Assembly (NCBI RefSeq): GCF_003316765.1
Contig: NZ_NIJF01000083.1
Span: forward strand, 62,001 to 126,000
Length of the DNA: 64,000 nucleotides
From: Bacillus sp. P14.5
GTDB taxonomy: Bacteria; Bacillota; Bacilli; Bacillales; Bacillaceae_B
Reading direction: 5' to 3'
In this document: one piece after another, positions 1 through 64,000 of the stretch
Layout of the letters: each line of letters opens with the position of its first letter
Numbering within the stretch: the first letter of the stretch is position 1
Translations under genes and position numbers: made by a program
Notes under the pieces: model-generated
What the model saw: the letters and a program-made list of their open reading frames with translations, nothing else
What the model was told of the DNA's origin: nothing
Databases searched by the model: none

Positions 1-230
1 ATCTCACACTTGAATCTGAAGGAATCGTGGATGTCACCAAAGGAATCATAACTTACAAAAAAATCATCCATAAACCACTGATCACTTTGAAAAGTGATGC
101 AGCAGAAAAAGATTTCGCTCTGGCCAGAAAACTAGCAGAGAAGGCCGAGGCATCCTGCATGATCACTCGGGCTATCAAGGGGAATGTAGAGGTTGAACTT
201 CAAGCTGAGGTAGTGAGAGAAGGAGAATAA
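1..230 (+). CDS. OsmC/Ohr-family protein, 3' end only
   Basis: The reading frame is open from the first bases of the window (frame starting at base 3), so this is the C-terminal part of a longer gene cut by the window edge. The visible ~75 residues have the OsmC-family ending: a lysine-rich strand ('YKKIIHKP'), a helix with 'ARKLAEKAEASC' and the pattern 'ASCMITRAIKGNVEVE', in which the Cys matches the second redox Cys of OsmC/Ohr peroxiredoxin-like proteins. Such proteins reduce organic hydroperoxides in the cytoplasm. The first Cys would lie upstream of the window, so whether it is a catalytic peroxidase or a YhfA-like relative cannot be decided here. Confidence 0.6.
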   Translation, partial: LTLESEGIVDVTKGIITYKKIIHKPLITLKSDAAEKDFALARKLAEKAEASCMITRAIKGNVEVELQAEVVREGE

Positions 231-409
231 AAAGGAATGGCGGGGTGATTTACACTAAGTTGTTCCCTTTTTTGATAAACACCCCTATTTACAAATGGCT
301 CTTTTAAGAGCAAATCTTTGTATGCGAGAAGGATCCTATAATTGGAAAACTTCTGAAGCTAAAATAAGTGCTAAAACACTCTATTAAAAGGCTGTTTCTG
401 TTACGCTTT

Positions 410-705
410 AGAATACGATTCCACCTGCCCCCCTTTACGTAAGAGGATTGGAACGGAAGGAGGACGATCTCCTGCGGGACTAGCGGACGTCTAGTTCCAG
501 CACCTATCCCCTCGGGGTCAAATAACCTCAAGAGAATAAAAGGAAAACCGCCTTTTTTTCTCTTGAGAACATTTGCCTGTCGGGGCTGAACAAGGTGCTT
601 CCACTTTTGATGACAGGTGAGACCCCGCAGGCGCAGCCGAGGAGGCTCACCGCCCGCCCCGCGGAATCGTCCGCCTGGAGCGGAAATCCTTTAATTTTCA
701 ACAGC
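410..705. repeat. GC-rich repeat family B, long copy 1
   Basis: This 620-base gene-free stretch (231-850) is mostly one repeat. It contains a module with 'GACCCCGAGGGG'-type and 'CAGGCAAATGTTCTC'-type sequence around an A/T-rich hairpin, followed by a module with 'GAGACCCCGCAGGCG', 'GCCGAGGAGGCTCA' and 'CGCCCGCCCCGCGGA'. The same modules recur at 11.6, 34.8, 36.3-36.9, 49.6-50.1, 57.6 and, degenerate, 40.8 and 60.4 kb. GC content is far above the surroundings. The open frames in it have no ribosome site and no protein-like sequence, so I treat it as non-coding. Confidence 0.75.
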
Positions 706-850
706 CCCAATCTTTGCGAAAACAGCCTTACAAATTAAAGATATTGAAAAGGCAAGTATCCACTCTTATCTACAAAAGGCTTGATTTCTTCGCTTTCAAC
801 TGACAAACTTAAGAAACAGTATTTAATAAGACAGAAATGAAGGTGAAGTC

Positions 851-1231
851 ATGATTGAAGTACGTACATCCAAAGTAAGTGACGGAGATTTAAATAGAGG
901 GGTTTTTGCTACCCGTGATATTAAAAAGGGAGAATTAATCCACGAAGCTCCGGTACTTCCCTACCCGAATAAGGAACATGAAATGATTGAGAAAACCCTT
1001 CTGGCTGATTATGCCTTTGAATACGGCATAAATCATACAGCTCTGCTGCTGGGCTACGGGATGCTGTTTAATCATTCCTACGAACCCAATGGCACATATG
1101 AAATCAATTTTGATAACCACACGTTCGACTTTTATGCATACCGGGACATTAAGGCCGGCGAAGAAATATTCATCAATTATAATGGTGATGAAGAAGACCA
1201 GGAACTTCTCTGGTTTGATAAGGAAGAGTAA
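851..1231 (+). CDS. Small SET-domain protein (putative lysine methyltransferase)
   Basis: A 126-residue stand-alone SET domain. Visible SET motifs are the N-terminal 'RGVFATRDIKKGELI' (about residues 17-31), the 'LLGYGMLFNHSYEPNG' segment with the NHS/N-x-x motif that binds S-adenosylmethionine (about 66-81), and 'YRDIKAGEEIFINYN' (about 97-111), whose final Tyr is the usual catalytic residue. SET enzymes transfer methyl groups to protein lysines; bacterial copies of this size are common in Bacillaceae but their targets are mostly unknown. Start chosen because of GAAGGTGAAG upstream. A terminator follows directly. It looks monocistronic. Confidence 0.85.
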   Translation: MIEVRTSKVSDGDLNRGVFATRDIKKGELIHEAPVLPYPNKEHEMIEKTLLADYAFEYGINHTALLLGYGMLFNHSYEPNGTYEINFDNHTFDFYAYRDIKAGEEIFINYNGDEEDQELLWFDKEE

Positions 1232-1258
1232 ACAGATTCGCAAGTAAAAACACAATTT

Positions 1259-1292
1259 GAAAGCTTCCTGAGATGGGGAGCTTTCTTTTTTA
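1259..1292 (+). terminator. Terminator of the SET gene
   Basis: Stem GAAAGCTTCC / GGAGCTTTC followed by six T, 27 bases after the stop codon. Confidence 0.8.
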
Positions 1293-1295
1293 AAT

Positions 1296-1467
1296 AGCTG
1301 TTTATCCATAAACGCTGCTTTCGGATATGCCCGTATACTAAGGTTTTCTCTCTCATCGGAGTAATTAGCTCTTTTCTTTCTTGCTTACCAGGATAGTCAA
1401 GGTGAATTATGGCGTTACCTCACCAACTTTATATTAAACAGCAGCAAAGTTTACGAAAAGAGCTTTT
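1296..1467 (-). repeat. MITE-like repeat family A, copy 1
   Basis: Ends in AGCAGCAAAGTTTACGAAAA, the reverse complement of the left end of the copies at 10.8 and 22.4 kb, and carries the core 'GCTCTTTTCTTTCTTGCT' shared with the 9.6 and 22.4 kb copies. It lies directly before the VanZ-like gene and may carry or displace its promoter. Confidence 0.7.
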
Positions 1468-1481
1468 AAAATGGAGGTACT

Positions 1482-2060
1482 ATGAGAACCAGCTTGATTC
1501 TTTCACAGGTATTATTCTTTGTTCTATTCCCTATTTGGCTGGAGTTGACGAACTATTTACACCCTATCGTGATAGCCGTCGTTTGGCTCTGCTACAGCTT
1601 CCTGGCTGTGTACATTATCTGTCTAGTTAAGGGAGTAATCATTCCTATCAGAAAAAACCTGCTTCATGTTTTAATAGGCTTATACAGTTTCAGTTTACTT
1701 ATTTTATTATTCATGAGGCCTAATAACCAGGAATACAATGATGTGAACTTCACTCCTTTTGAAACGATCTCTTATTACTTATCTGGAAAAGTGGAATTCC
1801 TTGTGGCATTTTATAACCTGGGAGCCAACATCGCCCTTTTTATCCCATTTGGATTGTATTATCGGTATGTCAGCAAATTTTCCGGAGTTGGAAAGCTTGT
1901 TATTCTGGCAGCCCTCTGTATAAGCATGATTGAAGGAGGGCAATTTCTGACACACCGCGGAAGTTTAGATATCGATGACTTCGTTCTTAATATTGCCGGG
2001 GTGCTTATGGGATATTATATGTTTCCTTTGGTTCAACACGTGTTCAAAGTCAAGAACTAA
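1482..2060 (+). CDS. VanZ-like membrane protein
   Basis: 192 residues with four or five membrane segments. The second half has the VanZ-family pattern: 'NLGANIALFIPFGLYYR' (about 114-130), then 'SMIEGGQFLTHRGSLDIDD' (about 148-166) with the conserved acidic E...D-x-D-D residues, then a last helix. VanZ in enterococci gives low-level teicoplanin resistance; the function of the many chromosomal relatives in Bacillaceae is not settled, but a role at the cell envelope is likely. GGAGG lies 6 bases before the ATG. It converges on the next gene with only 35 bases between stop codons. Confidence 0.8.
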   Translation: MRTSLILSQVLFFVLFPIWLELTNYLHPIVIAVVWLCYSFLAVYIICLVKGVIIPIRKNLLHVLIGLYSFSLLILLFMRPNNQEYNDVNFTPFETISYYLSGKVEFLVAFYNLGANIALFIPFGLYYRYVSKFSGVGKLVILAALCISMIEGGQFLTHRGSLDIDDFVLNIAGVLMGYYMFPLVQHVFKVKN

Positions 2061-2095
2061 AGATATTTAAACACCATTTGATTATGATGTACTCT

Positions 2096-2527
2096 TTACT
2101 TTTTTATAGCAAAATACAAACCGGCGGGAAGAAAGATGATCAGCATCAGTAAGATGGAAAATGATAAAGTCATATTCTCGTCGGACTGTTCACGTTCGAG
2201 GTACTTTTGTTTCCTTACTGCCTTTCTAAAAGTTCCTTCCTGCACTTCAACCGCTATGGCCTCATCAGTGCTTAAGTTGGTTATTGAAAAGTATCTAGTT
2301 CCGACACTGAATTCGTTTGAAAAGTTCCCGGGTAACTCTTCCATGTCGGAATATACAGTAACCTCTCCTATTTCTTTCTCCATAGCTGTTACAATTTCAT
2401 CAGTCATCACATAGACATAATCATTCCACACTACAAATGAGTACGCCCATGAAGTGGCCATTGCTTTAAACGGGATAAAGAGAAGGACCAAAGATATACC
2501 AATCAAGTAAAAGCATTTACGGGACAT
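2096..2527 (-). CDS. Unrecognised exported, C-terminally anchored protein
   Basis: I do not recognise a family. The protein (about 143 residues from this start) begins with a signal peptide or anchor ('FYLIGISLVLLFIPFKAMA'), has a soluble middle of about 90 residues and ends in one membrane helix and a Lys-Lys tail ('GLYFAIKK'). This suggests a type I membrane protein with an extracytoplasmic domain. Two more upstream starts exist (GTG 2539, ATG 2536) but AGGAG is too close to them; the ATG at 2527 has an 11-base spacing. It converges with the VanZ-like gene. Confidence 0.55.
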   Translation of the reverse strand: MSRKCFYLIGISLVLLFIPFKAMATSWAYSFVVWNDYVYVMTDEIVTAMEKEIGEVTVYSDMEELPGNFSNEFSVGTRYFSITNLSTDEAIAVEVQEGTFRKAVRKQKYLEREQSDENMTLSFSILLMLIIFLPAGLYFAIKK

Positions 2528-2653
2528 AAGAATCATCACTCCTAATCAGATTTGAAAACCTTCTTAGCTGATTAGACGTTAGCATTTAAAAAATGTTTCT
2601 GTTTCTCTGATGCCGGGTCAGTTAGAAAGAGAAAGAAATTTACTTATTCCAGC

Positions 2654-2790
2654 GTTGAACTACCAACCACTTACCGCCCTTACAGGTCGCTTGAAGTGGG
2701 GGATTCCTAAGAACACAAACCTATTGGTTCGTTTTTGGTTAGGCTATCTCCGCAGTCCCTGCGGTTAATCGCAATGCTTCATTGCGAAGA
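2654..2790 (-). ncRNA. Putative omega (right-end) RNA of the tnpB element
   Basis: Downstream of tnpB the strand reads 'CCCCCACTTCAAGCGACC' then 'GTAAGTGG' and 'GGTAGTTCAAC'. The CCCACTT/AAGTGG stem just before a TTCAAC end is the typical scaffold of TnpB guide RNAs, which overlap the 3' end of tnpB. The guide would then be read from the flank, starting at 2653. This follows from family knowledge; no expression evidence is available. Confidence 0.55.
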
Positions 2791-3907
2791 TTTATACTTG
2801 CGTTAAGATCCCTTTGATGGTTGCTTTTACAGTTTGGACACGTCCATTCACGCAACGCAAGATCTTTAACGGCTTTATACTTATAATTACATACAGAACA
2901 TAGCTGGCTGGAAGGGAAATTTTTCGCTGCGGCTACCACCTGTTTACCGTACCATAATGATTTGTATTCCAACATAGACCTGAATTGGGCCCAGCTTACT
3001 TCGCTGATCCCTTTTGAAAGGTCTTTGTTTTTACCATATTTTGACAGACAAATCTTCAATGCCGATAATGTCGTGGTTTTTGACTATTTCGGTAGAGATT
3101 TTATCCAACATATCTTTTCTTGCATTAGCGATTTTTTCGTGCAGCCGGGCAACTTTCTTTTTTGTTTATTCCAGTTCGAAGAACCCAATTGCCTCCTAGA
3201 AAGAATGCGTTGGGCATTCATTATTTTCTTTTCTAGTGTACGGAAAAAGCGGGGGTTTTTATAAGTTGTGCCATCTGAAAGAGTAGCGAAATCCTTCAAA
3301 CCTACGTCGATTCCGACAGAGGTGCCGGTTTTCTTATAGTGTTGAACTTCTGATTCAGCCAATATCGAAACGAAGAACTTACCTGAAGGGTTTCGTCTAA
3401 TGGTGGCGTTCATTATTCGGCCTTCCACCTCACGACTCTTGGCAAAGCGAACCAGGCCGAGTTTTGGCAATTTGATGTGTTTATCTTTCACTTGTATATT
3501 CCCGTTCACAAACTTTGTGGTATAGGATTGAACAGGATTCTTCTTCGATTTGAAGCGAGGTAAACGATTTTGTTTCTTGTAATACCGTGTGTAGGAATCA
3601 TGAACGATTTCAACTGATTTCTGAAGGGCAATACTATCGACTTCTTTCAAGAATGAATAGGTCTTCTTGAGATCTCGAACAGCTTTGATGGATTGGTTCT
3701 TGTTGAAAAATTCACCTTTCCAATTGTTCTGTGAAAGCTGCCCATTCTGTACCATATCATTTACGATCGACCAATAAGCGTCTTTGTTCTTTTGTTTCCC
3801 AACAAAATAGTTGTAGATGAACCGGGAACAACCGAACGTTTTATTGATTAATTCAATCTGTTCGTGATTTGGATAGATCCTGAATTTAAAGGTTTTTTAA
3901 CATTCAA
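2739..3907 (-). pseudogene. tnpB: TnpB RNA-guided nuclease, broken by several frameshifts
   Basis: When frames are joined, the protein is a full TnpB: N-terminus 'TFKFRIYPNHEQIELINK', RuvC Asp in 'GIDVGLKDFATLSDG', RuvC Glu in 'GIEDLSV', a CxxC...CxxC zinc ribbon ('CSVC','CPNC') and final RuvC Asp in 'HQRDLNASINL'. Breaks: a T6 run at 3893-3898 near the TTG start (3907, AGGAGGT 7 bases upstream), T6 at 3158-3163, and T4/T5 at 3039-3042 and 3028-3032. Adding one base to each run restores a canonical TnpB including 'DLSVKNMVKNKDL'. It is therefore either decayed or, more likely, miscalled. Confidence 0.85.
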
Positions 3908-4189
3908 ATGGTTTCACCTCCTGGTAGTAATTATACCAAGAAAGATGGTCCCTTGGGAACATCTGTTTCTTTCAAAGTTTTTTTAGTAGAGACCATAGGC
4001 AGGCGATTCATCTCCCCCTTACCGTTGGGCTATGCCCTTCACACGCTTTAAGAGGGAGTTTTCTCCCCATCTTTAGATAAAAATTTAAAAAAGGCGAATT
4101 CCCTCTCAGGAATTCGCCTTTCGCAACAGATGTATTGGAATCTTAAATAGTTTTTGAATGCAGCGTAATAACCTTTTACAACTACACAT

Positions 4190-4954
4190 TCAGTTCTCGT
4201 TCTTGATTATTTCTCTGAACGCCCGGTTCACTTCCTTGGAAGAAACGACATCACTTTTTTTGAAGAGGGGTGTTTTTTCAGATAGTCGTCTCATCTGTAA
4301 TTCTATAAATGAATAAAGTGTAACGGAATATGTATCAATGGTCTCTGCGCCGCTTTTTTTCATTTCCACTAACCTCTGAATTTCTTCTTTCAGCTTTAAG
4401 TCATACACAGATTGATGGAAAAGGAGGCTGAATGGAACAGGGGGGAAAGTTTCTTTTTCTTTGATCCATAAGCAGCAAAGCAGTCCTCTCAGTAAATGTA
4501 GAGTCAATTTGACTGATTTCATGGAATCCCTCTGCCACTTATTCCAATTTGTTTTCGTCATATTATAATAATGATGATAACAAGCTGAAGGTGAAAAAAC
4601 CAGCTCCTGTAATGGAAAGACCTTCTCGCAAAAGTACTTGTCCTCGATGAGCCTGTCTTCTGTTTGCAGCCACTCCAGCATAGTCGGATTGGATTTCTTT
4701 AAAAGCAGCATTGCTTTCTTGAGATCCCAGCCACTTAACTCCAGCTCTTTACCACTTTGCCATTCAATGACATCCCTTTTTTGGTCCAAAGATAGATACC
4801 AATTCAATGGATGCTTGTATATAAAGCGGATATCAAAATCACTGGCAGGCGACTCAAAGCCCCAAGCCCTGCTCCCTGCTTGAACAGCATAAAGGATATC
4901 GACTTCATGTTCTTGTTCTATTTTATTCAATTCCGCCAGAATACGGTTCTTCAT
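4190..4954 (-). CDS. YcgL-like predicted nucleotidyltransferase
   Basis: 254 residues. The N-terminus has a pol-beta-type nucleotidyltransferase motif 'AGSRAWGFESPASDFDIRF' (about 27-45): GS followed by D-x-D. The rest, rich in aromatic and Leu residues, matches the COG3541/YcgL group of B. subtilis. Such enzymes transfer a nucleotide from NTP to an unknown acceptor. The ATG lies 9 bases after the M20 peptidase stop, with GGTGAG as ribosome site, so the two are cotranscribed. I see no HEPN partner, so I do not call it a MNT-HEPN toxin system. Confidence 0.75.
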   Translation of the reverse strand: MKNRILAELNKIEQEHEVDILYAVQAGSRAWGFESPASDFDIRFIYKHPLNWYLSLDQKRDVIEWQSGKELELSGWDLKKAMLLLKKSNPTMLEWLQTEDRLIEDKYFCEKVFPLQELVFSPSACYHHYYNMTKTNWNKWQRDSMKSVKLTLHLLRGLLCCLWIKEKETFPPVPFSLLFHQSVYDLKLKEEIQRLVEMKKSGAETIDTYSVTLYSFIELQMRRLSEKTPLFKKSDVVSSKEVNRAFREIIKNEN

Positions 4955-4963
4955 GAACTCACC

Positions 4964-6096
4964 TCATTCTGAGAGATTTTCAATGACCTTAGCTAAAAGC
5001 AATGTCCTCTCGGGAAGAGACGAGATTTCCAAATATTCCTTGTCACTGTGGGCATTGCCCCCTACTGGTCCCATTCCATCAATGGTCGCGATGCCGGCAG
5101 CCGAAGTAAAGGAAGCATCTGACCCGCCGCCTGTGGAGGTATCGGTGATTGCAATTCCCATCTCTTCTCCCACTAGCATGATCTTTCGCAGAAGCTGTCT
5201 GTTCCGCTTGTTCTTTTCCATAGGAGGTCTGTTGATTTCACCTTCAAGGGTGATCTCAGTGCCAGGAACATCCGTCCTCGAACAGATCTTTTCCATTTTT
5301 TCTTCAACCCTGTATCCTTGGTCTGTTTCCGCAATCCTGATTTCCATCTGTGCACTGGCATGGTCTGAAACCGTATTGACAGAGGAGCCTCCTTCAATTA
5401 GACCGACATTCACGCTGATGCCGTTTTCGTGATCGTTCAACTCATGCATCTGGATGACCTTATGGGCAAGCTCTTCAATCGCACTTCTTCCTTTCTCAGG
5501 CTCAATACCAGAGTGTGCCGCTCTCCCGATGACATTGAGGGTATAATTTCCTTTGCCTCTCCTTGAAGACACAAGTGAACCATCTTTTCTCGCCGGCTCC
5601 ATGATGAGTGCGTATTTTTTCCTCCTGCTGCATCTATAATAAGTTCTTTTGATGAAGGCGATCCAATTTCCTCATCACTATTCAATATTATCTGCACATT
5701 TTTGTAGTGCGGTGAACCTTCTTTTATTAATGCTTTCATTGCAAATAAAAGAGTAACCAGACTGGACTTCATATCAATGACTCCTGGTCCGTAAGCCTTA
5801 TTTCCATTCCTTCTGAAAGGCCTCTCTATAGCAGTACCAAATGGAAAAACGGTGTCCATATGGGCGATGACAAGGATTTCCGGCTCATCCGCTTCTTTGT
5901 GTTGAATGAATAAATGGTTTCCGTATTCTTCCTGTGGTACCTCATGAATCATAAATCCAATTTTCTCATACTCCGCTTTCAATCGACTTCCAACCAAGTC
6001 GACTCCGGCTTTGTTGACAGAACCACTGTCGATATTCACCAGTTCTTCTATCAGCTTTAGCATTTCGTCTTGTTTATATTGTATATATTCTTTCAC
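4964..6096 (-). CDS. M20-family metallopeptidase (ArgE/CPG2-like), frameshifted at 5615-5620
   Basis: About 377 residues when joined. Metal-site motifs are in order: 'VIAHMDTVFP' (His, Asp), 'GPGVIDMKSS' (bridging Asp), 'NSDEEIGS' (catalytic Glu pair) and 'NAHSDKEYLE' (last His). The central dimerisation domain has 'GRAAHSGIEPEKG'. The family removes N-terminal or acyl groups from amino acids and peptides in the cytosol. GTG start with GGGAGAG upstream. The frame breaks in an A6 run (top-strand T6 at 5615-5620); seven A would give an uninterrupted protein. It is in line with the M24 peptidase upstream and the YcgL gene downstream. Confidence 0.8.
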
Positions 6097-6258
6097 CTTT
6101 GTTCTCTCCCAGCTTTCTCACGACTCTTTACGAACGTTTTTTCAATTACCTACTATTATACCATTTAGTTAATGAAAGGTTGGATTTCCAGTAATAAGAA
6201 TATATTCGGTAATGCGTTCCTTCATGCGGACAGCCGGCAGTTGGTTTGACTGTGACTA

Positions 6259-7505
6259 CTAGCGTATTAAGTAAAATTCTTTTTGGCGCTTTGCCAGGTA
6301 AACAACTCTTCCATCAATAAAGGCTATTGGCTCCTCCAAATAAATTGGAACTTCCTGATTCCACTCAGGGATATGCTTCCGGATATTGAATTCAAGAGCG
6401 TAGCAAGTATTGTTCTTTATAAGCAATTCTCCCCTTCCTGGAATTTCTTCCTGCCTGTCGTACAGACCGATCAATGGTCCGGCTCCATGGCAGTGTACAC
6501 CAAGCGGATGAGAATACAACATAGCCTTTATACTATTTTCCCGGCTGGTTTTTATGCTTTCCACGAAAACACGGTTACCGCTCCTGCCTTCTTGAATAGT
6601 ACTGGACACAATGTCTTCAAACTTTAAAGCTTCCTCAAAAGCTGATATCAAGCCTTTAGGGACGGTTTCTTCCCCTTTCTTCAACACATAAGCAAGCTGC
6701 TGTGTATCTGTTGCCAGCCCCAGGTAAAGTATACCGAAATCCAAATGTACAACGTCACCCTGCATGATGATTGTGTTCTCCAATCGGTCTGTCTCTGATC
6801 CTTGCCTTTGGATATCTACTGTGGGATAAAAGGAAGTTTGAAAACCAGAATCCACCACCCTTTGTCTAATCCAGTCCACCACATCTTGTGAAGACGTTAC
6901 TCCTGGGTGGATCACCCGATTGGAAAGTGCTTCTTCAGCAATCTCCCTCGCGAGTTCACATATATGTGGATAGGCAGCAAGTTCAAGTGAACTCCTTGTC
7001 TGAAGCCAATCCACCAAAAGGCTTTCAGAGCTGACAAACCTCTCTTTCTCAATCCCGGTTTCCTGGTGCAAAATGTTAAAAGAATTCACTGTCAAACCAT
7101 CACTCATCGAATGCAGCTTCCCCATATTCACAGCGATGCTGGCTGGTCCCCTTTCCCGGATAATCCTGGCTGCACACTCCCACTGAGTTTCTTTTTTATC
7201 CTGCCACACATTTTGATAAAAAGGCTGAAATGCAGGATTCGTACTCACGACAAAGCGATTGATTTCCCCATTAGTATCCTTGCAGAATATAAATATTGTC
7301 AGCCTTCTTGAGCTGTCGACAGCAGAAGGAAAAAAGTATGTATGACAGGATCTTCATTGTATTCCCTGCCTATGGTGACCCACATTTCAATATCGTTTTC
7401 TTTCATGATTCCGGGTAAAATTGTATGTAATCTTTCATCAAGAACTCTGTCTCTGAATTCGTCTCTTTCTTTCAATCTCATTATTTTTGCAAAACCACTC
7501 TTCAT
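6259..7505 (-). CDS. M24-family metallopeptidase (Xaa-Pro dipeptidase-like), frameshifted at 7330-7335
   Basis: About 415 residues when joined. The C-terminal pita-bread fold carries the five metal ligands: 'VHLDFG' (Asp), 'LATDTQQ' (Asp), 'SHPLGVHCHG' (His), 'ALEFNI' (Glu) and 'YLEEPIAF' (Glu). The N-terminal ~170 residues are the creatinase-like domain. It should cleave X-Pro dipeptides or related substrates. Start at ATG 7505 after GGAGGGGG. The break is in a T6 run on the coding strand; seven T restores 'IHTFFPSAVDSSRR' and a continuous protein. It probably forms a peptide-use cluster with the M20 gene 160 bases downstream. Confidence 0.8.
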
Positions 7506-7871
7506 CTTTTCGCCCCCTCCTGTATACTTTTCGCCTTTTTATGGGTTGTTTCCTCTTTATCGCGTTAAAGGAATGTTCTCTTATGATTTGCTCACTCTTT
7601 CATTTTGCATTTCATTCAAATGTACCAAGGCTTAATGAGCGTTCAGAGCGCCCATTATGATAAGAGGCATCCTCGTATCTTCCGGATATCACCTGGATAT
7701 CAGGAGTTTTCTTTGAACGAGCAGAGCAGCTCTTTCTTTACGGCTAACCAATGTATAGAAGTGATTTGACTCTCTTTTACCATAACCTTATGCAAGGTGT
7801 TAAAACAGCCACTCTCTTTGCGAAAATCTTTTACAGGAGCACAATAGAAAAAGCCGGCCATATGACCAGCT
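7506..7871. other. Gene-free stretch with a degenerate family A repeat (about 7660-7835)
   Basis: No protein-like frame. The part from about 7660 follows copy 1 of family A in order: TTCCGGATAT, GGAGTTTTCT, GCAGCTCTTTCTTTACGGCTAACC, then AACAGCC...TTTGCGAAAAT. The left part next to the M24 start must hold that gene's promoter. Confidence 0.4.
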
Positions 7872-9061
7872 TTAAGGGCTTCGCTTGGAAAACCAACATG
7901 ATAATGGGTAGACCAATGAACTCTGAATGATCAAAGATAAGACAATGGCCCCGTAAGACAATGATAAAATCGTATCAGTCTGTGCTGCACTTTCTGCTGC
8001 CAATCCGAGCAAAAGCGCCACCGACATAGTCCCTTTAATTCCTGACCAGGTAATCAATGATATTTCATCCCATAGAAACTCTCGTCTCCAGACTTTAAAC
8101 ATTTTCAATATCCCTGCAAGCACGAGGAAACGGACTATAAGAGATAACCCAAAGATAATGAATATAAAACCGATATTACCAAAATCAATATGTTTCATGA
8201 ATTCAATGCCAATCAGCAAGAAGAGAATAGACAAGATACTGGGTTCGACGACCTCCCAAAAGGAATCCAGGTAATTGCGAAGATCCTCCTCCTTATCCGT
8301 TGTATCCAGCTTCCAAGAAAGCAGGGCTCCTGCCGAAACTGAAGCAAGCACTCCTGAAACACCGAAATGTTCGGCTGAATAAAAACTCCCATAAGCCAGT
8401 ACAATGCTCAGCATGACCTGATACTGTCTGTGATGGGTATAATGAAGAATCTTGCTTGCCAACCAGCCGAATACCATTCCAATAATGATTCCTCCAGCAG
8501 AAACAAGCAGAAAATCGCCTATTGCCGAGGTCAGCTTAAACCTCTCATCCGACAAATACAGATGGGAAATGACGGTGAAAAGAACGACACTTGTACCGTC
8601 ATTGAGCATCGACTCCCCTTCCACCACATCTGCAATTTTCGGACTATTGGATGATTTCTTAAGAATCGAAACAACCGAGACCGGGTCTGTCGGCGTCAAA
8701 ATTGAAGCGATCAACAACGCACCCATAAAAGATAAAGATACCAAGCCGACAAAGTAAATCGCAGCTCCAAACATGAGAACTGCCAAGACCAGACCAAGAG
8801 TACTCAGGACACTTATGACGCCTATGTTCTTCTTTAGTCCTTCCGTTTTAAATTGATAGGCAGATATAAAGAGAAGTGCCGGCAGAAACACATTGAAGAT
8901 CATGTCTCTGGTAATGTTTACGGAAGAAAAGAAGGACGTAAATGATAAAAGGATTCCAATCAGCAGCAGAACCATTGGTACAGGTAAAGTTTTTTTTTTT
9001 TGTCGATAGTAAATACCACATATCCAATGAACAAGAGTAAAAAGATGTGAATGTATCCCAT
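7872..9061 (-). CDS. CPA1/NhaP-type Na+(K+)/H+ antiporter, frameshifted in a 12-base homopolymer
   Basis: About 397 residues with 11-12 membrane helices. The CPA1 signature is clear: 'ASILTPTDPVSVVSIL' and 'VEGESMLNDGTSVVLF', where the Asp residues are the ion-binding site. It exports Na+ (or K+) in exchange for H+ and supports pH and salt tolerance. The first 22 residues start at ATG 9061 after GGAGG and run 'MGYIHIFLLLFIGYVVF'. The frame then breaks in T12 (8990-9001; A12 on the coding strand); 13 or 10 A restores '...KKTLPVPMVLLLIG'. The break may be a miscall or slippage-driven phase variation. Confidence 0.8.
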
Positions 9062-9203
9062 GGCTGAACCTCCAACTATAAATCTCTTACTACTCTTTTT
9101 CCTTTTCTTTTGCTGATTAAACAGAACCGCCGGATGGAATGTTTACTCTTTCCGCCTGGCGGGTAAATAAACTTCTATAATACTTGCAAGGAGGAATAAG
9201 GGT

Positions 9204-9452
9204 ATGCGACTAAGTTCAACCTTGATTTTGGGAGCAGCAGCAGGAGCCGGGCTTCTTATGAGAAAGAAAGAAAATCGCGACAAACTTCAAAACTTCATGG
9301 AAAGTACCAAGCAAAAATGGGTAAACCGCAATAAAACAGATTTTACCGTTGAAAAAGCAGGCAATCCTGATCCAGCTGACGTAGAGGATAATACTATGGT
9401 CAGTGAGGGAGCTCAAACTTCCGTTCAATATTATAACTCCATTACACAATAA
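9204..9452 (+). CDS. Small unrecognised protein with N-terminal hydrophobic segment
   Basis: 82 residues: a short glycine/alanine-rich hydrophobic start ('STLILGAAAGAGLLM'), then a Lys-rich amphipathic stretch ('RKKENRDKLQNFME') and a polar tail. The layout recalls YtxH-like general stress proteins, but I see no diagnostic motif and assign no function. GGAGG lies 11 bases before the ATG, and a strong terminator follows, so it is very likely expressed. It is divergent from the antiporter gene. Confidence 0.65.
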   Translation: MRLSSTLILGAAAGAGLLMRKKENRDKLQNFMESTKQKWVNRNKTDFTVEKAGNPDPADVEDNTMVSEGAQTSVQYYNSITQ

Positions 9453-9497
9453 ACTCGAAACTATTAAAAAAACCTTGCGCTTGGATGCAAAATTCAC

Positions 9498-9545
9498 AGC
9501 TTGGAGAAAAAGTTCTCTTAAAGAGAATTTTCCTCCAAGCTTTTT
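9498..9545 (+). terminator. Terminator after the 82-residue protein gene
   Basis: Long stem AGCTTGGAG...CTCCAAGCT with an inner TTCTCTT/AAGAGAA helix, then five T. Confidence 0.85.
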
Positions 9546-9555
9546 GCTTTTTACA

Positions 9556-9737
9556 AAAGGTTGTTTTCGTAAATATTGCTTTCTGAAAAAATCCCAAGAG
9601 CCGGATTTTTTCCCGGATGCTATTGTTTCTTCAATGAGGAAGCAGCTCTTTTCTTTCTAGCTTACCAGGTTATTTTCCATGAATGAGGGCGTAATCTCTT
9701 GGAATTCATATCAAATAACAACAAAGTAAGCCCAGCA
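9556..9737 (-). repeat. MITE-like repeat family A, copy 2
   Basis: Starts GGTTGTTTTCGTAAATATTG and carries AATCCCAAGAGCCGGAT and GCAGCTCTTTTCTTTCT, both in copy 4 (22.4 kb) in reverse orientation; ends near AACAACAAAGT. With the terminator before it this fills the 9453-9809 gap. Confidence 0.7.
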
Positions 9738-9809
9738 ATCTATTATGCCAGCTTTACATGGAGACATCAAAAAAGGCCTTACCGATACTCAGTAAGACCC
9801 TCTTTTAGA

Positions 9810-10805
9810 CTATTCATCAATGCGAAAAGCTATCTTCCCTAAATTCTTACTATCCTTTAAGCGTTTAAAGGCCTCTTCATATTCTTCTAATGCATATACA
9901 CTGTCCACCACAGGGGTTATGCTGTGTTTTTCGATGAATTGCAGCATCTGACTGAATTCTTCTGCACTTCCCATTGTGGAGCCCTTCAGATTCAGCTGTG
10001 AGTAGAAGAAGTGACGGATATCAATCTCAACTTTATCCTCGGTTGTCGCTCCAAATGTGGCAACCGTTCCGCCCTTTCTTACTACATTTAAGGATTTTTC
10101 GAAAGTTGTCCTCCCGATACTTTCAATAACGATATCAACAGTTTCGTCGTTGAGATCCTCATTCCAGTCACTGTTTGTGGAAATGCTTCGGTCGGCACCA
10201 AGCTCCAAGGCTTTTTGCTGTTTGTCTTCGCTTCGGGACGTCACGATCACTTTTGCACCTGCAGCTTTAGCAAATTTCAATAAAAAAGTCCCCACTCCGC
10301 TGCCTATGCCAGGTACCAGGACCGTGTCTCCTGCTTTTAATTTTGCCCGCGTAAATAATACCCGGTAAGCTGTCAATGCAGCCAGTGATAACACACCCGC
10401 TTCTTCCCAATTCAGATGAGCAGGCTTCTTTTCCACATTAGCAGCAGGAAGCGTAATATACTGGGCAAACGTGCCATGATCAGGAAGACCGACGATTTCA
10501 AAGCCAGCTGGCGGAGCTTCGCTGTTTTGACTCTATCCCAATCCCGGATTGATGATCACTTCATCCCCTTCAGCTGCATTTGTTACATCGCCAGCTGCTT
10601 CTACTATGGTGCCCGCACCATCTGATCCAATAATTAAAGGAGGCTGTTCTTCTTTATGCCTGGTAAGGACCATAAGATCTCTCCTGTTCAATCCAGCTGT
10701 CTTTAATTTAATTTTTACCATGCCGCTATTCACTTCCGGCTCTTGGAAGTCTCTGAGTGAAAGTCCTTCTATTCCTTGTTTCCCCTCATGAATGATTGCT
10801 TTCAT
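9810..10805 (-). pseudogene. Zinc-independent quinone oxidoreductase/MDR-family reductase with in-frame TAG
   Basis: About 331 codons of an MDR-superfamily NADPH oxidoreductase: GroES-like N-terminus ('TAGLNRRDLMVLTRH', 'IIGSDGAGTIVEAAG'), then 'LTAYRVLF' and the Rossmann motif 'PGIGSGVGTFLLKFA'. No structural zinc Cys cluster is present, as in the QOR/crotonyl-CoA-reductase-like subgroup. The frame is intact from ATG 10805 (GGAGGAG upstream) to 9810 except for TAG at 10533-10535, where relatives have Trp (TGG) in 'NPGLGW'. This is a substitution and not a homopolymer change, so it is either a real nonsense mutation or a base error. Confidence 0.8.
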
Positions 10806-10825
10806 TATACTCCTCCTTTTTTTAT

Positions 10826-10984
10826 GGCTTTTTCGTAAACTTTGCTGCTAGTAAATATAAATTTTACAGAACACCCCGTTTTTCTGAACTACCCTGGTTG
10901 GAGCGAAAAAACTTAGTATACAGGGGAAAAATCCGGTTCTTGGGGTTTTTCCGAGAGCAACAGTATACACGAGACCAGCCTTTT
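10826..10984 (+). repeat. MITE-like repeat family A, copy 3
   Basis: Starts GGCTTTTTCGTAAACTTTGCTGCT, contains GGGGAAAAATCCGG and ends near GAGACCAGCCTTTTC; matches the copy at 22.4 kb over its whole length with scattered changes. Confidence 0.75.
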
Positions 10985-11016
10985 CTATAGAGTAATTCAT
11001 TCCTTTCTACTTCTGG

Positions 11017-11430
11017 TTACAGGCTTTTGACAACCTTGATGCTGTCTTCATCCTCGGGATTTACTGCCTGTGGAATATCAACTAATGTTCTTAAGAAAGT
11101 TTCTGTTCTTTTATCAGAAAGTGGATGTTCTTTAGACAAAGAAAATTTGAAAGGAACCCTCTTCACTTCTTCTGCTTTTACGACTCCTATCTCTTCCAAA
11201 GCAAGACCATGCAGCTCTTTCTCATGATAGGAGAAATCACTGTCTTCCCGGTAGTCATCTTCCCTGACAAAGATAGTCAAAACGATTTTATTCACTTCCT
11301 GATCAGACATGCCGCCTTCTATCAAGACTTCACCTTTTAGCTCGCTGCCAGGTGTCAAAGTAGGATTTTCGACGATTGTATCTACTTTGATATTGCCGAT
11401 TCCAATACTAGATAAAAACTCTTTCCACAT
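11017..11430 (-). CDS. Spo0M-like sporulation control protein (arrestin-like)
   Basis: 137 residues. The N-terminus 'SSIGIGNIKVDTIVENPTL' followed by 'PGSELKGEVLIEGG' is the beta-sandwich start of the Spo0M family, and 'VKRVPFKFSLSKEHPLS' fits the second conserved strand pair. B. subtilis Spo0M is about twice as long and influences entry into sporulation; this is the short, single-domain type. GGAAGG precedes the ATG. The 340 bases upstream contain a partial family B repeat. Apparently monocistronic. Confidence 0.75.
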   Translation of the reverse strand: MWKEFLSSIGIGNIKVDTIVENPTLTPGSELKGEVLIEGGMSDQEVNKIVLTIFVREDDYREDSDFSYHEKELHGLALEEIGVVKAEEVKRVPFKFSLSKEHPLSDKRTETFLRTLVDIPQAVNPEDEDSIKVVKSL

Positions 11431-11582
11431 CCTTATTCATCCTTCCATTCGGTTTGTCACAGTCAACTATTCAATATGTACAGCAGCCGTTATGTATAGT
11501 GCTATTGGTGAAAATGATACTAACTACAGAAGAGAAAAGCAAGAAATCCTATAAGAACCATTCTAGAAAGCGGAAAGGCCCT

Positions 11583-11690
11583 TTCAGCCCCGGCAGACAA
11601 ATGTTCTCTGGAGAATAATAGAGACTTTTTTCCTCCAGAGGTTTTTTGACCCCAAAGGGCTGGGGCCTTGGAGCTAGACTCAGAAACGCT
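11583..11690. repeat. GC-rich repeat family B, partial copy 2
   Basis: Only the first module: 'CAGACAAATGTTCTCTGGAG', an A/T-rich loop, the complementary 'CTCCAGAGG', then 'GACCCCAAAGGGCTGGGGCC'. Matches the modules at 0.5 and 49.95 kb. The rest of the 11431-11770 gap shows nothing I can name. Confidence 0.65.
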
Positions 11691-11770
11691 AACTAATTTT
11701 CGAGCTGAATATTATATACTTCCTTATCTATTAAAAAGAGACCACTCTTTATGAATGATCTCTCATGCTT

Positions 11771-12796
11771 TTACTCTTCGGCGAGGTTCTTAATAATGGA
11801 AATGGTCTTTTTAATATCATCTTTGTTGACATCAAAATGAGTGGTAAAACGAACGAGCGAGGGCCCAAAGGTAACGGCAAGTACTCCTTTTTCCTTAAGC
11901 TTCTCCGTAAATTGAGCAGCGTTCATGCCTAACTGAGATACATCAGCGACGACGATGTTGGTATCAACCTCATTCACTATTGTCAAAGAAGGAATCGCAT
12001 TAAGTCCATTTGCAAGCAGTTCTGCATTATTATGGTCTTCTGACAGCCCTTCTCTCATAGAAGTCAGGGCATATAATCCGGGCGCAGCTATGATTCCCGC
12101 CTGTCGCAGACCCCCTCCCAAACGCTTTCTCCATTTTCGGGCTCTTTTGATAAACTCCCTATTTCCCGCTATGATGGATCCGACTGGTGCACCCAGTCCT
12201 TTTGAAAGGCAGACTTGGACTGTATCACAGTATTGAGTGAATTCTGTCAGGGGTACCCCCAAAGCCGACGCTGCGTTAAATAATCTGGCTCCATCAACAT
12301 GAACAGGAATGGCATTCTTTTGAGCTATACTGTAAATTTCTTTCATATTAGAGGAGGGGACAATTGCACCTCCAGCACGGTTATGAGTGTTTTCAATGCA
12401 AATTAATGATGTCTCTGGAAAATGTTGATCATCTTCCCTGATTGCCGCTTCTACCTCTAGAGGGTCCATGGCTCCACGCGCCCCTTTGATCGTCCTTGGC
12501 TGAACTCCCGCAAAAGCTGAAATTGCACCGGATTCATAATAAAAAATGTGAGATTCAGCCTCCATTATCACTTCGTTGCCAGGAGAACAATGAGTCAGCA
12601 CAGCTATCTGATTCCCCTGAGTGCCGCTTGTGACAAACAAGGCCGCTTCTTTTCCCAGCAGACTGGCTGCCGTTAGTTCTAGCTCAATGACAGAAGGATC
12701 TTCTCCATATACATCATCCCCCACCTTTGCATTCAGGGCGGCCTCTCTCATTTCCTTAGTCGGCTTGGTCACTGTGTCACTGCGTAAATCGATCAT
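11771..12796 (-). CDS. ltaE: Low-specificity L-threonine aldolase
   Basis: About 341 residues, the usual length. Fold-type I PLP enzyme that splits L-threonine/allo-threonine to glycine and acetaldehyde. Key regions: 'MIDLRSDTVTKPT' at the start, 'DDVYGEDPSV', 'FVTSGTQGNQIA', 'IENTHNRAGG', 'VHVDGARLFNAA' (Asp for the PLP nitrogen) and 'VCLSKGLGAPVGS', where the Lys forms the Schiff base. Start at ATG 12796 with AAAGGAG; an upstream in-frame ATG at 12841 would add 15 residues without family match. Divergent from the RRNPP regulator gene. Confidence 0.92.
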   Translation of the reverse strand: MIDLRSDTVTKPTKEMREAALNAKVGDDVYGEDPSVIELELTAASLLGKEAALFVTSGTQGNQIAVLTHCSPGNEVIMEAESHIFYYESGAISAFAGVQPRTIKGARGAMDPLEVEAAIREDDQHFPETSLICIENTHNRAGGAIVPSSNMKEIYSIAQKNAIPVHVDGARLFNAASALGVPLTEFTQYCDTVQVCLSKGLGAPVGSIIAGNREFIKRARKWRKRLGGGLRQAGIIAAPGLYALTSMREGLSEDHNNAELLANGLNAIPSLTIVNEVDTNIVVADVSQLGMNAAQFTEKLKEKGVLAVTFGPSLVRFTTHFDVNKDDIKKTISIIKNLAEE

Positions 12797-12918
12797 GAAA
12801 CCCACTCCTTTCAATATGTAATTTCCCCTAAGGATCATCAAGTGAAATTATAACACTACTCATAATGTACTGTATTTTTCCTGTTAATTCCAAGTAAACG
12901 CATCAAAAATATAATTAT

Positions 12919-12941
12919 AGGAATATTCGGACTATATTCCT
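12919..12941. promoter_or_regulatory. Inverted repeat in the ltaE/regulator divergent region
   Basis: AGGAATAT-7 bases-ATATTCCT, a perfect 8-base inverted repeat, about 180 bases before the regulator start. Candidate operator for the HTH+TPR regulator. Because six T follow, a weak terminator is the alternative, but no gene reads into it from the left on this strand. Confidence 0.4.
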
Positions 12942-13120
12942 TTTTTCTGTGGTAATCTAATGATGATTCCATGCTGGATGCTGAGGAAAATTTTCATGAG
13001 AAAGCATTTAATTTCAGGATTCTTTGAGAGGTGATGGGGCTCATTTTCCCAAGCAGCCAAACTCGTTCTAAATACGGGATTATTTTATACTATTACTATA
13101 GATAGAGAGGAGATAAAATC

Positions 13121-14377
13121 ATGACGATTGGAAGCAAGATCCGTTACCATCGCATGAAAAAGAAATTAACACAAGAAGAACTTGCAACAGGAATTCTATC
13201 CGTCTCTTATCTTTCCAAGATTGAAAATAATCAAACCACCGCTTCTAATGAAGTCATCGAGCTTCTCTGCAGCAGGCTTGGAATCTCTTTGATTCAGAAT
13301 GAGGATGAAAGCTTGAAGAAAACATTCTCAGAATGGAACAAGGCGCTATTGAAAAATGATTGTAAGGAAGCCATCCGATTATATGAATTGGTCTCCCCGC
13401 AAATCATCGACATCGATGACGTCACTCTTCTCAACAGCTATCACATCCTTATGATCCGCTATTATATTTTACTTAAAGATTACGAGAGTCCGAGAGATTC
13501 CATCCAAGCAATCGAAAAAGGCTATAAAAATCTTTCTGATAAGCTGAGATTCTACTTTCATAAGTTTGTCGGCAATCTTTATTACGCCAGGGGGAATTAT
13601 GAGGAAGCCAACAGCCATCTTAAAGATGCGGAACATTATTTTGTCCTGGGAAGCATTTTGGACAGCGAAGAAAAAGCTGATTTATTTTATCTGAAGGCTC
13701 TCACATTTGTTCAATTGAGGAAGCATGCCCTCGCGATCCATTATTCCGAGGAATCCCTGACGCTTTATCAAGGTCTGTATCACAATAAAAGGTGTGCAGA
13801 GATTCACCTGCTTCTGGGAGTCTGTTATAGACGTACCCAAAACATCAGTGAAGCTATCATCCATTATGAATGGGCCAACGAAATCAGCAAGAACATAGAA
13901 TATGTTGTGATGAGGGGAAAGGTTGAGCAGAATCTTGGCTATCTCAAGGCAATGGAAAACCGGACAGAAGAAGCCATCGCCCATTATCTGAAAAGCCTCC
14001 AATTCAAACATGACGACCAGGACAGCAAACTCACCACCATTCTTGCGCTGGTCAAGGAATATTACAAACTTCAAAGAGTAGATGAAGCCTCCAGCTGGTT
14101 AAAGGAAGGAATTCTCTTGTCCACGCAGCAGAGGAATAAAGAAAAGTATTATGAATTCAGGATCTTTGAATATGCAGTTGAAAAACTGGATGAAGAATTT
14201 GAATGCTTTATGAAAGACGAGGCCCTTCCCTACTTCGAAAACACCGGGAACCCTCATCTACTTGCACAGTATTCTAAATTTCTTGGTAACTATTATCAGG
14301 AAATTAGAAAATATAAATATGCCGCACACTACCTTACTAAGGCAAACGTGGCATATGAAAAAATAATAGGTTTATAG
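13121..14377 (+). CDS. RRNPP-family regulator (XRE HTH + TPR, NprR/PlcR-like)
   Basis: 418 residues. Residues 3-57 form an XRE helix-turn-helix ('IGSKIRYHRMKKKLTQEEL', 'SVSYLSKIENNQTTASNEV'). From about residue 70 to the end the protein is a TPR superhelix: 'YARGNYEEANSHLKDAEHYF', 'LLGVCYRRTQNISEAIIHYE', 'NLGYLKAMENRTEEAIAHYL'. This domain order and length is that of peptide-pheromone receptors of the Rap/NprR/PlcR/Rgg group, which switch DNA binding when a short re-imported peptide sits in the TPR groove. GAGGAG precedes the ATG. The next gene, 12 bases on, encodes a small secreted peptide, the typical partner. No Rap-type phosphatase region can be judged by eye. Confidence 0.85.
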   Translation: MTIGSKIRYHRMKKKLTQEELATGILSVSYLSKIENNQTTASNEVIELLCSRLGISLIQNEDESLKKTFSEWNKALLKNDCKEAIRLYELVSPQIIDIDDVTLLNSYHILMIRYYILLKDYESPRDSIQAIEKGYKNLSDKLRFYFHKFVGNLYYARGNYEEANSHLKDAEHYFVLGSILDSEEKADLFYLKALTFVQLRKHALAIHYSEESLTLYQGLYHNKRCAEIHLLLGVCYRRTQNISEAIIHYEWANEISKNIEYVVMRGKVEQNLGYLKAMENRTEEAIAHYLKSLQFKHDDQDSKLTTILALVKEYYKLQRVDEASSWLKEGILLSTQQRNKEKYYEFRIFEYAVEKLDEEFECFMKDEALPYFENTGNPHLLAQYSKFLGNYYQEIRKYKYAAHYLTKANVAYEKIIGL

Positions 14378-14389
14378 GAGGAGATTTAA

Positions 14390-14524
14390 ATGAAGAAACT
14401 AAAAAGAATCACAGTAGCAGCATTGGTACTAATCGCATTATCAGCAGCAGGAGCATCTGTAAGTGCACAGGAAGAGGACCTGCCGCCTGCAAATGGAGTT
14501 ACACCACTTGTATCAGGCAAATAA
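14390..14524 (+). CDS. Putative pheromone precursor of the RRNPP regulator
   Basis: 44 codons, starting 12 bases after the regulator stop with GGAGGAG before the ATG. The precursor has a lysine-rich n-region (KKLKR), a hydrophobic core (about residues 7-20), an AXA-type cleavage site 'ASVSA|Q' after residue 26, and an 18-residue secreted part ending 'PPANGVTPLVSGK'. This is the architecture of Phr/NprX/PapR precursors, in which a 5-10 residue C-terminal piece is the signal. A terminator follows within about 75 bases. The sequence itself matches no pheromone I know. Confidence 0.75.
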   Translation: MKKLKRITVAALVLIALSAAGASVSAQEEDLPPANGVTPLVSGK

Positions 14525-14596
14525 TTTAAGGTACTTTGCTTAGAGAGAAAGCCACTCTAGGAATTTTTCAAGAAACAGCTATACATCTTGATGAAG

Positions 14597-14631
14597 AAAA
14601 CCCTGGTTCCATTACGGAAGCAGGGTTTTTT
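14597..14631 (+). terminator. Terminator of the regulator-peptide operon
   Basis: AAAACCCTG / CAGGGTTTTTT stem with a 15-base loop. Confidence 0.8.
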
Positions 14632-14632
14632 A

Positions 14633-14690
14633 GCGCTTTAAAGTGCTAAAAGATACAGTCCCTCTTAACACTTTAACGTATGAAAGCACT
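14633..14690. repeat. 58-base palindromic repeat family C, copy 1
   Basis: Imperfect palindrome 'GCGCTTTAAAGTGCTAAAAG...CTCTTAACACTTTAACG' around ACAGTCCC. Homologous to 32938-32995 and 61903-61962. Confidence 0.7.
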
Positions 14691-14764
14691 CTAATTCAAA
14701 ATGGTAAATTTACTAATCACATAGTATATTAAGCTTGTAAGCTATTTATAAGGGGGATTCAAAC

Positions 14765-15997
14765 ATGGCTTCAAAAGAAACAAAATTAGAGAGATATGCC
14801 GATTTACTGATCCGGGTGGGAATCAACCTTCAGGAGGGGCAGACACTCATCATCAATGCCCCTATCACAGAAGCTGATTTCGTGGCACAGCTTGCCGAAA
14901 AAGCCTACGAAACGGGTGCAAAAAATGTACTTGTTGAGTACTCTGATGAAAAACTGACAAGATTGAAGATGGAAAAGGCTCCAGAGGAAGGCCTGAAAGA
15001 CTTCCCGCTTTGGAAGGCAAAAGGCTTTGTAGAGATGGCGAAAGAAAATGCAGCTGTCCTTAATTTAACCGCTCCAAATCCTACTTTATTAAAAGGTATA
15101 GATGCTAATCGTGTTTCCATGGCCAATAAAGCCAGCGGCAAAGCTTTTAAAGACTTCCAGCCATTCATCTCAGGAGGGCGGATCAGCTGGCTGATTGCAG
15201 CAGTGCCTTCAAAAGCATGGGCAAAAACTGTTTTCCCTGACCTTAGTGATGAACAAGCTGTAGAGGAATTATGGGAAAAAATCTTTTATACCACCAGAGT
15301 CGATCAGGAAAATCCTGTCCATCTATGGGAGAAACATATTGAAAATATGACAAAGAACGCCGATCATCTTAATGACCGCTCATTCCGTAAACTGCACTAT
15401 AAAGCACCAGGCACGGACTTCACAGTGGAACTGCATCCGCAAAGCAAGTGGATATGCGCTCTCTTCACCAATGACAAAGGAATAGACTTCGTTCCAAATC
15501 TTCCGACTGAAGAAGTGTTCACCATTCCAGTCCGGAACAGTGTCAACGGTACCGTCAGCAGCACGAAACCTCTGAATTACAGCGGAAACTTGATTAATAA
15601 TTTCAGCCTCACTTTCAAGGATGGAAAAGTAACCGAATTCAGTGCGGAAGAAGGCTATGATACGTTAAAAGGCCTGCTTGAAACGGATGAAGGTGCATCA
15701 TTTTTAGGGGAAATTGCATTAGTACCTCATGATTCACCGATCTCAAACACTGATATAATTTTTAATAACACTTTATTTGACGAGAATGCTTCCTGTCATA
15801 TTGCTCTTGGAAACGCTCTTTCAATTTGTGTTGAAAACGGTAAAAATATGAGCAAAGATGAGCTTAAAGAAATTGGCTTTAACGAAAGCTTGACTCATGT
15901 AGATTTTATGATTGGCTCGGAAAACCTCGATATTGATGGTATACGTGAAGATGGCTCCATAGAACCAATCTTCCGCAAAGGAAACTGGTCGTTTTAA
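14765..15997 (+). CDS. ampS: M29-family aminopeptidase (AmpS/AmpT-like)
   Basis: 410 residues, full length for the family. Thermophilic-type metalloaminopeptidase of the cytoplasm that removes N-terminal residues from peptides. N-terminus 'KLERYADLLIRVGINLQEGQ' is the M29 hallmark; the metal-binding residues are expected in 'NLPTEEVFTIP' (Glu), 'ASFLGEIALV' (Glu), 'SCHIALGNA' (His) and 'LTHVDFMIGS' (His, Asp), all present. AGGGGG lies 8 bases before the ATG. It stands alone, ended by a strong bidirectional terminator. Confidence 0.9.
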   Translation: MASKETKLERYADLLIRVGINLQEGQTLIINAPITEADFVAQLAEKAYETGAKNVLVEYSDEKLTRLKMEKAPEEGLKDFPLWKAKGFVEMAKENAAVLNLTAPNPTLLKGIDANRVSMANKASGKAFKDFQPFISGGRISWLIAAVPSKAWAKTVFPDLSDEQAVEELWEKIFYTTRVDQENPVHLWEKHIENMTKNADHLNDRSFRKLHYKAPGTDFTVELHPQSKWICALFTNDKGIDFVPNLPTEEVFTIPVRNSVNGTVSSTKPLNYSGNLINNFSLTFKDGKVTEFSAEEGYDTLKGLLETDEGASFLGEIALVPHDSPISNTDIIFNNTLFDENASCHIALGNALSICVENGKNMSKDELKEIGFNESLTHVDFMIGSENLDIDGIREDGSIEPIFRKGNWSF

Positions 15998-16025
15998 TCA
16001 TCGGCTTCTGAATGTCTCTTTACTG

Positions 16026-16066
16026 AAAAAGAGAGCTGCATCCTAAAAATAGGATGCAGCTCTTTT
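16026..16066. terminator. Bidirectional terminator between ampS and DUF3934 gene
   Basis: Perfect stem AGAGCTGCATCCT / AGGATGCAGCTCT flanked by A5 on the left and T4 on the right, so it can serve both converging genes. Confidence 0.85.
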
Positions 16067-16070
16067 AATC

Positions 16071-16226
16071 TTATTTACCAGAGGAATCCCTTTCAGATCC
16101 ACTCCCATGTTTGGTACCTTTGCTTGTATAGGGTTTAGCAGCTTTTTTCTTCGCACTTTTCTGCCAGCGGTTCCAGCCTTTTTTCCCGGTGCCTTTTCCT
16201 GTTCCGCCGCCTTTGCTCTTGCTCAC
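16071..16226 (-). CDS. DUF3934-like small basic protein
   Basis: 51 residues from a GTG start with GGAG 8 bases upstream. Very Lys/Gly-rich: 'GGGTGKGTGKKGWNRWQKSA' then 'KPYTSKGTKHGSG'. I recall this GTGKKGWxRWQ...YTSKGTK pattern as DUF3934, a small conserved Firmicute protein of unknown function. The basic composition suggests nucleic-acid contact, but this is a guess. Confidence 0.7.
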   Translation of the reverse strand: MSKSKGGGTGKGTGKKGWNRWQKSAKKKAAKPYTSKGTKHGSGSERDSSGK

Positions 16227-16428
16227 AATATCAACTCCATTATTTGGTCGTACTATTCATTTTGATTGAAGGTCCATTATATCAGAGATTCACTTCCTTG
16301 AACAAAAACAGAAGGAATTTTCTCTTATCCGCTCATACTCCCCTCGCTTAAGAAGAAAGCATTATATGTTTTGCCTTATTTTAAATAGGGAATCAAAAAA
16401 TTGAAGACTTAGAAAGGAGCGATATAAT

Positions 16429-16629
16429 ATGAAGGAATATTACGTTGTACCGAACAAAGATGAAAGCGGCTGGTTTGTAAAAATAGAAGATGTTGCTCCA
16501 ACATCTCTTTTCAATGGCCAGTCTGAAGCGATTGCGGAAGCTGAGAAGCTTGCAAAAGAGAATCAGCCTGCTAAGGTGCTGGTGGAAAACGAAAACAATG
16601 AAGTAGTAAGCGAAAAGACATTTTCATAA
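16429..16629 (+). CDS. DUF2188-domain protein
   Basis: 66 residues. 'YYVVPNKDESGWFVKIEDV', 'FNGQSEAIAEAEKLAKEN' and a final 'VLVENENNEVVSEKTF' give the complete DUF2188 fold (beta-beta-alpha-beta). Function unknown in the family. AAAGGAG precedes the ATG and a long terminator follows, so it forms its own transcription unit. Confidence 0.85.
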   Translation: MKEYYVVPNKDESGWFVKIEDVAPTSLFNGQSEAIAEAEKLAKENQPAKVLVENENNEVVSEKTFS

Positions 16630-16636
16630 AATACAG

Positions 16637-16687
16637 AAAAAAGGTGCCATTTCAACCATTTTTCGATGGTTGAAATGGCTTTTTTCT
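16637..16687 (+). terminator. Terminator of the DUF2188 gene
   Basis: 14-base perfect stem GCCATTTCAACCAT / ATGGTTGAAATGGC with T6. Confidence 0.9.
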
Positions 16688-16811
16688 TTTGTCTTTTAGA
16701 AATACCAAATATTACACCTAATATTACAGAAGAATTTCAGATAAAACATTTTCAAGTCATACATTATCGTTTATGATTAATACATCAGGTATAAAAGGAG
16801 AACAACTTCTA

Positions 16812-17648
16812 ATGATAAGCAACCTAACTCGGAAGAAGGCTTTATCAGTCGGGGCTCTGCTCCTGCTGACCTTCTCATTAACTTATATTACACTAAAATC
16901 ACAGATAGCTGAATCTAAAGAAAATTCTTCAGAGGTGTCCGCCAACATCCCAACAGTATTCGTGCACGGCTATAAAGGCACCTATAATTCATTTAAAACA
17001 ATGTTATACCGCTTTGAAGAAAATAATTGGGCTAAAAGAGAACTCGTAGTATACGTCTCTGCGGATGGAGAAATTACTTGGAGAGGAACCTTAAGTCCCT
17101 CATCCAAGCTCCCTTCTCTCGTGCAAATTGTTTTTGAAAAAAACAAAGCTTCCATTTCTGAAACCTCCTCCCGTTTGCAAAGTGTCATGAAGGAACTAAA
17201 AAGCAAATACAACGTCGGCCAGCTCAACCTTGTCGGACACTCCATGGGAGGACTGGTTTCAACGAATTATTTACAACAAACTAATGGAAATCTCCAATAT
17301 CCAGAGACTGTTAAATTCGCTGTAATCGGAAGCCCCTTTGAAGGGATAGCAAAAGAGTCCTATCACCGTGTCAATACTGGTGAAGCTCTAATTGACTTAA
17401 GACCTGAATCTGAAGCTCTTAAGAATTTAGTAGTTAATCGGGAGCAATTCCCTGCTGACCTGGAAGTGCTGGCCATTGCAGGAACAGGAGATCAAGTTGT
17501 GGAGGTTGAAAGTGCATTTGCTATCCAAAAAATAGTTCCAGAGTCTAATCTGGAGATGAGCCTCATTGAAGATATGCAAATTGACCACAGCGGCCTCCAT
17601 GAAACAGAAAAGGTCGATAAAATAGTAAAGAAGTTTCTTTGGAACTAG
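16812..17648 (+). CDS. DUF915-family alpha/beta hydrolase, membrane-anchored or secreted
   Basis: About 278 residues from ATG 16812 (AAAGGAG 11 bases upstream). N-terminal signal/anchor ('ALSVGALLLLTFSLTYITL'), then the hydrolase fold: oxyanion segment 'TVFVHGYKGTYNSF', nucleophile elbow 'LVGHSMGG' (Ser), acid in 'IAGTGDQ' and His in 'DIDHSGLH'-like 'IDHSGLHETE'. The group is related to Listeria/Lactobacillus cell-surface hydrolases; substrate unknown. An upstream ATG (16773) lacks a ribosome site. Confidence 0.85.
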   Translation: MISNLTRKKALSVGALLLLTFSLTYITLKSQIAESKENSSEVSANIPTVFVHGYKGTYNSFKTMLYRFEENNWAKRELVVYVSADGEITWRGTLSPSSKLPSLVQIVFEKNKASISETSSRLQSVMKELKSKYNVGQLNLVGHSMGGLVSTNYLQQTNGNLQYPETVKFAVIGSPFEGIAKESYHRVNTGEALIDLRPESEALKNLVVNREQFPADLEVLAIAGTGDQVVEVESAFAIQKIVPESNLEMSLIEDMQIDHSGLHETEKVDKIVKKFLWN

Positions 17649-17650
17649 CG

Positions 17651-17688
17651 AAAAAGCCTTGATTATTCAATGATCAGGCTTTTTTATT
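17651..17688 (+). terminator. Terminator of the DUF915 gene
   Basis: AAAAAGCCT...AGGCTTTTTT with a partly paired loop. Confidence 0.8.
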
Positions 17689-17756
17689 TAGTGCGGAAGG
17701 TTCCTTATATGGACAATTGACCTAAATAAAAGAAAACAAGAATTCGTATGGCCTAT

Positions 17757-18176
17757 AGCTCTTTTGACTGCATGGATTCTGGAGAGATGAAATTCGATGA
17801 AGCTAGATAGCTCTTCTGATTGCATCGATTCTGGAAATTTGAAATTCGATGCGGCCAGATAGCTCTTCTGACTGCTTCGATTTTGGAAATTTGAAATTCG
17901 ATGTTGCCAGTAAGCCCTTCTGACTGCTTCGATTTTGGAAATCTGAAATTCGATGTTGCCAGATAGCCCTTCTGACTGCATGGATTCTGGAAATTTGAAA
18001 TTCGATGTTGCCAGATAGCCCTTCTGACTGCATGGATTCTGGAAATTTGAAATTCGATGCGGCCAAATAGCCCTTCTGACTGCATGGATTCTGGAGAACT
18101 GAAATTCGATGCAGCTAGATAGCTCCTCTGACTGCATCGATTCAGGCAAATTATATATCGATGCCGGCTCCCAGCA
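17757..18176. repeat. Tandem array of eight 52-base units
   Basis: The landmark GAAATTCGATG occurs at 17789, 17841, 17893, 17945, 17997, 18049 and 18101, exactly 52 bases apart each time, with a degenerate eighth unit (CGATG at 18159). Unit-to-unit differences are a few substitutions (TTCTGG/TTTTGG, GTTGCC/GCGGCC). Units contain AAATTTgAAATTC. There are no spacers, so it is not a CRISPR array. All three minus frames are open only because the repeat lacks stops; they are not genes. Confidence 0.95.
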
Positions 18177-18288
18177 GTTTTAGTTACTCCCTTTTCAGAA
18201 GCAAAACCCTTTCCCCTCCCCCTACTCCAAGGACATGCAATCGCGACAACACACCTATTGGTTTACATAACATTTTTATCATAAACCG

Positions 18289-18327
18289 AAAAGAGACTGC
18301 CAACTACTTGGCAGCCTCTCTTGAAAA
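18289..18327 (-). terminator. Terminator of the DUF1206 gene
   Basis: AAGAGAGGCTGCCAA / TTGGCAGTCTCTTTT read on the minus strand. Confidence 0.85.
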
Positions 18328-18358
18328 ACTAATTATTATTCTATCTTGAAGTCAGTCC

Positions 18359-19222
18359 TTAATAAAATGCCATATTCTTATTCTTGCCTTTGAGGATCTG
18401 AAATACTCCATAAGCAGCCAGACCGATTGCAACCAAGCCAAGCATCCACTGGCCAAAAGGCTGCTGGGCAATTTCAGATAGTGCCGCATCCAGTCCTTTC
18501 GCATTGTCAGGATTTGTTGTAATGGCGGTTTGGATCAAGAAATAGCCTGTCATACAGAAAACCACACCTCTTGCCATTAATCCCGCTTTTCCTGTTTTCT
18601 TTCCGAGCTCGTATTCTTTTTTATCCATTTTGCTTCTTTGGAAAGATTCAGTGAACTTTTCGCTGTATCCTTTATAAATTTCATATAGTCCATATCCAAT
18701 GACTGCCGCACCTGCTGCACCGACTAACCATTGACCGAATGGCTGAGAAAGAATCTGGGCAGTGACCGTCTGCTTGCTTCCTCCGCTTCCTCCGCTGCTT
18801 CCCGCATTGGTTGCAAGTTGAAATGCTCTATAAGCCAAACCTGCATAAACAATTGCACTAAAGATAAAACCGATTCTGATTATTATTCCTTTTGCATCGT
18901 GTCCCTTGTTTTGGGGATCAGTAATGGCTTCAACGATCTTCCAAATTACATAACCCGCGAGTCCGATGGCCAGAATCCATAATATGATTTCGCCAAATGG
19001 TTTACTCGCAATAGAAGCAAGAGCTCCTTGTGTCCCGGTTGTTTCACCTCCAACCCCGATGGCGGCCATAAATGCCAGCACACCAATCAAAACATATACA
19101 CTTCCTTTTGCGATGTAACCTGCGCGGCCAAGACCCTTGACCCATGGCTTGGCCTCATGAGCTCCTTTCTTGGCCTGATGCGCACCTTTTTTGGCATGTC
19201 CTTTTGCCGTTTCAGTATTCAT
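18359..19222 (-). CDS. DUF1206 multi-pass membrane protein
   Basis: 287 residues built of three repeats, each with two membrane helices and the signature 'G.GR.GY.AKG.VY..IG' ('LGRAGYIAKGSVYVLIGVLA', 'IIIRIGFIFSAIVYAGLAYR', 'KAGLMARGVVFCMTGYFLI') and an 'QPFG.W' or 'KPFGE' turn. The N-terminus is hydrophilic with repeated 'HAKKGAHQAKKGAHEAK'. DUF1206 function is unknown. GAGGAGCAGG precedes the ATG. It stands alone with its own terminator. Confidence 0.88.
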   Translation of the reverse strand: MNTETAKGHAKKGAHQAKKGAHEAKPWVKGLGRAGYIAKGSVYVLIGVLAFMAAIGVGGETTGTQGALASIASKPFGEIILWILAIGLAGYVIWKIVEAITDPQNKGHDAKGIIIRIGFIFSAIVYAGLAYRAFQLATNAGSSGGSGGSKQTVTAQILSQPFGQWLVGAAGAAVIGYGLYEIYKGYSEKFTESFQRSKMDKKEYELGKKTGKAGLMARGVVFCMTGYFLIQTAITTNPDNAKGLDAALSEIAQQPFGQWMLGLVAIGLAAYGVFQILKGKNKNMAFY

Positions 19223-19459
19223 ATACCTGCTCCTCTCGCTTTCTCTTATTTCTATGCTTCTATTTTTGGATTCCCGAATATAGGGTAATGAAAACTTCTC
19301 TTTGCTCCGGTATTATAGTTTTAGAGAGAAAAGTAAATACTAATTGAGGAAATCTATTCTTTAAAGAGGAAAAATTTCCGACTATTTCCCCGGAAAGCGC
19401 AGAATGCGACAAGAATTGACCCCTCTGGGATATTATGTATATAAAAAGGGAGAATAACA

Positions 19460-19987
19460 GTGAATAAAGCGATTTTCTTAGACCGGGATGGAGTAATAAA
19501 TGAAGTTTTGTCGAAAAGAGTGAAGTTCGTCAATGGATTATCTGATATTTTTTATCTGGAAAAGGTACCTGAAGCAGTTGCGATTCTTAACGGCGCCGGC
19601 TACAAAATTTTTGTGGTTACCAATCAAGGTGGAGTCGGACTGGGTTACCTTTCTTCTTCGAGGTTGGATGAAATTCATAACAAAATGAAGCAAGACATAG
19701 AAAAGCATGGAGGAATTATTGAAGAGTTTTCAAGCTGTGTACATAAACCATATGAAGGCTGTTTATGCAGAAAGCCTGAAGCCGGGATGCTGCTTGATCT
19801 TGCGGAAAAACACGAAATTGATTTATTACAAAGCTATATGATAGGTGACCGGGAACCGGATATTGAAGCTGGCCAAAAAGCAGGCTGTTTGACCATCCTG
19901 ATAGCAAAAGATGATTCGAAAAAAATCGCAGATTACAGCTTCCCCTCCCTCTATCAGGCAGCTAAATGGATTGCCGCAAAAATTTGA
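19460..19987 (+). CDS. HAD-family D,D-heptose 1,7-bisphosphate phosphatase-like enzyme
   Basis: 175 residues. Histidinol-phosphatase/GmhB type HAD: nucleophile motif 'IFLDRDGVINE' (residues 4-14), motif II 'VVTNQGGVGLG', zinc loop 'CVHKPYEGCLCRKPE' with C-x-H...C-x-C, and motif IV 'MIGDREPDIEAGQKAG'. GmhB removes a phosphate from heptose or related sugar bisphosphates; in Gram-positives the in vivo substrate is unclear. GTG start with AAGGGAG 6-7 bases upstream. No sugar-nucleotide genes next to it. Confidence 0.85.
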   Translation: MNKAIFLDRDGVINEVLSKRVKFVNGLSDIFYLEKVPEAVAILNGAGYKIFVVTNQGGVGLGYLSSSRLDEIHNKMKQDIEKHGGIIEEFSSCVHKPYEGCLCRKPEAGMLLDLAEKHEIDLLQSYMIGDREPDIEAGQKAGCLTILIAKDDSKKIADYSFPSLYQAAKWIAAKI

Positions 19988-20210
19988 GTTTTGCGGTTTT
20001 CAGGCACTATTGGTAATTGGTTTAAGGATACTAAGGATCACAGTTTATCCCCCTCTTAATTCTCACGCAGTTGATTGTTTTGCATGAACGAATATACCTT
20101 TCTCTGAAAAGAGACTTCTCCCCCATATTAATATTTGAATCTATTAACCTATAAAAGTAAACTGAATAAGTGATGAAATGTTCTTTATTCTTAGATGAAG
20201 GAGCAGGAAA

Positions 20211-22412
20211 ATGAAGTTTATTTCTAAAAATGTCACCAAGCTATATAGATTATATTTGGCTTTATGGGTACTTATTGCAATCGGACTCGGATATTTCGCT
20301 GCAGGGCTTCCCGGAATCCTTGGCGGTGACGGATTCCGTACGGAGGGTGAGTTTGAAAGGGTCAACGAAATACTTTCTGAAGACTTTGACTTCCCTGAGA
20401 ACACTCTTCTTCTGCTTTTCCAACAAGAAAACAAAAGCGAAAATGAGTTTGAAAGCGGTATTCAATCCGTACTGAGTGAAATTAATGAGTCTGTCAGTGT
20501 CTCTGGAATCCAGTCCCCGCTTGAAGATGAATCATTAAGAGATGGGGGGACGGCTTATGCAGCCATTACCTTCCATCAACCCAGCATCGAGGCTGAGATC
20601 AAGAGCATTCAAGAAACAATAGGAGATGAAGAGAATGTAGTATTGACAGGTGGTCCTGTCATTTCTGCTGATATCAATAAAGCCAGTCAGGATGACTTGA
20701 AACGTGCTGAACTTATAGGTCTTCCTGTTGCTCTTCTGGTGCTTCTTTTTGCTTTCGGCAGCATCATTGCTTCCATTGTTCCAATCATCATTGGAGCCGT
20801 TACTGTCATATCTTCTTTCGGAATATTGACGCTGCTTGGCGAAAATGTGGAGTTGTCTGTTTTTCTACTTAATGTCGTTCCAATGATCGGCCTTGCGCTT
20901 AGTATCGATTTCGCTCTCCTATTCATCAATCGGTACAGAGAAGAGCTGATGGAGTCTGATAAGTTGACAGCCATTAAGACGACCATACAGACAGCGGGAA
21001 GATCCATCATCTTTTCCGCCGTCTGTGTATTCATCGGATTGGCGGCCATGAGCGTGATTGAGATTGATCTCTTCCAGACCATTGCGATTGGCGGGATGGT
21101 TGTTGTATCCATCGCTGTCATCTCTTCCCTGACGCTGCTTCCAGCTGTTTTGATAATTTTAGGGCCTGCTATTAATAAATGGATGGTGATCAAGCGAAAA
21201 GAGGATGCATCGAAAGGCTGGCGTGCCTTCGCCCGTTTTGTGATGAAAAAACCATTGTTGATTTCACTCTCAGCCCTGGGTATTTTAATCATAGGGATCC
21301 TGCCTATAGGAAATATGAACCTTTCCATACCGGATATCGACTCTCTTCCGGAAAGCTATGAGTCCCGCCAGGCCATTGAAACCATACAGGATACATTCAA
21401 TACGGATGAAGGCAGCCAGGTGTACGTCATTGCTGAACGTTCCGGCGGCTGGACCAGTGAAGAAGGATTAGAGGAAATAGACAGATTGCTGTCCGAGCTT
21501 GGTGAAGATAAAATTGTGGATTCAGTCACATCCATATACACTGAAAGCGGTATCGATTCACCTCAAGCATTATTCGGAGCTCTTCAGGTGCCTGAGACCC
21601 GGTCTTCATTGGAACCTGTACTCGATTCTCTTATTAAAGATGATAAACTCCTGATTCCCATTACTCTGTCAGAGCAAGAGTCTTCCGAGGAGGCCAAAGA
21701 ATGGATCAGAGACTGGTCTTCAAGGGATTGGGATTATTCCCTTTCTTTTGGCGGAGAAGTGAAATTCAACCAGGAAATCTTTGATGAAATTTATGACAAA
21801 GTGGCTTTGAGCATTGGGATCATTTTAATTTCAACCTATTTCATTCTGATGATTGCTTTCCAGTCTATCATCATTCCGTTGAAAGCCATTCTGATGAATG
21901 TGATCGGTTTGACGTCTACGTTTGGTATACTTGTATGGCTGTTCCAAGGAGGACATTTCGGGCTTCAAGCTTCTGATATCGCACTTGTCCTGCCCGTCCT
22001 GGTCTTCAGTCTCGTCTTCGGACTGAGCATGGACTATGAAGTCTTCCTTATTTCCAGGATTCATGAAATCTACCTTCAGACTGGTGATAATACCCACGCA
22101 ACCATCGAGGGACTGACTTCGACAAGCAAGATTATCACTTCGGCCGCCTTGATCATGATGGTTATTACCGGTGCATTTGCTTTTACGGGTGTGATGCCTG
22201 TCAAACAAATCGGCGTCGGAATCGCCATTGCGATTTTCATAGATGCGACGATCATAAGGATGCTCCTAGTCCCTTCCCTTATGAAGCTACTTGGAGATTG
22301 GAACTGGTATATCCCATTTTCAAAGAAAATAAAAAAGCAGGAAAAAGTGAAGATTTTTCTGCTTAATGAGGATGCTAGTACAGAGGAATTTTCTGTACTG
22401 GCTTTTTTTTAA
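20211..22412 (+). CDS. MMPL/RND-family transporter (YdfJ-like)
   Basis: 733 residues as read. Two repeats, each an extracellular domain after the first helix plus five or six membrane helices. MMPL signatures: 'IGLALSIDFALLFINRYREE' (about 226-245) and 'VFGLSMDYEVFLISRIHE' (about 602-619), with the Asp pairs that carry protons. It likely exports lipids or hydrophobic compounds. The terminator hairpin (22374-22410) lies inside the last ~13 codons, which is abnormal; adding one A to A5 at 22342-22346 gives '...KKQEKSEDFSA' and a stop at 22364-22366, just before the hairpin. I think that is the true end. Confidence 0.9.
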   Translation: MKFISKNVTKLYRLYLALWVLIAIGLGYFAAGLPGILGGDGFRTEGEFERVNEILSEDFDFPENTLLLLFQQENKSENEFESGIQSVLSEINESVSVSGIQSPLEDESLRDGGTAYAAITFHQPSIEAEIKSIQETIGDEENVVLTGGPVISADINKASQDDLKRAELIGLPVALLVLLFAFGSIIASIVPIIIGAVTVISSFGILTLLGENVELSVFLLNVVPMIGLALSIDFALLFINRYREELMESDKLTAIKTTIQTAGRSIIFSAVCVFIGLAAMSVIEIDLFQTIAIGGMVVVSIAVISSLTLLPAVLIILGPAINKWMVIKRKEDASKGWRAFARFVMKKPLLISLSALGILIIGILPIGNMNLSIPDIDSLPESYESRQAIETIQDTFNTDEGSQVYVIAERSGGWTSEEGLEEIDRLLSELGEDKIVDSVTSIYTESGIDSPQALFGALQVPETRSSLEPVLDSLIKDDKLLIPITLSEQESSEEAKEWIRDWSSRDWDYSLSFGGEVKFNQEIFDEIYDKVALSIGIILISTYFILMIAFQSIIIPLKAILMNVIGLTSTFGILVWLFQGGHFGLQASDIALVLPVLVFSLVFGLSMDYEVFLISRIHEIYLQTGDNTHATIEGLTSTSKIITSAALIMMVITGAFAFTGVMPVKQIGVGIAIAIFIDATIIRMLLVPSLMKLLGDWNWYIPFSKKIKKQEKVKIFLLNEDASTEEFSVLAFF
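22374..22410 (+). terminator. Terminator of the MMPL gene
   Basis: GCTAGTACAG / CTGTACTGGC stem followed by T8. Confidence 0.85.
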
Positions 22413-22604
22413 GGCTCTTTTCGTAAACTTTGTTGCTATTTAATATGTAATTCGGAAAATAATGCCGGAATTCCCCCGAAATATCCTGGTAAGCAAGAAA
22501 GAAAAGAGCTACACCCTCCGTTTATAGAGAAAACCTTCGTATCCGGGGAAAAATCCGGCTCTTGGGATTTTTCCGAAAGCAACAATCAATGCGAAAACAG
22601 CCTT
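22412..22604 (+). repeat. MITE-like repeat family A, copy 4 (best preserved)
   Basis: About 190 bases with matching inverted ends (AAGGCTCTTTTCGTAAACTT... and ...CAATGCGAAAACAGCCTT), an internal GGGGAAAAATCCGGCTC/TTGGGATTTTTCC palindrome and the GCAAGAAAGAAAAGAGCT core. No coding capacity. The rest of the gap to 22894 shows no gene I can support. Confidence 0.75.
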
Positions 22605-22894
22605 TTTTATTGAAATTAGAGCAAAATCATGAAACACATCCCCTTCTATGGTAAGGTAGCATGTAGAATGGCCTTGCAGAGCGGGTAGTAGTGGCAGACA
22701 CTTTAAACTATCATATTATTTATGAGAAGTCTTATCCGTTCTTGAATAACCAAACTTTAGAGCAGAGAGTGGCGGGCATGGCTGACAATCCAGTTATCCT
22801 GTCCCCCTGCAGTTTTCTGCAATGCATTTCTACTGCACACAGTTGTGTGAGCTTTTATAATGAAATTATTATCGATGGATAAGGAGGCTGGCAG

Positions 22895-24807
22895 ATGAAG
22901 AAAGCCGAATTTTATAACATGATTAAAGCTTCATATCCATTTGACCACTTATCGGATGAGCAGTTGGAGCACTTGGTATCAGATGCGCAATTCCAAAAGT
23001 TTGCTAAAAATGAATTTATTTTTCATGAAAAGGAATCACAAGAAGAACTTGATGTCTATTTTTTAATGTCAGGAACAGCCAAAAATGTTCTGCACAGACC
23101 TTCAGGCAAGCAGGTATCGCTGCGTTATTATTATCCCGGGGACCTTGTCGGCCTGATGATCCTTTGGACAAGCGGCGACATGAGCTTTTCTGTGCAGGCT
23201 ATAGAAGAATGCACACTCTTTCGTTTTAACAAAAAAGTTTTCTTCGATATGCTCACCAATAACAAAGAGTTTTCTCAAATCATTTTTGAAAGTGTTGGAA
23301 ACCGGATGAAAACTCTATATGACGAGATTAAATATAAGGAATCTCAGGAAGAATCAGCTGATCTGTCCCTGTTCAGGACAAAAGTCAATATTTTAATGGA
23401 GACACCCGTAATCCTTCCGAAGACCTCTACGATGGAAAAAGCAGCTGAAAAGATGCTGAACGAGGAATCTGAAGCTATCGTCATCTGTGATGAAGAGGGA
23501 GCATTAAAAGGACTTGTAACCCAAACTGAAATTCTCCGCTACTTGACCAGCCCACGGGAAGCTCCATATGTAGACGAGTGGATGAATAAGAAGCCTTATT
23601 GGGTGCGGGATGAAGCTTTTGCCTACGAAGCCCTTTCCTTTTTTAAATATGAAGGGGCCAAATATGTTCCAGTACTCCGGAATGGCATTGTAGTAGGTTT
23701 GCTGACAGGGTTGTCTTTTGTCAATATTCATGATTCCAGCTACCTGGATCTCTCCTACAGTATCCAGTCGGCTTCTAGTACGGAAGACCTTGTTCCCTTA
23801 TCGCCGATCGAAAACACGACATTCACTTCCTTCATCAGCGGTCTTCTCCTGCAGGACAGTTTTGCTTATAATGTCAGTGAAGTCCTGACGAATTACAATG
23901 ACCGGCTGTACCGCAAAGTCATCCTTCTGTCAGAAGCGGAAATGGCAGCGGAAGGATTCGGCTCCCCCCTGTCAACTATTGTTTTATTGTGATGGGCAGC
24001 CAGGGACGTGGCGAACAGTCCTTTAATACTGACCAGGACAATGGGATAATCCTTGCAGATTATGATCATCTCGCCAATCCAAAAGCAGTGGAAAATTATT
24101 TTGAACGATTCACACAAAAGATCAATACAAAACTTGCTCTATGCGGATTTCACGAATGTACAGGGGGAATCATGGCCAAAGAGCTAAAATGGCGCAAATC
24201 ATTCAGCCAGTGGCAGGCTGCGATTAATGACTGGCTTTATGAAATAGACGCAGAAGAAGTACAAAGCTTTACAATGTTTTACGACTTCAGGCCGATTTTC
24301 GGTGACTACAGCCTTGCTGAAGATACCCGTTCCTATATAGCAAAAAAAGCGCAGAAATCCCTGAATCTTCAGCAGCTGCTGAGAAAGGATGCTATCCGCT
24401 TCCGTATACCGATCAATGCCTTGGGACGGATCAACCTCAAAGGAAGAAACAAACGTTTTAATATTAAAAAAGCAGGGCTGATGCAAATCGTGAATATGGT
24501 TCGAATTCATTCCATCAAACACGGCATTAAGGAAGTCAATACCGTTCAGCGCCTTGATGCATTGAAGGAAATGAAGGTCTTTCACCCGCGAGATGCGGAA
24601 AATGCGAAAACAGCCCTTCATTATCTGCTCTACTATCGTTTGAACCAGAACCTTTCGGAACTGGCTGAAAACCACGAGCTGACAAACGAGTTAGAAGTTG
24701 AACAGCTTACTAAAGAAGATAAACGAAAACTAAGAGAAGCACTTCAAATCGCCAATCGAATGCAGCAAGTCATGGAGATCAGCTTCAATCGCAACCGGGT
24801 GGTTTAA
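22895..24807 (+). CDS. cNMP-binding/CBS/DUF294 nucleotidyltransferase-like protein, frameshifted at 23964-23969
   Basis: About 637 residues when joined. Domain order: cyclic-nucleotide-binding-like domain (about 15-140, 'YYPGDLVGLMI'), a CBS pair (about 165-280, 'LKGLVTQTEILRYL', 'AKYVPVLRNGIVVGLLTG'), then DUF294 with nucleotidyltransferase signature 'MGSQGRGEQSFNTDQDNGII' and the C-terminal DUF294 helical domain. Proteins of this kind sense adenine nucleotides and may (de)uridylylate or adenylylate an unknown target. The break is C6 at 23964-23969; C7 restores 'GFGSPPVNYCFIVMGS'. AAGGAGG before the ATG. Stop and next start are 3 bases apart. Confidence 0.85.
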
Positions 24808-24810
24808 CAT

Positions 24811-25548
24811 ATGAGTGATGCAAAATTTAATGTGGGATATCGAATAATCAAATACTATCTTTGGCATAGATATCTTTTTAAGAAACAAGTAGAAAAAGAA
24901 AAGAAGAATCCTTCTTATCAAAAGTTGAAGCGGATGCTGAAGGAATTTGAGCAAGAAAAACCGCTACTGCAGCAGCAAAAACTGCCGAACTGCACCTTTA
25001 CCATCTTCGACCTCGAGACCACAGGATTTTTCCCTGAAATCGGGGACGAGATTGTCTCCATTGGAGCAGTCAAAATGCAGGGAGAAAAGCTTCTTGAGCA
25101 AAAAACATTTTATGAAGTCATTAATCCTCTGCAAACCGTTTCCGCAGAAACCAAACAGTTTACCGGTTTAAAGCGTAAAGACTTTATCAAAGCGAAAACA
25201 CTCCCTGTGGGGTTAAAAGAGTTCTTGGACTTCTGTAAAGGCACCATTCTTGTAGCACATCCTGCCTCTTTCGATATCAATTTTCTGCAAAAAAGAATCG
25301 GAAAATGGGATCTTCCGGCATTTGATCCCGAATTCATCGACTCTTATGCTCTTGCCAAAGAGCTTCTGGGTGTAGAGGAATGCTATTTAGATGATTTAGT
25401 AAAGAGGTTTCATATCAACAAGCGAGCCCGCCATCATGCTTTGAATGATGCCATCATGACAGCGGAGATTTTTCAGAAGCTGCTAAAGTTATGTAAAGAG
25501 AAAAAAATTGATACGATTAAAGATCTGCATGAAGTTGCAGGAATTTAA
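24811..25548 (+). CDS. DnaQ-like 3'-5' exonuclease (Pol III epsilon family)
   Basis: 245 residues. After ~50 basic residues come the DEDDh motifs: ExoI 'TIFDLETTGFFPEIGDEIVS' (Asp, Glu), ExoII 'LVAHPASFDINFL' (Asp) and ExoIII 'HHALNDAIMTAEIF' (His, Asp). It follows the DUF294 gene after three bases with no separate promoter, an association I know from many bacteria, which suggests that the CBS/DUF294 protein regulates or cooperates with the nuclease. The Lys-rich N-terminus could bind nucleic acid. A perfect terminator follows. Confidence 0.88.
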   Translation: MSDAKFNVGYRIIKYYLWHRYLFKKQVEKEKKNPSYQKLKRMLKEFEQEKPLLQQQKLPNCTFTIFDLETTGFFPEIGDEIVSIGAVKMQGEKLLEQKTFYEVINPLQTVSAETKQFTGLKRKDFIKAKTLPVGLKEFLDFCKGTILVAHPASFDINFLQKRIGKWDLPAFDPEFIDSYALAKELLGVEECYLDDLVKRFHINKRARHHALNDAIMTAEIFQKLLKLCKEKKIDTIKDLHEVAGI

Positions 25549-25576
25549 AAAGCAGAGACAGCTGTCTCTGCTTTTA
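25547..25576. terminator. Terminator after the exonuclease gene
   Basis: Perfect palindrome AAAAGCAGAGACAG / CTGTCTCTGCTTTT. Confidence 0.85.
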
Positions 25577-25661
25577 TTATACTATTGGATATTCCAAGTA
25601 CTTGGGGCTCTTTCTGAACAGGGAGAGCAGCTTTTGGCTATTTTGCTTAGATAGATATTTC

Positions 25662-26423
25662 TTACCTGCCGAGCCAGCCGCCATCCACAGCAAGCAGGTG
25701 TCCATGAATATATTTGGATGCCTCAGAAGCCAGAAAGACCGCTGTTCCTTTAAAGTCTTCCGGTTTTCCCCATCTTTCTGCCGGGATTCTGTCCAGTATC
25801 TGTTTACTGCGGACGGGATCGTCTATAAGTGCCGTGTTCATATCTGTTGCGATATAGCCGGGAACTATGGCGTTAACATTCACACCAGCCTTTGCCCATT
25901 CATTTGAAAGTGCTTTTGTCAGTTGAGCCACCCCGCCTTTTGCTGCTGCATACGCTGGAACTGTGTATCCTCCTTGATAAGAAAGTAAGGAAGCGAGATT
26001 GATAATTTTCCCTTCTCCCTTGGGTACCATATAGCGTCCAGCTTCCTGACATAACAGCCATACCATTTTCAAATTAATCGAAAGAACATCATCCCAATCA
26101 GATTCAGAAAAGTCAACTGAAGGTGACCGGCGCTGTATGCCTGCATTATTTACCAAGATGTCTATCTTTCCAAAACCTGCGACTACTTTAGGAATCGCTT
26201 CCTTTACCTCCGTTTTCTTTTCAAGATCACAAGGGATTATGGTACATTTTCTGCCAAGCTTTTCAATTTCCTCTTTTACCTCTTTCATCTCAAGGTTGCG
26301 TTGAAGTAAAGCAATATCCGCTCCTGCCTCTGCCAGGGCGATGGCCATCGACTTGCCTATTCCACGTGTAGCACCAGTGATGGCTGCAACCTTTCCTGTT
26401 AAATCAAATAATTCCTTGCCCAT
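25662..26423 (-). CDS. kduD: SDR dehydrogenase, KduD-like (2-deoxy-D-gluconate 3-dehydrogenase type)
   Basis: 253 residues, classical SDR. Cofactor motif 'ITGATRGIGKSMA' (about 15-27), 'NNAGIQRR', active-site Ser in 'NLASLLSYQGG', Tyr and Lys in 'VPAYAAAKGG', and C-terminal 'YIHGHLLAVDGGW'. The 'AGIQRR', 'LSYQGG' and 'VDGGWLGR' pieces are typical of KduD, which reduces or oxidises ketodeoxyuronates from pectin/uronate breakdown. It is the last gene downstream of the TRAP transporter genes, so it probably acts on the imported sugar acid. The isomerase KduI is absent here. Confidence 0.82.
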   Translation of the reverse strand: MGKELFDLTGKVAAITGATRGIGKSMAIALAEAGADIALLQRNLEMKEVKEEIEKLGRKCTIIPCDLEKKTEVKEAIPKVVAGFGKIDILVNNAGIQRRSPSVDFSESDWDDVLSINLKMVWLLCQEAGRYMVPKGEGKIINLASLLSYQGGYTVPAYAAAKGGVAQLTKALSNEWAKAGVNVNAIVPGYIATDMNTALIDDPVRSKQILDRIPAERWGKPEDFKGTAVFLASEASKYIHGHLLAVDGGWLGR

Positions 26424-26456
26424 ATGTATCTCTCCCTTTCAAAAACTCATAATAAT

Positions 26457-27737
26457 TTACTCTATCAAATTAGGAATGAATGTAACCAGTTCAGGGAACA
26501 TCACAACCAGTACTAATACAAAGCAGAGCACAAGTACAAATGGAATCGCGCTTTTCATAGCATGATCCAGTTTTACTCCTGAAGCTGAACAAGCAACAAA
26601 CAGGCAAACTCCAACTGGAGGAGTTAGGGTTCCAATCGCAATATTGATGACGATCATAACACCAAACACAAGTGGATCCATTCCGGCTGCCAGGGCAATC
26701 GGCAATAGGATCGGAACAAACATAATCAACAGCGCAAGCCCTTCAATGAACATACCTCCAATAATAAAAATCAAATTGATTACCAATATTATGAAGAAGG
26801 GACTGTCTGAAACGCTTGTAATAAGATCACTTAAAATTTGCGGAAAATTGTGGCTGACTAGAATCCAGCTGAATAAAGAGGAAGCAGCTATGATCAACAG
26901 TACATTGCCGGAAGTAACAATAGCTTCCATAAAAATAGATGGCAATTCCCGGATCTTAATACTCTTATAAACCACCAAACCCAGAATCAATGTATAAACT
27001 ACAGCGATGACACTTGATTCAGTGGGTGTGAAAACTCCTGTTAGAATTCCTCCAACAATTATGATAGGAGCAAATAATGGCAAAATGGCTTTCTTGAAGC
27101 TGTCTGCAAAATATTTTATTGAAAAAGACTTTGCATTTCCAACTCCATACCCATATCTATTGCATATTACCCCTGAAACCACCATAAGTAATACCCCGAT
27201 TAACAAACCTGGAATAATTCCTCCCAAGAAAAGCTTCCCGACTGAGATACTGGCTATTCCCCCTAACACCACCATGGGAATACTTGGAGGAATAATGATT
27301 CCAATTGATCCGGAAGCGGCTTGTAATGCAGCTGCAAATCTTGCAGGATATCCCATCTTCACCATACTTGGTGTCATGACACTGCTGAGAGCGGCCGTAT
27401 CCGCAGGAGCCGACCCTGATATCCCTCCCATCATCATCCCGGAAGTGACACTCACATAACTCATTCCGCCTTTGGTCCATCCAATGATAGAGTCGGCAAA
27501 ATTAACGAGCCGTTGAGTTAATCCACTTTTGTCCATTATCACCCCGGTCAGCATAAAGAAGGGGATGGCCAATAATGTGAAGCTATTCATCGAAATGAAC
27601 ATCTTTTGTGGTATCACCAATAATGGTACGGTTCCTTCCCACAAAATGGTGACGATAGCAGCCACACCCAAAGAGATACCGACCGGCACTCCCACGATAA
27701 GCAGTAGAAAAAATGCTATGAACAATAATGCAATCAT
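26457..27737 (-). CDS. dctM: TRAP transporter large permease DctM
   Basis: 426 residues and about 12 membrane helices. The DctM family pattern is visible in 'GVPVGISLGVAAI', 'PFFMLTGVIMDKSG', 'GMMMGGISGSAPADTAALSS', 'GSIGIIIPPSIPMV' and 'VINIAIGTLTPPVGVCLFV'. It forms the Na+-driven translocation pore with DctQ, to whose gene it is coupled: its start overlaps the DctQ stop by 4 bases. Substrate is likely a hexuronate or keto acid, judged from the KduD-like neighbour. Confidence 0.92.
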   Translation of the reverse strand: MIALLFIAFFLLLIVGVPVGISLGVAAIVTILWEGTVPLLVIPQKMFISMNSFTLLAIPFFMLTGVIMDKSGLTQRLVNFADSIIGWTKGGMSYVSVTSGMMMGGISGSAPADTAALSSVMTPSMVKMGYPARFAAALQAASGSIGIIIPPSIPMVVLGGIASISVGKLFLGGIIPGLLIGVLLMVVSGVICNRYGYGVGNAKSFSIKYFADSFKKAILPLFAPIIIVGGILTGVFTPTESSVIAVVYTLILGLVVYKSIKIRELPSIFMEAIVTSGNVLLIIAASSLFSWILVSHNFPQILSDLITSVSDSPFFIILVINLIFIIGGMFIEGLALLIMFVPILLPIALAAGMDPLVFGVMIVINIAIGTLTPPVGVCLFVACSASGVKLDHAMKSAIPFVLVLCFVLVLVVMFPELVTFIPNLIE

Positions 27738-28225
27738 AGTCCCTCCTCCTTTCGTCCGTCTACTATCACTAATATAAGAAATACAATGGCTATCAGACTG
27801 GACAGCGGTATGATTGAATAAATGATTCCCAGATTAATAGGGAGTACAGACGCCATGCCAGAAATACTTACTAACATAAATTGATACCCCTGCCATAGTA
27901 ATACGGCAAAAAAGAAACCTGTAATTAAATGGACCAGTAATCGTAAAACTTTGGAGAATCTGCCTAACCGGTCTGCGATTACTGTGATCGCAATATGTTT
28001 CTGTTTATAAACACCCATCGTAATGCCCAGGAACATCAGCCAAACAAAAATATAACGGTCAAGTTCTTCTGCCCAAACCATACCGCTTGAAAACACAAAG
28101 CGAAGGACTACCTGTAAGAAAACAAGAGTTATTAGAACTGCCAAAAGAAGCAGTACAGAATAAATAACAAGCTTTTCAAGGATCTGGCCGAATCGGTTTA
28201 ACGTCCTCAAAAGATCCTCCTCCAT
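27734..28225 (-). CDS. dctQ: TRAP transporter small permease DctQ
   Basis: 163 residues and four membrane helices: 'VIYSVLLLLAVLITLVFLQV', 'WAEELDRYIFVWLMFLGITM' (the WAEE motif is typical of DctQ), a third and a fourth helix. Partner of DctM. GGAGG precedes the start. It follows the binding-protein gene after 58 bases that carry a hairpin, a usual arrangement to keep binding protein in excess of permease. Confidence 0.88.
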   Translation of the reverse strand: MEEDLLRTLNRFGQILEKLVIYSVLLLLAVLITLVFLQVVLRFVFSSGMVWAEELDRYIFVWLMFLGITMGVYKQKHIAITVIADRLGRFSKVLRLLVHLITGFFFAVLLWQGYQFMLVSISGMASVLPINLGIIYSIIPLSSLIAIVFLILVIVDGRKEEGL

Positions 28226-28240
28226 TCAAATATGTAATAG

Positions 28241-28270
28241 AAAGAGGCTAAAATTGCTTCCAGCCTCTTT
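28241..28270 (-). terminator. Intercistronic hairpin between dctP and dctQ
   Basis: AAAGAGGCT / AGCCTCTTT stem. Probably a partial terminator or RNA-stabilising 3' end that raises dctP over dctQM. Confidence 0.65.
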
Positions 28271-28283
28271 ATTAAAATTTCTG

Positions 28284-29306
28284 CTATTTTGTATTAATGA
28301 TCTGCTGAATGAGATCTTCCCCAAATTCATCACTATATTTTTCATATACTGATTTAACTGCCTTTCTCCATTCATCTTTATCAGGGTTCTTTTCGATGGT
28401 TAATCCGCCTTCTGTTTCAAGGTAATCTATCTCTTTCTTTTCATTATCACGGATCAGCTTTCTCTCATAGTCTCCTGCTTCCTTTGCCGCTTCCATCAGG
28501 GCCTCTTGGTTTTCTTTTGAAAGTCCATCAAACTTATTAGGATTCATAATCAAAAGCATTGAGGTGTAAGTATGGCCATCCATGACCATGTAGTCTTGAA
28601 CTTCATACATTTTAGAACTCTTTATAGCAAATACTGGACCCTCTTGACCGTCAACCACCCCATGTTGTGCTGCCATATATAGTTCCGAAAAAGGCATTGG
28701 AACTGAATTTGCGCCAAGAGCCTCTGTCGTAGAAATCAATACCGGCCATTCTGGAGTTCTGATTTTCAATCCTTTCAAGTCTTCTGGTGACTTCAAAGGC
28801 TGTTTGCTGTTCAAGAAGTGCCTGAAACCTGACTCCCAGTAGTTCATCACCTTGAAACCGCCTTGTTCTTCTGCCTCTTTTGCAAGCAACTCACCGACTT
28901 CGCCTTGAAGTACTTTATCTACATGCTCAGAATCTCTGAAAAGAAATGGCAGATCAAAAATTGAAAATCTGGGATAGTACTTCGTGACGCTTCCTGATGC
29001 CACCAATGAAATATCAACTGTGCCTAATTTCGTTCCCTCAGCCAGTTCCCCTTCATCGCCAAGTTGGCTGCTATGATAAACATCAATTTTAACTTTTCCA
29101 TCTGTTTTTTCTGAAACCAGTTCTGCAAACTTATCAGCACCGGCATGGAATTGTGATTCTGTCGGCTGGTTATGACCCAATTTCAATGTAATTTCCCCTG
29201 ACTGACCATCTGAAGCACTACTTTGACTCTTGCCGCACCCCGTTGACCCCATCATTAAAATGACGGCAATAAGTAAGATTAAACCCCTGAATTCTTTTCT
29301 CATCAT
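28284..29306 (-). CDS. dctP: TRAP transporter substrate-binding lipoprotein DctP
   Basis: 340 residues. Lipoprotein signal peptide with lipobox 'MGSTGC' (Cys about residue 24). The DctP fold shows in 'LKLGHNQPTESQFHAGADKF', 'GTKLGTVDISLVASGSV', 'GFRHFLNSKQPLKSPEDLKG', with the Arg of 'LKIRTPEWP' that binds the ligand carboxylate, and 'VDGQEGPVF'. This Arg means a carboxylic acid ligand. First gene of the transporter operon, behind paired GntR-type sites. Start choice between two adjacent ATG codons is open. Confidence 0.92.
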   Translation of the reverse strand: MMRKEFRGLILLIAVILMMGSTGCGKSQSSASDGQSGEITLKLGHNQPTESQFHAGADKFAELVSEKTDGKVKIDVYHSSQLGDEGELAEGTKLGTVDISLVASGSVTKYYPRFSIFDLPFLFRDSEHVDKVLQGEVGELLAKEAEEQGGFKVMNYWESGFRHFLNSKQPLKSPEDLKGLKIRTPEWPVLISTTEALGANSVPMPFSELYMAAQHGVVDGQEGPVFAIKSSKMYEVQDYMVMDGHTYTSMLLIMNPNKFDGLSKENQEALMEAAKEAGDYERKLIRDNEKKEIDYLETEGGLTIEKNPDKDEWRKAVKSVYEKYSDEFGEDLIQQIINTK

Positions 29307-29461
29307 TTCTCCCCCTTTATTGAAATGTTTGTATATAGAACAGCCAAAAAAATAGCTGCAGATACTAAATTGACAATTAGTTTATGTACTATCCAAAATG
29401 GAAACGCTATCATTTGTTCTCAAAAAAATTTTTCGCGGTTCATTAATCTTCTAAATTTAGA

Positions 29462-29493
29462 GATTATATATAATAATTAAGATTATATATAAT
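29462..29493. promoter_or_regulatory. Paired 12-mer operator upstream of dctP
   Basis: Two GATTATATATAAT copies at 29462-29474 and 29481-29493, 19 bases apart. The palindromic core ATTATATATAAT recurs with the same 19-base spacing at 29516/29535 and 30247/30266. Inferred binding sites of the adjacent GntR regulator. Confidence 0.65.
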
Positions 29494-29507
29494 TTATTAA
29501 CGCGTGT

Positions 29508-29553
29508 AAAGGGCTATTATATATAATTTTAATCTTTATATATAATAGCCCTT
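29508..29553. terminator. Hairpin after the gntR gene that also contains the operator motif
   Basis: AAAGGGCTATTATATATAA / TTATATATAATAGCCCTTT: a 19-base stem ending in T3, placed 9 bases after the gntR stop. Both arms contain the ATTATATATAAT-type motif, 19 bases apart. Confidence 0.7.
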
Positions 29554-29561
29554 TATCTTGC

Positions 29562-30209
29562 CTATTTGGAGACCATTTTCATAATATGTTCTCTAAAAAC
29601 ATGTTTCGCTCTTTCTATATCTTTGTCCTCCAGAGTTTTAATAAGTTCCAGATGATATTGATATACTTCTTCCGGAAGGATTCGTACTTGAGGGTTCAGG
29701 ATAGTGATGTACCTTCGAATATGGGTGTTTAACATGGTCCAAATCCTCATATAAATATCTACCCCTGCCCACTCAATAATGGTTCTATGAAATTCCATGT
29801 CCAGCTCTGACTGAACAGCATAATCCTGTTTCCCATATTTCATCCTGTCAACAATATCGTACAATTCGCCGAAATCTTTCTTTGTCAATTTCGGCAGGAT
29901 ATACTCGATTGCATTTGTTTCTATTTCAGCTCTCAATGAAAACATATGATACATTTCGATCGGATTAATTTCTGTCACGAAAGCACCTTTATACTTGATT
30001 GTATTAATAAGTCCTTCTTCTTCCAAACCCCTAAGTGCTTCTCTAACAGGGACCTGGCTGATTCCAAGCCTCTTAGCAACCTCAGTTTCTACAATTCTAT
30101 CGCCTGGCTTAAGATTATTTTTAATGATGTCTTCCCTCAGTTGCTGTTTCACTTCATCTTTTAACGCAACGAGTGAGCTCCTTTTTTTCACATTCTCCAT
30201 TTCATCCAT
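29562..30209 (-). CDS. GntR-family regulator, FadR/FCD subfamily
   Basis: About 215 residues. Winged helix at 10-75 ('LREDIIKNNLKPGDRIVETE', 'RLGISQVPVREALRGLEEEG'), then the all-helical FCD ligand domain with metal-site residues expected in 'DMEFHRTIIEWAG' (Asp, His) and 'YHLELIKTLEDKD' plus 'FREHIMKMV' (His). Regulators of this class are usually repressors released by an organic or sugar acid. It is upstream of, and in line with, the TRAP operon, and identical paired motifs flank its own promoter and the dctP promoter, so autoregulation plus control of dctPQM-kduD is likely. Start 30209 or 30200. Confidence 0.9.
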   Translation of the reverse strand: MDEMENVKKRSSLVALKDEVKQQLREDIIKNNLKPGDRIVETEVAKRLGISQVPVREALRGLEEEGLINTIKYKGAFVTEINPIEMYHMFSLRAEIETNAIEYILPKLTKKDFGELYDIVDRMKYGKQDYAVQSELDMEFHRTIIEWAGVDIYMRIWTMLNTHIRRYITILNPQVRILPEEVYQYHLELIKTLEDKDIERAKHVFREHIMKMVSK

Positions 30210-30246
30210 CCCTTTATAGAAAAAATCAAACAGCATTTTTAAAATT

Positions 30247-30277
30247 ATTATATATAATCATAATGATTATATATAAT
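30247..30277. promoter_or_regulatory. Paired 12-mer operator upstream of gntR
   Basis: ATTATATATAAT at 30247-30258 and 30266-30277, 19 bases apart, 38 bases and more before the gene start; same motif and spacing as before dctP. Confidence 0.65.
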
Positions 30278-30365
30278 AACAGCGATGTATTCAAGTCGTT
30301 ATCTCTATTATAAAGAAACAAGCACTGGTATAGTACGAATATCCCTTCAAAACTTTTACAATTTT

Positions 30366-30402
30366 AAAAAATGCCCCTTGAATAAAATTCAAAGGGCATT
30401 TT
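30366..30402 (-). terminator. Terminator of the proC-proB-proA operon
   Basis: Minus-strand stem AAAATGCCC...GGGCATTTTTT directly after proA. Confidence 0.85.
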
Positions 30403-30412
30403 CTATTAATAT

Positions 30413-31675
30413 TTATCGAATTTGACCATTACCAGTCATCATATATTTAACTGTCGTTAATGCAGGCAGTCCCATAGGTCCGCGGGCATGCAATTTCTGA
30501 GTTGAAATACCGATTTCAGCACCAAACCCAAGAGCGCCGCCGTCAGTGAATCGGGTGGATGCATTATGGTAAATGGCAGCTGCGTCCACTAAGGTCATGA
30601 ACAATTTAGCTGTTTCTGCATTTTCCGTGATGATGGCTTCTGAGTGCTTTGTACCATATTGCTCAATATGATCGATAGCATCAGCTGTTGCAGAGACTGT
30701 TTTTACAGCAATGTCCAGGCTAAGATATTCGTTTGCCCAATCCTTTTCTCCTGCCGGGGTGCATCCTGGGATGACTTTACAGGCATACTCATCACCATGA
30801 GCTTTTATATTATGATTTTTGAGTGTCTGGATGAGGAGGTCTTTATTTACCTCAAGCCAGTCTTGATGAATGATCACTGTTTCCGCAGCATTACAGACGG
30901 CAGGACGGTCTGTTTTTGCATTCACTAGAATATCCAATGCCATTTTGACATCCGCTTCTTTATCAATATAGATATGGCAGTTTCCAACGCCGGTTTCTAG
31001 AACAGGAACCGTTGCATTATTGACGACTGCGTTTATCAAAGCTCCGCCTCCGCGAGGAATAAGAACATCCACATGCTCTTTCATGGTGAACAGCTGCTGA
31101 GTGGCTTCACGGTCAGTCGTATTAATAAATTGAACTGCTTCTCTCGGGATTTTTGTATTTTCAAGGGCATTGTGCATGACATCAACAATTGCTTTGTTTG
31201 AAGTGATCGCATTGGACCCTCCCTTAAGCACAATGCTATTACCTGATTTTAATGCCAATCCTGTTGCATCAACCGTTACATTTGGACGCGCTTCGTAAAT
31301 CATGCCGATTACACCGAGTGGCACTGTCACTTTAGCAACATCCAAACCATTGTCAAGCGTCCAATCACTGACAGTCAAGCCAGTTGGATCTTCAAGCTCA
31401 GCGACTTCGCGTAGGCCTTTTGCAAAATCGAAAATGCGGTCTTTCGAAAGTGACAGGCGATCCATGAATGCTTCGTCAAATCCTTTTTCACGTCCGCGGG
31501 CTAGGTCTTTTTCATTAGCCTCAAGGATTGTTTCAAACTGTTCTTCCAGTGTTGAAGCGAGTGTTTTCAGTGCTTCATTTTTCTCATCCGTAGTTAGTAG
31601 TGATAGTGATTTGGCTGCTTTTTTGGCTGCAATTGCTTGTTCTTCAACGTTAGTTTTGTTTACTGTTAATGTCAT
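30413..31675 (-). CDS. proA: Gamma-glutamyl phosphate reductase
   Basis: 420 residues from ATG 31675 (GGAGG 6 bases upstream; longer in-frame starts add unrelated sequence). Second proline-biosynthesis step: NADPH reduction of glutamyl-5-phosphate. Aldehyde-dehydrogenase-like fold with 'VTVPLGVIGMIYEARPNVTV', 'GNSIVLKGGSNA', the catalytic Cys in 'KTDRPAVCNAAETV', and C-terminal 'GPMGLPALTTVKYMM'. Last gene of the operon. Confidence 0.96.
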   Translation of the reverse strand: MTLTVNKTNVEEQAIAAKKAAKSLSLLTTDEKNEALKTLASTLEEQFETILEANEKDLARGREKGFDEAFMDRLSLSKDRIFDFAKGLREVAELEDPTGLTVSDWTLDNGLDVAKVTVPLGVIGMIYEARPNVTVDATGLALKSGNSIVLKGGSNAITSNKAIVDVMHNALENTKIPREAVQFINTTDREATQQLFTMKEHVDVLIPRGGGALINAVVNNATVPVLETGVGNCHIYIDKEADVKMALDILVNAKTDRPAVCNAAETVIIHQDWLEVNKDLLIQTLKNHNIKAHGDEYACKVIPGCTPAGEKDWANEYLSLDIAVKTVSATADAIDHIEQYGTKHSEAIITENAETAKLFMTLVDAAAIYHNASTRFTDGGALGFGAEIGISTQKLHARGPMGLPALTTVKYMMTGNGQIR

Positions 31676-31773
31676 CCAATACCTCCACATTTTTTGGTTT
31701 TTATAGGTACATTCATTTAATTTAAACATCCGGTTCTGTCCGAACAGCGGTAGTATCAGCATTCAAAGAACTT

Positions 31774-32910
31774 TTACACTCCAACTGGAATCGGCACTTC
31801 TATATGACATACCAGGTGGTCGATTTCAATTGCTGCATCTTCAAATTGCTTCAATTCTTCGTCCGGCATACTGCTGAATTTTTTTAATTCTTCAGAACCA
31901 TAATTGACGACTCCAAGACCAATTTCTTCTCCGCTCAAATCAGCAATCCGGATGACCGCTCCGCTCTTGAAACGTCCTTTGACAGAATAAATACCCGAAG
32001 CATTAAGACTCTTCTTGCTTTCAACAATAGAGGCTCTTGCATCGTTATCGATGGTGATTTCGCCTTCTGGTCCAGAATTAAAGGCGATCCACTGTTTCTT
32101 GGTATTTAGGTTGACTACATCTGGTTTCGTTTTAAAATATGTGCCTTTAGCATCTTCTTGTACAGCATCATAGATGATATTGGCTACACCAGATTTTCCA
32201 AGGAACGCAGGAATTCCAGAAGCCATAGCGATTTTAAATGCATCAATCTTGGAACGCATGCCGCCGGTCCCGACTGAACTTCCTGGTTCTCCGGCCATAT
32301 CTTCAATATCCTGAGTGATTTCGTTCACCTCTTCCAGAAGTTCCGCCTCCGGATTCTTACGAGGGTCATCATTGTAAAGACCGTCAATATCAGAAAGAAT
32401 GATTAATTTATCTGCATTTACCAATCCTGCAACTTTCGCAGATAAAGTATCGTTATCACCGAATTTCAAACGGTCGATTGTCACTGTGTCATTTTCGTTG
32501 ACAATAGGAATAATTCCTCGTTCAAGCAGAACATTTATTGTGTTTTTAGCATTGTTATATCTGCTTTCATCAGAAAAGTCACTTCTAGTGATGAGAATTT
32601 GAGAAGCCACATAACCATTCGATAAGAATAAATCAGAATATGCTTCGATTAACAATCCTTGACCGATAGATGCGGCTGCTTGCTTTTCAGGCAGGGTGCT
32701 GGGACGTGTCAGACAGCCTAGTTTTCTATATCCTGCGGCTACTGCACCGGATGATACAAGCAACACTTCATGCCCATCATCTTTCAAGCGTACGACTTCG
32801 TCTGTCAGACGCTCCAGCTTTCTGCGGCTCATCTCCCCGTGAAGGCTTGTTAAAGAACTGCTTCCAATTTTGATTACGATTCTTTTCTTAGTTGTGTCCG
32901 GAGACATCAT
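31774..32910 (-). CDS. proB: Glutamate 5-kinase (proB/proJ type)
   Basis: 378 residues. N-terminal amino-acid-kinase domain: 'IVIKIGSSSLTSLHGEM', 'VSSGAVAAGYRKLG', 'PIVNENDTVTIDRLKFGDND', 'ILSDIDGLYNDDP', 'SVGTGGMRSKIDAFKIAMAS'. C-terminal PUA domain from about residue 285. Phosphorylates glutamate, the committed proline step. Osmostress isozymes (ProJ) are less sensitive to proline feedback than ProB; sequence alone cannot decide which this is. AGGAG before the double ATG. A family C palindrome and a hairpin lie in the 163-base gap behind proC. Confidence 0.95.
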   Translation of the reverse strand: MMSPDTTKKRIVIKIGSSSLTSLHGEMSRRKLERLTDEVVRLKDDGHEVLLVSSGAVAAGYRKLGCLTRPSTLPEKQAAASIGQGLLIEAYSDLFLSNGYVASQILITRSDFSDESRYNNAKNTINVLLERGIIPIVNENDTVTIDRLKFGDNDTLSAKVAGLVNADKLIILSDIDGLYNDDPRKNPEAELLEEVNEITQDIEDMAGEPGSSVGTGGMRSKIDAFKIAMASGIPAFLGKSGVANIIYDAVQEDAKGTYFKTKPDVVNLNTKKQWIAFNSGPEGEITIDNDARASIVESKKSLNASGIYSVKGRFKSGAVIRIADLSGEEIGLGVVNYGSEELKKFSSMPDEELKQFEDAAIEIDHLVCHIEVPIPVGV

Positions 32911-32937
32911 ATCACTCCTGTTAAATAGTATTTATTG

Positions 32938-32995
32938 ATACTTTACCGCTTTAAAGCACGAAGAGGGACAGTCCTTTTCAGTGCTTTAATGCGTT
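32938..32995. repeat. 58-base palindromic repeat family C, copy 2
   Basis: 'CTTTACCGCTTTAAAGCACG' ... 'AGGGACAGTCC' ... 'AGTGCTTTAATGCG', placed inside the operon between proC and proB. It can fold into a long hairpin in the mRNA. Confidence 0.7.
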
Positions 32996-33019
32996 AATTG
33001 ACTAAAATTTAATTGCGTT

Positions 33020-33062
33020 AAGAAGCCTTCCTCAGCTGCATTTTAGAGCTGAGGATAAGGCT
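33020..33062 (-). terminator. Hairpin between proC and proB
   Basis: Stem of AGCC(TT)...CTCAGCT / AGCTGAG...(A)AGGCT with a poor T-run; more likely an mRNA-processing or attenuating hairpin than a full stop. Confidence 0.5.
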
Positions 33063-33073
33063 GAATTTAATAA

Positions 33074-33916
33074 TTAGTTGGCAACAAGTACCTTTTTGAA
33101 TTGGGAACTGATTTCTTTTGAACGTCTTTCCGCACCTTTGACGGCTTGAGCGATAGCTTCGCCTCCGCCAAATTTTTCTAGTGCATCCAGTCCTGCTGCT
33201 GTGGTTCCATTCGGGGATGTAACATTTTTGCGTAACTGTGCGGGTGTTTCTTCACGCTCCATGATCATTTTCGCCGCCCCCAATATAGTTTGTGCTCCGA
33301 TCTGACGCGCTACTTCCGGTTCAAGGCCGCTGTCTTTTCCAGCTTTCTCGATATGTTCCATCAAATAGTAGAAGTAAGCTGGGCCGCTTCCGGCAATGCC
33401 TGTGAAAATATCCATTTTTTCTTCTTTAATTGTATATACCTCGCCGATCGACTCTAATAATTCTTCTGCAAGCTTCATATCCATATTGGTCGTATATTCT
33501 CCTGCGGCAATTGCTGTAGCCGATTCTCTCATCATGCTGGATGTATTCGGCATGACCCTGATGACCTTCTGGCCGCGGGGAAGTCCTTCTTCCATATGTT
33601 CTGTAGTAATTCCCGCGAGAACGGAAAGAATAACTGTATGGGGACTGACAAGATCTTTGATAGATTCAAGTACAGTATCAATATCCTTTGGCTTCATAGC
33701 CAGGATCAGCATATCTAATTCTTCAAAATTTAAATCATCTTTTATAGTAGCAGTTATATCATATTTTGCTTTCAGTTCTTGTAAACGCCCTAGATTACTT
33801 CTGTTTGATACGATAATTTGTTCTGCCGGAATTGTTTTGGATTCAACCATTCCTGAAATCATGGCCTCTGCCATATTACCTGCACCTAGAAAAGCAACCT
33901 TTTGTTTGTTTAGCAA
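33074..33916 (-). CDS. proC: Pyrroline-5-carboxylate reductase (proC/proH type)
   Basis: 280 residues. NADPH motif 'VAFLGAGNMAEAMISGM' at the N-terminus, 'LILAMKPKDI', 'SVLAGITTEHM', 'VIRVMPNTSSMM', and the active-site/dimer region 'GIAGSGPAYFYYLMEHIEKA' and 'LRKNVTSPNGTTAAGLDAL'. Last step of proline synthesis. Gene order reductase-kinase-glutamyl phosphate reductase equals proH-proJ-proA of halophilic bacilli, where the operon is salt-induced and makes proline as osmolyte. Confidence 0.95.
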   Translation of the reverse strand: MLNKQKVAFLGAGNMAEAMISGMVESKTIPAEQIIVSNRSNLGRLQELKAKYDITATIKDDLNFEELDMLILAMKPKDIDTVLESIKDLVSPHTVILSVLAGITTEHMEEGLPRGQKVIRVMPNTSSMMRESATAIAAGEYTTNMDMKLAEELLESIGEVYTIKEEKMDIFTGIAGSGPAYFYYLMEHIEKAGKDSGLEPEVARQIGAQTILGAAKMIMEREETPAQLRKNVTSPNGTTAAGLDALEKFGGGEAIAQAVKGAERRSKEISSQFKKVLVAN

Positions 33917-34216
33917 ATATATCCTCTCCCAATCAGTTCTTTATGTTCGTATTTTTGTTCGCTCTTTTTTCAACGTTTACAATCGTAACACGTAGAAAAT
34001 CAGAATCAAGTGTTTTGAACAATGTTTAGTGTATATGGTTGAATTAATGAGTGAAAGCGTTACCATCTCTCCTTGGACTATCCAAATAGAGAATAATCCC
34101 TGTTTTTCCCACGAGAGGACGTTAAACAAGGATTTTTATTTACTCTTTTTTTCCAGAAGTCTTCTTTGCGGACTTTTTGCAATTCCTATGAAGACGAATA
34201 TTAGCTAATCTATAAT
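33917..34216. other. Upstream region of the pro operon
   Basis: Gene-free. The osmoresponsive promoter should lie in the first ~150 bases (A/T-rich, about 33930-34060). I see no confident -35/-10 pair and no further gene. Confidence 0.3.
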
Positions 34217-34476
34217 TAGCTGGGAAAAGTACCCTTAAGTCATGGAGCTAAGAAGATAATGGCATAATTAACTGGGAAACGTACCATTAAGTCAAGGGGC
34301 TAAGAAGATAATGGCATGATTAACTGGGAAACGTACCATTAAGTCATGGAGCTAAGAAGATAATGGCATGATTAACTGGGAAACGCACCATTAAGTCATG
34401 CAGCCTAAGAAGATAATGGCATGATTAACTGGGAAACGTACCAATAAGTCATGGAGCTAACAAGATAATGCCATAC
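34217..34476. repeat. Tandem array of five 52-base units
   Basis: The landmark TGGGAAA starts at 34221, 34273, 34325, 34377 and 34430 (spacing 52, 52, 52, 53). Consensus features: AACTGGGAAACGTACCATTA, AAGTCATGGAGCTAAGAAGA, TAATGGCATGAT. Sequence is unrelated to the 17.8 kb array although the period is the same. Short TGG...CCA inverted repeat per unit. Confidence 0.92.
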
Positions 34477-34754
34477 ACATTTCAATACATCCATTATTTT
34501 CGTAATAAGGTCTCCCTTTTGTTTAGCAGCCTTTCGAATCTGCTTGATTCAATGTAAAAGTTGATTTTAGAAGGATAAAGAGTCGACTAAATCGTTTTCA
34601 AAAAGCCTTTTGTCCTGAGGAACTTCGATAATTAAAGATTCATATACTTACTTTACAACATTATTTGATGTAGTACCGATGGAGGCACACACTTTTATTG
34701 ACGGTTTTATTATAAAGCAAGGCTTTATTAGGGGGTAGTTTTCTTATTTCTCAA

Positions 34755-34885
34755 CATTGATTGGAGTGGAAGGTGCACGATCTCCTGCGGGACTAGCGGG
34801 ACAGATGAGACCCCGCAGGCGAAGCCGAGGAGGCTCAACGCCCGCCCCGCGGAGTCGTGCAGCTGGAACGGAAATCAACACTTTT
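34755..34885. repeat. GC-rich repeat family B, copy 3
   Basis: 'GATCTCCTGCGGGACTAGCG', 'GAGACCCCGCAGGCGAAGCC', 'GAGGAGGCTCAACGCCCGCC', 'CCGCGGAGTCGTGCAGCTGG'. Stands between the 52-base array and the covarying hairpin. Confidence 0.8.
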
Positions 34886-34902
34886 TCGTGAAAACTGAAA
34901 TG

Positions 34903-34944
34903 AAAAAGGCAGAATCCCTCTTTGAAGTGAGGGATTCTGCCTTT
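34903..34944. terminator. Terminator of the LCP gene (AAAGGCAG type)
   Basis: AAAAAGGCAGAATCCCTC / GAGGGATTCTGCCTTT. Same outer stem as hairpins at 40889 and 57527, with paired changes inside. Confidence 0.85.
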
Positions 34945-34995
34945 AAAATTATTGTTGACTTTTTCAGTACCCGCTCTGCCCAGGTCCTTTACTGA

Positions 34996-35931
34996 TCATT
35001 GGTTCAAAAACTCTTGTAATTCTGCTTTATTGGTTTCAAAGTCCACTTCCAGTACGGCACCAGCCTGCTGGTAGTAGCCATCTGTGTAAGAGTCAGCTAC
35101 AGGGATTGTCAACTTTTCAATATCACTGCTGTTTCCGAGCAGGATATCTTTAACAACACCGATTTGATCCAGCTTGCTCATATTTGTTTCAATATATGGC
35201 TGAGCCGCCCCGATCATCTTCGGAAGCTTTGTTACACTTCCAAGGCTGAGGGCTTCGTCTTTGACCGCTGCGATAACTTCCTGCTGTCTTTTCACGCGCC
35301 CATGGTCGCCTTCTGCATCGGCACGGAACCTTGCATAGCCGAGAAGTTCCTTACCATTCAGCTCTTGAAGTCCTGGTTGAAGTGATACTCCGATGTTTTC
35401 CGACATTGCTTTTTCAACATTCATTTCAATTCCATCCGGAGCCAGTATATCGATGGATTGTTCAAAACCTTTAAAATCGACAATCATATAATACTGAACA
35501 TCAATATCAAAGTTGTGCTTCAATGTCTCTCTCAGCAAATCCGGGCCTCCAAGGAAGAAAGCTGTATTCAGTTTATAGTTCTGGTAGCCGGGAATTTCCA
35601 CATACATGTCTCTCATGAAAGAAACCAATTTCGTCTCATTTGTCTTGGGATCGATTTGGGCAATCATCATCGTGTCTGTACGGGATTGTTCTTCACCTCG
35701 GCTGTCCACGCCCAGCAGCAGGACATTGATTCTGCCGTTTTTATCTTTGACTCCATTAAAGGTATAATCCTCTTCCTTATGGTTATTTCCTTCTCCCGAA
35801 GCCATCTGGGTGCCTTGGTAAAACTGCACAGCTGCGTAACCGACCAGTATTGCTATCATAAATAATAGGAAAAGAACGAGTTTCAATCCTCTTCTCTTCT
35901 TTTTCTTTTTATAATCCATACGTGAATTCAT
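34996..35931 (-). CDS. LytR-CpsA-Psr (LCP) cell-wall glycopolymer ligase
   Basis: 311 residues. Lys-rich cytosolic tail (KKKKKRRG), one membrane helix (about 15-37), then the extracytoplasmic LCP domain: 'INVLLLGVDSRGEEQSRTDT' (Asp/Arg binding the pyrophosphate), 'VSFMRDMYVEIPGYQNYKLN' and 'GYARFRADAEGDHGRVKRQQ'. LCP enzymes such as TagTUV move teichoic acid or other polymers from undecaprenyl-PP to peptidoglycan. Which TagT/U/V paralog it is cannot be told. Single gene. Confidence 0.92.
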   Translation of the reverse strand: MNSRMDYKKKKKRRGLKLVLFLLFMIAILVGYAAVQFYQGTQMASGEGNNHKEEDYTFNGVKDKNGRINVLLLGVDSRGEEQSRTDTMMIAQIDPKTNETKLVSFMRDMYVEIPGYQNYKLNTAFFLGGPDLLRETLKHNFDIDVQYYMIVDFKGFEQSIDILAPDGIEMNVEKAMSENIGVSLQPGLQELNGKELLGYARFRADAEGDHGRVKRQQEVIAAVKDEALSLGSVTKLPKMIGAAQPYIETNMSKLDQIGVVKDILLGNSSDIEKLTIPVADSYTDGYYQQAGAVLEVDFETNKAELQEFLNQ

Positions 35932-36289
35932 ACATGCACCTTCTTTTACTTAGGTTCTTTTTGCCTTTCCTGCTTCTGCATCCTGAAAGGGATTCATCAT
36001 GGGAAATCAGTTGTTTTTTATCTTCTGCATGTTTCTAGTGTATTAGACGAAATACTGCACAAAAAGTTTCACTAGTAAACTACTAAGTGATTGTATAGCA
36101 TAAAGATAAAAATAACAATACTTATTTTGAGATAGGATAAAAGCGGTATTTCTCTTTCTTTCTGACGTGTCTCTTCCTTATTATATAATACTTTGTACTA
36201 TTGCTTATATAAAAATAACCCATACAACTAATGGATTCTGTTTTGAAATACAAACTTTTATTTAGCCAAAGGAATGGTGGATTGATTCG

Positions 36290-36915
36290 CACCCAAAAAG
36301 CAATTCTTTTGATCTCCGCGGGGCGTGCGGTGAGGCAAGAGCAGAAGCGGCCGTACAGAGACGGGCAGATTTTAGTGCTCTCGCATGAGATAAAGGTATC
36401 ACGAAGAGCGATAGCGATTCGATGATCATTTCCTTGGAATTGAATAGCGATACAAACTGGAAGTCATTTAAGCATAAAAGTCCAAAACCCGACTTTTTCT
36501 CATAAAAGCCTTTCAACTTATAAGGAAATGAGCTGGATGACTTATCCAATAAAGTGGAATGGCCCCGCTCAGCGGCGTGCAGGCTGGACTGACTCCGCAT
36601 TATATAAAGGAAACTCAACAAACATAGTGAGTTGATATTGACTTATCGCCAGGAGAGAGACCGAAATTTGCTAGTCGCTGACCGCTGGAGCTGGATGAGC
36701 CTCCTCGTCGCGCCTTTAAAAAAGTGGAATGGCCTATGTCAGGCCCGACTGGCAAACATTCCCAAAAGATAAAGGCGGTCTCTCCTCTCTTATTCTCTTT
36801 AGGTTATTTGACCCGAGGGGTGGGTGCTGGATCTAGCTTGGGAATGGCGTTCCAGTTGGTACTTAACCTTGGTCTCACCTGTCACCCAGGAGGCCGCTCA
36901 CCTTCCGATCAATCA
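36290..36915. repeat. GC-rich repeat family B, long degenerate copy 4
   Basis: Scattered modules shared with the 49.6-50.1 kb copy: 'CGCATGAGATAAAGGTATCA', 'ACGAAGAGCGATAGCGATTC', 'GACTTATCGCCAGGAGAGAG', then 'GACTGGCAAACATTC' and 'TTATTTGACCCGAGGGGTGG'. No gene. The flanks 35932-36289 (LCP promoter side) and 36916-37251 hold nothing else but the hairpin at 37079. Confidence 0.6.
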
Positions 36916-37078
36916 TTGCTGGATTTTATAATTAACCACTCCTTTATATAGGGCTTGATAGTGTATAGAAAATTGCGCCAAAAGTTTTGAAGAACATTTA
37001 TCTCTGTCATTTTCTATTTAGGATTCATCATCTATTACCAATGGAACAAATTCACCAGCAGGAATGCCATTAAATCAA

Positions 37079-37119
37079 AAAAAGGAGTGTCAAAATCAAT
37101 TCGATTTGACACTCCTTTT
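37079..37119. terminator. Strong symmetric hairpin, orphan terminator
   Basis: AAAAGGAGTGTCAAA / TTTGACACTCCTTTT, 15-base perfect stem with A/T flanks on both sides. It could end the PadR/oxidoreductase transcript from the right. Confidence 0.75.
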
Positions 37120-37251
37120 GATTAGTAATTGTTAGTTTTGCACTCGAAAGCAGAACCCGTTGCCATACAATATACCTTTTTCATCTCACTTCTTTAAAAA
37201 AATGCATTATCCTGTTTTACTGTTGGTTCTCTCAGTAAAACTAGACACCCG

Positions 37252-37493
37252 TTAATAACTGAACTGTGATTCTATAATATTTTCTTGCCGGCCATTTTTC
37301 TTGCTCCTGCCAATAAAACTGGATATAAACCTGTTTTCAAGCTTATAGAGGGCAGTATACAAGGTATCTTCCTTCACATGAAGATTACTTTCCGACCGCT
37401 TCTCCATTTCTTTAACAAGTTCAAATTCGTTCAAATCTTTTCATTCAGCAGCAATAACGAGGTACTTCCTTTAACTTATTCCCGATTAAACAT
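37252..37493 (-). pseudogene. PadR-family regulator remnant
   Basis: Joined frames read 'MFNRE*VKGSTSLLLLNEK' then 'NEFELVKEMEKRSESNLHV', 'KEDTLYTALYKLENRF' and 'IGRSKKNGRQEKYYRIT' after a one-base shift. This is the PadR winged-helix pattern (E.L...LY.AL..LE...I). There is a TAA where relatives have Leu, one or two single-base losses, and no C-terminal helix. It sits just downstream of the thioredoxin-reductase-like gene on the same strand. Confidence 0.6.
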
Positions 37494-37565
37494 TCCTTCA
37501 CCTATCTAGAATAGTGAGGTACTGATTGGTCATAAATAATTTGAAGGGTTTGTAAAGCAATTTTT

Positions 37566-38476
37566 CTAACTTTTTTCCGACAAAAGCTTTTTGTGAATCC
37601 AAATGGCGGCCATGGAACCATCCCCCATTGCAGTGGAAACCTGTTCAGAGTGAGCGACGATATCTCCCGCTGCCCATACATCCTTAACACTTGTTTCTTT
37701 AGAACGGGCATCCGCATTAATATGTTTATTATCCATGATTTCAACACCCAGCTGCTGTGCTAGTTCGGTGTGAACCTTGTTTCCGCCAAATGCGATAAAC
37801 CCTCTTTCACCTGTGATTTCCACCCCGTTATCAAGACGGACGCCTTTAAAGTCACTATCTCCTTCTACGATTGCTTCTGATATGGTACCTTCTACAAATC
37901 TAATATTCATATCTATTAATTTTTTTTCGTTTCCTCAGATACTTCCTTGTTTTCATGATTGACAAAAGTGATTTCATCTGTCCAGTATTGAATGGTCAGC
38001 GCCATCTCTGCACCCGCTTCACCAGAACCGAGTATTACGACTTTTTTATGTCTTACTTCATATCCGTCGCAATCTGGACAGACATAGACAGACAGCCCCA
38101 GGCACTGGGAAAGGTTTGCGATTTCAGGAATATTATCCTTGACTCCGGTTGCCAGCAAGAGTTTCCGGCCCACATAGTGATAACCGTCTTTTCCATCTAA
38201 TATAAATTCCCCTTTATCTTTCCTGACATTAACAATCCGGTCCAATTGAAACTCCACACCATAGGTTTCCGCCTGCTGTCTGCCTAGAGAACGAAGTTGT
38301 TCACCGCTGACCCCATCCGGCCAGCCCAGCAGGTTATGATAGGAGCGGCAAATGGCCGAACGACCGTCATTCGAATCCACGACCAATATGTCATGTTCAT
38401 ATCTCCCAAGCTGGATCGCCGCCTGAAGCCCCGCTATCCCTCCTCCAATAATAATGCAGTCATATGTTTTTTTCAC
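37566..38476 (-). CDS. Thioredoxin-reductase-like FAD/NAD(P) oxidoreductase, frameshifted at 37920-37927
   Basis: About 302 residues joined. FAD motif 'IIGGGIAGLQAAIQLGR', redox-type motif 'YVCPDCDGYE' (C-x-x-C), NAD(P) motif 'VVILGSGEAGAEMAL' and C-terminal 'VWAAGDIVAHSEQVSTAMGD'. The CPDC replaces the usual CATC/CAVC of TrxB. The electron acceptor is unknown. The break is in T8 (A8 on the coding strand); A9 gives 'EETKKKLIDMNIRFVEG' and a continuous protein. Confidence 0.82.
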
Positions 38477-38604
38477 GAAAGTCCCTCCTCAGTTGGATTT
38501 ACTCTTGAGCGCAAGTTCTGGCTGCAAAAGCAGAATATTATCTATCCCTGCCTGTCATCCAATCAATAGTTATCATTTTGCTTGTCCTGTATTTTTATTC
38601 TTTT

Positions 38605-39237
38605 CTATACTTTCTTTTTCCTTAGAATCAGTGATTGAAACTCTAGTTTGGAGTCCACCGCATGAGGAGGCAGAACGACCATATTCTCAATAGAAAAGAA
38701 AGGTGAAACCAGCTTTTGGATGTCAACGGATGTATGGAGCGAAAAGAACCGCTTCGGCTCAAAGATATCACCTTCCCATATCCCTTCGCTATCGATGCCT
38801 CCGTACAACCCCATATAAAAGAGACCTCTTTCTTCCAGCACCTCATGTACATCACGCAGCACATTTTCAATTTCTTTTCTTGGGATATGCAAAAGAGAGT
38901 TCATTGCCCAGACCGCACCAAATTTCTTCTCTAGCCGATTCATTTCATCAAGGCTCAACACCTCTGCCTCCAGCCCTTTTCCCCTGCATATCCGTACCAT
39001 TTCAGGAGAGATATCTATAGCCAGAGGCTGGATTCCATTCTCTTTAAAAAACAAGCTGTCTTTTCCTGGCCCTGCTCCCAGGTCCAAAACAGAGGAACTA
39101 TTCTCCTCAATCATCCAACCAAGAAAATTTTCTCTTTCTGCAACTTTCCATTCTGGATCCTCTTCTTGGCTTCGCCTCTGTGCTTCAGCATCGTAACTCA
39201 CTATAAGATTTTCTTTCAAAATTTGATCAATCATCAT
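38605..39237 (-). CDS. Class I SAM-dependent methyltransferase
   Basis: 210 residues. Motif I 'SSVLDLGAGPGKDSLFFKEN' (about 51-70), motif II acid in 'PLAIDISPEMV', 'AVWAMNSLLHIPRKE' as motif IV. Methyltransf_11/25 group; the substrate is not predictable. GGAGGGG precedes the double ATG. Same strand as the oxidoreductase gene but 128 bases away. Confidence 0.85.
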   Translation of the reverse strand: MMIDQILKENLIVSYDAEAQRRSQEEDPEWKVAERENFLGWMIEENSSSVLDLGAGPGKDSLFFKENGIQPLAIDISPEMVRICRGKGLEAEVLSLDEMNRLEKKFGAVWAMNSLLHIPRKEIENVLRDVHEVLEERGLFYMGLYGGIDSEGIWEGDIFEPKRFFSLHTSVDIQKLVSPFFSIENMVVLPPHAVDSKLEFQSLILRKKKV

Positions 39238-39432
39238 ACCCCTCCAACTCTATTCTTCTCAGGCATCCATGACTTTTCCCTTTAGATTTGGAATCCTAAA
39301 CATTACACGTCAGAAAGAAATACCGAATCTCAGTATATTTTTATTGTAGTAAGAAAAAATAGGTGATAAAATTCTTTTATCGTTTACCACTTTAATAGAC
39401 GAAAGTATATACTCTGGGAGTGTGCTATTACT

Positions 39433-39957
39433 ATGAAACAAATTGAAAAAGCAACATTTGCAGGCGGATGCTTCTGGTGTATGGTGAAACCGTTCGACCA
39501 GCTTCCCGGAATTGAAGGAATCGTTTCCGGTTATTCCGGCGGCCATGTTCAGGACCCTTCATATGAAGATGTCAAAAAGGGTGACAGCGGTCACTACGAG
39601 GTTGTTCAAATCACTTTTGATCCATCCTTATTCTCATATAAACAGCTTCTGGATTTATATTGGCCTCAAATAGATCCCACCGACGACGGAGGACAATTCC
39701 AAGATCGGGGAGATTCCTACCGGACAGCTATCTTCTATCATAATGAACAGCAGCGTCAATTGGCAGAGGAAACAAAAAAAGAAATTGAACAAAGCGGTCG
39801 CTTCAGTAAGCCGATCGTTACCAGAATACTTCCTTCTGCGCCTTTTTATCCTGCAGAAGATTACCATCAGGATTTTTACAAGAAAAACCCTAAGGAATAT
39901 AAAGAGGACCGAGCCCAATCGGGACGGGATGAATTTATAGAGAAAAATTGGAAATAG
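39433..39957 (+). CDS. msrA: Peptide-methionine (S)-S-oxide reductase MsrA
   Basis: 174 residues. Catalytic 'ATFAGGCFWCMVKPFDQLPG' (Cys at about residue 13) near the N-terminus; 'VSGYSGGHVQDPSYEDVKKG', 'GHYEVVQITFDP', 'IDPTDDGGQFQDRGDSYRTA' and 'ILPSAPFYPAEDYHQDFY' complete the family pattern. Repairs oxidised methionine in the cytosol. No MsrB domain or gene beside it. Ends in a clear terminator. Confidence 0.95.
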   Translation: MKQIEKATFAGGCFWCMVKPFDQLPGIEGIVSGYSGGHVQDPSYEDVKKGDSGHYEVVQITFDPSLFSYKQLLDLYWPQIDPTDDGGQFQDRGDSYRTAIFYHNEQQRQLAEETKKEIEQSGRFSKPIVTRILPSAPFYPAEDYHQDFYKKNPKEYKEDRAQSGRDEFIEKNWK

Positions 39958-39975
39958 CTACATTCAGTTTTTAAG

Positions 39976-40016
39976 CAAGAGGGAGAAGCTGCATCAGGCA
40001 TACTCCCTCTTTTTTG
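39976..40016 (+). terminator. Terminator of msrA
   Basis: AAGAGGGAG...CTCCCTCTTTTTT. The rest of the 39958-40288 gap holds at most a very degenerate family A copy (about 40030-40180). Confidence 0.8.
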
Positions 40017-40288
40017 TGTTCAACAAATCCTAAGGACAGATTCCTCCCAGGGTACGAGGACTTTTCTCTTTGAATGGAAAAGCAGCTGTTTAATATTTTA
40101 CTTGGGAGAATTTGCGGTGATTTATGCTATAAGGCAGTTCATATTTAATACTAACAAGCTTTTAAAAAAGAACCTTTTTATTGAAGAATGAAACTTCGCC
40201 TCTTCACTTTCTTCCCCACTTTCACTCAATTTTTGAGTTTTAAGAGCATTTACTGCTCATACTAAAAGAATAGAAAGGGTGAAGAGAA

Positions 40289-40408
40289 ATGAAGAAAAAT
40301 CAACCTCTTGAAAAGGCGGGAGACAAACGTGCGGGCGCTTATGCCGGTCATGGTGCCTATCTGGATGTGAAAGAGCCTTATCAGGGAGATTCTGTCAATG
40401 AACACTGA
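40289..40408 (+). CDS. 39-residue protein of unknown function
   Basis: ATG 9 bases after AAAGGGTGAAG, 39 codons, hydrophilic and Gly/Ala/Tyr-rich ('AGDKRAGAYAGHGAYLDVKE'). I recognise no family; the composition recalls small spore-associated proteins of Bacillaceae, but this is only a resemblance. A second frame (40400-40468) overlaps its end. A GC-rich CCCCCG/CGGGGG hairpin follows at 40481-40500. Confidence 0.5.
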   Translation: MKKNQPLEKAGDKRAGAYAGHGAYLDVKEPYQGDSVNEH

Positions 40409-40576
40409 ATTTGTCAATGAAATTATCGGCAGGGAAGAAATCAAACAGCAAAATGATAACCTTTAAACTGAATCCACAAGACCCCCGTTTTTAGCGGGGG
40501 CACTGAAAATCTACAGTAATTTATAAAGGAACTAGTAATTAGAGGCACTTATCAGCAAGAATCAATGACCTTTAAA

Positions 40577-40775
40577 TAAATAGAGGGAAAAATTCCTCTT
40601 ATTTACTAAAATGCACTGAAAATGGCATAAATAGAGGGAAAAGTTCCCCTTATTCGAATTAAAACACTAGAAAATATGCGCTTTTTTTCATATAAGGGGA
40701 AAAACTCCCTCTATTTACTTTAGATTGCACTGTAATTTGCAATTAGCGGGAAAATCTCCCCTTATTTTACGCTGG
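40577..40775. repeat. Array of four units with 51/61/51-base spacing
   Basis: Inverted-repeat cores GAGGGAAAAATTCCTC, GGGAAAAGTTCCC, GGGGAAAAACTCCC and GGGAAAATCTCCC with aligned starts at 40581, 40632, 40693 and 40744. Each unit can form a small hairpin. Followed at once by a degenerate family B copy (40785-40870). Confidence 0.8.
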
Positions 40776-40784
40776 ATACTTAAT

Positions 40785-40870
40785 TAAGGAGCGGACGGCT
40801 TCCGCTATAAAGCCCACTCCATAGTCTGTCATCTCTACGGAGTAGAACAACTTGAACAGAAATCAATACT
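40785..40870. repeat. GC-rich repeat family B, degenerate copy 5
   Basis: 'GGAGCGGACGGCTTCCGC', 'TCTACGGAGTAGAACAACTT' then 'GAACAGAAATCAATACTTTT', in the order and position of the 34.8 kb copy before its hairpin. Confidence 0.5.
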
Positions 40871-40888
40871 TTTTTAGAACCTGAAGTG

Positions 40889-40931
40889 AAAAAGGCAGAC
40901 CGCTCTTTTAAGTGAGCGGTTCTGCCTTTTT
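40889..40931. terminator. AAAGGCAG-type hairpin before katA's 3' end
   Basis: AAAAAGGCAGACCGCTC / GAGCGGTTCTGCCTTTTT. Probably the bidirectional terminator for katA and the left-hand gene. Confidence 0.8.
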
Positions 40932-41019
40932 ACCTCTTTTTGGACTTTTCAGTTCCCCAATATTTAGCGGGGGTCTTTCAAATGAGAAAAAACTTCCTAA
41001 TTGAGAATATAATTGGTCA

Positions 41020-42480
41020 TCATTTTACTTCTTGAGGAACCTGCAGCCCAAGTCCATCTGCAACTCTTCTTCCATATTCAGAATCGGCTTTATAGAAATG
41101 GCTTATTTGCCTGATTTTGATTTCATCACTTTCTACAGGGCTCATTGCTCCGACCACCGTTTCGATGAGGCGGTCTTGTTCTTCGCTGCTCATCAATCGG
41201 AACAGATCACCTGCTTGGGTGTAATGGTCGTTATGATCATAGGCAGTGCTTTCTGCCAGTCCAGAAACAGTGAAAGCCGATTGGTTATCCTGTGGTGATT
41301 CCTGCGGCCCTCCTGCGCTGTTCGGTTCATAATATACCGAACTGCCGCCGTTGCTGTCAAAACGCATTTGCCCGTCACGCTGATAATTTCTGACTTCATT
41401 CTTCGGTCTGTTGATGGGAAGGGCGTTGTGATTTGCTCCTACACGATAACGGTGAGCATCGCTGTATGCAAAAATTCTTCCTTGCAGCATCTTATCAGGT
41501 GATACTTCAATACCTGGTACAAGTGTACCTGGTGAGAATGTGGCCTGCTCAACCTCGGCAAAATAGTTTTCCGGGTTTCGGTTGAGAACCATACGCCCCA
41601 ATTCGATCAATGGATAATCCTTATGAGACCACACTTTGGTTACGTCAAATGGGTCAAAACGGTACGTGTCTGCATCTTCAAGCGGCATAATCTGCACATA
41701 CAGCTTCCACGCAGGAAAATCTCCCTGCTCTATGCTGTTGAATAGATCTTCCGTGTGATAATCAGGGTTAGCCCCCGCTATTTTCGCCGCAACTTCATTC
41801 GTTATATTTTTTACACCCTGCTCAGATTTAAAATGATATTTCACCCATACTGCTTCACCTTCTTTATTCACCCATTTGAATGTATGGCTTCCATAGCCGT
41901 TCATATGGCGCAGGGTCGCCGGAATTCCACGGTCCCCCATCAAGTATGTAACCTGGTGAAGAGATTCAGGAGAAAGAGACCAGAAATCCCATACAGCAGT
42001 AGGGTTCTTTAAATGTGTCTGCGGATGGCGTTTTTGAGTATGAATAAAATCAGGGAACTTAATCGCATCCCTTATAAAGAAAATCGGAGTGTTGTTTCCC
42101 ACTAAATCATAGTTTCCATCCTCAGTATAAAACTTTATCGCAAATCCTCTGGGGTCACGGACGGTGTCAGCAGAACCATTTTCACCTGCCACTGTTGAAA
42201 ATCGGATAAACATTGGTGTGCGCTTGCCTTTTTCTGATAAGAATGCTGCTTTAGTGTATTTACTAAGATCATTGGTTACCTCAAAGTACCCATGGGCACC
42301 TGTCCCTTTAGCATGTACGACACGCTCAGGCACACGTTCCCGGTTAAAATGTGCAAGTTTTTCAAGTAAATGGACATCTTGAATCAATGTTGGTCCACGA
42401 GATCCAGCCGTCATTGAATTTTGGTTATCACCAACTGGAGCGCCCCAGCTTGTTGTTAACTTATTGTTTGTCAATTTCAT
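41020..42480 (-). CDS. katA: Vegetative heme catalase KatA
   Basis: 486 residues, small-subunit clade 3 catalase. Catalytic His in '[19 protein letters not shown]' (about 54-72), catalytic Asn in '[20 protein letters not shown]', heme-ligand Tyr in '[19 protein letters not shown]'. Converts H2O2 to water and O2 in the cytoplasm. A perfect 15-base PerR box lies 77-91 bases upstream of the start, so peroxide induction is expected as in B. subtilis. Confidence 0.97.
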
Positions 42481-42556
42481 TCACCTCTTATTTTTTTGTA
42501 GATGATAATGATTACAATCTAATAATAACACCATATACTTTAAAATCAATACTTTT

Positions 42557-42571
42557 TTATAATTATTATAA
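42557..42571. promoter_or_regulatory. PerR box of katA
   Basis: TTATAATTATTATAA matches the PerR consensus TTATAATNATTATAA at every base. A second A/T-rich imperfect site (TGATAATGATTACAATC, about 42500-42516) lies nearer the start. Confidence 0.85.
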
Positions 42572-42769
42572 ATAAAAATCGATTTTAATTTGTAATCATC
42601 CATTTAATACACTATATGAATGTTTGGACTTTGTTTAGAAGTGATGATTTTTAATATAATGGAACATCCCTCTTGGTTACCCCGCTGGAAACGAAATTAG
42701 AGGTATTCTAAAACCCGCATCTGCTGATACGTCGTATGTTAAATCTGTCTCGATTAGAGAAAGAAAATG

Positions 42770-42795
42770 AAAAAGACCCGGCAATCTGCCGAGTC
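42770..42795 (-). terminator. Terminator of the yjcZ-like gene
   Basis: Minus-strand GACTCGGCA / TGCCGGGTC then T5. Confidence 0.8.
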
Positions 42796-42805
42796 TATTC
42801 TGTAT

Positions 42806-42916
42806 TTAATAACCATAACCGCCGCCAAATGCACCGGCACCTACGACCACTAACAAGATGAACAACACAACGATTAATGCAAATCCCCCAGCATAACCAC
42901 CATGGCCTTTACTCAT
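42806..42916 (-). CDS. YjcZ-family small sporulation protein
   Basis: 36 residues: 'MSKGHGGYAGGFALIVVLF' start, one membrane helix rich in V/L/I, then 'GAGAFGGGYGY'. Gly/Tyr-rich ends around a single hydrophobic helix are the YjcZ (PF09680) hallmark; members are spore- or sporulation-associated in bacilli. AAGGAGG 8 bases before the ATG and an own terminator. Confidence 0.88.
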   Translation of the reverse strand: MSKGHGGYAGGFALIVVLFILLVVVGAGAFGGGYGY

Positions 42917-43071
42917 ATGGATAACCTCCTTAAAGTTGGATTCATATTCAACATATTCAGCTTCAAATTATCCGTGCGGGCTGGCCCTCTTCAGTTGATT
43001 CAAAAAAACAGTATCTGAAAATTACTACAATATGGTAAAATACATACAGATAAATCAAAGGAGGAACTAAC

Positions 43072-43125
43072 ATGTTAAAAACATTCACTTCATTACCAAC
43101 TCATCAAGGAGGAGTGAACGGTTAA
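43072..43125 (+). CDS. 17-codon leader peptide of the MFS exporter
   Basis: MLKTFTSLPTHQGGVNG, with a perfect AAAGGAGG 7 bases before the ATG. The leader's last codons (AAGGAGGAGTG, 43106-43116) can pair with CACTCCTGCCTT (43202-43213). That competes with the hairpin hiding the exporter's ribosome site. It is a regulatory peptide by position and not a likely functional protein. Confidence 0.75.
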   Translation: MLKTFTSLPTHQGGVNG

Positions 43126-43243
43126 TTCTGCTTTCAACTTACGGTTGTTCCGGATACTTGCTTGCCAAATGCTTGTGAAAAATACGGACTGATTAACAGC
43201 CCACTCCTGCCTTCTATTTAAAAAATTTGATAGAAACAGGAGA
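43106..43243 (+). promoter_or_regulatory. Translational attenuator of the MFS exporter
   Basis: Hairpin OFF: CTCCTG (43204-43209) pairs CAGGAG (43237-43242) and TTCTAT (43212-43217) pairs ATAGAA (43230-43235), burying AGGAGA. Hairpin ON: CACTCCT+CCTT (43202-43213) pairs AAGG+AGGAGTG (43106-43116), 11 pairs with one bulged G, which frees it. The two structures exclude each other. Confidence 0.7.
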
Positions 43244-43251
43244 ATGTTAAA

Positions 43252-44475
43252 TTGAAAAAACAAACGATCGCATCACATAATATCAGAGCTTTATTTTGGG
43301 TTCAGTTTTTTGGCACTATCAGCTTTCTTCAGCCGGTCATTACCCTTTTTTACATGGAAAGAGGATTGAATTCTTCCGATATCCTGATTGTCCTGATGTT
43401 CTGGAGCGGCGCTGTCCTGCTTGGAGAAGTGCCAACCGGCATTTTTGCAGATCGCTTCGGCGCCAAGGCTTCTTTCATCACTGGATCCATATTGAAATTC
43501 ATAAGCATTGCCTTGCTGCTTTTCGCTTATGAACCCTGGATGTTCTTTTTGTATAGTGCTTTGAATGGATTTTCTGTGACATTCTTTTCCGGCGCTGATG
43601 AAGCGCTCATCTACGATTCCCTGAAGGAAAGCAAAGAAAATGACTTCATGGACAGGGCAATGGGAAAAATCCAGTCAGCAGGATTCATTTCTTCCATCTT
43701 TGCCGTTCTTTTCGGATCATATATGGCAAAGGACCTGCAAGATGATCAATTTCAATTATTGATTCTGCTTTCTCTTGCTTTTCACGTTGTGGAAATCATC
43801 TTTGTCATGACTGTTAAGAATCCGAAGATTGAAACTGCTTATCGGGAGAACCCTTTTTCTCAGGTTAAAGAAGGATTGACTGTTATTCGAAAGGCGCCGC
43901 AGCTTTTAATCATGTTCTTGAATGTCACACTGGTGTTTATCCCGGCTGGAGCTGTGTACGGCTATTTCGATCAGCCTTTGATGACGGATGCCGGACTGCC
44001 CGTCTATTTGCTTGGTGTTATGTACGCTGGTTCCGCTTTATTAGGGTACTTTGCCTCCAATTCGATTGGATGGCTGACAGGGAAGTTTACGAGGATTTTC
44101 TTGATGCATGCGACCGGCTTTTTGGCAGTCGCCGGATTGCTATTTTCTGCCCTGATGTCACAGACTCTCTGGATGGTGATTGGCGCCTTTTTCCTTTTAC
44201 GATATGTGAGGGCGATCCGATACCCGATTTATTCTCAGCTCAGCAACGATCTTATTCCTTCTGGGATTAGAGCAACGACGATATCTCTGCTCTCTATTGT
44301 CGATTCCGCACTTGATCTGCTTGTGTTTGGCGTTCTGTCTTATGTGGCACTGAATGGATATGAAGCTGTGCTTTATGGATCAGCCGCCATCGCGCTGATC
44401 GGTACGCTTTTGCCTATCAAGAAAGTGAAACGGGAAACTGCAGAGGAAGTTTTGGCTCGTATGAAGAAGAATTGA
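43252..44475 (+). CDS. MFS transporter (probable drug exporter)
   Basis: 407 residues and about 12 membrane helices. Motif A region 'GEVPTGIFADRFGAKASFIT' (about 62-81) is that of MFS drug:H+ antiporters. TTG start with AGGAGA 8 bases upstream, hidden in the attenuator hairpin. Substrate unknown; leader-controlled translation points to a ribosome-targeting antibiotic. A terminator follows. Confidence 0.88.
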   Translation: MKKQTIASHNIRALFWVQFFGTISFLQPVITLFYMERGLNSSDILIVLMFWSGAVLLGEVPTGIFADRFGAKASFITGSILKFISIALLLFAYEPWMFFLYSALNGFSVTFFSGADEALIYDSLKESKENDFMDRAMGKIQSAGFISSIFAVLFGSYMAKDLQDDQFQLLILLSLAFHVVEIIFVMTVKNPKIETAYRENPFSQVKEGLTVIRKAPQLLIMFLNVTLVFIPAGAVYGYFDQPLMTDAGLPVYLLGVMYAGSALLGYFASNSIGWLTGKFTRIFLMHATGFLAVAGLLFSALMSQTLWMVIGAFFLLRYVRAIRYPIYSQLSNDLIPSGIRATTISLLSIVDSALDLLVFGVLSYVALNGYEAVLYGSAAIALIGTLLPIKKVKRETAEEVLARMKKN

Positions 44476-44479
44476 TTTG

Positions 44480-44512
44480 AAGAGGAGCCATTGATTTGGC
44501 TCCTCTTTTTTC
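44480..44512 (+). terminator. Terminator of the MFS exporter
   Basis: AAGAGGAGCC / GGCTCCTCTTTTTT. Confidence 0.88.
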
Positions 44513-44589
44513 TTCCTAAGGAAAGTTTTCTTGTGATTGGGAGCTGGATTAGGGATTCCCACATTAATTTTTTTGCGGGGGTTTACAAT

Positions 44590-45015
44590 AGCTATTTCAG
44601 TTTATCATTGGTCCGTATTCTTCCTTTGCGGGCCATTATCTTGGCTGCTCCCTCTTCTCATTGGCCCGTATTCTTCCTTTGCAGACCGTTATCTTGGCTG
44701 GTTCCTCTTCTCATTGGCCTGTACTCTTCCTTTGCAGGCCGTAATCTTGGCTGGTTCCTCTTTTCATTGGCCCGTATTCTTTCTTTGCAGGCTATTATCC
44801 ATGCTGTTCCCTCTTCTCATTGGCCCGCATTCTTCCTTGGCGGCCCATTATCTTGGCTGTTCTCTCTTCTCACTGGCCCGTATTCTTCCTTTGCGGTCCG
44901 TTATCTTGGCTGTTCTCTCTTCTTATTGGCCCGTATTCTTTCTTCGCGGGCCATTATCTTGGCTGTTCTCTCTTCTCATTGGCCCGTATTCTTTCTTTGC
45001 GGGCCGTTTCCCGCA
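44590..45015. repeat. Tandem array of eight 53-base units
   Basis: The landmark TTGG(C/T)C starts at 44608, 44661, 44714, 44767, 44820, 44873 (CTGG), 44926 and 44979, always 53 apart. Each unit has GGCCCG...CGGGCC-type inverted repeat (GGCCCGTATTCTTCCTTTGC, then GGGCC) and CTTGGCTG. It is pyrimidine-rich on the plus strand and keeps frames open, which creates false ORFs of up to 242 codons. Confidence 0.95.
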
Positions 45016-45144
45016 TTTATACCGAACCTCCTTGGCCTGCATCTTTTCTTTCAAAACACAGCCCACACGCTTATTAATAATCTTTAAACACACAGCAACC
45101 CGAAAAGAGACTTGTATTGAACCTAGCCTTGAAGATTCTTTCAA

Positions 45145-45179
45145 TAAAAAAACGCAAAGGCAGCCACCTTTGCGTTTTA
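45145..45179 (-). terminator. Terminator of cvfB
   Basis: AAAACGCAAAGG / CCTTTGCGTTTTTTT on the minus strand. Confidence 0.88.
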
Positions 45180-45188
45180 AGAGAATGT

Positions 45189-46049
45189 TTACTTCTTATA
45201 GTACGTCCATCCTTCTTCTTGATAGACAACTCCATCTTTTAACAGCTTACCCATGGCTCTTTTGAAAGAAGCTTTGCTCAGGCCAAGCTTATCTTTTATT
45301 TCTTCCGGAAGGCTCTTATCCCATAAAGGCATTGAACCGCCTCTGCTGTCCATATAGTCGGTAATGATGTCAGCATCCTCACCCATTTTGTCTTGTTTCA
45401 ATGGAAGGAAAGAGACATTGAGGCTGCCGTCGTCTTTTACATCGATCACACGGCCTTCCACCAATTCACCGAGCCTCGGCTCTTCCCGTCTTTCATTTTC
45501 GTGAACAAAGCAGCGGTATCCCTGCTCGGTCAGGAAGAATGTTCCCACTCTCAACAAACGGTATACACGGCCGGTTACTTTTGCTTTCATCATTTCCTGA
45601 GACGCCCGCCTAGCGATTTGGCCGATAATATTTTCAGTAGCCAGCTTTCCATATAAGCGTCCATTCTTATCAGGCTTTAGGGACAAATACAGCTTATCCC
45701 CTGGTGCTGGCCATAAATCTTCATAAATGGGAAGATCATCTGAGGAGACAAGGATATCTTTCATCAATCCAATATTAACAAAAACTCCAAGACCTGACTT
45801 CACATCCACTACTTCTGTCCATCCATATGACCCTATCTGAATTTTCGGGATATGCATGGTCGCCGTCAACCTGACTTCCTTGTCGTGAAATAGGAATACT
45901 TTCACGTCGTCGTCAACCTCAATTTCACCGTCTACCTGACTGTGATGCAGCAGCACATCTTCTTCTCCATTTGTTAAAAAGTAACCAAAATCCACTTCTC
46001 TATCAACCGTTAAAACCTGGACGGTTCCGGCCTCCAATTCTCTGAACAT
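45189..46049 (-). CDS. cvfB: CvfB/YitL S1-like RNA-binding protein
   Basis: About 286 residues from ATG 46049 (AGGAGG 9 bases upstream; a longer frame to 46139 has no ribosome site). Three S1/OB-like segments and a C-terminal winged helix ('LPEEIKDKLGLSKASFKRAM', 'LLKDGVVYQEEGWTYY') as in S. aureus CvfB and B. subtilis YitL. CvfB binds RNA and affects virulence genes in S. aureus; in bacilli its role is unknown. Monocistronic. Confidence 0.88.
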   Translation of the reverse strand: MFRELEAGTVQVLTVDREVDFGYFLTNGEEDVLLHHSQVDGEIEVDDDVKVFLFHDKEVRLTATMHIPKIQIGSYGWTEVVDVKSGLGVFVNIGLMKDILVSSDDLPIYEDLWPAPGDKLYLSLKPDKNGRLYGKLATENIIGQIARRASQEMMKAKVTGRVYRLLRVGTFFLTEQGYRCFVHENERREEPRLGELVEGRVIDVKDDGSLNVSFLPLKQDKMGEDADIITDYMDSRGGSMPLWDKSLPEEIKDKLGLSKASFKRAMGKLLKDGVVYQEEGWTYYKK

Positions 46050-46342
46050 TACCTGTTTCCTCCTAAATAACTTGTTATTTACTTTATCTTTACCCAATGG
46101 TTTATACCTGACTCTATTTTTGAAGAGAAAAGAACCCATTTTAAGCGGAAATCAACATCTAATAGTGTTAGTACTGTTGTCTTTAGAGCCAGTAAGATTC
46201 TTATTCTTTTGCCGCTATTCTTTGACTTCTGCAATGGTTAGACTTCAATCTCTAACCCTTATAAAAGCGATCTATACACTCTTTATTTATCTGTTCTCTT
46301 TGAAGAAGAATCCTCCAAAACTAACCCTTGGCACCAGGCTTT

Positions 46343-47572
46343 TTACAATGCATTTAAATCCCTGATTTCTCTGTCTTTTGGCAGCAGCCACGTCAAGACA
46401 CCTGCAAGCGGCAGAAAGCTGCAAAGAATCATGACAAATCGGATGCTGTATAAATCGGCCAAGCTTCCAAAGAGCACAGACCCCACTGCTCCCATTCCAA
46501 AAGCCAATCCAACAGTCAGACCGGAAACCATCCCTATCTTCTTAGGCAGCAATTCCTGTGCATAAACGACTGTTACACTGAAGCTGGATGAAAGGATGAA
46601 CCCGATCAAAAAGAAGACAGGTATGACAATCGCCAACGGCAAGTAAGGCAGAATGAGCGTTAATGGAGCAGAGCCGAGCATTGAGAGAAAAATGATGTTT
46701 CTCTTCCCGAATCTATCAGCCAGCGGTCCGCCGAAGAACGTACCAAGGACACCAGCAAACATGAATGTAAAAATATACAACTGCGCCTGCCGGATGGTCA
46801 GTCCGTAATCTTCTATTAGATAAAATTGATAATAATTTGTAATGCCTGCGCCATACCAAGACCTGGCGAAAACAAGGAAGACAACCAAAATCATTGCCAT
46901 CTTGATTTTTTTATGTATTCCTTTATTAACTTTTATTTTCTGTACCTGTTTCTTCTTTTTTAATCCACTCTCTAAGGACAGCCTTTTTTTATACCATTGT
47001 GACACCCGGACAAGAATTATAATTCCAATCCCTGCCGCTAGTGTAAAAAGCAAGGCCCCTTTCTGGCCAAGAGGTACAAAAATGAACGCCGTGATGATGG
47101 GGGCCAGTGATTGTCCCGTATTGCCTCCGACTTGGTAGATGGATTGTGCCAGCCCTCTCTTATTACCGGCTGCGAGATAGGCTACCCGGGATCCTTCTGG
47201 ATGAAAAATCGCTGAGCCGAAACCTATAAAGAGTACTGAGAATAAAAGAAAGATAAAGTTGTTGGATAAGGCGAAGCCGACCAAGCCCATCAGACTCGAC
47301 AGCATACCGAGCGGGAGAAGGAAAGGACGGGATTTAATATCTGCATAATAACCGAAAACAGGCTGAAGAAGAGAAGAGGTCATATTCAAAACAAAAGCAA
47401 TCCAGCCAATTTGTGTGTAGCTCAGGCCAAGCGACTTTTCTACAATTGGAAACATTGCCGGCACCACGGCCTGAAGAGTATCATTGATAAAGTGCCCTGA
47501 ACTGATGGCCAGCAGGACTCCGTACATTGTGGCCGTGCGTCTCGTTTCCTCTTTATTCAGAGTTTGCCCCAA
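46343..47572 (-). CDS. MFS transporter, fosmidomycin-resistance (Fsr) type
   Basis: About 409 residues and 12 membrane helices. Fsr hallmarks: 'GHFINDTLQAVVPAMFPIVE', 'FGSAIFHPEGSRVAYLAAG', 'QSIYQVGGNTGQSLAP'. Fsr-like carriers export fosmidomycin and other compounds. I take TTG 47572 as start (AGGAG 9 bases upstream); TTG 47581 sits directly on the AGGAG, and ATG at residue 19 is a further option. The 326 bases before it hold no gene; the upstream part near 47640-47690 is A/T-rich promoter-like sequence. Confidence 0.85.
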   Translation of the reverse strand: MGQTLNKEETRRTATMYGVLLAISSGHFINDTLQAVVPAMFPIVEKSLGLSYTQIGWIAFVLNMTSSLLQPVFGYYADIKSRPFLLPLGMLSSLMGLVGFALSNNFIFLLFSVLFIGFGSAIFHPEGSRVAYLAAGNKRGLAQSIYQVGGNTGQSLAPIITAFIFVPLGQKGALLFTLAAGIGIIILVRVSQWYKKRLSLESGLKKKKQVQKIKVNKGIHKKIKMAMILVVFLVFARSWYGAGITNYYQFYLIEDYGLTIRQAQLYIFTFMFAGVLGTFFGGPLADRFGKRNIIFLSMLGSAPLTLILPYLPLAIVIPVFFLIGFILSSSFSVTVVYAQELLPKKIGMVSGLTVGLAFGMGAVGSVLFGSLADLYSIRFVMILCSFLPLAGVLTWLLPKDREIRDLNAL

Positions 47573-47871
47573 TCGTTTCAACTCCTGTTCAAAAGTAAAT
47601 CTATTTCATGCTATGAAAGTCAACCTTACAAGTATAGCTTAATTAATAGGAATAGAAAATAATAATATTGTTTTAATTGACTTTCTTATTTTAAGATCCA
47701 TTGTACTGAAAAATCAGCCCGGAAAATTTGTGGGCTTAAGGATTATTCATTGATATCCTGCCACATTCGGCAATCGGCAAAAACCTTCATCAACTAAGTA
47801 CCCATATTTTGAAAATAGGCAGGACAATTTGCACGAGCACTGCCAGCAATAAGCCATATTGCTCAGACCTC

Positions 47872-47907
47872 AAAAAAAACTGGCGACAGGTTTCCCTGTC
47901 ACACAGT
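47872..47907 (-). terminator. Terminator of the RsbR-like gene
   Basis: TGACAGG / CCTGTC stem extended by CTG...CAG, then T8 on the minus strand. It overlaps the last codons. Confidence 0.75.
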
Positions 47908-48740
47908 CCTTTGAGTATTATTTCCCTTAATTGTATTGACTGCTTGTTTTAAACTGGAGTAGGTTTGGATTTTCTGAAAGTCGATTCCAAGATTCACAAC
48001 AGTTTGGACTATATCCGGTGTCATTCCGGTGACTTTCGCTTCAACCCCGATTAATTCCAACGAATCAATCAGCTGGAAAATGATTTGAGCCACATAGGTA
48101 TCAATGATTGGTACGCCTGAAAGATCCAGTATAAAGTAGTTAACTTTTAGCTGTGCACTTTTCTCTAGTGCTTTTTCCAGCATCAACTTCGCCCTGCTTG
48201 TGTCAATATCCCCTACAAGCGGCAGTACTGCTATATCATCAGAAATCGGTATCACAGGAACTGATAACTCAAATAAAGCTTCTTTGGAATTTCTTAATTG
48301 GTCTGCTTGGTAATCTACGAAGGGCAGGCTGAAATAACAGGTAACCTCTCCTATATCAGTTTCCAGGATATTTAACATATTATAAAACTCATCAATCGTC
48401 ATATTGTGCTTCTTCGCATGTGATTTCAGGAGATCACCTAATATGGTCCTGTATTCCGGAAACTCATTCAGCATTTCCTCCAGGCTGGCATTTAATGTAG
48501 CACATTGAGTTCCAGCCTTTTTCCCCCAAGCTTTAAAGTTTTTCTTGCGCTCGTCGTGTCCCAGTACAAAGGACTTTGCGAATAAATTGACCAGCTCTTC
48601 TCTCATTGTGAGCAAATCATTGGAAATTGACTGCATTTCAGGGTACTTTTTTGTCTGGATATCCGTGACTTCTTGAGCAAGCTCACTGCTTTTTTTAGTA
48701 CCAGGCTGCAGAATTCTTCATAAACTTTTTCGTTAGACAT
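47899..48740 (-). CDS. RsbR-like STAS-domain protein, frameshifted at 48690-48696
   Basis: About 281 residues joined. Non-heme-globin-like N-terminal region, then a C-terminal STAS domain: 'IAVLPLVGDIDTSRAKLMLE', 'FILDLSGVPIIDTYVAQIIF' with the conserved Asp-x-Ser and Thr positions phosphorylated in RsbR paralogs, 'EAKVTGMTPDIVQTVVNLG'. Such proteins form stressosomes that control sigma-B. Start ATG 48740 ('MSNEKVYEEFCSLVLKK'); the frame breaks in T7 (A7 on the coding strand) and A8 restores 'LKKSSELAQEVTDIQTKKYP'. No rsbS/rsbT next to it, so it is an orphan paralog. Confidence 0.85.
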
Positions 48741-48937
48741 TTAAACACCCTCTTTGCCTTTCTCTTATATCTACAATAACACTTTCTCTACTATTAAAGT
48801 GTATATTAAGAATGCAGGGAGATTCAAATGATATTATTCAGCCGCAGTTGCCAAAAGATATAAAACGGATGTTTATAGTATTGTGTATTTCCTTAATATA
48901 GGCTTTTTTTCCCGACCTGAATTATTACTTCAGTAAT

Positions 48938-48970
48938 AAAAATAACCTTCCCGGCAAAAGGGAAGGTTTC
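48938..48970 (-). terminator. Terminator of the YhcN-like gene
   Basis: GAAACCTTCCC / GGGAAGGTTATTTTT on the minus strand. Confidence 0.85.
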
Positions 48971-48978
48971 TGTTGAGT

Positions 48979-49497
48979 CTATTGAATATTTGTGAATAGA
49001 CCGGCAGCCCTCTCTTCAATACGTTCTCCCAGGTCTTCCACCGGACGGCCGCTATGGACCTGATTTCGATATTTTTTCATATCCTTGATGAGTTCATTAT
49101 CGGTGGTTACAAAGACGTTCTCAATGTTTCCGTCCACACTCTTCACCGCTTGTTCTATCTTTTCCTTGAGATCGGCATCAAAGCTCTTGGCCAGGCGGTT
49201 TTCCAAAACAATGGCTGTATAGGCATCCTTGCCCTTGGTATACACGTAAGCACGTTCTACTTCATAGAATTTCATTACTTTGTTTGCCATCCGGTCTGTC
49301 TTCCCATAAGCAGGGTCGGCGGGGTTTGCCTCACCATATATATTATTTCCTCCGGAGTTTGTAGTGTTGTAGCGGACCTGCTGAACACCCATTCCTCCAC
49401 CTTCGCCTTCCTGCCCAAGGTTCTCATCATTATTTAATGCGCAGCCTGCCAGAAATGTCATCATCATCATGATCATTGAGCACAATAATTTTTTCAT
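48979..49497 (-). CDS. YhcN/YlaJ-family sporulation lipoprotein
   Basis: About 172 residues from ATG 49497 (AAAGGAGG upstream). Lipoprotein signal peptide with lipobox 'FLAGC'. Mature part has the YhcN/YlaJ pattern: 'RMANKVMKFYEVERAYVYTK', 'DAYTAIVLENRLAKSFDADL' and 'KIEQAVKSVDGNIENVFVTT'. Family members sit on the forespore inner membrane and help outgrowth. Single gene. Confidence 0.85.
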   Translation of the reverse strand: MKKLLCSMIMMMMTFLAGCALNNDENLGQEGEGGGMGVQQVRYNTTNSGGNNIYGEANPADPAYGKTDRMANKVMKFYEVERAYVYTKGKDAYTAIVLENRLAKSFDADLKEKIEQAVKSVDGNIENVFVTTDNELIKDMKKYRNQVHSGRPVEDLGERIEERAAGLFTNIQ

Positions 49498-49629
49498 AAC
49501 GTGACCTCCTTTATCTTCTCCACCTAGAGTTTCCAAATTCCAAGAAAAAATACTGAGCAGCAGGATCTTCTTAGATCAGCTAAGTGTACCAGTATCCGGC
49601 TGAAGGAAGTACAACGCAAAAAGAGGCTG

Positions 49630-50105
49630 GGGCAAAACCTTATAAAAAGCTCTTTTCAAAAGAATGTGTCTGAGTATAAAGAAAGGATTTCCGCTCCAGG
49701 TGCACGACTCCGCGGGGCGGGCGCTGAGCCTCCTCGGCTTCATAAAAAGCGGAAGCGGCCGTTCAGCACCGTACGGATTGTAGGGCTCCTGCATGAGATA
49801 AAGGAATCACGAAGAGCGAAAGCGATTCGATGATGACTTATCGCAAGGAAGGAGACCGAAATCCGCTAGGTGCTGGCCGCTGGAGCTAGATTCGCCTGCG
49901 GGGTTACGTTCCAGTGGGTACGTAACCTTGGTCAGCCCCGACAGGCAAATGTTCCTCAGAGAAAAAAAGGCGGTCTTTCCTTTTATTCTCAGAGGGTTGT
50001 TTGACCCCGAGGGGCTAGGCGCTGGAACTAGACGACCGCTAGTCCCGCAGGAGGTCGCCCACCTTCCGCTCCAATCCGCCTACGATCAGGAACTGGCGGA
50101 TAACC
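49630..50105. repeat. GC-rich repeat family B, long copy 6
   Basis: Longest copy: 'GGATTTCCGCTCCAGGTGCA', 'GACTCCGCGGGGCGGGCGCT', 'GAGCCTCCTCGGCTTC', a middle part 'GCATGAGATAAAGGAATCAC' shared with 36.35 kb, then 'CAGGCAAATGTTCCTCAGAG' and 'TTTGACCCCGAGGGGCTAGG' shared with 0.5 and 11.6 kb, ending in 'CTCCAATCCGCC'. No gene in 49498-50258. Confidence 0.8.
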
Positions 50106-50152
50106 TAATCTAAAAAGTAACATCTATAAGGTAAGAGCCTAATAACCAAAAT

Positions 50153-50200
50153 GAACCGCATGAGATCAAGTATGTAACCTTGATCTCATGCGGTTTTATT
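50153..50200. terminator. Orphan 17-base-pair hairpin
   Basis: AACCGCATGAGATCAAG / CTTGATCTCATGCGGTT followed by TTATTTT. The plus-strand side has no gene; on the minus strand it could end the hydrolase transcript (stop 50259). Confidence 0.75.
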
Positions 50201-50258
50201 TTCGATGATTTCTACTTGCAACAATTAGTTTTCTACTTTTGTCCCAGCCTCTTATAGA

Positions 50259-52490
50259 TCAACGTTCAATACCAATTTCGTCGAGGAAAATGTGACCTTC
50301 TGGTGTTTGATCGAACACAAATTCAATGGTATTAATGTTTTCAATTGGCACATCAAATTTTTCAAAGGGGATCCTGAAGGTCTGAAGTACAGGTTCGTGT
50401 GAATTCCCGTATCGCGCCTTTTGATAAAACACTGTTTTACTTTGCTGTATATGGAGCGCTGGAGCAAGTTTTAAGGCTTCCCCCAAAGACACTTCCGACG
50501 CTTTTCCATCCTTCGTAATCACACGGATTGTGAAATCGGAGGCTTCCTTCATGCTGTCCATGCTTGCAGCAGAAAATGTGAATACATCCTCTTTAGTGAC
50601 AGTTTCTTTTCTAAAATAATCCTCCGAAAACTCCAGTTGGAATTTTCCCGGGTTTGAATAGCTTTCATCCCATTTCAGGTAGACTCCATGATTTCCCCTG
50701 TCTTCATTCTCCCGGGATTTCAAGACACCTTCCTTCCAGCTTCTTAACCTTACTGCCTTGAAGGTAACCTCCGCACTATTTCCGGTAACTAGATCATAGT
50801 CATTTTCAAAATCATTGATCACTTGGAATCGGTTATCGCTGTACCGATTGATATAGGTGGTGTCCGGAAGCCACTTAAGTGCATAGCTGTAATCCTGAAA
50901 CATAGGTCTATATTCTTCTTTCCCTTTCAAAGTGGCGTCAAGGAATCCGGAAATATAGGTTTTGGCAATCTGCCTCTGCTCCTCCCCTTCCAGAAGAGGC
51001 TTCTTATTGATGAATAGATTCATTGGCAGTGAGGTATCATTATCGCCCCAGACAGTATTAAACTGTCCGTGATTGGCTCCATGAATATAAAGGGAAGATT
51101 TGAACCACTCCCCTTTACCGCTGAATGTCAGGCCATCATATTGACGATCACCGCTGTACTCGGAAACATCACTGTCATACGAGCCGTGAAGAAGCAGATA
51201 ATTGACATCTTCCAGTTGGACCGGCTTCTCACCCAATGTAAAATAATCTGTTGGAGCTATAGAGATAACCGACTTGATTTTATAATCGAAACGAAAGGTC
51301 ACCATTCCATTATTCGGATACCGGTCCAGCTTATTAAATTCAGTTGCCACTGCTGCTGCCTGTCCGCCGCGGGAATGTCCAAGCAGGGCAATGTTGTCAA
51401 AATCGACTTTATTATAAAGCTCTGTGTTTTCCGATTCATGGAACTCTTCAAACTGGCCCAGGTGCTTCAGCATCATCCACGCCCTTGTACTTATCTCATT
51501 ATTCAAGCCTCCCGACCAAGAAGAGGTATTCAAAAAATTTTCATCTAAAGAGACTGCAATATAACCTCTGCTGGCCAGGAGTTCTCCCAAATAGGCATAT
51601 CCCTCATCCGAGAAGTCCTCCATTGCATGATTTCCATGGACCATCAATACCAGCGGAAACTTGCCTGCTCCCTCAGGCATCCATACGGTCCCATTCACTG
51701 GGAGCTCTGTCCGGTCAAATCCCCAGTACCACGTCCTGTATTTGTTCCAGCCCCCAGTCACCAAGGAGGCATTCAAAGAGTCTGTTTCATATTCTGCCCC
51801 TTCAGCGAATTTCGGCCGCCTTTTATCCGTTCCACTTCCATAAGTAAAGGTCTTGACCTCGTACCCCCCCATCTTTGAAGGGTCCTCTGCCTTGAGATCT
51901 TTAGGTACCGTATCTGTTACAGGAGGTTGGTATCTATCAAATCCAGGAGACCACACCCAAAGAGCAAATCCAGCACAGCACAAAAGGCCAAATCCCAGCA
52001 TAATCACAGAAAAAGGCTTGGTCCTTTTTGAGTTCCACCAATAACCTGCAGCTCCTCCAGCCAGTATTCCCGCTCCTATAATCACATAGGTTAAAGGCAG
52101 GATTTGATAGGCAGCCCTTACCTGGGAAAAAAGAATGACCAAAAGAATCACAGAAGATAAAACGACAGCCAGAAATCGGTTATTCATTTTTTTAATCAGT
52201 ATGATAATGGGATATAAGATATATGGACTCAACGCAGCCGCCAATACACCAGGAATGAACACAATAAGAAAATCAACTGCAGGACCCAGGCCAGTTTTCA
52301 GGCCGATGCCGAAAAGAGCCACAAAGAACAGTAGCATGAAAAAAGCTCCTGCTGCAGCTCCCTTCCATGCCTTTCGGAAGAAATCTTCAACTGCATTCCA
52401 AGCAGATAGAACACGCTTTTTCACACGCAGAAAGACGGCATTCTTTTTCTTTATTTCAATTGGTTGTTTTAATTGTTTGTTCGGTTCCAT
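50259..52490 (-). CDS. Large membrane-anchored alpha/beta hydrolase
   Basis: 743 residues from ATG 52490 (GGTGGAAG upstream). Lys-rich N-terminus, then four or five membrane helices (about 45-205), an alpha/beta-hydrolase domain (about 270-560) with 'PLVLMVHGNHAMEDFSDEGY', nucleophile elbow 'IALLGHSRGGQAAA' (Ser), 'LLLHGSYDSDVSEYSG' (Asp) and 'IHGANHGQFN' (His), and a ~170-residue C-terminal beta-rich domain. Chlorophyllase/acetylhydrolase-like core; substrate unknown. The domains after the membrane part probably face outside. Single gene. Confidence 0.8.
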   Translation of the reverse strand: MEPNKQLKQPIEIKKKNAVFLRVKKRVLSAWNAVEDFFRKAWKGAAAGAFFMLLFFVALFGIGLKTGLGPAVDFLIVFIPGVLAAALSPYILYPIIILIKKMNNRFLAVVLSSVILLVILFSQVRAAYQILPLTYVIIGAGILAGGAAGYWWNSKRTKPFSVIMLGFGLLCCAGFALWVWSPGFDRYQPPVTDTVPKDLKAEDPSKMGGYEVKTFTYGSGTDKRRPKFAEGAEYETDSLNASLVTGGWNKYRTWYWGFDRTELPVNGTVWMPEGAGKFPLVLMVHGNHAMEDFSDEGYAYLGELLASRGYIAVSLDENFLNTSSWSGGLNNEISTRAWMMLKHLGQFEEFHESENTELYNKVDFDNIALLGHSRGGQAAAVATEFNKLDRYPNNGMVTFRFDYKIKSVISIAPTDYFTLGEKPVQLEDVNYLLLHGSYDSDVSEYSGDRQYDGLTFSGKGEWFKSSLYIHGANHGQFNTVWGDNDTSLPMNLFINKKPLLEGEEQRQIAKTYISGFLDATLKGKEEYRPMFQDYSYALKWLPDTTYINRYSDNRFQVINDFENDYDLVTGNSAEVTFKAVRLRSWKEGVLKSRENEDRGNHGVYLKWDESYSNPGKFQLEFSEDYFRKETVTKEDVFTFSAASMDSMKEASDFTIRVITKDGKASEVSLGEALKLAPALHIQQSKTVFYQKARYGNSHEPVLQTFRIPFEKFDVPIENINTIEFVFDQTPEGHIFLDEIGIER

Positions 52491-52696
52491 AAGACTTCCA
52501 CCTTTTTTATTCTCCAACGCCATTATATCAAAGTTGGTGCACTTTTACGGTTTAAAATTTTGTAAATAATACTGTATGACTCACAGACTCATTATCTTCC
52601 TTAGTCAAATTCCCTGCATGAAGAATTCCTTAGACAGTTGAATTCTCCTAAAATTTATACCGGGATTACCAAGCCAACAATATTCAACCTGTAATA

Positions 52697-52733
52697 AAGA
52701 AAAGCTGTTCCCGGAAAAGGAACAGCTTTTCTT
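52697..52733 (-). terminator. Terminator of the MutS2 paralog
   Basis: AAGAAAAGCTGTTCC / GGAACAGCTTTTCTT on the minus strand. Confidence 0.85.
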
Positions 52734-52735
52734 AA

Positions 52736-54673
52736 TCATTCGTGCGCATCATGAATGATGATTGTTTGTTCATCATGCCTGCGGTTCATTTGGTGGTTCT
52801 TCTTCCGGTATTCTTTTGATTTAAAGACGATATCGAAATCATAGTCTTCCGGATACAACTCTTTTGCTGAAATATAAAGTTCCAGCCGTTTATGGTTAAT
52901 CTCTCTTTTTTCACCTTTGATCAGCACAGAGTAGCAGCCCGTTTTATCTGGACCTTTCTCAACTATTCCTATTTCACCTGCAGGGCTGACTTTTACATTG
53001 TCTCCCATCACAAATTGGGCAATTTTTGTTTTGCTCTCTTGTCTTTTTGGCTGCTCTCTTCTTGCATAGCGGTTGACAGCCACCTGTTTCTCAAGTTCTT
53101 TCCGTTTCTGGTACTCTTCTGGAACGGCAGTGTATTTCTTGACCTCTTTATAAGTCACTTTATGGGCAGCCTCAACTATAGCAGGGTGCATACCCAGCTT
53201 GAGGGCAATTGAAAAGGCCTGGCTTTCTCCTCCTTTTCCGACGATAAGGCGATACGTTGGTTCGAGCGTATCAAGGTTAAATTCCATCGAACCGTTGATG
53301 AACCCTTTCTCTCTTTCGGCAAAATCCTTGATTTCACTATAGTGGGTAGTGGCGAGCAGTGTGGCTCCCTTGTCATAAAGCTTTTGCAAAATGGCGGTTG
53401 CAAGTCCCATCCCTTCTCCCGGGTCCGTCCCCGAGCCAAGCTCATCTAACAATATCAAACTTCTGTCACTAGCTTCCTGAAGTATTTCAATAATATTTTT
53501 TATATGCGAACTAAAGGTGCTCAAGTTCTGCTGCAGGCTCTGCCCATCCCCAATATCCAGGAGTATTTTCTGGTAGATACCGATATGGCTGCCTTTTTCC
53601 ACAGGAACATGGATACCGCATTGAGCCATCAGCGTGAGCAAACCCACTGTTTTGATCGAAACTGTTTTTCCTCCGGTATTCGGTCCAGTGATCAACAGGG
53701 CGTGAAACTCTCTTCCCATCTCTATATTCAGGGGAACAGCAGCATTTCCGATAAGAGGGTGTCTTGCATTTTTTAATAAAATATAGTGAGACTCGTTTAG
53801 TTCCACCGGATTGCCGCCTATCGCTCTGCTGTACTTCGCTTTGGCAAAAAGAAGGTCATAATTGATCATAATTTCTACTGCCAGCTTCAATTCTTTCTCG
53901 TGCTGCTGTACAAGCCCTGTTAAATACAGCAAAACACTTTCCACTTCAGACTCTTCTTCCATTTTCAGATGCATTAATTGATCTTGCTGTATTCCTGCTT
54001 CTTCCGGTTCGATATAAAGGGTGGAGCCCGATGCAGATGAATCCAGCACTGCGCCCTTGATTTTGGCTTTGTACTCTTTTTTAACAGGAATAACGTATCG
54101 TCCTGCCCGTTGACTGACGATCGCTTCTTGAATGTAAGCTTTATACTTATTGGATTTAATCATACTGTTGACTTTCTCTTTGAGCCTTTCCTCCTGGATG
54201 CTGATTTGTTTCCTGATCTTCAGCAGCTCTTTTGACGCATAGTCATCCACTTGGCCGTTACGAATACAGCGGTTGATTCCATCATACAGATGCGGCAGGT
54301 CTTCGATGGACCAGACATAAGACGAAACCCTCGGTGCAATGAATTCTTTATCTTTCATGAACCTTTTTAATTTTCCGCAGCAATCCAGAAATAAAAGCAG
54401 CTTAAGAAACTGGCCGGCCCTAAGTGCTGTTCCCTTATTCATTTGGTTAAGAATGATTTCAATTCCGTCAAGCGCATGAATCGGCACACTCTCGCTTTTT
54501 TTCAGAATTTCTACTGCTTCTGTAACCTCATCCAGCCATGCAGAGATTTGGTTTTTATTAAAAGATGGCGAAATAGCTTTAACAAGCCCTTTGCCAGAAT
54601 CAGTCAGGGCATAGTTTGCTATTTCGTCTTTGATTTTTTGAAATTCCAGTTGTTTAAATGTATTTTCGTTCAA
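52736..54673 (-). CDS. MutS2 paralog lacking the Smr nuclease domain
   Basis: 645 residues (MutS2 is about 785). Core and clamp region ('SQRAGRYVIPVKKEYKAKIK', 'GAVLDSSASGSTLYIEPEEA'), MutS ATPase with Walker A 'LITGPNTGGKTVSIKTVGLL', Walker B 'LILLDELGSGTDPGEGMG' and 'LLATTHYSEIKDFA', then a KOW-like segment ('FVMGDNVKVSPAGEIGIVEK'). It stops where Smr would begin, ending 'QTIIIHDAHE'. MutS2 of B. subtilis acts on collided ribosomes; ATPase and KOW are its ribosome-splitting parts. TTG start, GGAGG 8 bases before. Preceded by a ~490-base leader with uORF and two terminators. Confidence 0.88.
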   Translation of the reverse strand: MNENTFKQLEFQKIKDEIANYALTDSGKGLVKAISPSFNKNQISAWLDEVTEAVEILKKSESVPIHALDGIEIILNQMNKGTALRAGQFLKLLLFLDCCGKLKRFMKDKEFIAPRVSSYVWSIEDLPHLYDGINRCIRNGQVDDYASKELLKIRKQISIQEERLKEKVNSMIKSNKYKAYIQEAIVSQRAGRYVIPVKKEYKAKIKGAVLDSSASGSTLYIEPEEAGIQQDQLMHLKMEEESEVESVLLYLTGLVQQHEKELKLAVEIMINYDLLFAKAKYSRAIGGNPVELNESHYILLKNARHPLIGNAAVPLNIEMGREFHALLITGPNTGGKTVSIKTVGLLTLMAQCGIHVPVEKGSHIGIYQKILLDIGDGQSLQQNLSTFSSHIKNIIEILQEASDRSLILLDELGSGTDPGEGMGLATAILQKLYDKGATLLATTHYSEIKDFAEREKGFINGSMEFNLDTLEPTYRLIVGKGGESQAFSIALKLGMHPAIVEAAHKVTYKEVKKYTAVPEEYQKRKELEKQVAVNRYARREQPKRQESKTKIAQFVMGDNVKVSPAGEIGIVEKGPDKTGCYSVLIKGEKREINHKRLELYISAKELYPEDYDFDIVFKSKEYRKKNHQMNRRHDEQTIIIHDAHE

Positions 54674-54871
54674 TTTTTATTCCTCCAGATTTTGTTTTGG
54701 AACGGACTCTTTTTAAATAACTTCTTTGAGGCATTTCCGATTGGAATGGTCTCTAGGAGCTATCCTGAGTCCTCTTCTTTACTCAGCTATGATTTCCCTT
54801 ACGCCTTCCTGACCACCTTACTTCGATTGGCCCCTGCCCTTTTCTAACTTGACTAATCCGTTTTTGAACAC

Positions 54872-54907
54872 AAAAAAACCGCAATGAACAATGTCCATTA
54901 CGGTTTT
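54872..54907 (-). terminator. Second leader terminator before the MutS2 paralog
   Basis: AAAACCG.AATG / CATT.CGGTTTTTTT on the minus strand. Confidence 0.7.
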
Positions 54908-54951
54908 CGATATCATACAAAGGGAAGGCTCCAGCAGCTGAAAGATTGCAC

Positions 54952-54978
54952 AAAAAAACTGTGCGTGATCGACACAGT
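54952..54978 (-). terminator. First leader terminator before the MutS2 paralog
   Basis: ACTGTG, 9-base loop, CACAGT then T7 on the minus strand; short stem, so it should be easy to disrupt. Confidence 0.55.
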
Positions 54979-55108
54979 GCTGCAGACAGGTGTTTGCATG
55001 CTATGATCATTGTTCTTAACTCATCAGTCATAAAGACATACTTAAATAAGCTTGTGGACAGTGATTTTTTCTGCCCTGCCTTCATGAATGACCGTATAAA
55101 ATTACGGA

Positions 55109-55132
55109 TTAGTTAAGAACGACACCTAACAT
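55109..55132 (-). CDS. 7-codon upstream ORF (MLGVVLN)
   Basis: ATG TTA GGT GTC GTT CTT AAC TAA, with AAGGGG 9 bases before. Its last codons are one arm of the leader's alternative helix, so a ribosome on the uORF would control folding. Too short for a functional protein. Confidence 0.5.
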   Translation of the reverse strand: MLGVVLN

Positions 55133-55217
55133 ACTTCATTTCCCCTTTTGAGAGATTTAATATTTACAACTACATAGTATTCCAACTAGACTGCATTTGT
55201 CAATCTCATACGCAGAT

Positions 55218-55496
55218 TTAGAGTTTGACATCATATTTATTCTTCAGCTCTTCTGGCGCCATCTTAATCATCTGCTGCAGTATTAATGTAAACACCGCAA
55301 TATCATCCACTATCCCAAATATGACGAGCCAGTCTGGAATTAAGTCGAATGGCAGCAGGATGTAACCAAGGATAAAGCCTACTGACAAAAGTTTTTTCCA
55401 TACCTTCACAGATGGTGACTTAAAAAATGCGACTAAAAACGGAATTGACCTTCTGATGTTGAAAAGAAATTTTAATCTGCTGATAAACCGTGCCAA
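55218..55496 (-). CDS. YkvA/DUF1232 small membrane protein
   Basis: 92 residues from TTG (AAAGGAGG upstream). DUF1232 core 'LGYILLPFDLIPDWLVIFGI' and 'VDDIAVFTLILQQM', with the conserved D-x-IPD...DD. Function unknown. The MutS2-paralog promoter begins right after its stop codon; read-through is possible. Confidence 0.88.
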   Translation of the reverse strand: MARFISRLKFLFNIRRSIPFLVAFFKSPSVKVWKKLLSVGFILGYILLPFDLIPDWLVIFGIVDDIAVFTLILQQMIKMAPEELKNKYDVKL

Positions 55497-55744
55497 TATT
55501 CCTTACCTCCTTTTGAAACACTTACCATTTATATACCACACTTTCCGTTGTTTATCTTTTTATAGTTATTTTATTCCTTATTTAATTATACAGGCTCAAT
55601 CAAGAACATGCTCTCTTTAGCATCATAAGGCAGAAAACAACTAAAAAACAATCTATTTTCTGTGGCAAATCCACTTTGAGATGTGAATTTATCCGCCGAA
55701 CATGTTATAATCTCTTAGATATGATTGATGGAGGTAATTACTAA

Positions 55745-57343
55745 ATGATTCAAGTATCAGATGTAAGTCTGCGTTTTGGTGATCGTAAATTATTTGAAGA
55801 TGTAAATATAAAATTCACTGCTGGAAACTGTTACGGCCTTATCGGTGCGAACGGTGCAGGTAAATCCACTTTCCTTAAGATCCTTTCCGGAGAAATCGAA
55901 TCTCAAACCGGCAATGTGTCCATGACACCTGGAGAGCGGATGGCTGTCCTGAAACAGAACCACTTTGAGTACGAAGAACATGAAGTATTGAAAGTTGTCA
56001 TCATGGGTCATACCCGCCTGTATGAAGTGATGCAGGAAAAAGACGCTATCTATATGAAGGCCGACTTCTCTGATGAAGACGGCATGAGGGCAGCAGAACT
56101 TGAAGGCGAATTCGCTGAATTGAACGGCTGGGAAGCAGAATCAGAAGCCGCAATTCTTCTTAAGGGACTTGGAATCAGCGAGGACCTTCACACGAAGAAA
56201 ATGGAAGATTTAAATGGCGGCGACAAAGTAAAGGTATTGCTTGCTCAGGCGCTGTTTGGAAAACCGGAAGTCCTTCTTCTGGATGAGCCTACTAACCATT
56301 TGGACATCGCTGCCATTCAATGGCTTGAGGAATTCCTGATCAACTTCGAGAACACAGTTATCGTCGTATCCCATGACCGTCACTTCTTAAATAAAGTTTG
56401 TACCCATATTGCCGACCTTGATTTTGGAAAAATCCAAGTCTATGTCGGAAACTATGATTTCTGGTATGAGTCCAGCCAGCTGGCTACAAGAATGGCTTCA
56501 GACCAGAATAAAAAGAAAGAAGAAAAAATCAAAGAACTGCAAGCGTTCATCGCGCGTTTCAGTGCGAACGCTTCAAAATCTAAACAAGCTACTTCCCGTA
56601 AGAAGCTGCTGGATAAAATCACACTTGATGATATCAGACCGTCATCACGTAAGTACCCTTACGTACACTTCAAACCAGAGCGCGAAATTGGGAACGACCT
56701 TTTGAGGGTCGAAGGTATCTCTAAAACGATTGATGGCGTTAAAGTATTGGATAACGTAAGCTTCATCATGAATAAAGACGATAAAATTGCTTTGGTCGGC
56801 AGTGATGAAATCGCGAAAACGACCCTGTTCAAAATTCTTGCTGGCGAAATGGAGCCGGACAGCGGTACCTTTAAATGGGGAGTTACGACTTCTCAGGCCT
56901 ATTTCCCTAAAGATAACTCGGACTATTTCGAAGGCAGTGAGCCCAATCTTGTCGAGTGGCTGAGACAGTACTCTCCTAACGATCAAAGTGAATCCTTCCT
57001 GCGAGGTTTCCTGGGCAGAATGCTCTTCTCTGGAGAAGAAGTCATGAAAAAACCAAGCGTTCTTTCCGGTGGAGAAAAAGTTCGCTGCATGCTATCGAAA
57101 ATGATGCTGAGTGAAGCCAACGTTCTTCTTCTGGATGAACCGACGAACCACTTGGACCTGGAGTCCATCACAGCGCTGAACAATGGCCTTGAGAACTTTA
57201 AAGGTTCCATGATTTTCTCTTCTCATGACCATCAATTCATACAAACAATCGCTAACCGCATCATCAAGCTCGACTCTGAAGGAATCATCGACAAACAGAT
57301 GACTTATGATGAGTTCCTTGAAGCTACAGCGGTTAAAAATTAA
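55745..57343 (+). CDS. ABC-F family ATPase (YkpA-like)
   Basis: 532 residues, two ABC domains and no membrane part. NBD1: Walker A 'GLIGANGAGKSTFLKIL', signature 'DLNGGDKVKVLLAQAL', Walker B 'VLLLDEPTNHLDIAAI'. Linker with P-site tRNA-interaction-motif-like basic coiled coil (about 245-300). NBD2: degenerate Walker A 'ALVGSDEIAKTTLFKIL' (no Gly-Lys-Ser/Thr consensus spacing), signature 'VLSGGEKVRCML', Walker B 'VLLLDEPTNHLDLESI'. ABC-F proteins act on ribosomal E-site/exit states; this is a housekeeping type rather than a known resistance type. GGAGG before the ATG. Confidence 0.9.
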   Translation: MIQVSDVSLRFGDRKLFEDVNIKFTAGNCYGLIGANGAGKSTFLKILSGEIESQTGNVSMTPGERMAVLKQNHFEYEEHEVLKVVIMGHTRLYEVMQEKDAIYMKADFSDEDGMRAAELEGEFAELNGWEAESEAAILLKGLGISEDLHTKKMEDLNGGDKVKVLLAQALFGKPEVLLLDEPTNHLDIAAIQWLEEFLINFENTVIVVSHDRHFLNKVCTHIADLDFGKIQVYVGNYDFWYESSQLATRMASDQNKKKEEKIKELQAFIARFSANASKSKQATSRKKLLDKITLDDIRPSSRKYPYVHFKPEREIGNDLLRVEGISKTIDGVKVLDNVSFIMNKDDKIALVGSDEIAKTTLFKILAGEMEPDSGTFKWGVTTSQAYFPKDNSDYFEGSEPNLVEWLRQYSPNDQSESFLRGFLGRMLFSGEEVMKKPSVLSGGEKVRCMLSKMMLSEANVLLLDEPTNHLDLESITALNNGLENFKGSMIFSSHDHQFIQTIANRIIKLDSEGIIDKQMTYDEFLEATAVKN

Positions 57344-57358
57344 CGTTTATTTTCTTTA

Positions 57359-57391
57359 AAAAACAGCCTTTTTCTGAAGGCTGTTTTTTTT
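57359..57391 (+). terminator. Terminator of the ABC-F gene
   Basis: AAAACAGCCTT / AAGGCTGTTTTTTTT. Confidence 0.9.
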
Positions 57392-57526
57392 GCAGGGGAA
57401 AACTGATAGCGGAATCAATCTGATAAAAGTTGATTTATGATCTACCCAAAAGCACTTATGTACCATTATTTTTGATGAAAATTCAGGCTTTCCCCTGGAG
57501 GGCAAATATATTATACAGTAATATTC

Positions 57527-57569
57527 AAAAGGCAGAATGGCTCACTACATAGAGCTATTCTGCCTTTTT
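57527..57569. terminator. AAAGGCAG-type hairpin
   Basis: AAAAGGCAGAATGGCTC / GAGCTATTCTGCCTTTTT; outer stem as at 34903 and 40889. Confidence 0.8.
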
Positions 57570-57589
57570 AACTTCAGATTTATAAGAAG

Positions 57590-57860
57590 TGTTGATTTTC
57601 GCTCCAGGTGCACGACTCCTAGGATCGGGCGACCGGCCACCTCGGCTTCCCCTGTAAAAAAGTCCAAAGTTACGCGCACCTTGGCAACCCTGGGCATTTT
57701 AGGTACCGCTCCCGTCTGAAGTTCTTACCACCTCGGTCACCCGGGCATTTTCCGGGCCGCTCCCGTCCGAAGTTCTTGCCACCTCAGTCACCCGGGCATT
57801 TTTCGGGGCGCCATCGTCCAAAATTCCCGATACCTCGGTCACCCTGGGCCGACATTTTAG
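57590..57860. repeat. Family B piece followed by a four-unit 51-base array
   Basis: 57590-57660 is family B ('TTTTCGCTCCAGGTGCACGA', 'GGCCACCTCGGCTTCC'). From there GGGCATTTT/GGGCCGACATTTT landmarks start at 57692, 57743, 57794 and 57846 (spacing 51, 51, 52), with CCCGG...CCGGG inverted repeats and GAAGTTCTT(A/G)CCACCTC. No gene in 57344-58034. Confidence 0.85.
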
Positions 57861-57993
57861 AAATCAGCAGACTTTCAAGCCCCCCTTGGAGGCTGTTTTT
57901 CTAAAAGCCAGCTTTTGAATTACCATAAGCACTTCTGTTCATATATTTTCAGTAAAAATTCAAGGGTTTCATTTTTTTCTACTTAAAACTATT

Positions 57994-58028
57994 AAAGGCA
58001 CGCCCTTACATTCCCGGGCGTGCCTTTT
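57994..58028. terminator. Terminator of recQ
   Basis: AAAGGCACGCCC / GGGCGTGCCTTTT. Confidence 0.88.
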
Positions 58029-58034
58029 AACCAT

Positions 58035-60145
58035 CTATTTAACTGCCATGACACGTTCATGAAGAAAAACTTTTATTTGAAAATAACTGATATCATCAGG
58101 AAGCTCTTCCTTGATCGGCTTTAACTTTTCGCCTCCTGTTTTTTCCACTGCCAGTTCAATCATTTTCCGCTCTTCGTCCGAGAGGAACGCTTCTGTGTTT
58201 ACTTCCATTCCTTCTTCAAAGCATTGGAGGATATGATTTTCAACAGTGGTTAAAGACAGATTCCGTTCTTTAGCTATTTCCTGGAGCATGAGACCTTCTT
58301 TATACAACTTGTAAGTTATTAAGCTGGATGGCTCGTCCTCTTTTTATTTCCTGGATCCGACTGGGCGTTTTCTTCTTTATACTGAGATATCGCTTGCAGA
58401 AACTGCGAACCGTATTTTTCACTTTTGTGTGCCCCCACACCTTTTACATCGAGAAATGCGGTACTATCCACAGGCAGCTTGCTGCACATATCCCTGAGCG
58501 TCTGATCCGAGAAAATGACAAATGGAGGAACTCCTTCTGAATCTGCCAATTCTTTTCGTATTGCTCTTAGGATTTCGAAAAGCTCATCGTCTTCTACAGC
58601 ATGAGAAACTTTGCCGGCTTTCATTGTCTCTTTTCGCAGCACTTTTTCTTTTCCCTGAAGAACATTCTTACCTCTTTCATTAACCCTCAGCACAGGAAAA
58701 GTTCCACTCACAACCGTGATGTATTCTTCCGAAATCAAAAAATCGATGAACAGGCTGATTTCTTTTTGTTTTTGCTCTTTCATCAATCCATATGTGGATA
58801 GTTTTTCAAAACCGAATTCTTTGATTTTTTTATTCTTAGAGCCTGCAAGGACTTGGCTGACCAGCGAATTTCCGAATCTCTCCCCCATCCGAATCATGCA
58901 GGAAAGCACCATCTGTGTCTCCTTTGTCACATCTATCGCCTGACGGTCGTCTGTACAATTGCTGCATTTTCCGCATGGAGCAGCATCATCACCAAAGTAA
59001 TGAAGAATAAATTCCTGCAGGCAGCCTTCTGTATGGCAGTAATCCACCATCTGCCTAAGCTTCAGAAGTTCTTGTGTATGCCTTGCGGGGTCCTGGGAAT
59101 TCTGCGAAATCAGGAATCTCTGAATTTGTACGTCTTGAGGGGAATATAGGACAACACATTCACTTTCTCCGCCGTCACGGCCGGCTCTTCCAGCCTCCTG
59201 GTAATAGCTTTCCATATTTTTCGGCAGTTGATGATGGAGGACATATCTGACATTTGATTTATTAATCCCCATCCCGAAGGCGTTGGTTGCGACTATCACT
59301 TGCAGGTTATCCTTCAAGAACTCTTCCTGCATCTCGTTACGCTGAACATCACTCATGCCTCCATGATACTTGCCGACCGAGAAGCCCTGCTTGTTCAGTT
59401 TATTATATAAAGAATCCACTTCTTTTCTGGTTGCAGCGTATATGATTCCCGATTCATTCTTATTTGCTTTTACATAGTTCATAGCGTACTGGCTGCGGTC
59501 CTGTCCTTTGATGACTTTAAAAGAAAGATTTTCCCTTGCAAATCCAGTGATATAGGTATTCTCCTTTTCAATTTCAAGGGAAGAACAAATATCATTCTGA
59601 ACTTGAGGTGTTGCTGTTGCGGTTAAGGCCAGAACGACTGGATTGCTGGGCAGTCCCTTCAAAAGGTCCTTGATTTTAAGATAGCTTGGACGGAAATCAT
59701 GGCCCCATTGAGATATACAGTGTGCCTCATCTACCGCCACCAAAGGAATAGGAAGGTTTCGGAGGTACTGCACGAAATAGGGAGATTCCAGCCTTTCCGG
59801 CGCAATATAGACCAGCTTATATACTCCTAGTTCGGCCTCGCTCAATCTTCTTTCAATCTCAGCATGGGTCAGGGAACTGTTTATAAACGTGGCAGGGATG
59901 CCCGTCTGGTTTAAGGCATCCACTTGATCCTTCATCAAAGAAATCAAAGGAGAAACGACAAGCGTGATTCCTTCCAGGAGCAGCGCAGGGATTTGGTAGC
60001 AAATGGACTTCCCTCCACCAGTAGGCATAATTCCGGCTGTATTATGGCCAAACAAGACACTCTGGATAATCTCATCCTGCCCCGGCCTGAAATTTTCATA
60101 TCCGAAATATTCTTTCAGGTAATTTTTAGCATGGTAAATATTCAT
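58035..60145 (-). CDS. recQ: RecQ-family DNA helicase, frameshifted at 58341-58345
   Basis: About 703 residues joined. SF2 motifs: 'FRPGQDEIIQSVL', Walker A 'GIMPTGGGKSICYQIPAL', 'DEAHCISQWGHDFRPSY', 'LALTATATPQVQNDI', 'GIIYAATRKEVDSLY', 'QEAGRAGRDGGESECV'; RQC zinc Cys ('CHTEGC', 'CGKCSNC'); HRDC region; C-terminal helicase HTH (HTH_40) 'YKEGLMLQEIAKERNLSLTT'. Unwinds DNA 3'-5' in recombination repair. The last part is cut off by a break in T5 (A5 on the coding strand); A6 joins 'NKKEDEPSSLITYKLYKEGL'. Single gene. Confidence 0.92.
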
Positions 60146-60552
60146 CGCTATAACTCCTTATTAAAACCAATTGCTCTGGTCCTATTCTTGTTACTTCCAT
60201 TATAAACCCCATACTCTCTGAGGTCGATGAAAGCCCACGGTTTTCACAAGGAATTTTTTCAGCCGTTGTTCCTTTTTTACTACATGAAATTTTGCTTAAA
60301 TTCGTCACCTCAAAATGCAATCCATTCTGTGGCATGCTCATTGTGATTTTATTTCTTCCCTGAAAAGAACCATTTCTACAACTCTCTTTTCGCTGCTTCA
60401 AAGGAAGGATTCCCGCTCGTGCTCACGACTCTGCAGCCTTCAGGAACTTTGTTGTAACGCTGGCTCCCCCCCAGGAGATCGCCGTTCTCAGCTATGAACT
60501 CTCCCGGTTAGAGAACACTAAGTGGAAACCAACACTCTTCAAGATAATATGG
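60146..60552. other. Gene-free region with degenerate family B sequence
   Basis: 60395-60545 has 'GGATTCCCGCTCGTGCTCAC', 'GACTCTGCAGCC' and 'ACCAACACTCTTC' in the order of family B before its hairpin. The remainder shows nothing that I can name. Confidence 0.45.
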
Positions 60553-60583
60553 AAAAGACCCATTGAATACTCAATGGGCCTTC
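60553..60583 (-). terminator. Terminator of the 56-residue protein gene
   Basis: GGCCCATTGA / TCAATGGGTCTTTT on the minus strand. Confidence 0.8.
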
Positions 60584-60598
60584 ATTCATACTGCCTTA

Positions 60599-60769
60599 TT
60601 AGAACCAGCGGAATCCCGGCTTTTCGCCTTTTTCTTTCTCTTCTTTTTCCACAGTCGCCTCTGCTTCTTCTGCAGGGATACCTCTCCAAAATACATCCCA
60701 TACATTATGTTTAGGCTTTTCTTCGGCAGCTTGAACTTCTTTTTCTATATCAACATTTTTCTTTGACAT
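60599..60769 (-). CDS. Small charged protein of unknown function
   Basis: 56 residues from ATG 60769 (AAAGGAGG 8 bases upstream). Very Lys/Glu-rich ('VQAAEEKPKHNVWDVFWRGI' then 'PAEEAEATVEKEEKEKGEKP') with an aromatic 'WDVFWRG' patch and 'GFRWF' end. I know no family for it. Good ribosome site and terminator make it a real gene. Confidence 0.65.
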   Translation of the reverse strand: MSKKNVDIEKEVQAAEEKPKHNVWDVFWRGIPAEEAEATVEKEEKEKGEKPGFRWF

Positions 60770-60875
60770 GAAAATACCTCCTTTGAATTTCTTCATGGTC
60801 TTGCCGGTAGGGAAATCGACATTACATTCTATTCAAAGAGAGGCATATCGTTTAGGCTGATTGCCTATTTTCATT

Positions 60876-61817
60876 TTAATTCCCCTTTATTTTTCCCATG
60901 AGCCTGCGCAAAACATCTTTAATGAAATCTTCATAGTTGAAATTAATGTTAATGAAATGGTTTGCTTGCGGTTCATCCTCCATGTCCCTGAAATCAGCAT
61001 AGGTAAATCCTTGAGTGAGTTCTTCGGTTGAAATCTGCACATTCTTTTGGACAATTGTTACTGTATCTGGTTTTGTTAAAAGATATAATGTATATAGATC
61101 ATGCAGAGGAACACCTTCCAAACCAGGTTGAAGTTTTTCATAAGCTTTTTGATAATATTGAAAGATGGGAAGGTATATCTCTTTAAACGGGTTCTGGCTC
61201 TTTTCAGCTAAAAGTTTGATATGTTCTTCCTTCAACTGCGCATATTGAGTAACATTGAGCGGCGCGAGATATACCGGCAGTCCTGATTCCAGAACAAAAT
61301 TCGTTGCGGTCGGATCGCCATGGAAGTTGGCTTCCGCAACAGGCGTCACATTTCCAGGCACTAAAAACGCCCCTCCCATCAAATAAACTTCTTTAATGCT
61401 GTCTTTAATAAATGGATAAAGGTTGAAGGATAAGGCCATGGAGGTATTTCTTCCAATATCTACGAAGTAAAGATCATCATTCTCTGAAATGATTTCGAGG
61501 ATATGACTGAATGGCTTAGCTTCGTAAGTGAAGGTATCGGGTATTTTAATAGGACCGATTCCCTCTTCACCATGAATTTCAGGATAATAAGGTTCATATT
61601 CTCCCGTTAATGGGCTGGAGGCACCAGTGATCACTGGTATATCTTCCCTTCCGGCCAAGTGTAAGATATACGCCGCATTCATAGTTGCGTCTTCTTTACT
61701 TACATTTCCAAAGCCAGTGACAATCGCTTTGACCTGTATCTCCGGACTGCTTAAAGCATAGATGATTGCAAAGGCATCGTCTATGCCAGGGTCTGCAAAC
61801 AAGACTACTTTTTTCAT
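60876..61817 (-). CDS. Inosine-uridine-preferring nucleoside hydrolase
   Basis: About 313 residues from ATG 61817 (GGAAGGTG upstream; upstream in-frame starts add unrelated sequence). Ca2+-site motif 'FADPGIDDAFAIIYALSSPE' near the N-terminus, 'VTGFGNVSKEDAT', 'YLMGGAFLVPGNVTPVAEAN' and 'VPLHDLYTLYLL' with the late Asp ligand. Cleaves nucleosides to base and ribose for salvage. A family C palindrome lies directly upstream, so promoter and repeat may overlap. Confidence 0.9.
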   Translation of the reverse strand: MKKVVLFADPGIDDAFAIIYALSSPEIQVKAIVTGFGNVSKEDATMNAAYILHLAGREDIPVITGASSPLTGEYEPYYPEIHGEEGIGPIKIPDTFTYEAKPFSHILEIISENDDLYFVDIGRNTSMALSFNLYPFIKDSIKEVYLMGGAFLVPGNVTPVAEANFHGDPTATNFVLESGLPVYLAPLNVTQYAQLKEEHIKLLAEKSQNPFKEIYLPIFQYYQKAYEKLQPGLEGVPLHDLYTLYLLTKPDTVTIVQKNVQISTEELTQGFTYADFRDMEDEPQANHFININFNYEDFIKDVLRRLMGKIKGN

Positions 61818-61902
61818 TGAAAACACACCTTCCGGAAAAATTCCTGACATTCCAGCATATTCAAACAGGAAGGAATTTAGCCTTGAAATTAATTGAGTCA
61901 CC

Positions 61903-61962
61903 TTACTGCTTTACAGCATTAAAAGGGACATTTCCTCTTAGTACTTTAAAGCGGTAAAGCAT
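61903..61962. repeat. 58-base palindromic repeat family C, copy 3
   Basis: 'CTGCTTTACAGCATTAAAAG' 'GGACATTTCCTCTTAGTACT' 'TTAAAGCGGTAAAG'. Located between the nucleoside hydrolase start and the ydjO terminator. Confidence 0.7.
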
Positions 61963-61972
61963 TCAACTAAAT

Positions 61973-62000
61973 AAAAAACTTCCTATTGAATAGGAAGTTG
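61973..62000 (-). terminator. Terminator of ydjO
   Basis: AACTTCCTATT / AATAGGAAGTTTTTT on the minus strand. Confidence 0.85.
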
Positions 62001-62013
62001 AATGATCACGGTA

Positions 62014-62217
62014 CTATTTAGTTGTCGGATGTGGATTATCCACAACTTGAAGAACTTCTGATGAAGGGACCATTTCGCTTTTGCAAAGCGGACAGTGAGG
62101 TGTTTCCTCACTTTTGAAGTTATCTCTCATCCAGCCTTTGCAGCCTTCAGATGAACATCTCCAAATCTTTGTATCTTCTGTTTTGATTTCTTCTTCATTT
62201 CTTCTTCCAAATGCCAT
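62014..62217 (-). CDS. ydjO: YdjO-like cold-inducible zinc-ribbon protein
   Basis: 67 residues. 'IWRCSSEGCKGWMRDNFKSE' and 'TPHCPLCKSEMV' give the C-x4-C...C-x2-C ribbon and WMRDNF motif of B. subtilis YdjO, which is cold-inducible and usually lies beside a csp gene, as here. AAAGGAGG before the ATG. Exact function unknown. Confidence 0.88.
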   Translation of the reverse strand: MAFGRRNEEEIKTEDTKIWRCSSEGCKGWMRDNFKSEETPHCPLCKSEMVPSSEVLQVVDNPHPTTK

Positions 62218-62290
62218 CGTGTCATTACCTCCTTTGATATTACAGAACCGATTTCCGGCTGATGAGAGGCCTGTTTTTAAACCGGTCTGA

Positions 62291-62330
62291 CAAGAATAGC
62301 TACCCTGTTACTGGTGGGTAGCTATTCTTT
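62291..62330 (-). terminator. Terminator/hairpin between csp and ydjO
   Basis: AAGAATAGCTACCC / GGGTAGCTATTCTT; short T-run, so ydjO may receive some read-through. Confidence 0.7.
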
Positions 62331-62349
62331 AAGCATCAACGCACTAAAA

Positions 62350-62550
62350 TTATAATTTTACAACGTTAGCTGCTTGTGGTCCGCGGTTGCCTTCAACCAC
62401 TTCGAACTCCACACGCTGACCTTCGTCAAGAGATTTGAAACCTTCACCAGTAATCGCACTGAAGTGTACGAATACGTCGTTTTCGCCTTCAACTTCGATG
62501 AATCCGAAGCCCTTTTCTGCATTAAACCATTTTACTGTACCTTGTTTCAT
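62350..62550 (-). CDS. CspA-family cold-shock protein
   Basis: 66 residues, complete five-strand OB fold: RNP1 'KGFGFIEV' and RNP2 'VFVHFSAI', ending '[10 protein letters not shown]'. Binds single-stranded RNA/DNA and melts RNA structure in the cold. TTGGAGG before the ATG. The ~170 A/T-rich bases upstream (to about 62720) fit a long cold-shock 5' leader. Which CspB/C/D paralog it is cannot be told. Confidence 0.95.
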
Positions 62551-62805
62551 GAGTAGAATCCTCCAAGCAATAAAAAAATTTAATATGTTACTTTTTAAAT
62601 GTAAAAATTCACATATTATAAAAAGTACCGGCGAAGAAAGGCGATCACTCTTTATAATATGTGAATGGCTTTCGATTTTGCGGTGTTCCGTTATTAATTC
62701 TGATACACCTATTATAGTACATTAATTGATTTTGTCAAATATGTAAATGGTAATGCTTTCCGTTTTAATTTGAGCAGGAGAGCCTGAGCCGGCCCCCCTA
62801 TGACA

Positions 62806-62937
62806 CTATTTCTTGCTTCTTTTCCTGGAGGAATCCGCTCTCACTCCGCCTGGCAGTTCACTTGTTGTAGTGCCTTGGCCCTCAACCTGCGAAGATCCCA
62901 GACCCGCTTTGGATGGGTCCTGTTTTTTCTTTGCCAT
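62806..62937 (-). CDS. YuzL-like small basic protein
   Basis: 43 residues: 'MAKKKQDPSKAGLGSSQVEG' start, 'GVRADSSRKRSKK' end. The MxKxKxDPSKxG...V.G pattern is what I remember of the YuzL family of small Bacillus proteins, from memory only. GGGGTG 5-6 bases before the ATG. Overlooked easily because of its size. Confidence 0.55.
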   Translation of the reverse strand: MAKKKQDPSKAGLGSSQVEGQGTTTSELPGGVRADSSRKRSKK

Positions 62938-62986
62938 GATATCACCCCGTAAGTTAGTATGACTAAACCAACGGCATTCTATGTCT

Positions 62987-63759
62987 TTAATTTTCGATTT
63001 GGCTTTTCATCTTCCACCCATCAATAGAGAAGCCGCCCAATTTGGAAAGGACATATTTACTTAGCTTTTCATACATTTCCGTCATTTGACCTGCTTGAGA
63101 TATTTTCATCGCTTTTTGGAAAAGTTGAGAAAATTCCTCATCGGGAAATGGGTTCTTCAGGTATTTCTTAAGATACCTCTTATCATTTAAATAAGCACCT
63201 ACTTGATAGAAAGGAATCTCCTCTACTGAAAGGAACCGGCAGTATTGATCAAAAAGTATATTTAAGGAGTTTTGATAAACAAACATGATTTCTGCCTCTT
63301 CCTTTTCATGCATGTCTTGAAGGTTATCAAGGGTATCCCAAATAGAATACTTCATAAACTCCAATTCAATATCACCGATTTTATTAAAGGGTTTACCCAG
63401 CCATACACCTGCCTCTTCTTTCAGTCCTTCCACAGTTCCCTCTTTATCCCACAGGATTTCCCCTGTTGCAAACTGTACAGCTGCATGGGTTGTCCTGCTG
63501 TTATAATCCTCTTCAAAATACTTCCTTATTTGGACAGGGGGATTACAGAAATATTCAATCAAGTAACCCCCCACAATTTTGTTCCCCCTTTCCCTCCATT
63601 CCTTCCCTTCTCTAAGAATTAAATGGACATCGATATCTGAACGTGCTGAAGGGTTTCCTGTTACAAAGCTTCCGCAAACCAGTGCACCTGCAAGGTCTGA
63701 AGTATAGTGGAAATCATTCAAAAAAACCTCCAGTGCTTTCCTCCAATTTTGCATTTCCA
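62987..63759 (-). CDS. Nucleotidyltransferase-domain protein
   Basis: About 257 residues from ATG 63759 (AGGAAAG upstream). Pol-beta nucleotidyltransferase motif 'ALVCGSFVTGNPSARSDIDV' (GS...D-x-D) near residue 30, followed by a helical C-terminal region. The layout resembles aminoglycoside adenylyltransferase-like and related uncharacterised proteins of Bacillaceae. Substrate unknown. Divergent from the GerA-like gene. Confidence 0.75.
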
Positions 63760-63854
63760 TCACTGCTTTCTTTCCTGATTCCGTCAAAAATACGGTAATA
63801 ATTTCACAATTCGGGGACAAAATACTAAAAAATATAGGTTAAGGATGTTTGGGC

Positions 63855-64000
63855 ATGGTATTCAAATGGCGTGAAAAGAAAAAAGAGAAGAAGAAAAATC
63901 AATAGCCCACAGCCTAAACTTCGAAGGCTTGAAAGAAGAAATAAAAAACTCTTTGAAACAAAGTGCAGATCTCGCATTTCATGAAATTGAAAAAGAAGAA
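63855..64000 (+). CDS. Start of a GerA-family spore germination protein (partial, frameshifted)
   Basis: ATG 63855 with AAGGATG 7 bases upstream encodes 'MVFKWREKKKEKKK'. The frame stops at 63903-63905 unless A5 at 63894-63898 is read as A6; then it continues 'SIAHSLNFEGLKEEIKNSLK' 'QSADLAFHEIEKEE' to the window end. A Lys-rich start and 'L...LK.S.D...E' helix resemble the GerAA/GerKA N-terminus. Cut by the window edge, so the call is tentative. Confidence 0.4.

Follow-up and report, generated by a model that had tools for sequence, protein, structure and literature searches.

What controls a MutS2-like gene that has no Smr domain, and to what does the control respond? The most probable answer, to which we assign a probability of about three-quarters, is that the leader in front of the gene acts as a transcription attenuator, equipped with tandem terminators and controlled by the ribosome, and that the MutS2 paralog behind it clears stalled ribosomes. 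The locus lies on the minus strand of the window, the whole stretch of 64,000 nucleotides that was analyzed. The initial annotation had described a promoter directly after ykvA, a seven-codon uORF with a ribosome site, and two terminators with runs of seven T. Each of these is found in the place given for it, and the locus is composed of the following features.

55218..55496, minus strand: ORF of a DUF1232 (YkvA-like) protein, 5' neighbor of the leader (PF06803, 2.2e-10), which we take to be ykvA
55174..55203, minus strand: promoter TTGACA-18-TACTAT (TTGACA at 55203-55198, 18 nt, TACTAT at 55179-55174)
55137..55149, minus strand: Shine-Dalgarno (SD) region of the uORF, AAAAGGGGAAATG (55149-55137)
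55109..55132, minus strand: uORF ATGTTAGGTGTCGTTCTTAACTAA, seven codons, MLGVVLN-stop; region 1 of the putative attenuator
55111..55120, minus strand: P1 5' strand GTTCTTAACT, complement of AGTTAAGAAC
55092..55108, minus strand: P2 hairpin TCCG-TAATTTTATA-CGG, recognized by the conserved AATTNNATA (by eye) and a matched-energy test
55022..55091, minus strand: P3 and inner hairpin within P1, with a conserved TTATTT motif (CTTATTTAAG, 55050-55041)
55012..55021, minus strand: P1 3' strand AGTTAAGAAC, first half of putative region 2
54996..55015, minus strand: rest of putative region 2, GAACAATGATCATAGCATGC, placed by duplex-energy tests and nascent-RNA folding
54952..54978, minus strand: terminator T1, ACTGTGTCGATCACGCACAGT and a run of seven T (54978-54952)
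54872..54907, minus strand: terminator T2 and a run of seven T (54907-54872), including CATTGTTC at 54886-54893
54852..54861, minus strand: ACGGATTAGT, second segment complementary to the uORF end, restricted to the closest relatives
52736..54673, minus strand: MutS2-like paralog, 645 aa, without Smr, start codon TTG at 54673
53153..53695, minus strand: MutS domain V (ATPase), residues 327-507 (PF00488, 5e-35)
52871..52999, minus strand: predicted SH3/KOW-like beta barrel, residues 559-601 (structure model, block pLDDT 81-86)

The end of the uORF is perfectly complementary to two separate downstream segments, GTTCTTAACT (55120-55111) to AGTTAAGAAC (55021-55012) and ACTAATCCGT (55113-55104) to ACGGATTAGT (54861-54852). 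Both complements are 10 bases long, and not 10 and 9 as first described. When the downstream leader was shuffled with its dinucleotides preserved, a complement of at least 10 bases to the uORF end arose in 15 of 2000 shuffles, and a 10-base complement together with a separate 9-base complement in 2 of 2000. The 497-nt leader also folds better than all of 100 shuffles (z −3.66). Scans of this one sequence by itself were not above chance for promoters (7 found, 6.9 expected) or for terminators (2 found, 3.1 expected), and the weight of the evidence therefore rests on conservation. A TTGAC...TA-type pair is visible by eye 5' of the uORF in several relatives too. Rfam 15 gave no match at the gathering score in the window, and at E values up to 10 it gave six implausible matches, all below their own gathering scores. 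No further copy of the uORF was found in the window's own genome with up to three mismatches allowed.

Three side observations concern the window itself. A 100-aa ORF (54783-55085, minus strand) overlaps the leader and both terminators and is chance by appearance. The conserved motifs within P1 (AATTNNATA and TTTATTT; window 55041-55108) are unexplained by the attenuator model. Beyond ykvA, a divergent ABC-F type ATPase with two ABC_tran domains and ABC_tran_Xtn lies at 55745-57343 on the plus strand; ABC-F proteins are a translation-factor family.

Conservation was followed at two depths. Within the genus, the 24-nt uORF is identical in 30 of 30 loci selected by protein, the window's own included, and GTTAAGAAC lies about 100 nt 3' of the uORF in all 30. 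For the wider comparison, 206 leader picks were reduced to 197 by removing nine mirror-strand picks (peptide MISAVLN), to 134 by removing similar ones (ratio of at least 0.88), and to 131 by removing the mirror-strand picks L199_MRVLN, L079_MIIIVLN and L103_MYLTAVLN. In these 131 non-redundant leaders, GTTCTTAAC occupies the P1 5' strand in 128 and GTTAAGAAC the P1 3' strand in 129. The second complement fared differently: ACGGATTAGT is found in only 4 of the 30 genus loci (L001, L004, L005 and L006) and in 2 of the 131 leaders, so that of the two complements claimed at first, one is conserved and the other (54861-54852) is specific to the closest relatives. Apart from compensatory changes in two loci (L113, GTTTTTAAC with GTTAAAAAC; L100, GTTCTTAAT with ATTAAGAAC), P1 is nearly invariant and thus offers little covariation; this invariance is inflated because the leaders were collected by their own letters.

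The uORF itself carries several marks of translation. Its start codon lies exactly 12 nt 5' of GTT in 130 of the 131 leaders, all 130 of which have an SD-like site; collection demanded some uORF with an SD, but not the 12-nt distance. The leader peptide is of the type M-x-x-x-V-L-N, with codons 2-4 variable and the Asn-stop end nearly invariant. Where codon 2 encodes serine, it is AGT in 26 leaders and TCG in 24. L332, a weak model match (E 0.0034), keeps V-L-N-stop with other codons, its pairing shifted along, and L314 retains the valine as GTG with one base pair sacrificed (both by eye). The fixed spacing, the SD site, the serine codon swap and the codons of L332 bear on translatability and suggest that the uORF can be translated. 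Counting against an attenuator, the stop or the frame of the uORF is lost in a few leaders (L160, L329 and L331).

At least one hairpin with a T run lies within 330 nt in all 131 leaders, and at least two in 96 of them, as a raw count. We compared matched with permuted duplex energies, that is, the fit of a region to its own leader against its fit to other leaders, over 2000 permutations; 23 leaders lacking a usable T1 were left out of the T1 test (n = 108), and 21 lacking a usable T2 out of the T2 test (n = 110). In the window, GAACAATGATCATAGCATGC can pair in three ways: with the start region of the uORF (P1'), with the T1 5' arm and, via GAACAATG, with CATTGTTC of T2. None of the 2000 permutations was as good as the matched pairing for the P1' duplex (−13.07 matched against −10.80 kcal/mol permuted, n = 131), for region 2 with the T1 5' arm (−11.02 against −9.31 kcal/mol), or for region 2 with the T2 loop and 3' arm (−9.35 against −7.97 kcal/mol). 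The opposite arms of T1 and T2, which served as controls, showed no effect, with 1238 and 222 of 2000 permutations as good. Such permutations ignore shared descent, but the control arms share the same descent. The effect per leader is moderate, the own partner being among the best tenth in 29% of leaders for P1' and 20% for T1. P2 (−2.87 against −1.73) and P3 (−14.64 against −7.73 kcal/mol) are matched as well, again with 0 of 2000 permutations as good.

These results indicate that the conserved antiterminator contacts, as read from the sequences, are those of region 2 with the T1 5' arm and then with the T2 loop and 3' arm. The initial interpretation is supported in part: it passed the sequence tests proposed with it, since relatives keep both the uORF and the helices, which are fitted to their own partners; the contacts themselves differ from the second complement that it had put forward. 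The observation at this locus is confirmed as genuine and beyond chance.

Whether ribosome occupancy of the uORF could act on the terminators was addressed by folding nascent RNA truncated ahead of the 3' arm (T1) or inside it (T2), with a ribosome footprint masked on the uORF. Expected pairs between region 2 and T1 rose from 1.85 to 8.04 on masking (control mask, 1.91), with a gain of at least two pairs in 85 of 108 leaders and a loss in none. Those between region 2 and T2 rose from 0.67 to 8.00 (control mask, 0.72), with a gain in 77 of 110 leaders and a loss in two. In the window's leader, the corresponding values went from 4.2 to 8.1 for T1 and from 0 to 9.8 for T2. At equilibrium, the full terminators were hardly altered by masking (T1, 0.95 to 0.92, with a drop above 0.2 in 4 of 108; T2, 0.94 to 0.93, with such a drop in 2 of 110), and those of the window's leader were unchanged. 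In silico support for mutually exclusive pairings that tie uORF occupancy to the terminators is thus confined to nascent RNA, and the switch must be kinetic, with co-transcriptional timing needed. Other attenuators also require such timing. Alignment of 134 leaders with MAFFT and RNAalifold recovered P1 alone because the inner helices vary in length, and the covariance model used below consequently holds only P1.

A different reading places the sensor in the RNA itself. The structured domain within P1, with P2, P3 and the AATTNNATA and TTTATTT motifs, would bind a drug or small molecule directly, with P1 as the closing stem and the uORF secondary. The conserved motifs within P1 and the strong matching of P3 fit this idea, riboswitches commonly have a closing stem shared by aptamer and expression platform, and the conserved P1 loops are compatible with an aptamer. 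We nevertheless consider it unlikely, given a translatable seven-codon uORF whose SD lies at constant spacing in 130 of 131 leaders, the AGT and TCG serine codons, the synonymous codons of L332, and the Rfam search of the window, which had no match at gathering score and implausible ones up to E 10. Judged by its sequence, the leader is a genuine and conserved regulatory RNA, and attenuation through the uORF is by far its best reading.

The attenuator would work as follows. Region 1 is the seven-codon uORF, and region 2 would comprise GTTAAGAAC and the next ~20 nt, about 100 nt 3'. When no ribosome is held on the uORF, regions 1 and 2 would pair through P1 and its extension over the uORF start; region 2 would then be tied up, and T1 and T2 would end transcription. 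A translation inhibitor would hold a ribosome on the uORF; the likeliest place is close to the conserved V-L-N-stop end. The freed region 2 could then pair with the T1 5' arm and subsequently with the T2 loop and 3' arm before the hairpins close, so that RNA polymerase would read through into the paralog. The Smr-less MutS2 paralog may use its ATPase to split or clear the stalled ribosomes. We infer stalling as the trigger, as well as the class of drug, antitermination in cells and ribosome splitting; the link to translation inhibitors is drawn from the kinds of genes behind the leader together with its architecture.

The leader is widespread and tracks the paralog closely. Genomes were assigned to clade A or to clade B, a distant Smr-less group, by their best paralog-search E value (all below 1e-150 and all above, respectively). 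A search for the 24-mer uORF with up to three mismatches found 52 of 397 genomes of the order, against 0 for the reversed control. Of 41 further clade A upstreams, chosen for having no 24-mer match, 40 carry the leader in variant form and one (L087) is without it. A covariance model built from 33 diverse leaders finds the leader in 135 of the 397 genomes at E 0.01; its E values are rough, and large searches ran under stricter filters. By group, the leader is present in 129 of the 130 genomes with clade A, in 1 of the 43 with clade B and in 5 of 224 with neither. Four of the six leader-bearing genomes among the 267 without a clade A call have a broken target gene. By eye, the paralog is broken behind the leader in G045 and G137, a clade A-type gene lies in two pieces in G151 (a clade B genome; L337), and a BpsA-like gene is broken in G042; in G036 and G082 a methyltransferase follows the leader. 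Most leader-bearing genomes of the order have a single match. A second uORF match in G067 lies within a coding gene and was set aside as chance by appearance. G771 has three leaders, 5' of one MutS2-like and two BpsA-like genes.

Loci that keep the leader with a broken or split paralog are L113 (G137), L114 (G338), G045:C5:245130-247041 and L337 (G151), as if the paralog gene were dispensable in some lineages.

Beyond the order, the class-wide model search matched 76 of 398 genomes, and the exact pattern scan of named genomes gave at least 117 stretches, 80 of them given by name. Among the matches listed are Bacillus, Rossellomorea, Neobacillus, Cytobacillus, Halobacillus, Virgibacillus, Paenibacillus, Brevibacillus, Cohnella and Petroclostridium, and the range of the leader thus extends to Paenibacillus, Brevibacillus and some Clostridia. 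The leader DNA had no match to plasmids or phages (blastn, E 1e-5), nor did its exact pattern to viral contigs. At E 1e-100 the paralog protein was found in 4 of 72,556 plasmid records. All four plasmids are classed as non-mobilizable, and the weakest of these matches (37.5%) may be an ordinary MutS2.

The genes behind the leader point to what it serves. Among the at least 117 pattern-scan loci, a MutS2-like gene follows alone in 86, a BpsA-like gene alone in 14 and both in a row in two, with none recognized in 15, of which 10 end too near the leader to show a gene. In L156 and L207 the leader is on the other strand, 5' of a MutS2-like and a BpsA-like gene, respectively. The 81 loci of the class-wide search comprise 56 MutS2-like, 21 BpsA-like and four other targets; this set, the pattern-scan set and the order-wide set overlap in part. 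The remaining three of the 15 pattern-scan loci have other genes, namely GNATs in L160 and L171 and, in L194, a methyltransferase with an MFS pump behind it. The four of the class-wide search are a GNAT (L307), an APH-type kinase (L320, where PF01636 scores 24.4 bits, narrowly over 23.2), a DHA2 efflux pump (L329) nearest to LmrB (466 bits, below the curated 800) and, behind a weak leader match (E 0.004), an MFS transporter that weakly resembles Mef proteins (L333). From the order-wide search come methyltransferases (L335 and L336), GNATs (L338 and L339) and, again behind a weak leader match, an alpha/beta hydrolase (L340, E 1.8e-4). BpsA-like proteins, the second most frequent target, have a BpsA_C domain (8.4e-42 in L196) and, by eye, a GDDD motif. 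L177 and L238 are operons that join both main targets, the MutS2 paralog being directly followed by the BpsA-like gene behind one leader.

In other genomes, then, the leader that would release the paralog stands 5' of drug-inactivating-type enzymes, efflux pumps and a BpsA-like enzyme, and the link to translation stress gains weight because these include resistance-type genes. The same list bears on another possibility, that the uORF senses general translation (initiation rate, an amino acid or release-factor state) and that the paralog has a housekeeping or DNA-related role rather than one in drug response. MutS family proteins often act on DNA, the uORF is very short with a nearly invariant Asn-stop end, and most leader-bearing genomes have but one leader match, all of which would suit such a role. 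Targets of drug-inactivating and efflux types do not. Nor does the patchy presence of the paralog, which occurs in 32 of 36 sampled genomes of the genus and is absent from four, one of these 84% complete; clade A is absent from 267 of the 397 order genomes. We hold general-translation sensing to be distinctly unlikely, and the sequences suggest instead an undescribed switch by which stalled ribosomes would activate rescue genes. Against attenuation, it must be counted that some relatives lack the paralog or have it in broken form.

The paralog belongs to the MutS2 family (TIGR01069, 615.4 bits against a cut-off of 400; residues 2-529, model positions 1-534 of 790). The window's genome has a full MutS2 (789 aa) besides, and a further MutS-type match in an 894-aa frame. 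The initial annotation had given the paralog an ATPase and a KOW domain but no Smr. The ATPase stands (PF00488 in 51 of 51 leader-linked proteins scanned), as does the absence of Smr (PF01713 in 0 of the 51 and none in L156, while Smr of the genome's full MutS2 is found at 1.2e-26). KOW has no Pfam match and is a predicted barrel in the structure model. MSSS (PF20297, SH3/KOW-type) was found at E 0.01 in 0 of the 51 proteins, against 1.3e-17 in the full MutS2; leader-linked L156 shows it at a like place with 22.1 bits, below the cut-off of 26.8. The AlphaFold2 model (mean pLDDT 84.7, pTM 0.70) has a five-stranded barrel at residues 559-601, where a non-significant second alignment to B. subtilis MutS2 also falls, and a KOW/SH3-like barrel is therefore predicted for the paralog. 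C-terminal to it, the model and the alignment place a short helical conserved tail, LYPEDYDFDIIF...RKK in the leader-linked proteins, possibly a ribosome contact. This tail, LYPEDYDFDIIFxSxExRKK (window 52736-52870), replaces Smr, and clade B has a related one, LYPxGYDLxxLF.

One non-ribosomal candidate came from the protein searches. The paralog matches the KamC family model NF052383 (model length 508) with 205.6 bits, which would suit a KamC-like reactivase, or some other non-ribosomal MutS2 relative, with a borrowed resistance leader. The score is below the curated cut-off of 300, and a KamC identity was rejected; the TIGR01069 score is well above its own cut-off. The closest solved relatives by sequence are the MutS2 chains 8qpp and 7qv3, and in the fold comparison MutS2 structures likewise lead the PDB matches, with 7qv3, B. 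subtilis MutS2 on a collided disome, at rank 2. We regard a KamC-like protein as highly improbable. Family and context suggest a role of the paralog in ribosome rescue.

B. subtilis MutS2 is reported to split stalled ribosomes with its ATPase being critical, deletion of SMR strongly lowers ribosome binding, and SMR mutants show only modest erythromycin sensitivity (PMC10897456). The paralog shares the core and the ABC ATPase, with an SH3/KOW-like barrel predicted, and differs in having no Smr (0 of 51) and a conserved C-terminal tail instead. Since loss of SMR lowers ribosome binding (PMC10897456), the Smr-less version may not act on collisions, which counts against the proposed role. A survey suggests further ribosome-splitting factors in B. 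subtilis (PMC11633108).

Among known systems, the leader system is by analogy closest to HflXr of Listeria monocytogenes. There, hflXr is reported to provide an additional copy of a ribosome-splitting factor, controlled by a uORF attenuator, and to protect against lincomycin and erythromycin (PMC6310831). Common to hflXr/rli80 and, by inference, to the present case are a duplicated splitting factor with one copy dedicated to drugs and a short uORF with a terminator/anti-terminator switch; full MutS2 and paralog occur here in one genome and fall in separate tree groups. The families differ, HflX there and MutS2 here. The Listeria uORF has 14 aa with an RLR motif (PMC6310831), whereas the leader here has seven codons ending V-L-N-stop (M-x-x-x-V-L-N, without RLR), in most cases two terminators that a single strand contacts, and a wide range of target genes. 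For the ABC-F gene msrD, too, a short leader peptide is described that controls a ribosome-protection gene when macrolides are present, an attenuator alike by description with different targets (PMC10314930). The second target type shares the BpsA_C domain and GDDD motif with the branched-chain polyamine synthase BpsA; a BpsA review places branched polyamines mainly in thermophiles and makes no mention of antibiotics (PMC12979288). Searches of open PMC papers for these leader peptides, for MutS2 leaders and for Smr-less MutS2 brought up none that describes the pairing.

A bolder proposal, which we advance tentatively and rate somewhat short of an even chance, is that a resistance regulon in Bacilli and in some Clostridia is governed by an old undescribed class of stall-sensing attenuators, with an M-x-x-x-V-L-N-stop leader and a single antiterminator strand that overcomes two terminators one after the other. 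The regulon would have as its chief effectors two new types of factor for tolerance to translation drugs. One would be a MutS2 without Smr, which frees stalled ribosomes with no need to sense collisions; the other would be a BpsA-like enzyme, acting either by modifying rRNA or by producing a branched polyamine that protects ribosomes. The sister clade of Smr-less MutS2 proteins would have a different seven-codon leader of its own. If true, about one third of the sampled order genomes (135 of 397) carry an unrecognized stalled-ribosome switch, and any gene behind the leader is a candidate unstudied resistance gene. MutS2 paralogs would gain a dedicated drug-tolerance role parallel to HflXr, and it would become testable how much of MutS2 suffices for ribosome splitting when Smr is lacking, and which function BpsA-like enzymes serve in mesophilic Bacilli.

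The sister clade can be compared directly. A quick midpoint-rooted tree of 45 proteins (ORFs of at least 620 aa only, thinned to 30) gathers the 31 leader-linked proteins, the window's included, into a single group (SH-aLRT 96), from which the seven canonical MutS2 and the seven clade B proteins are separate. Clade B proteins are also short, and the clade A leader words are absent from 8 of 8 clade B upstreams. Exact copies of the clade B leader word CCTATGAAGATACCTAC are present in 22 genomes out of a sample of 299, every one of them among its 29 clade B genomes; when one mismatch is tolerated, the word is present in 30 genomes against 9 for the reversed control. A seven-codon ORF 5' of CCTATGAAGATACCTAC was flagged by script in 9 of the 22 (MSGVVSK, MSAVGTK or MSAVVVS); by eye, a GTG-start ORF of the same seven-codon length can be seen in others. 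Loci L354-L382 and L105-L112 thus show a conserved leader of their own, with a seven-codon uORF (MSGVVSK-stop and kin) and CCTATGAAGATACCTAC. This leader often has a terminator with GGTATC and often a GTAGGTATCTTCAT-like complement shortly 5' of the gene's ribosome site.
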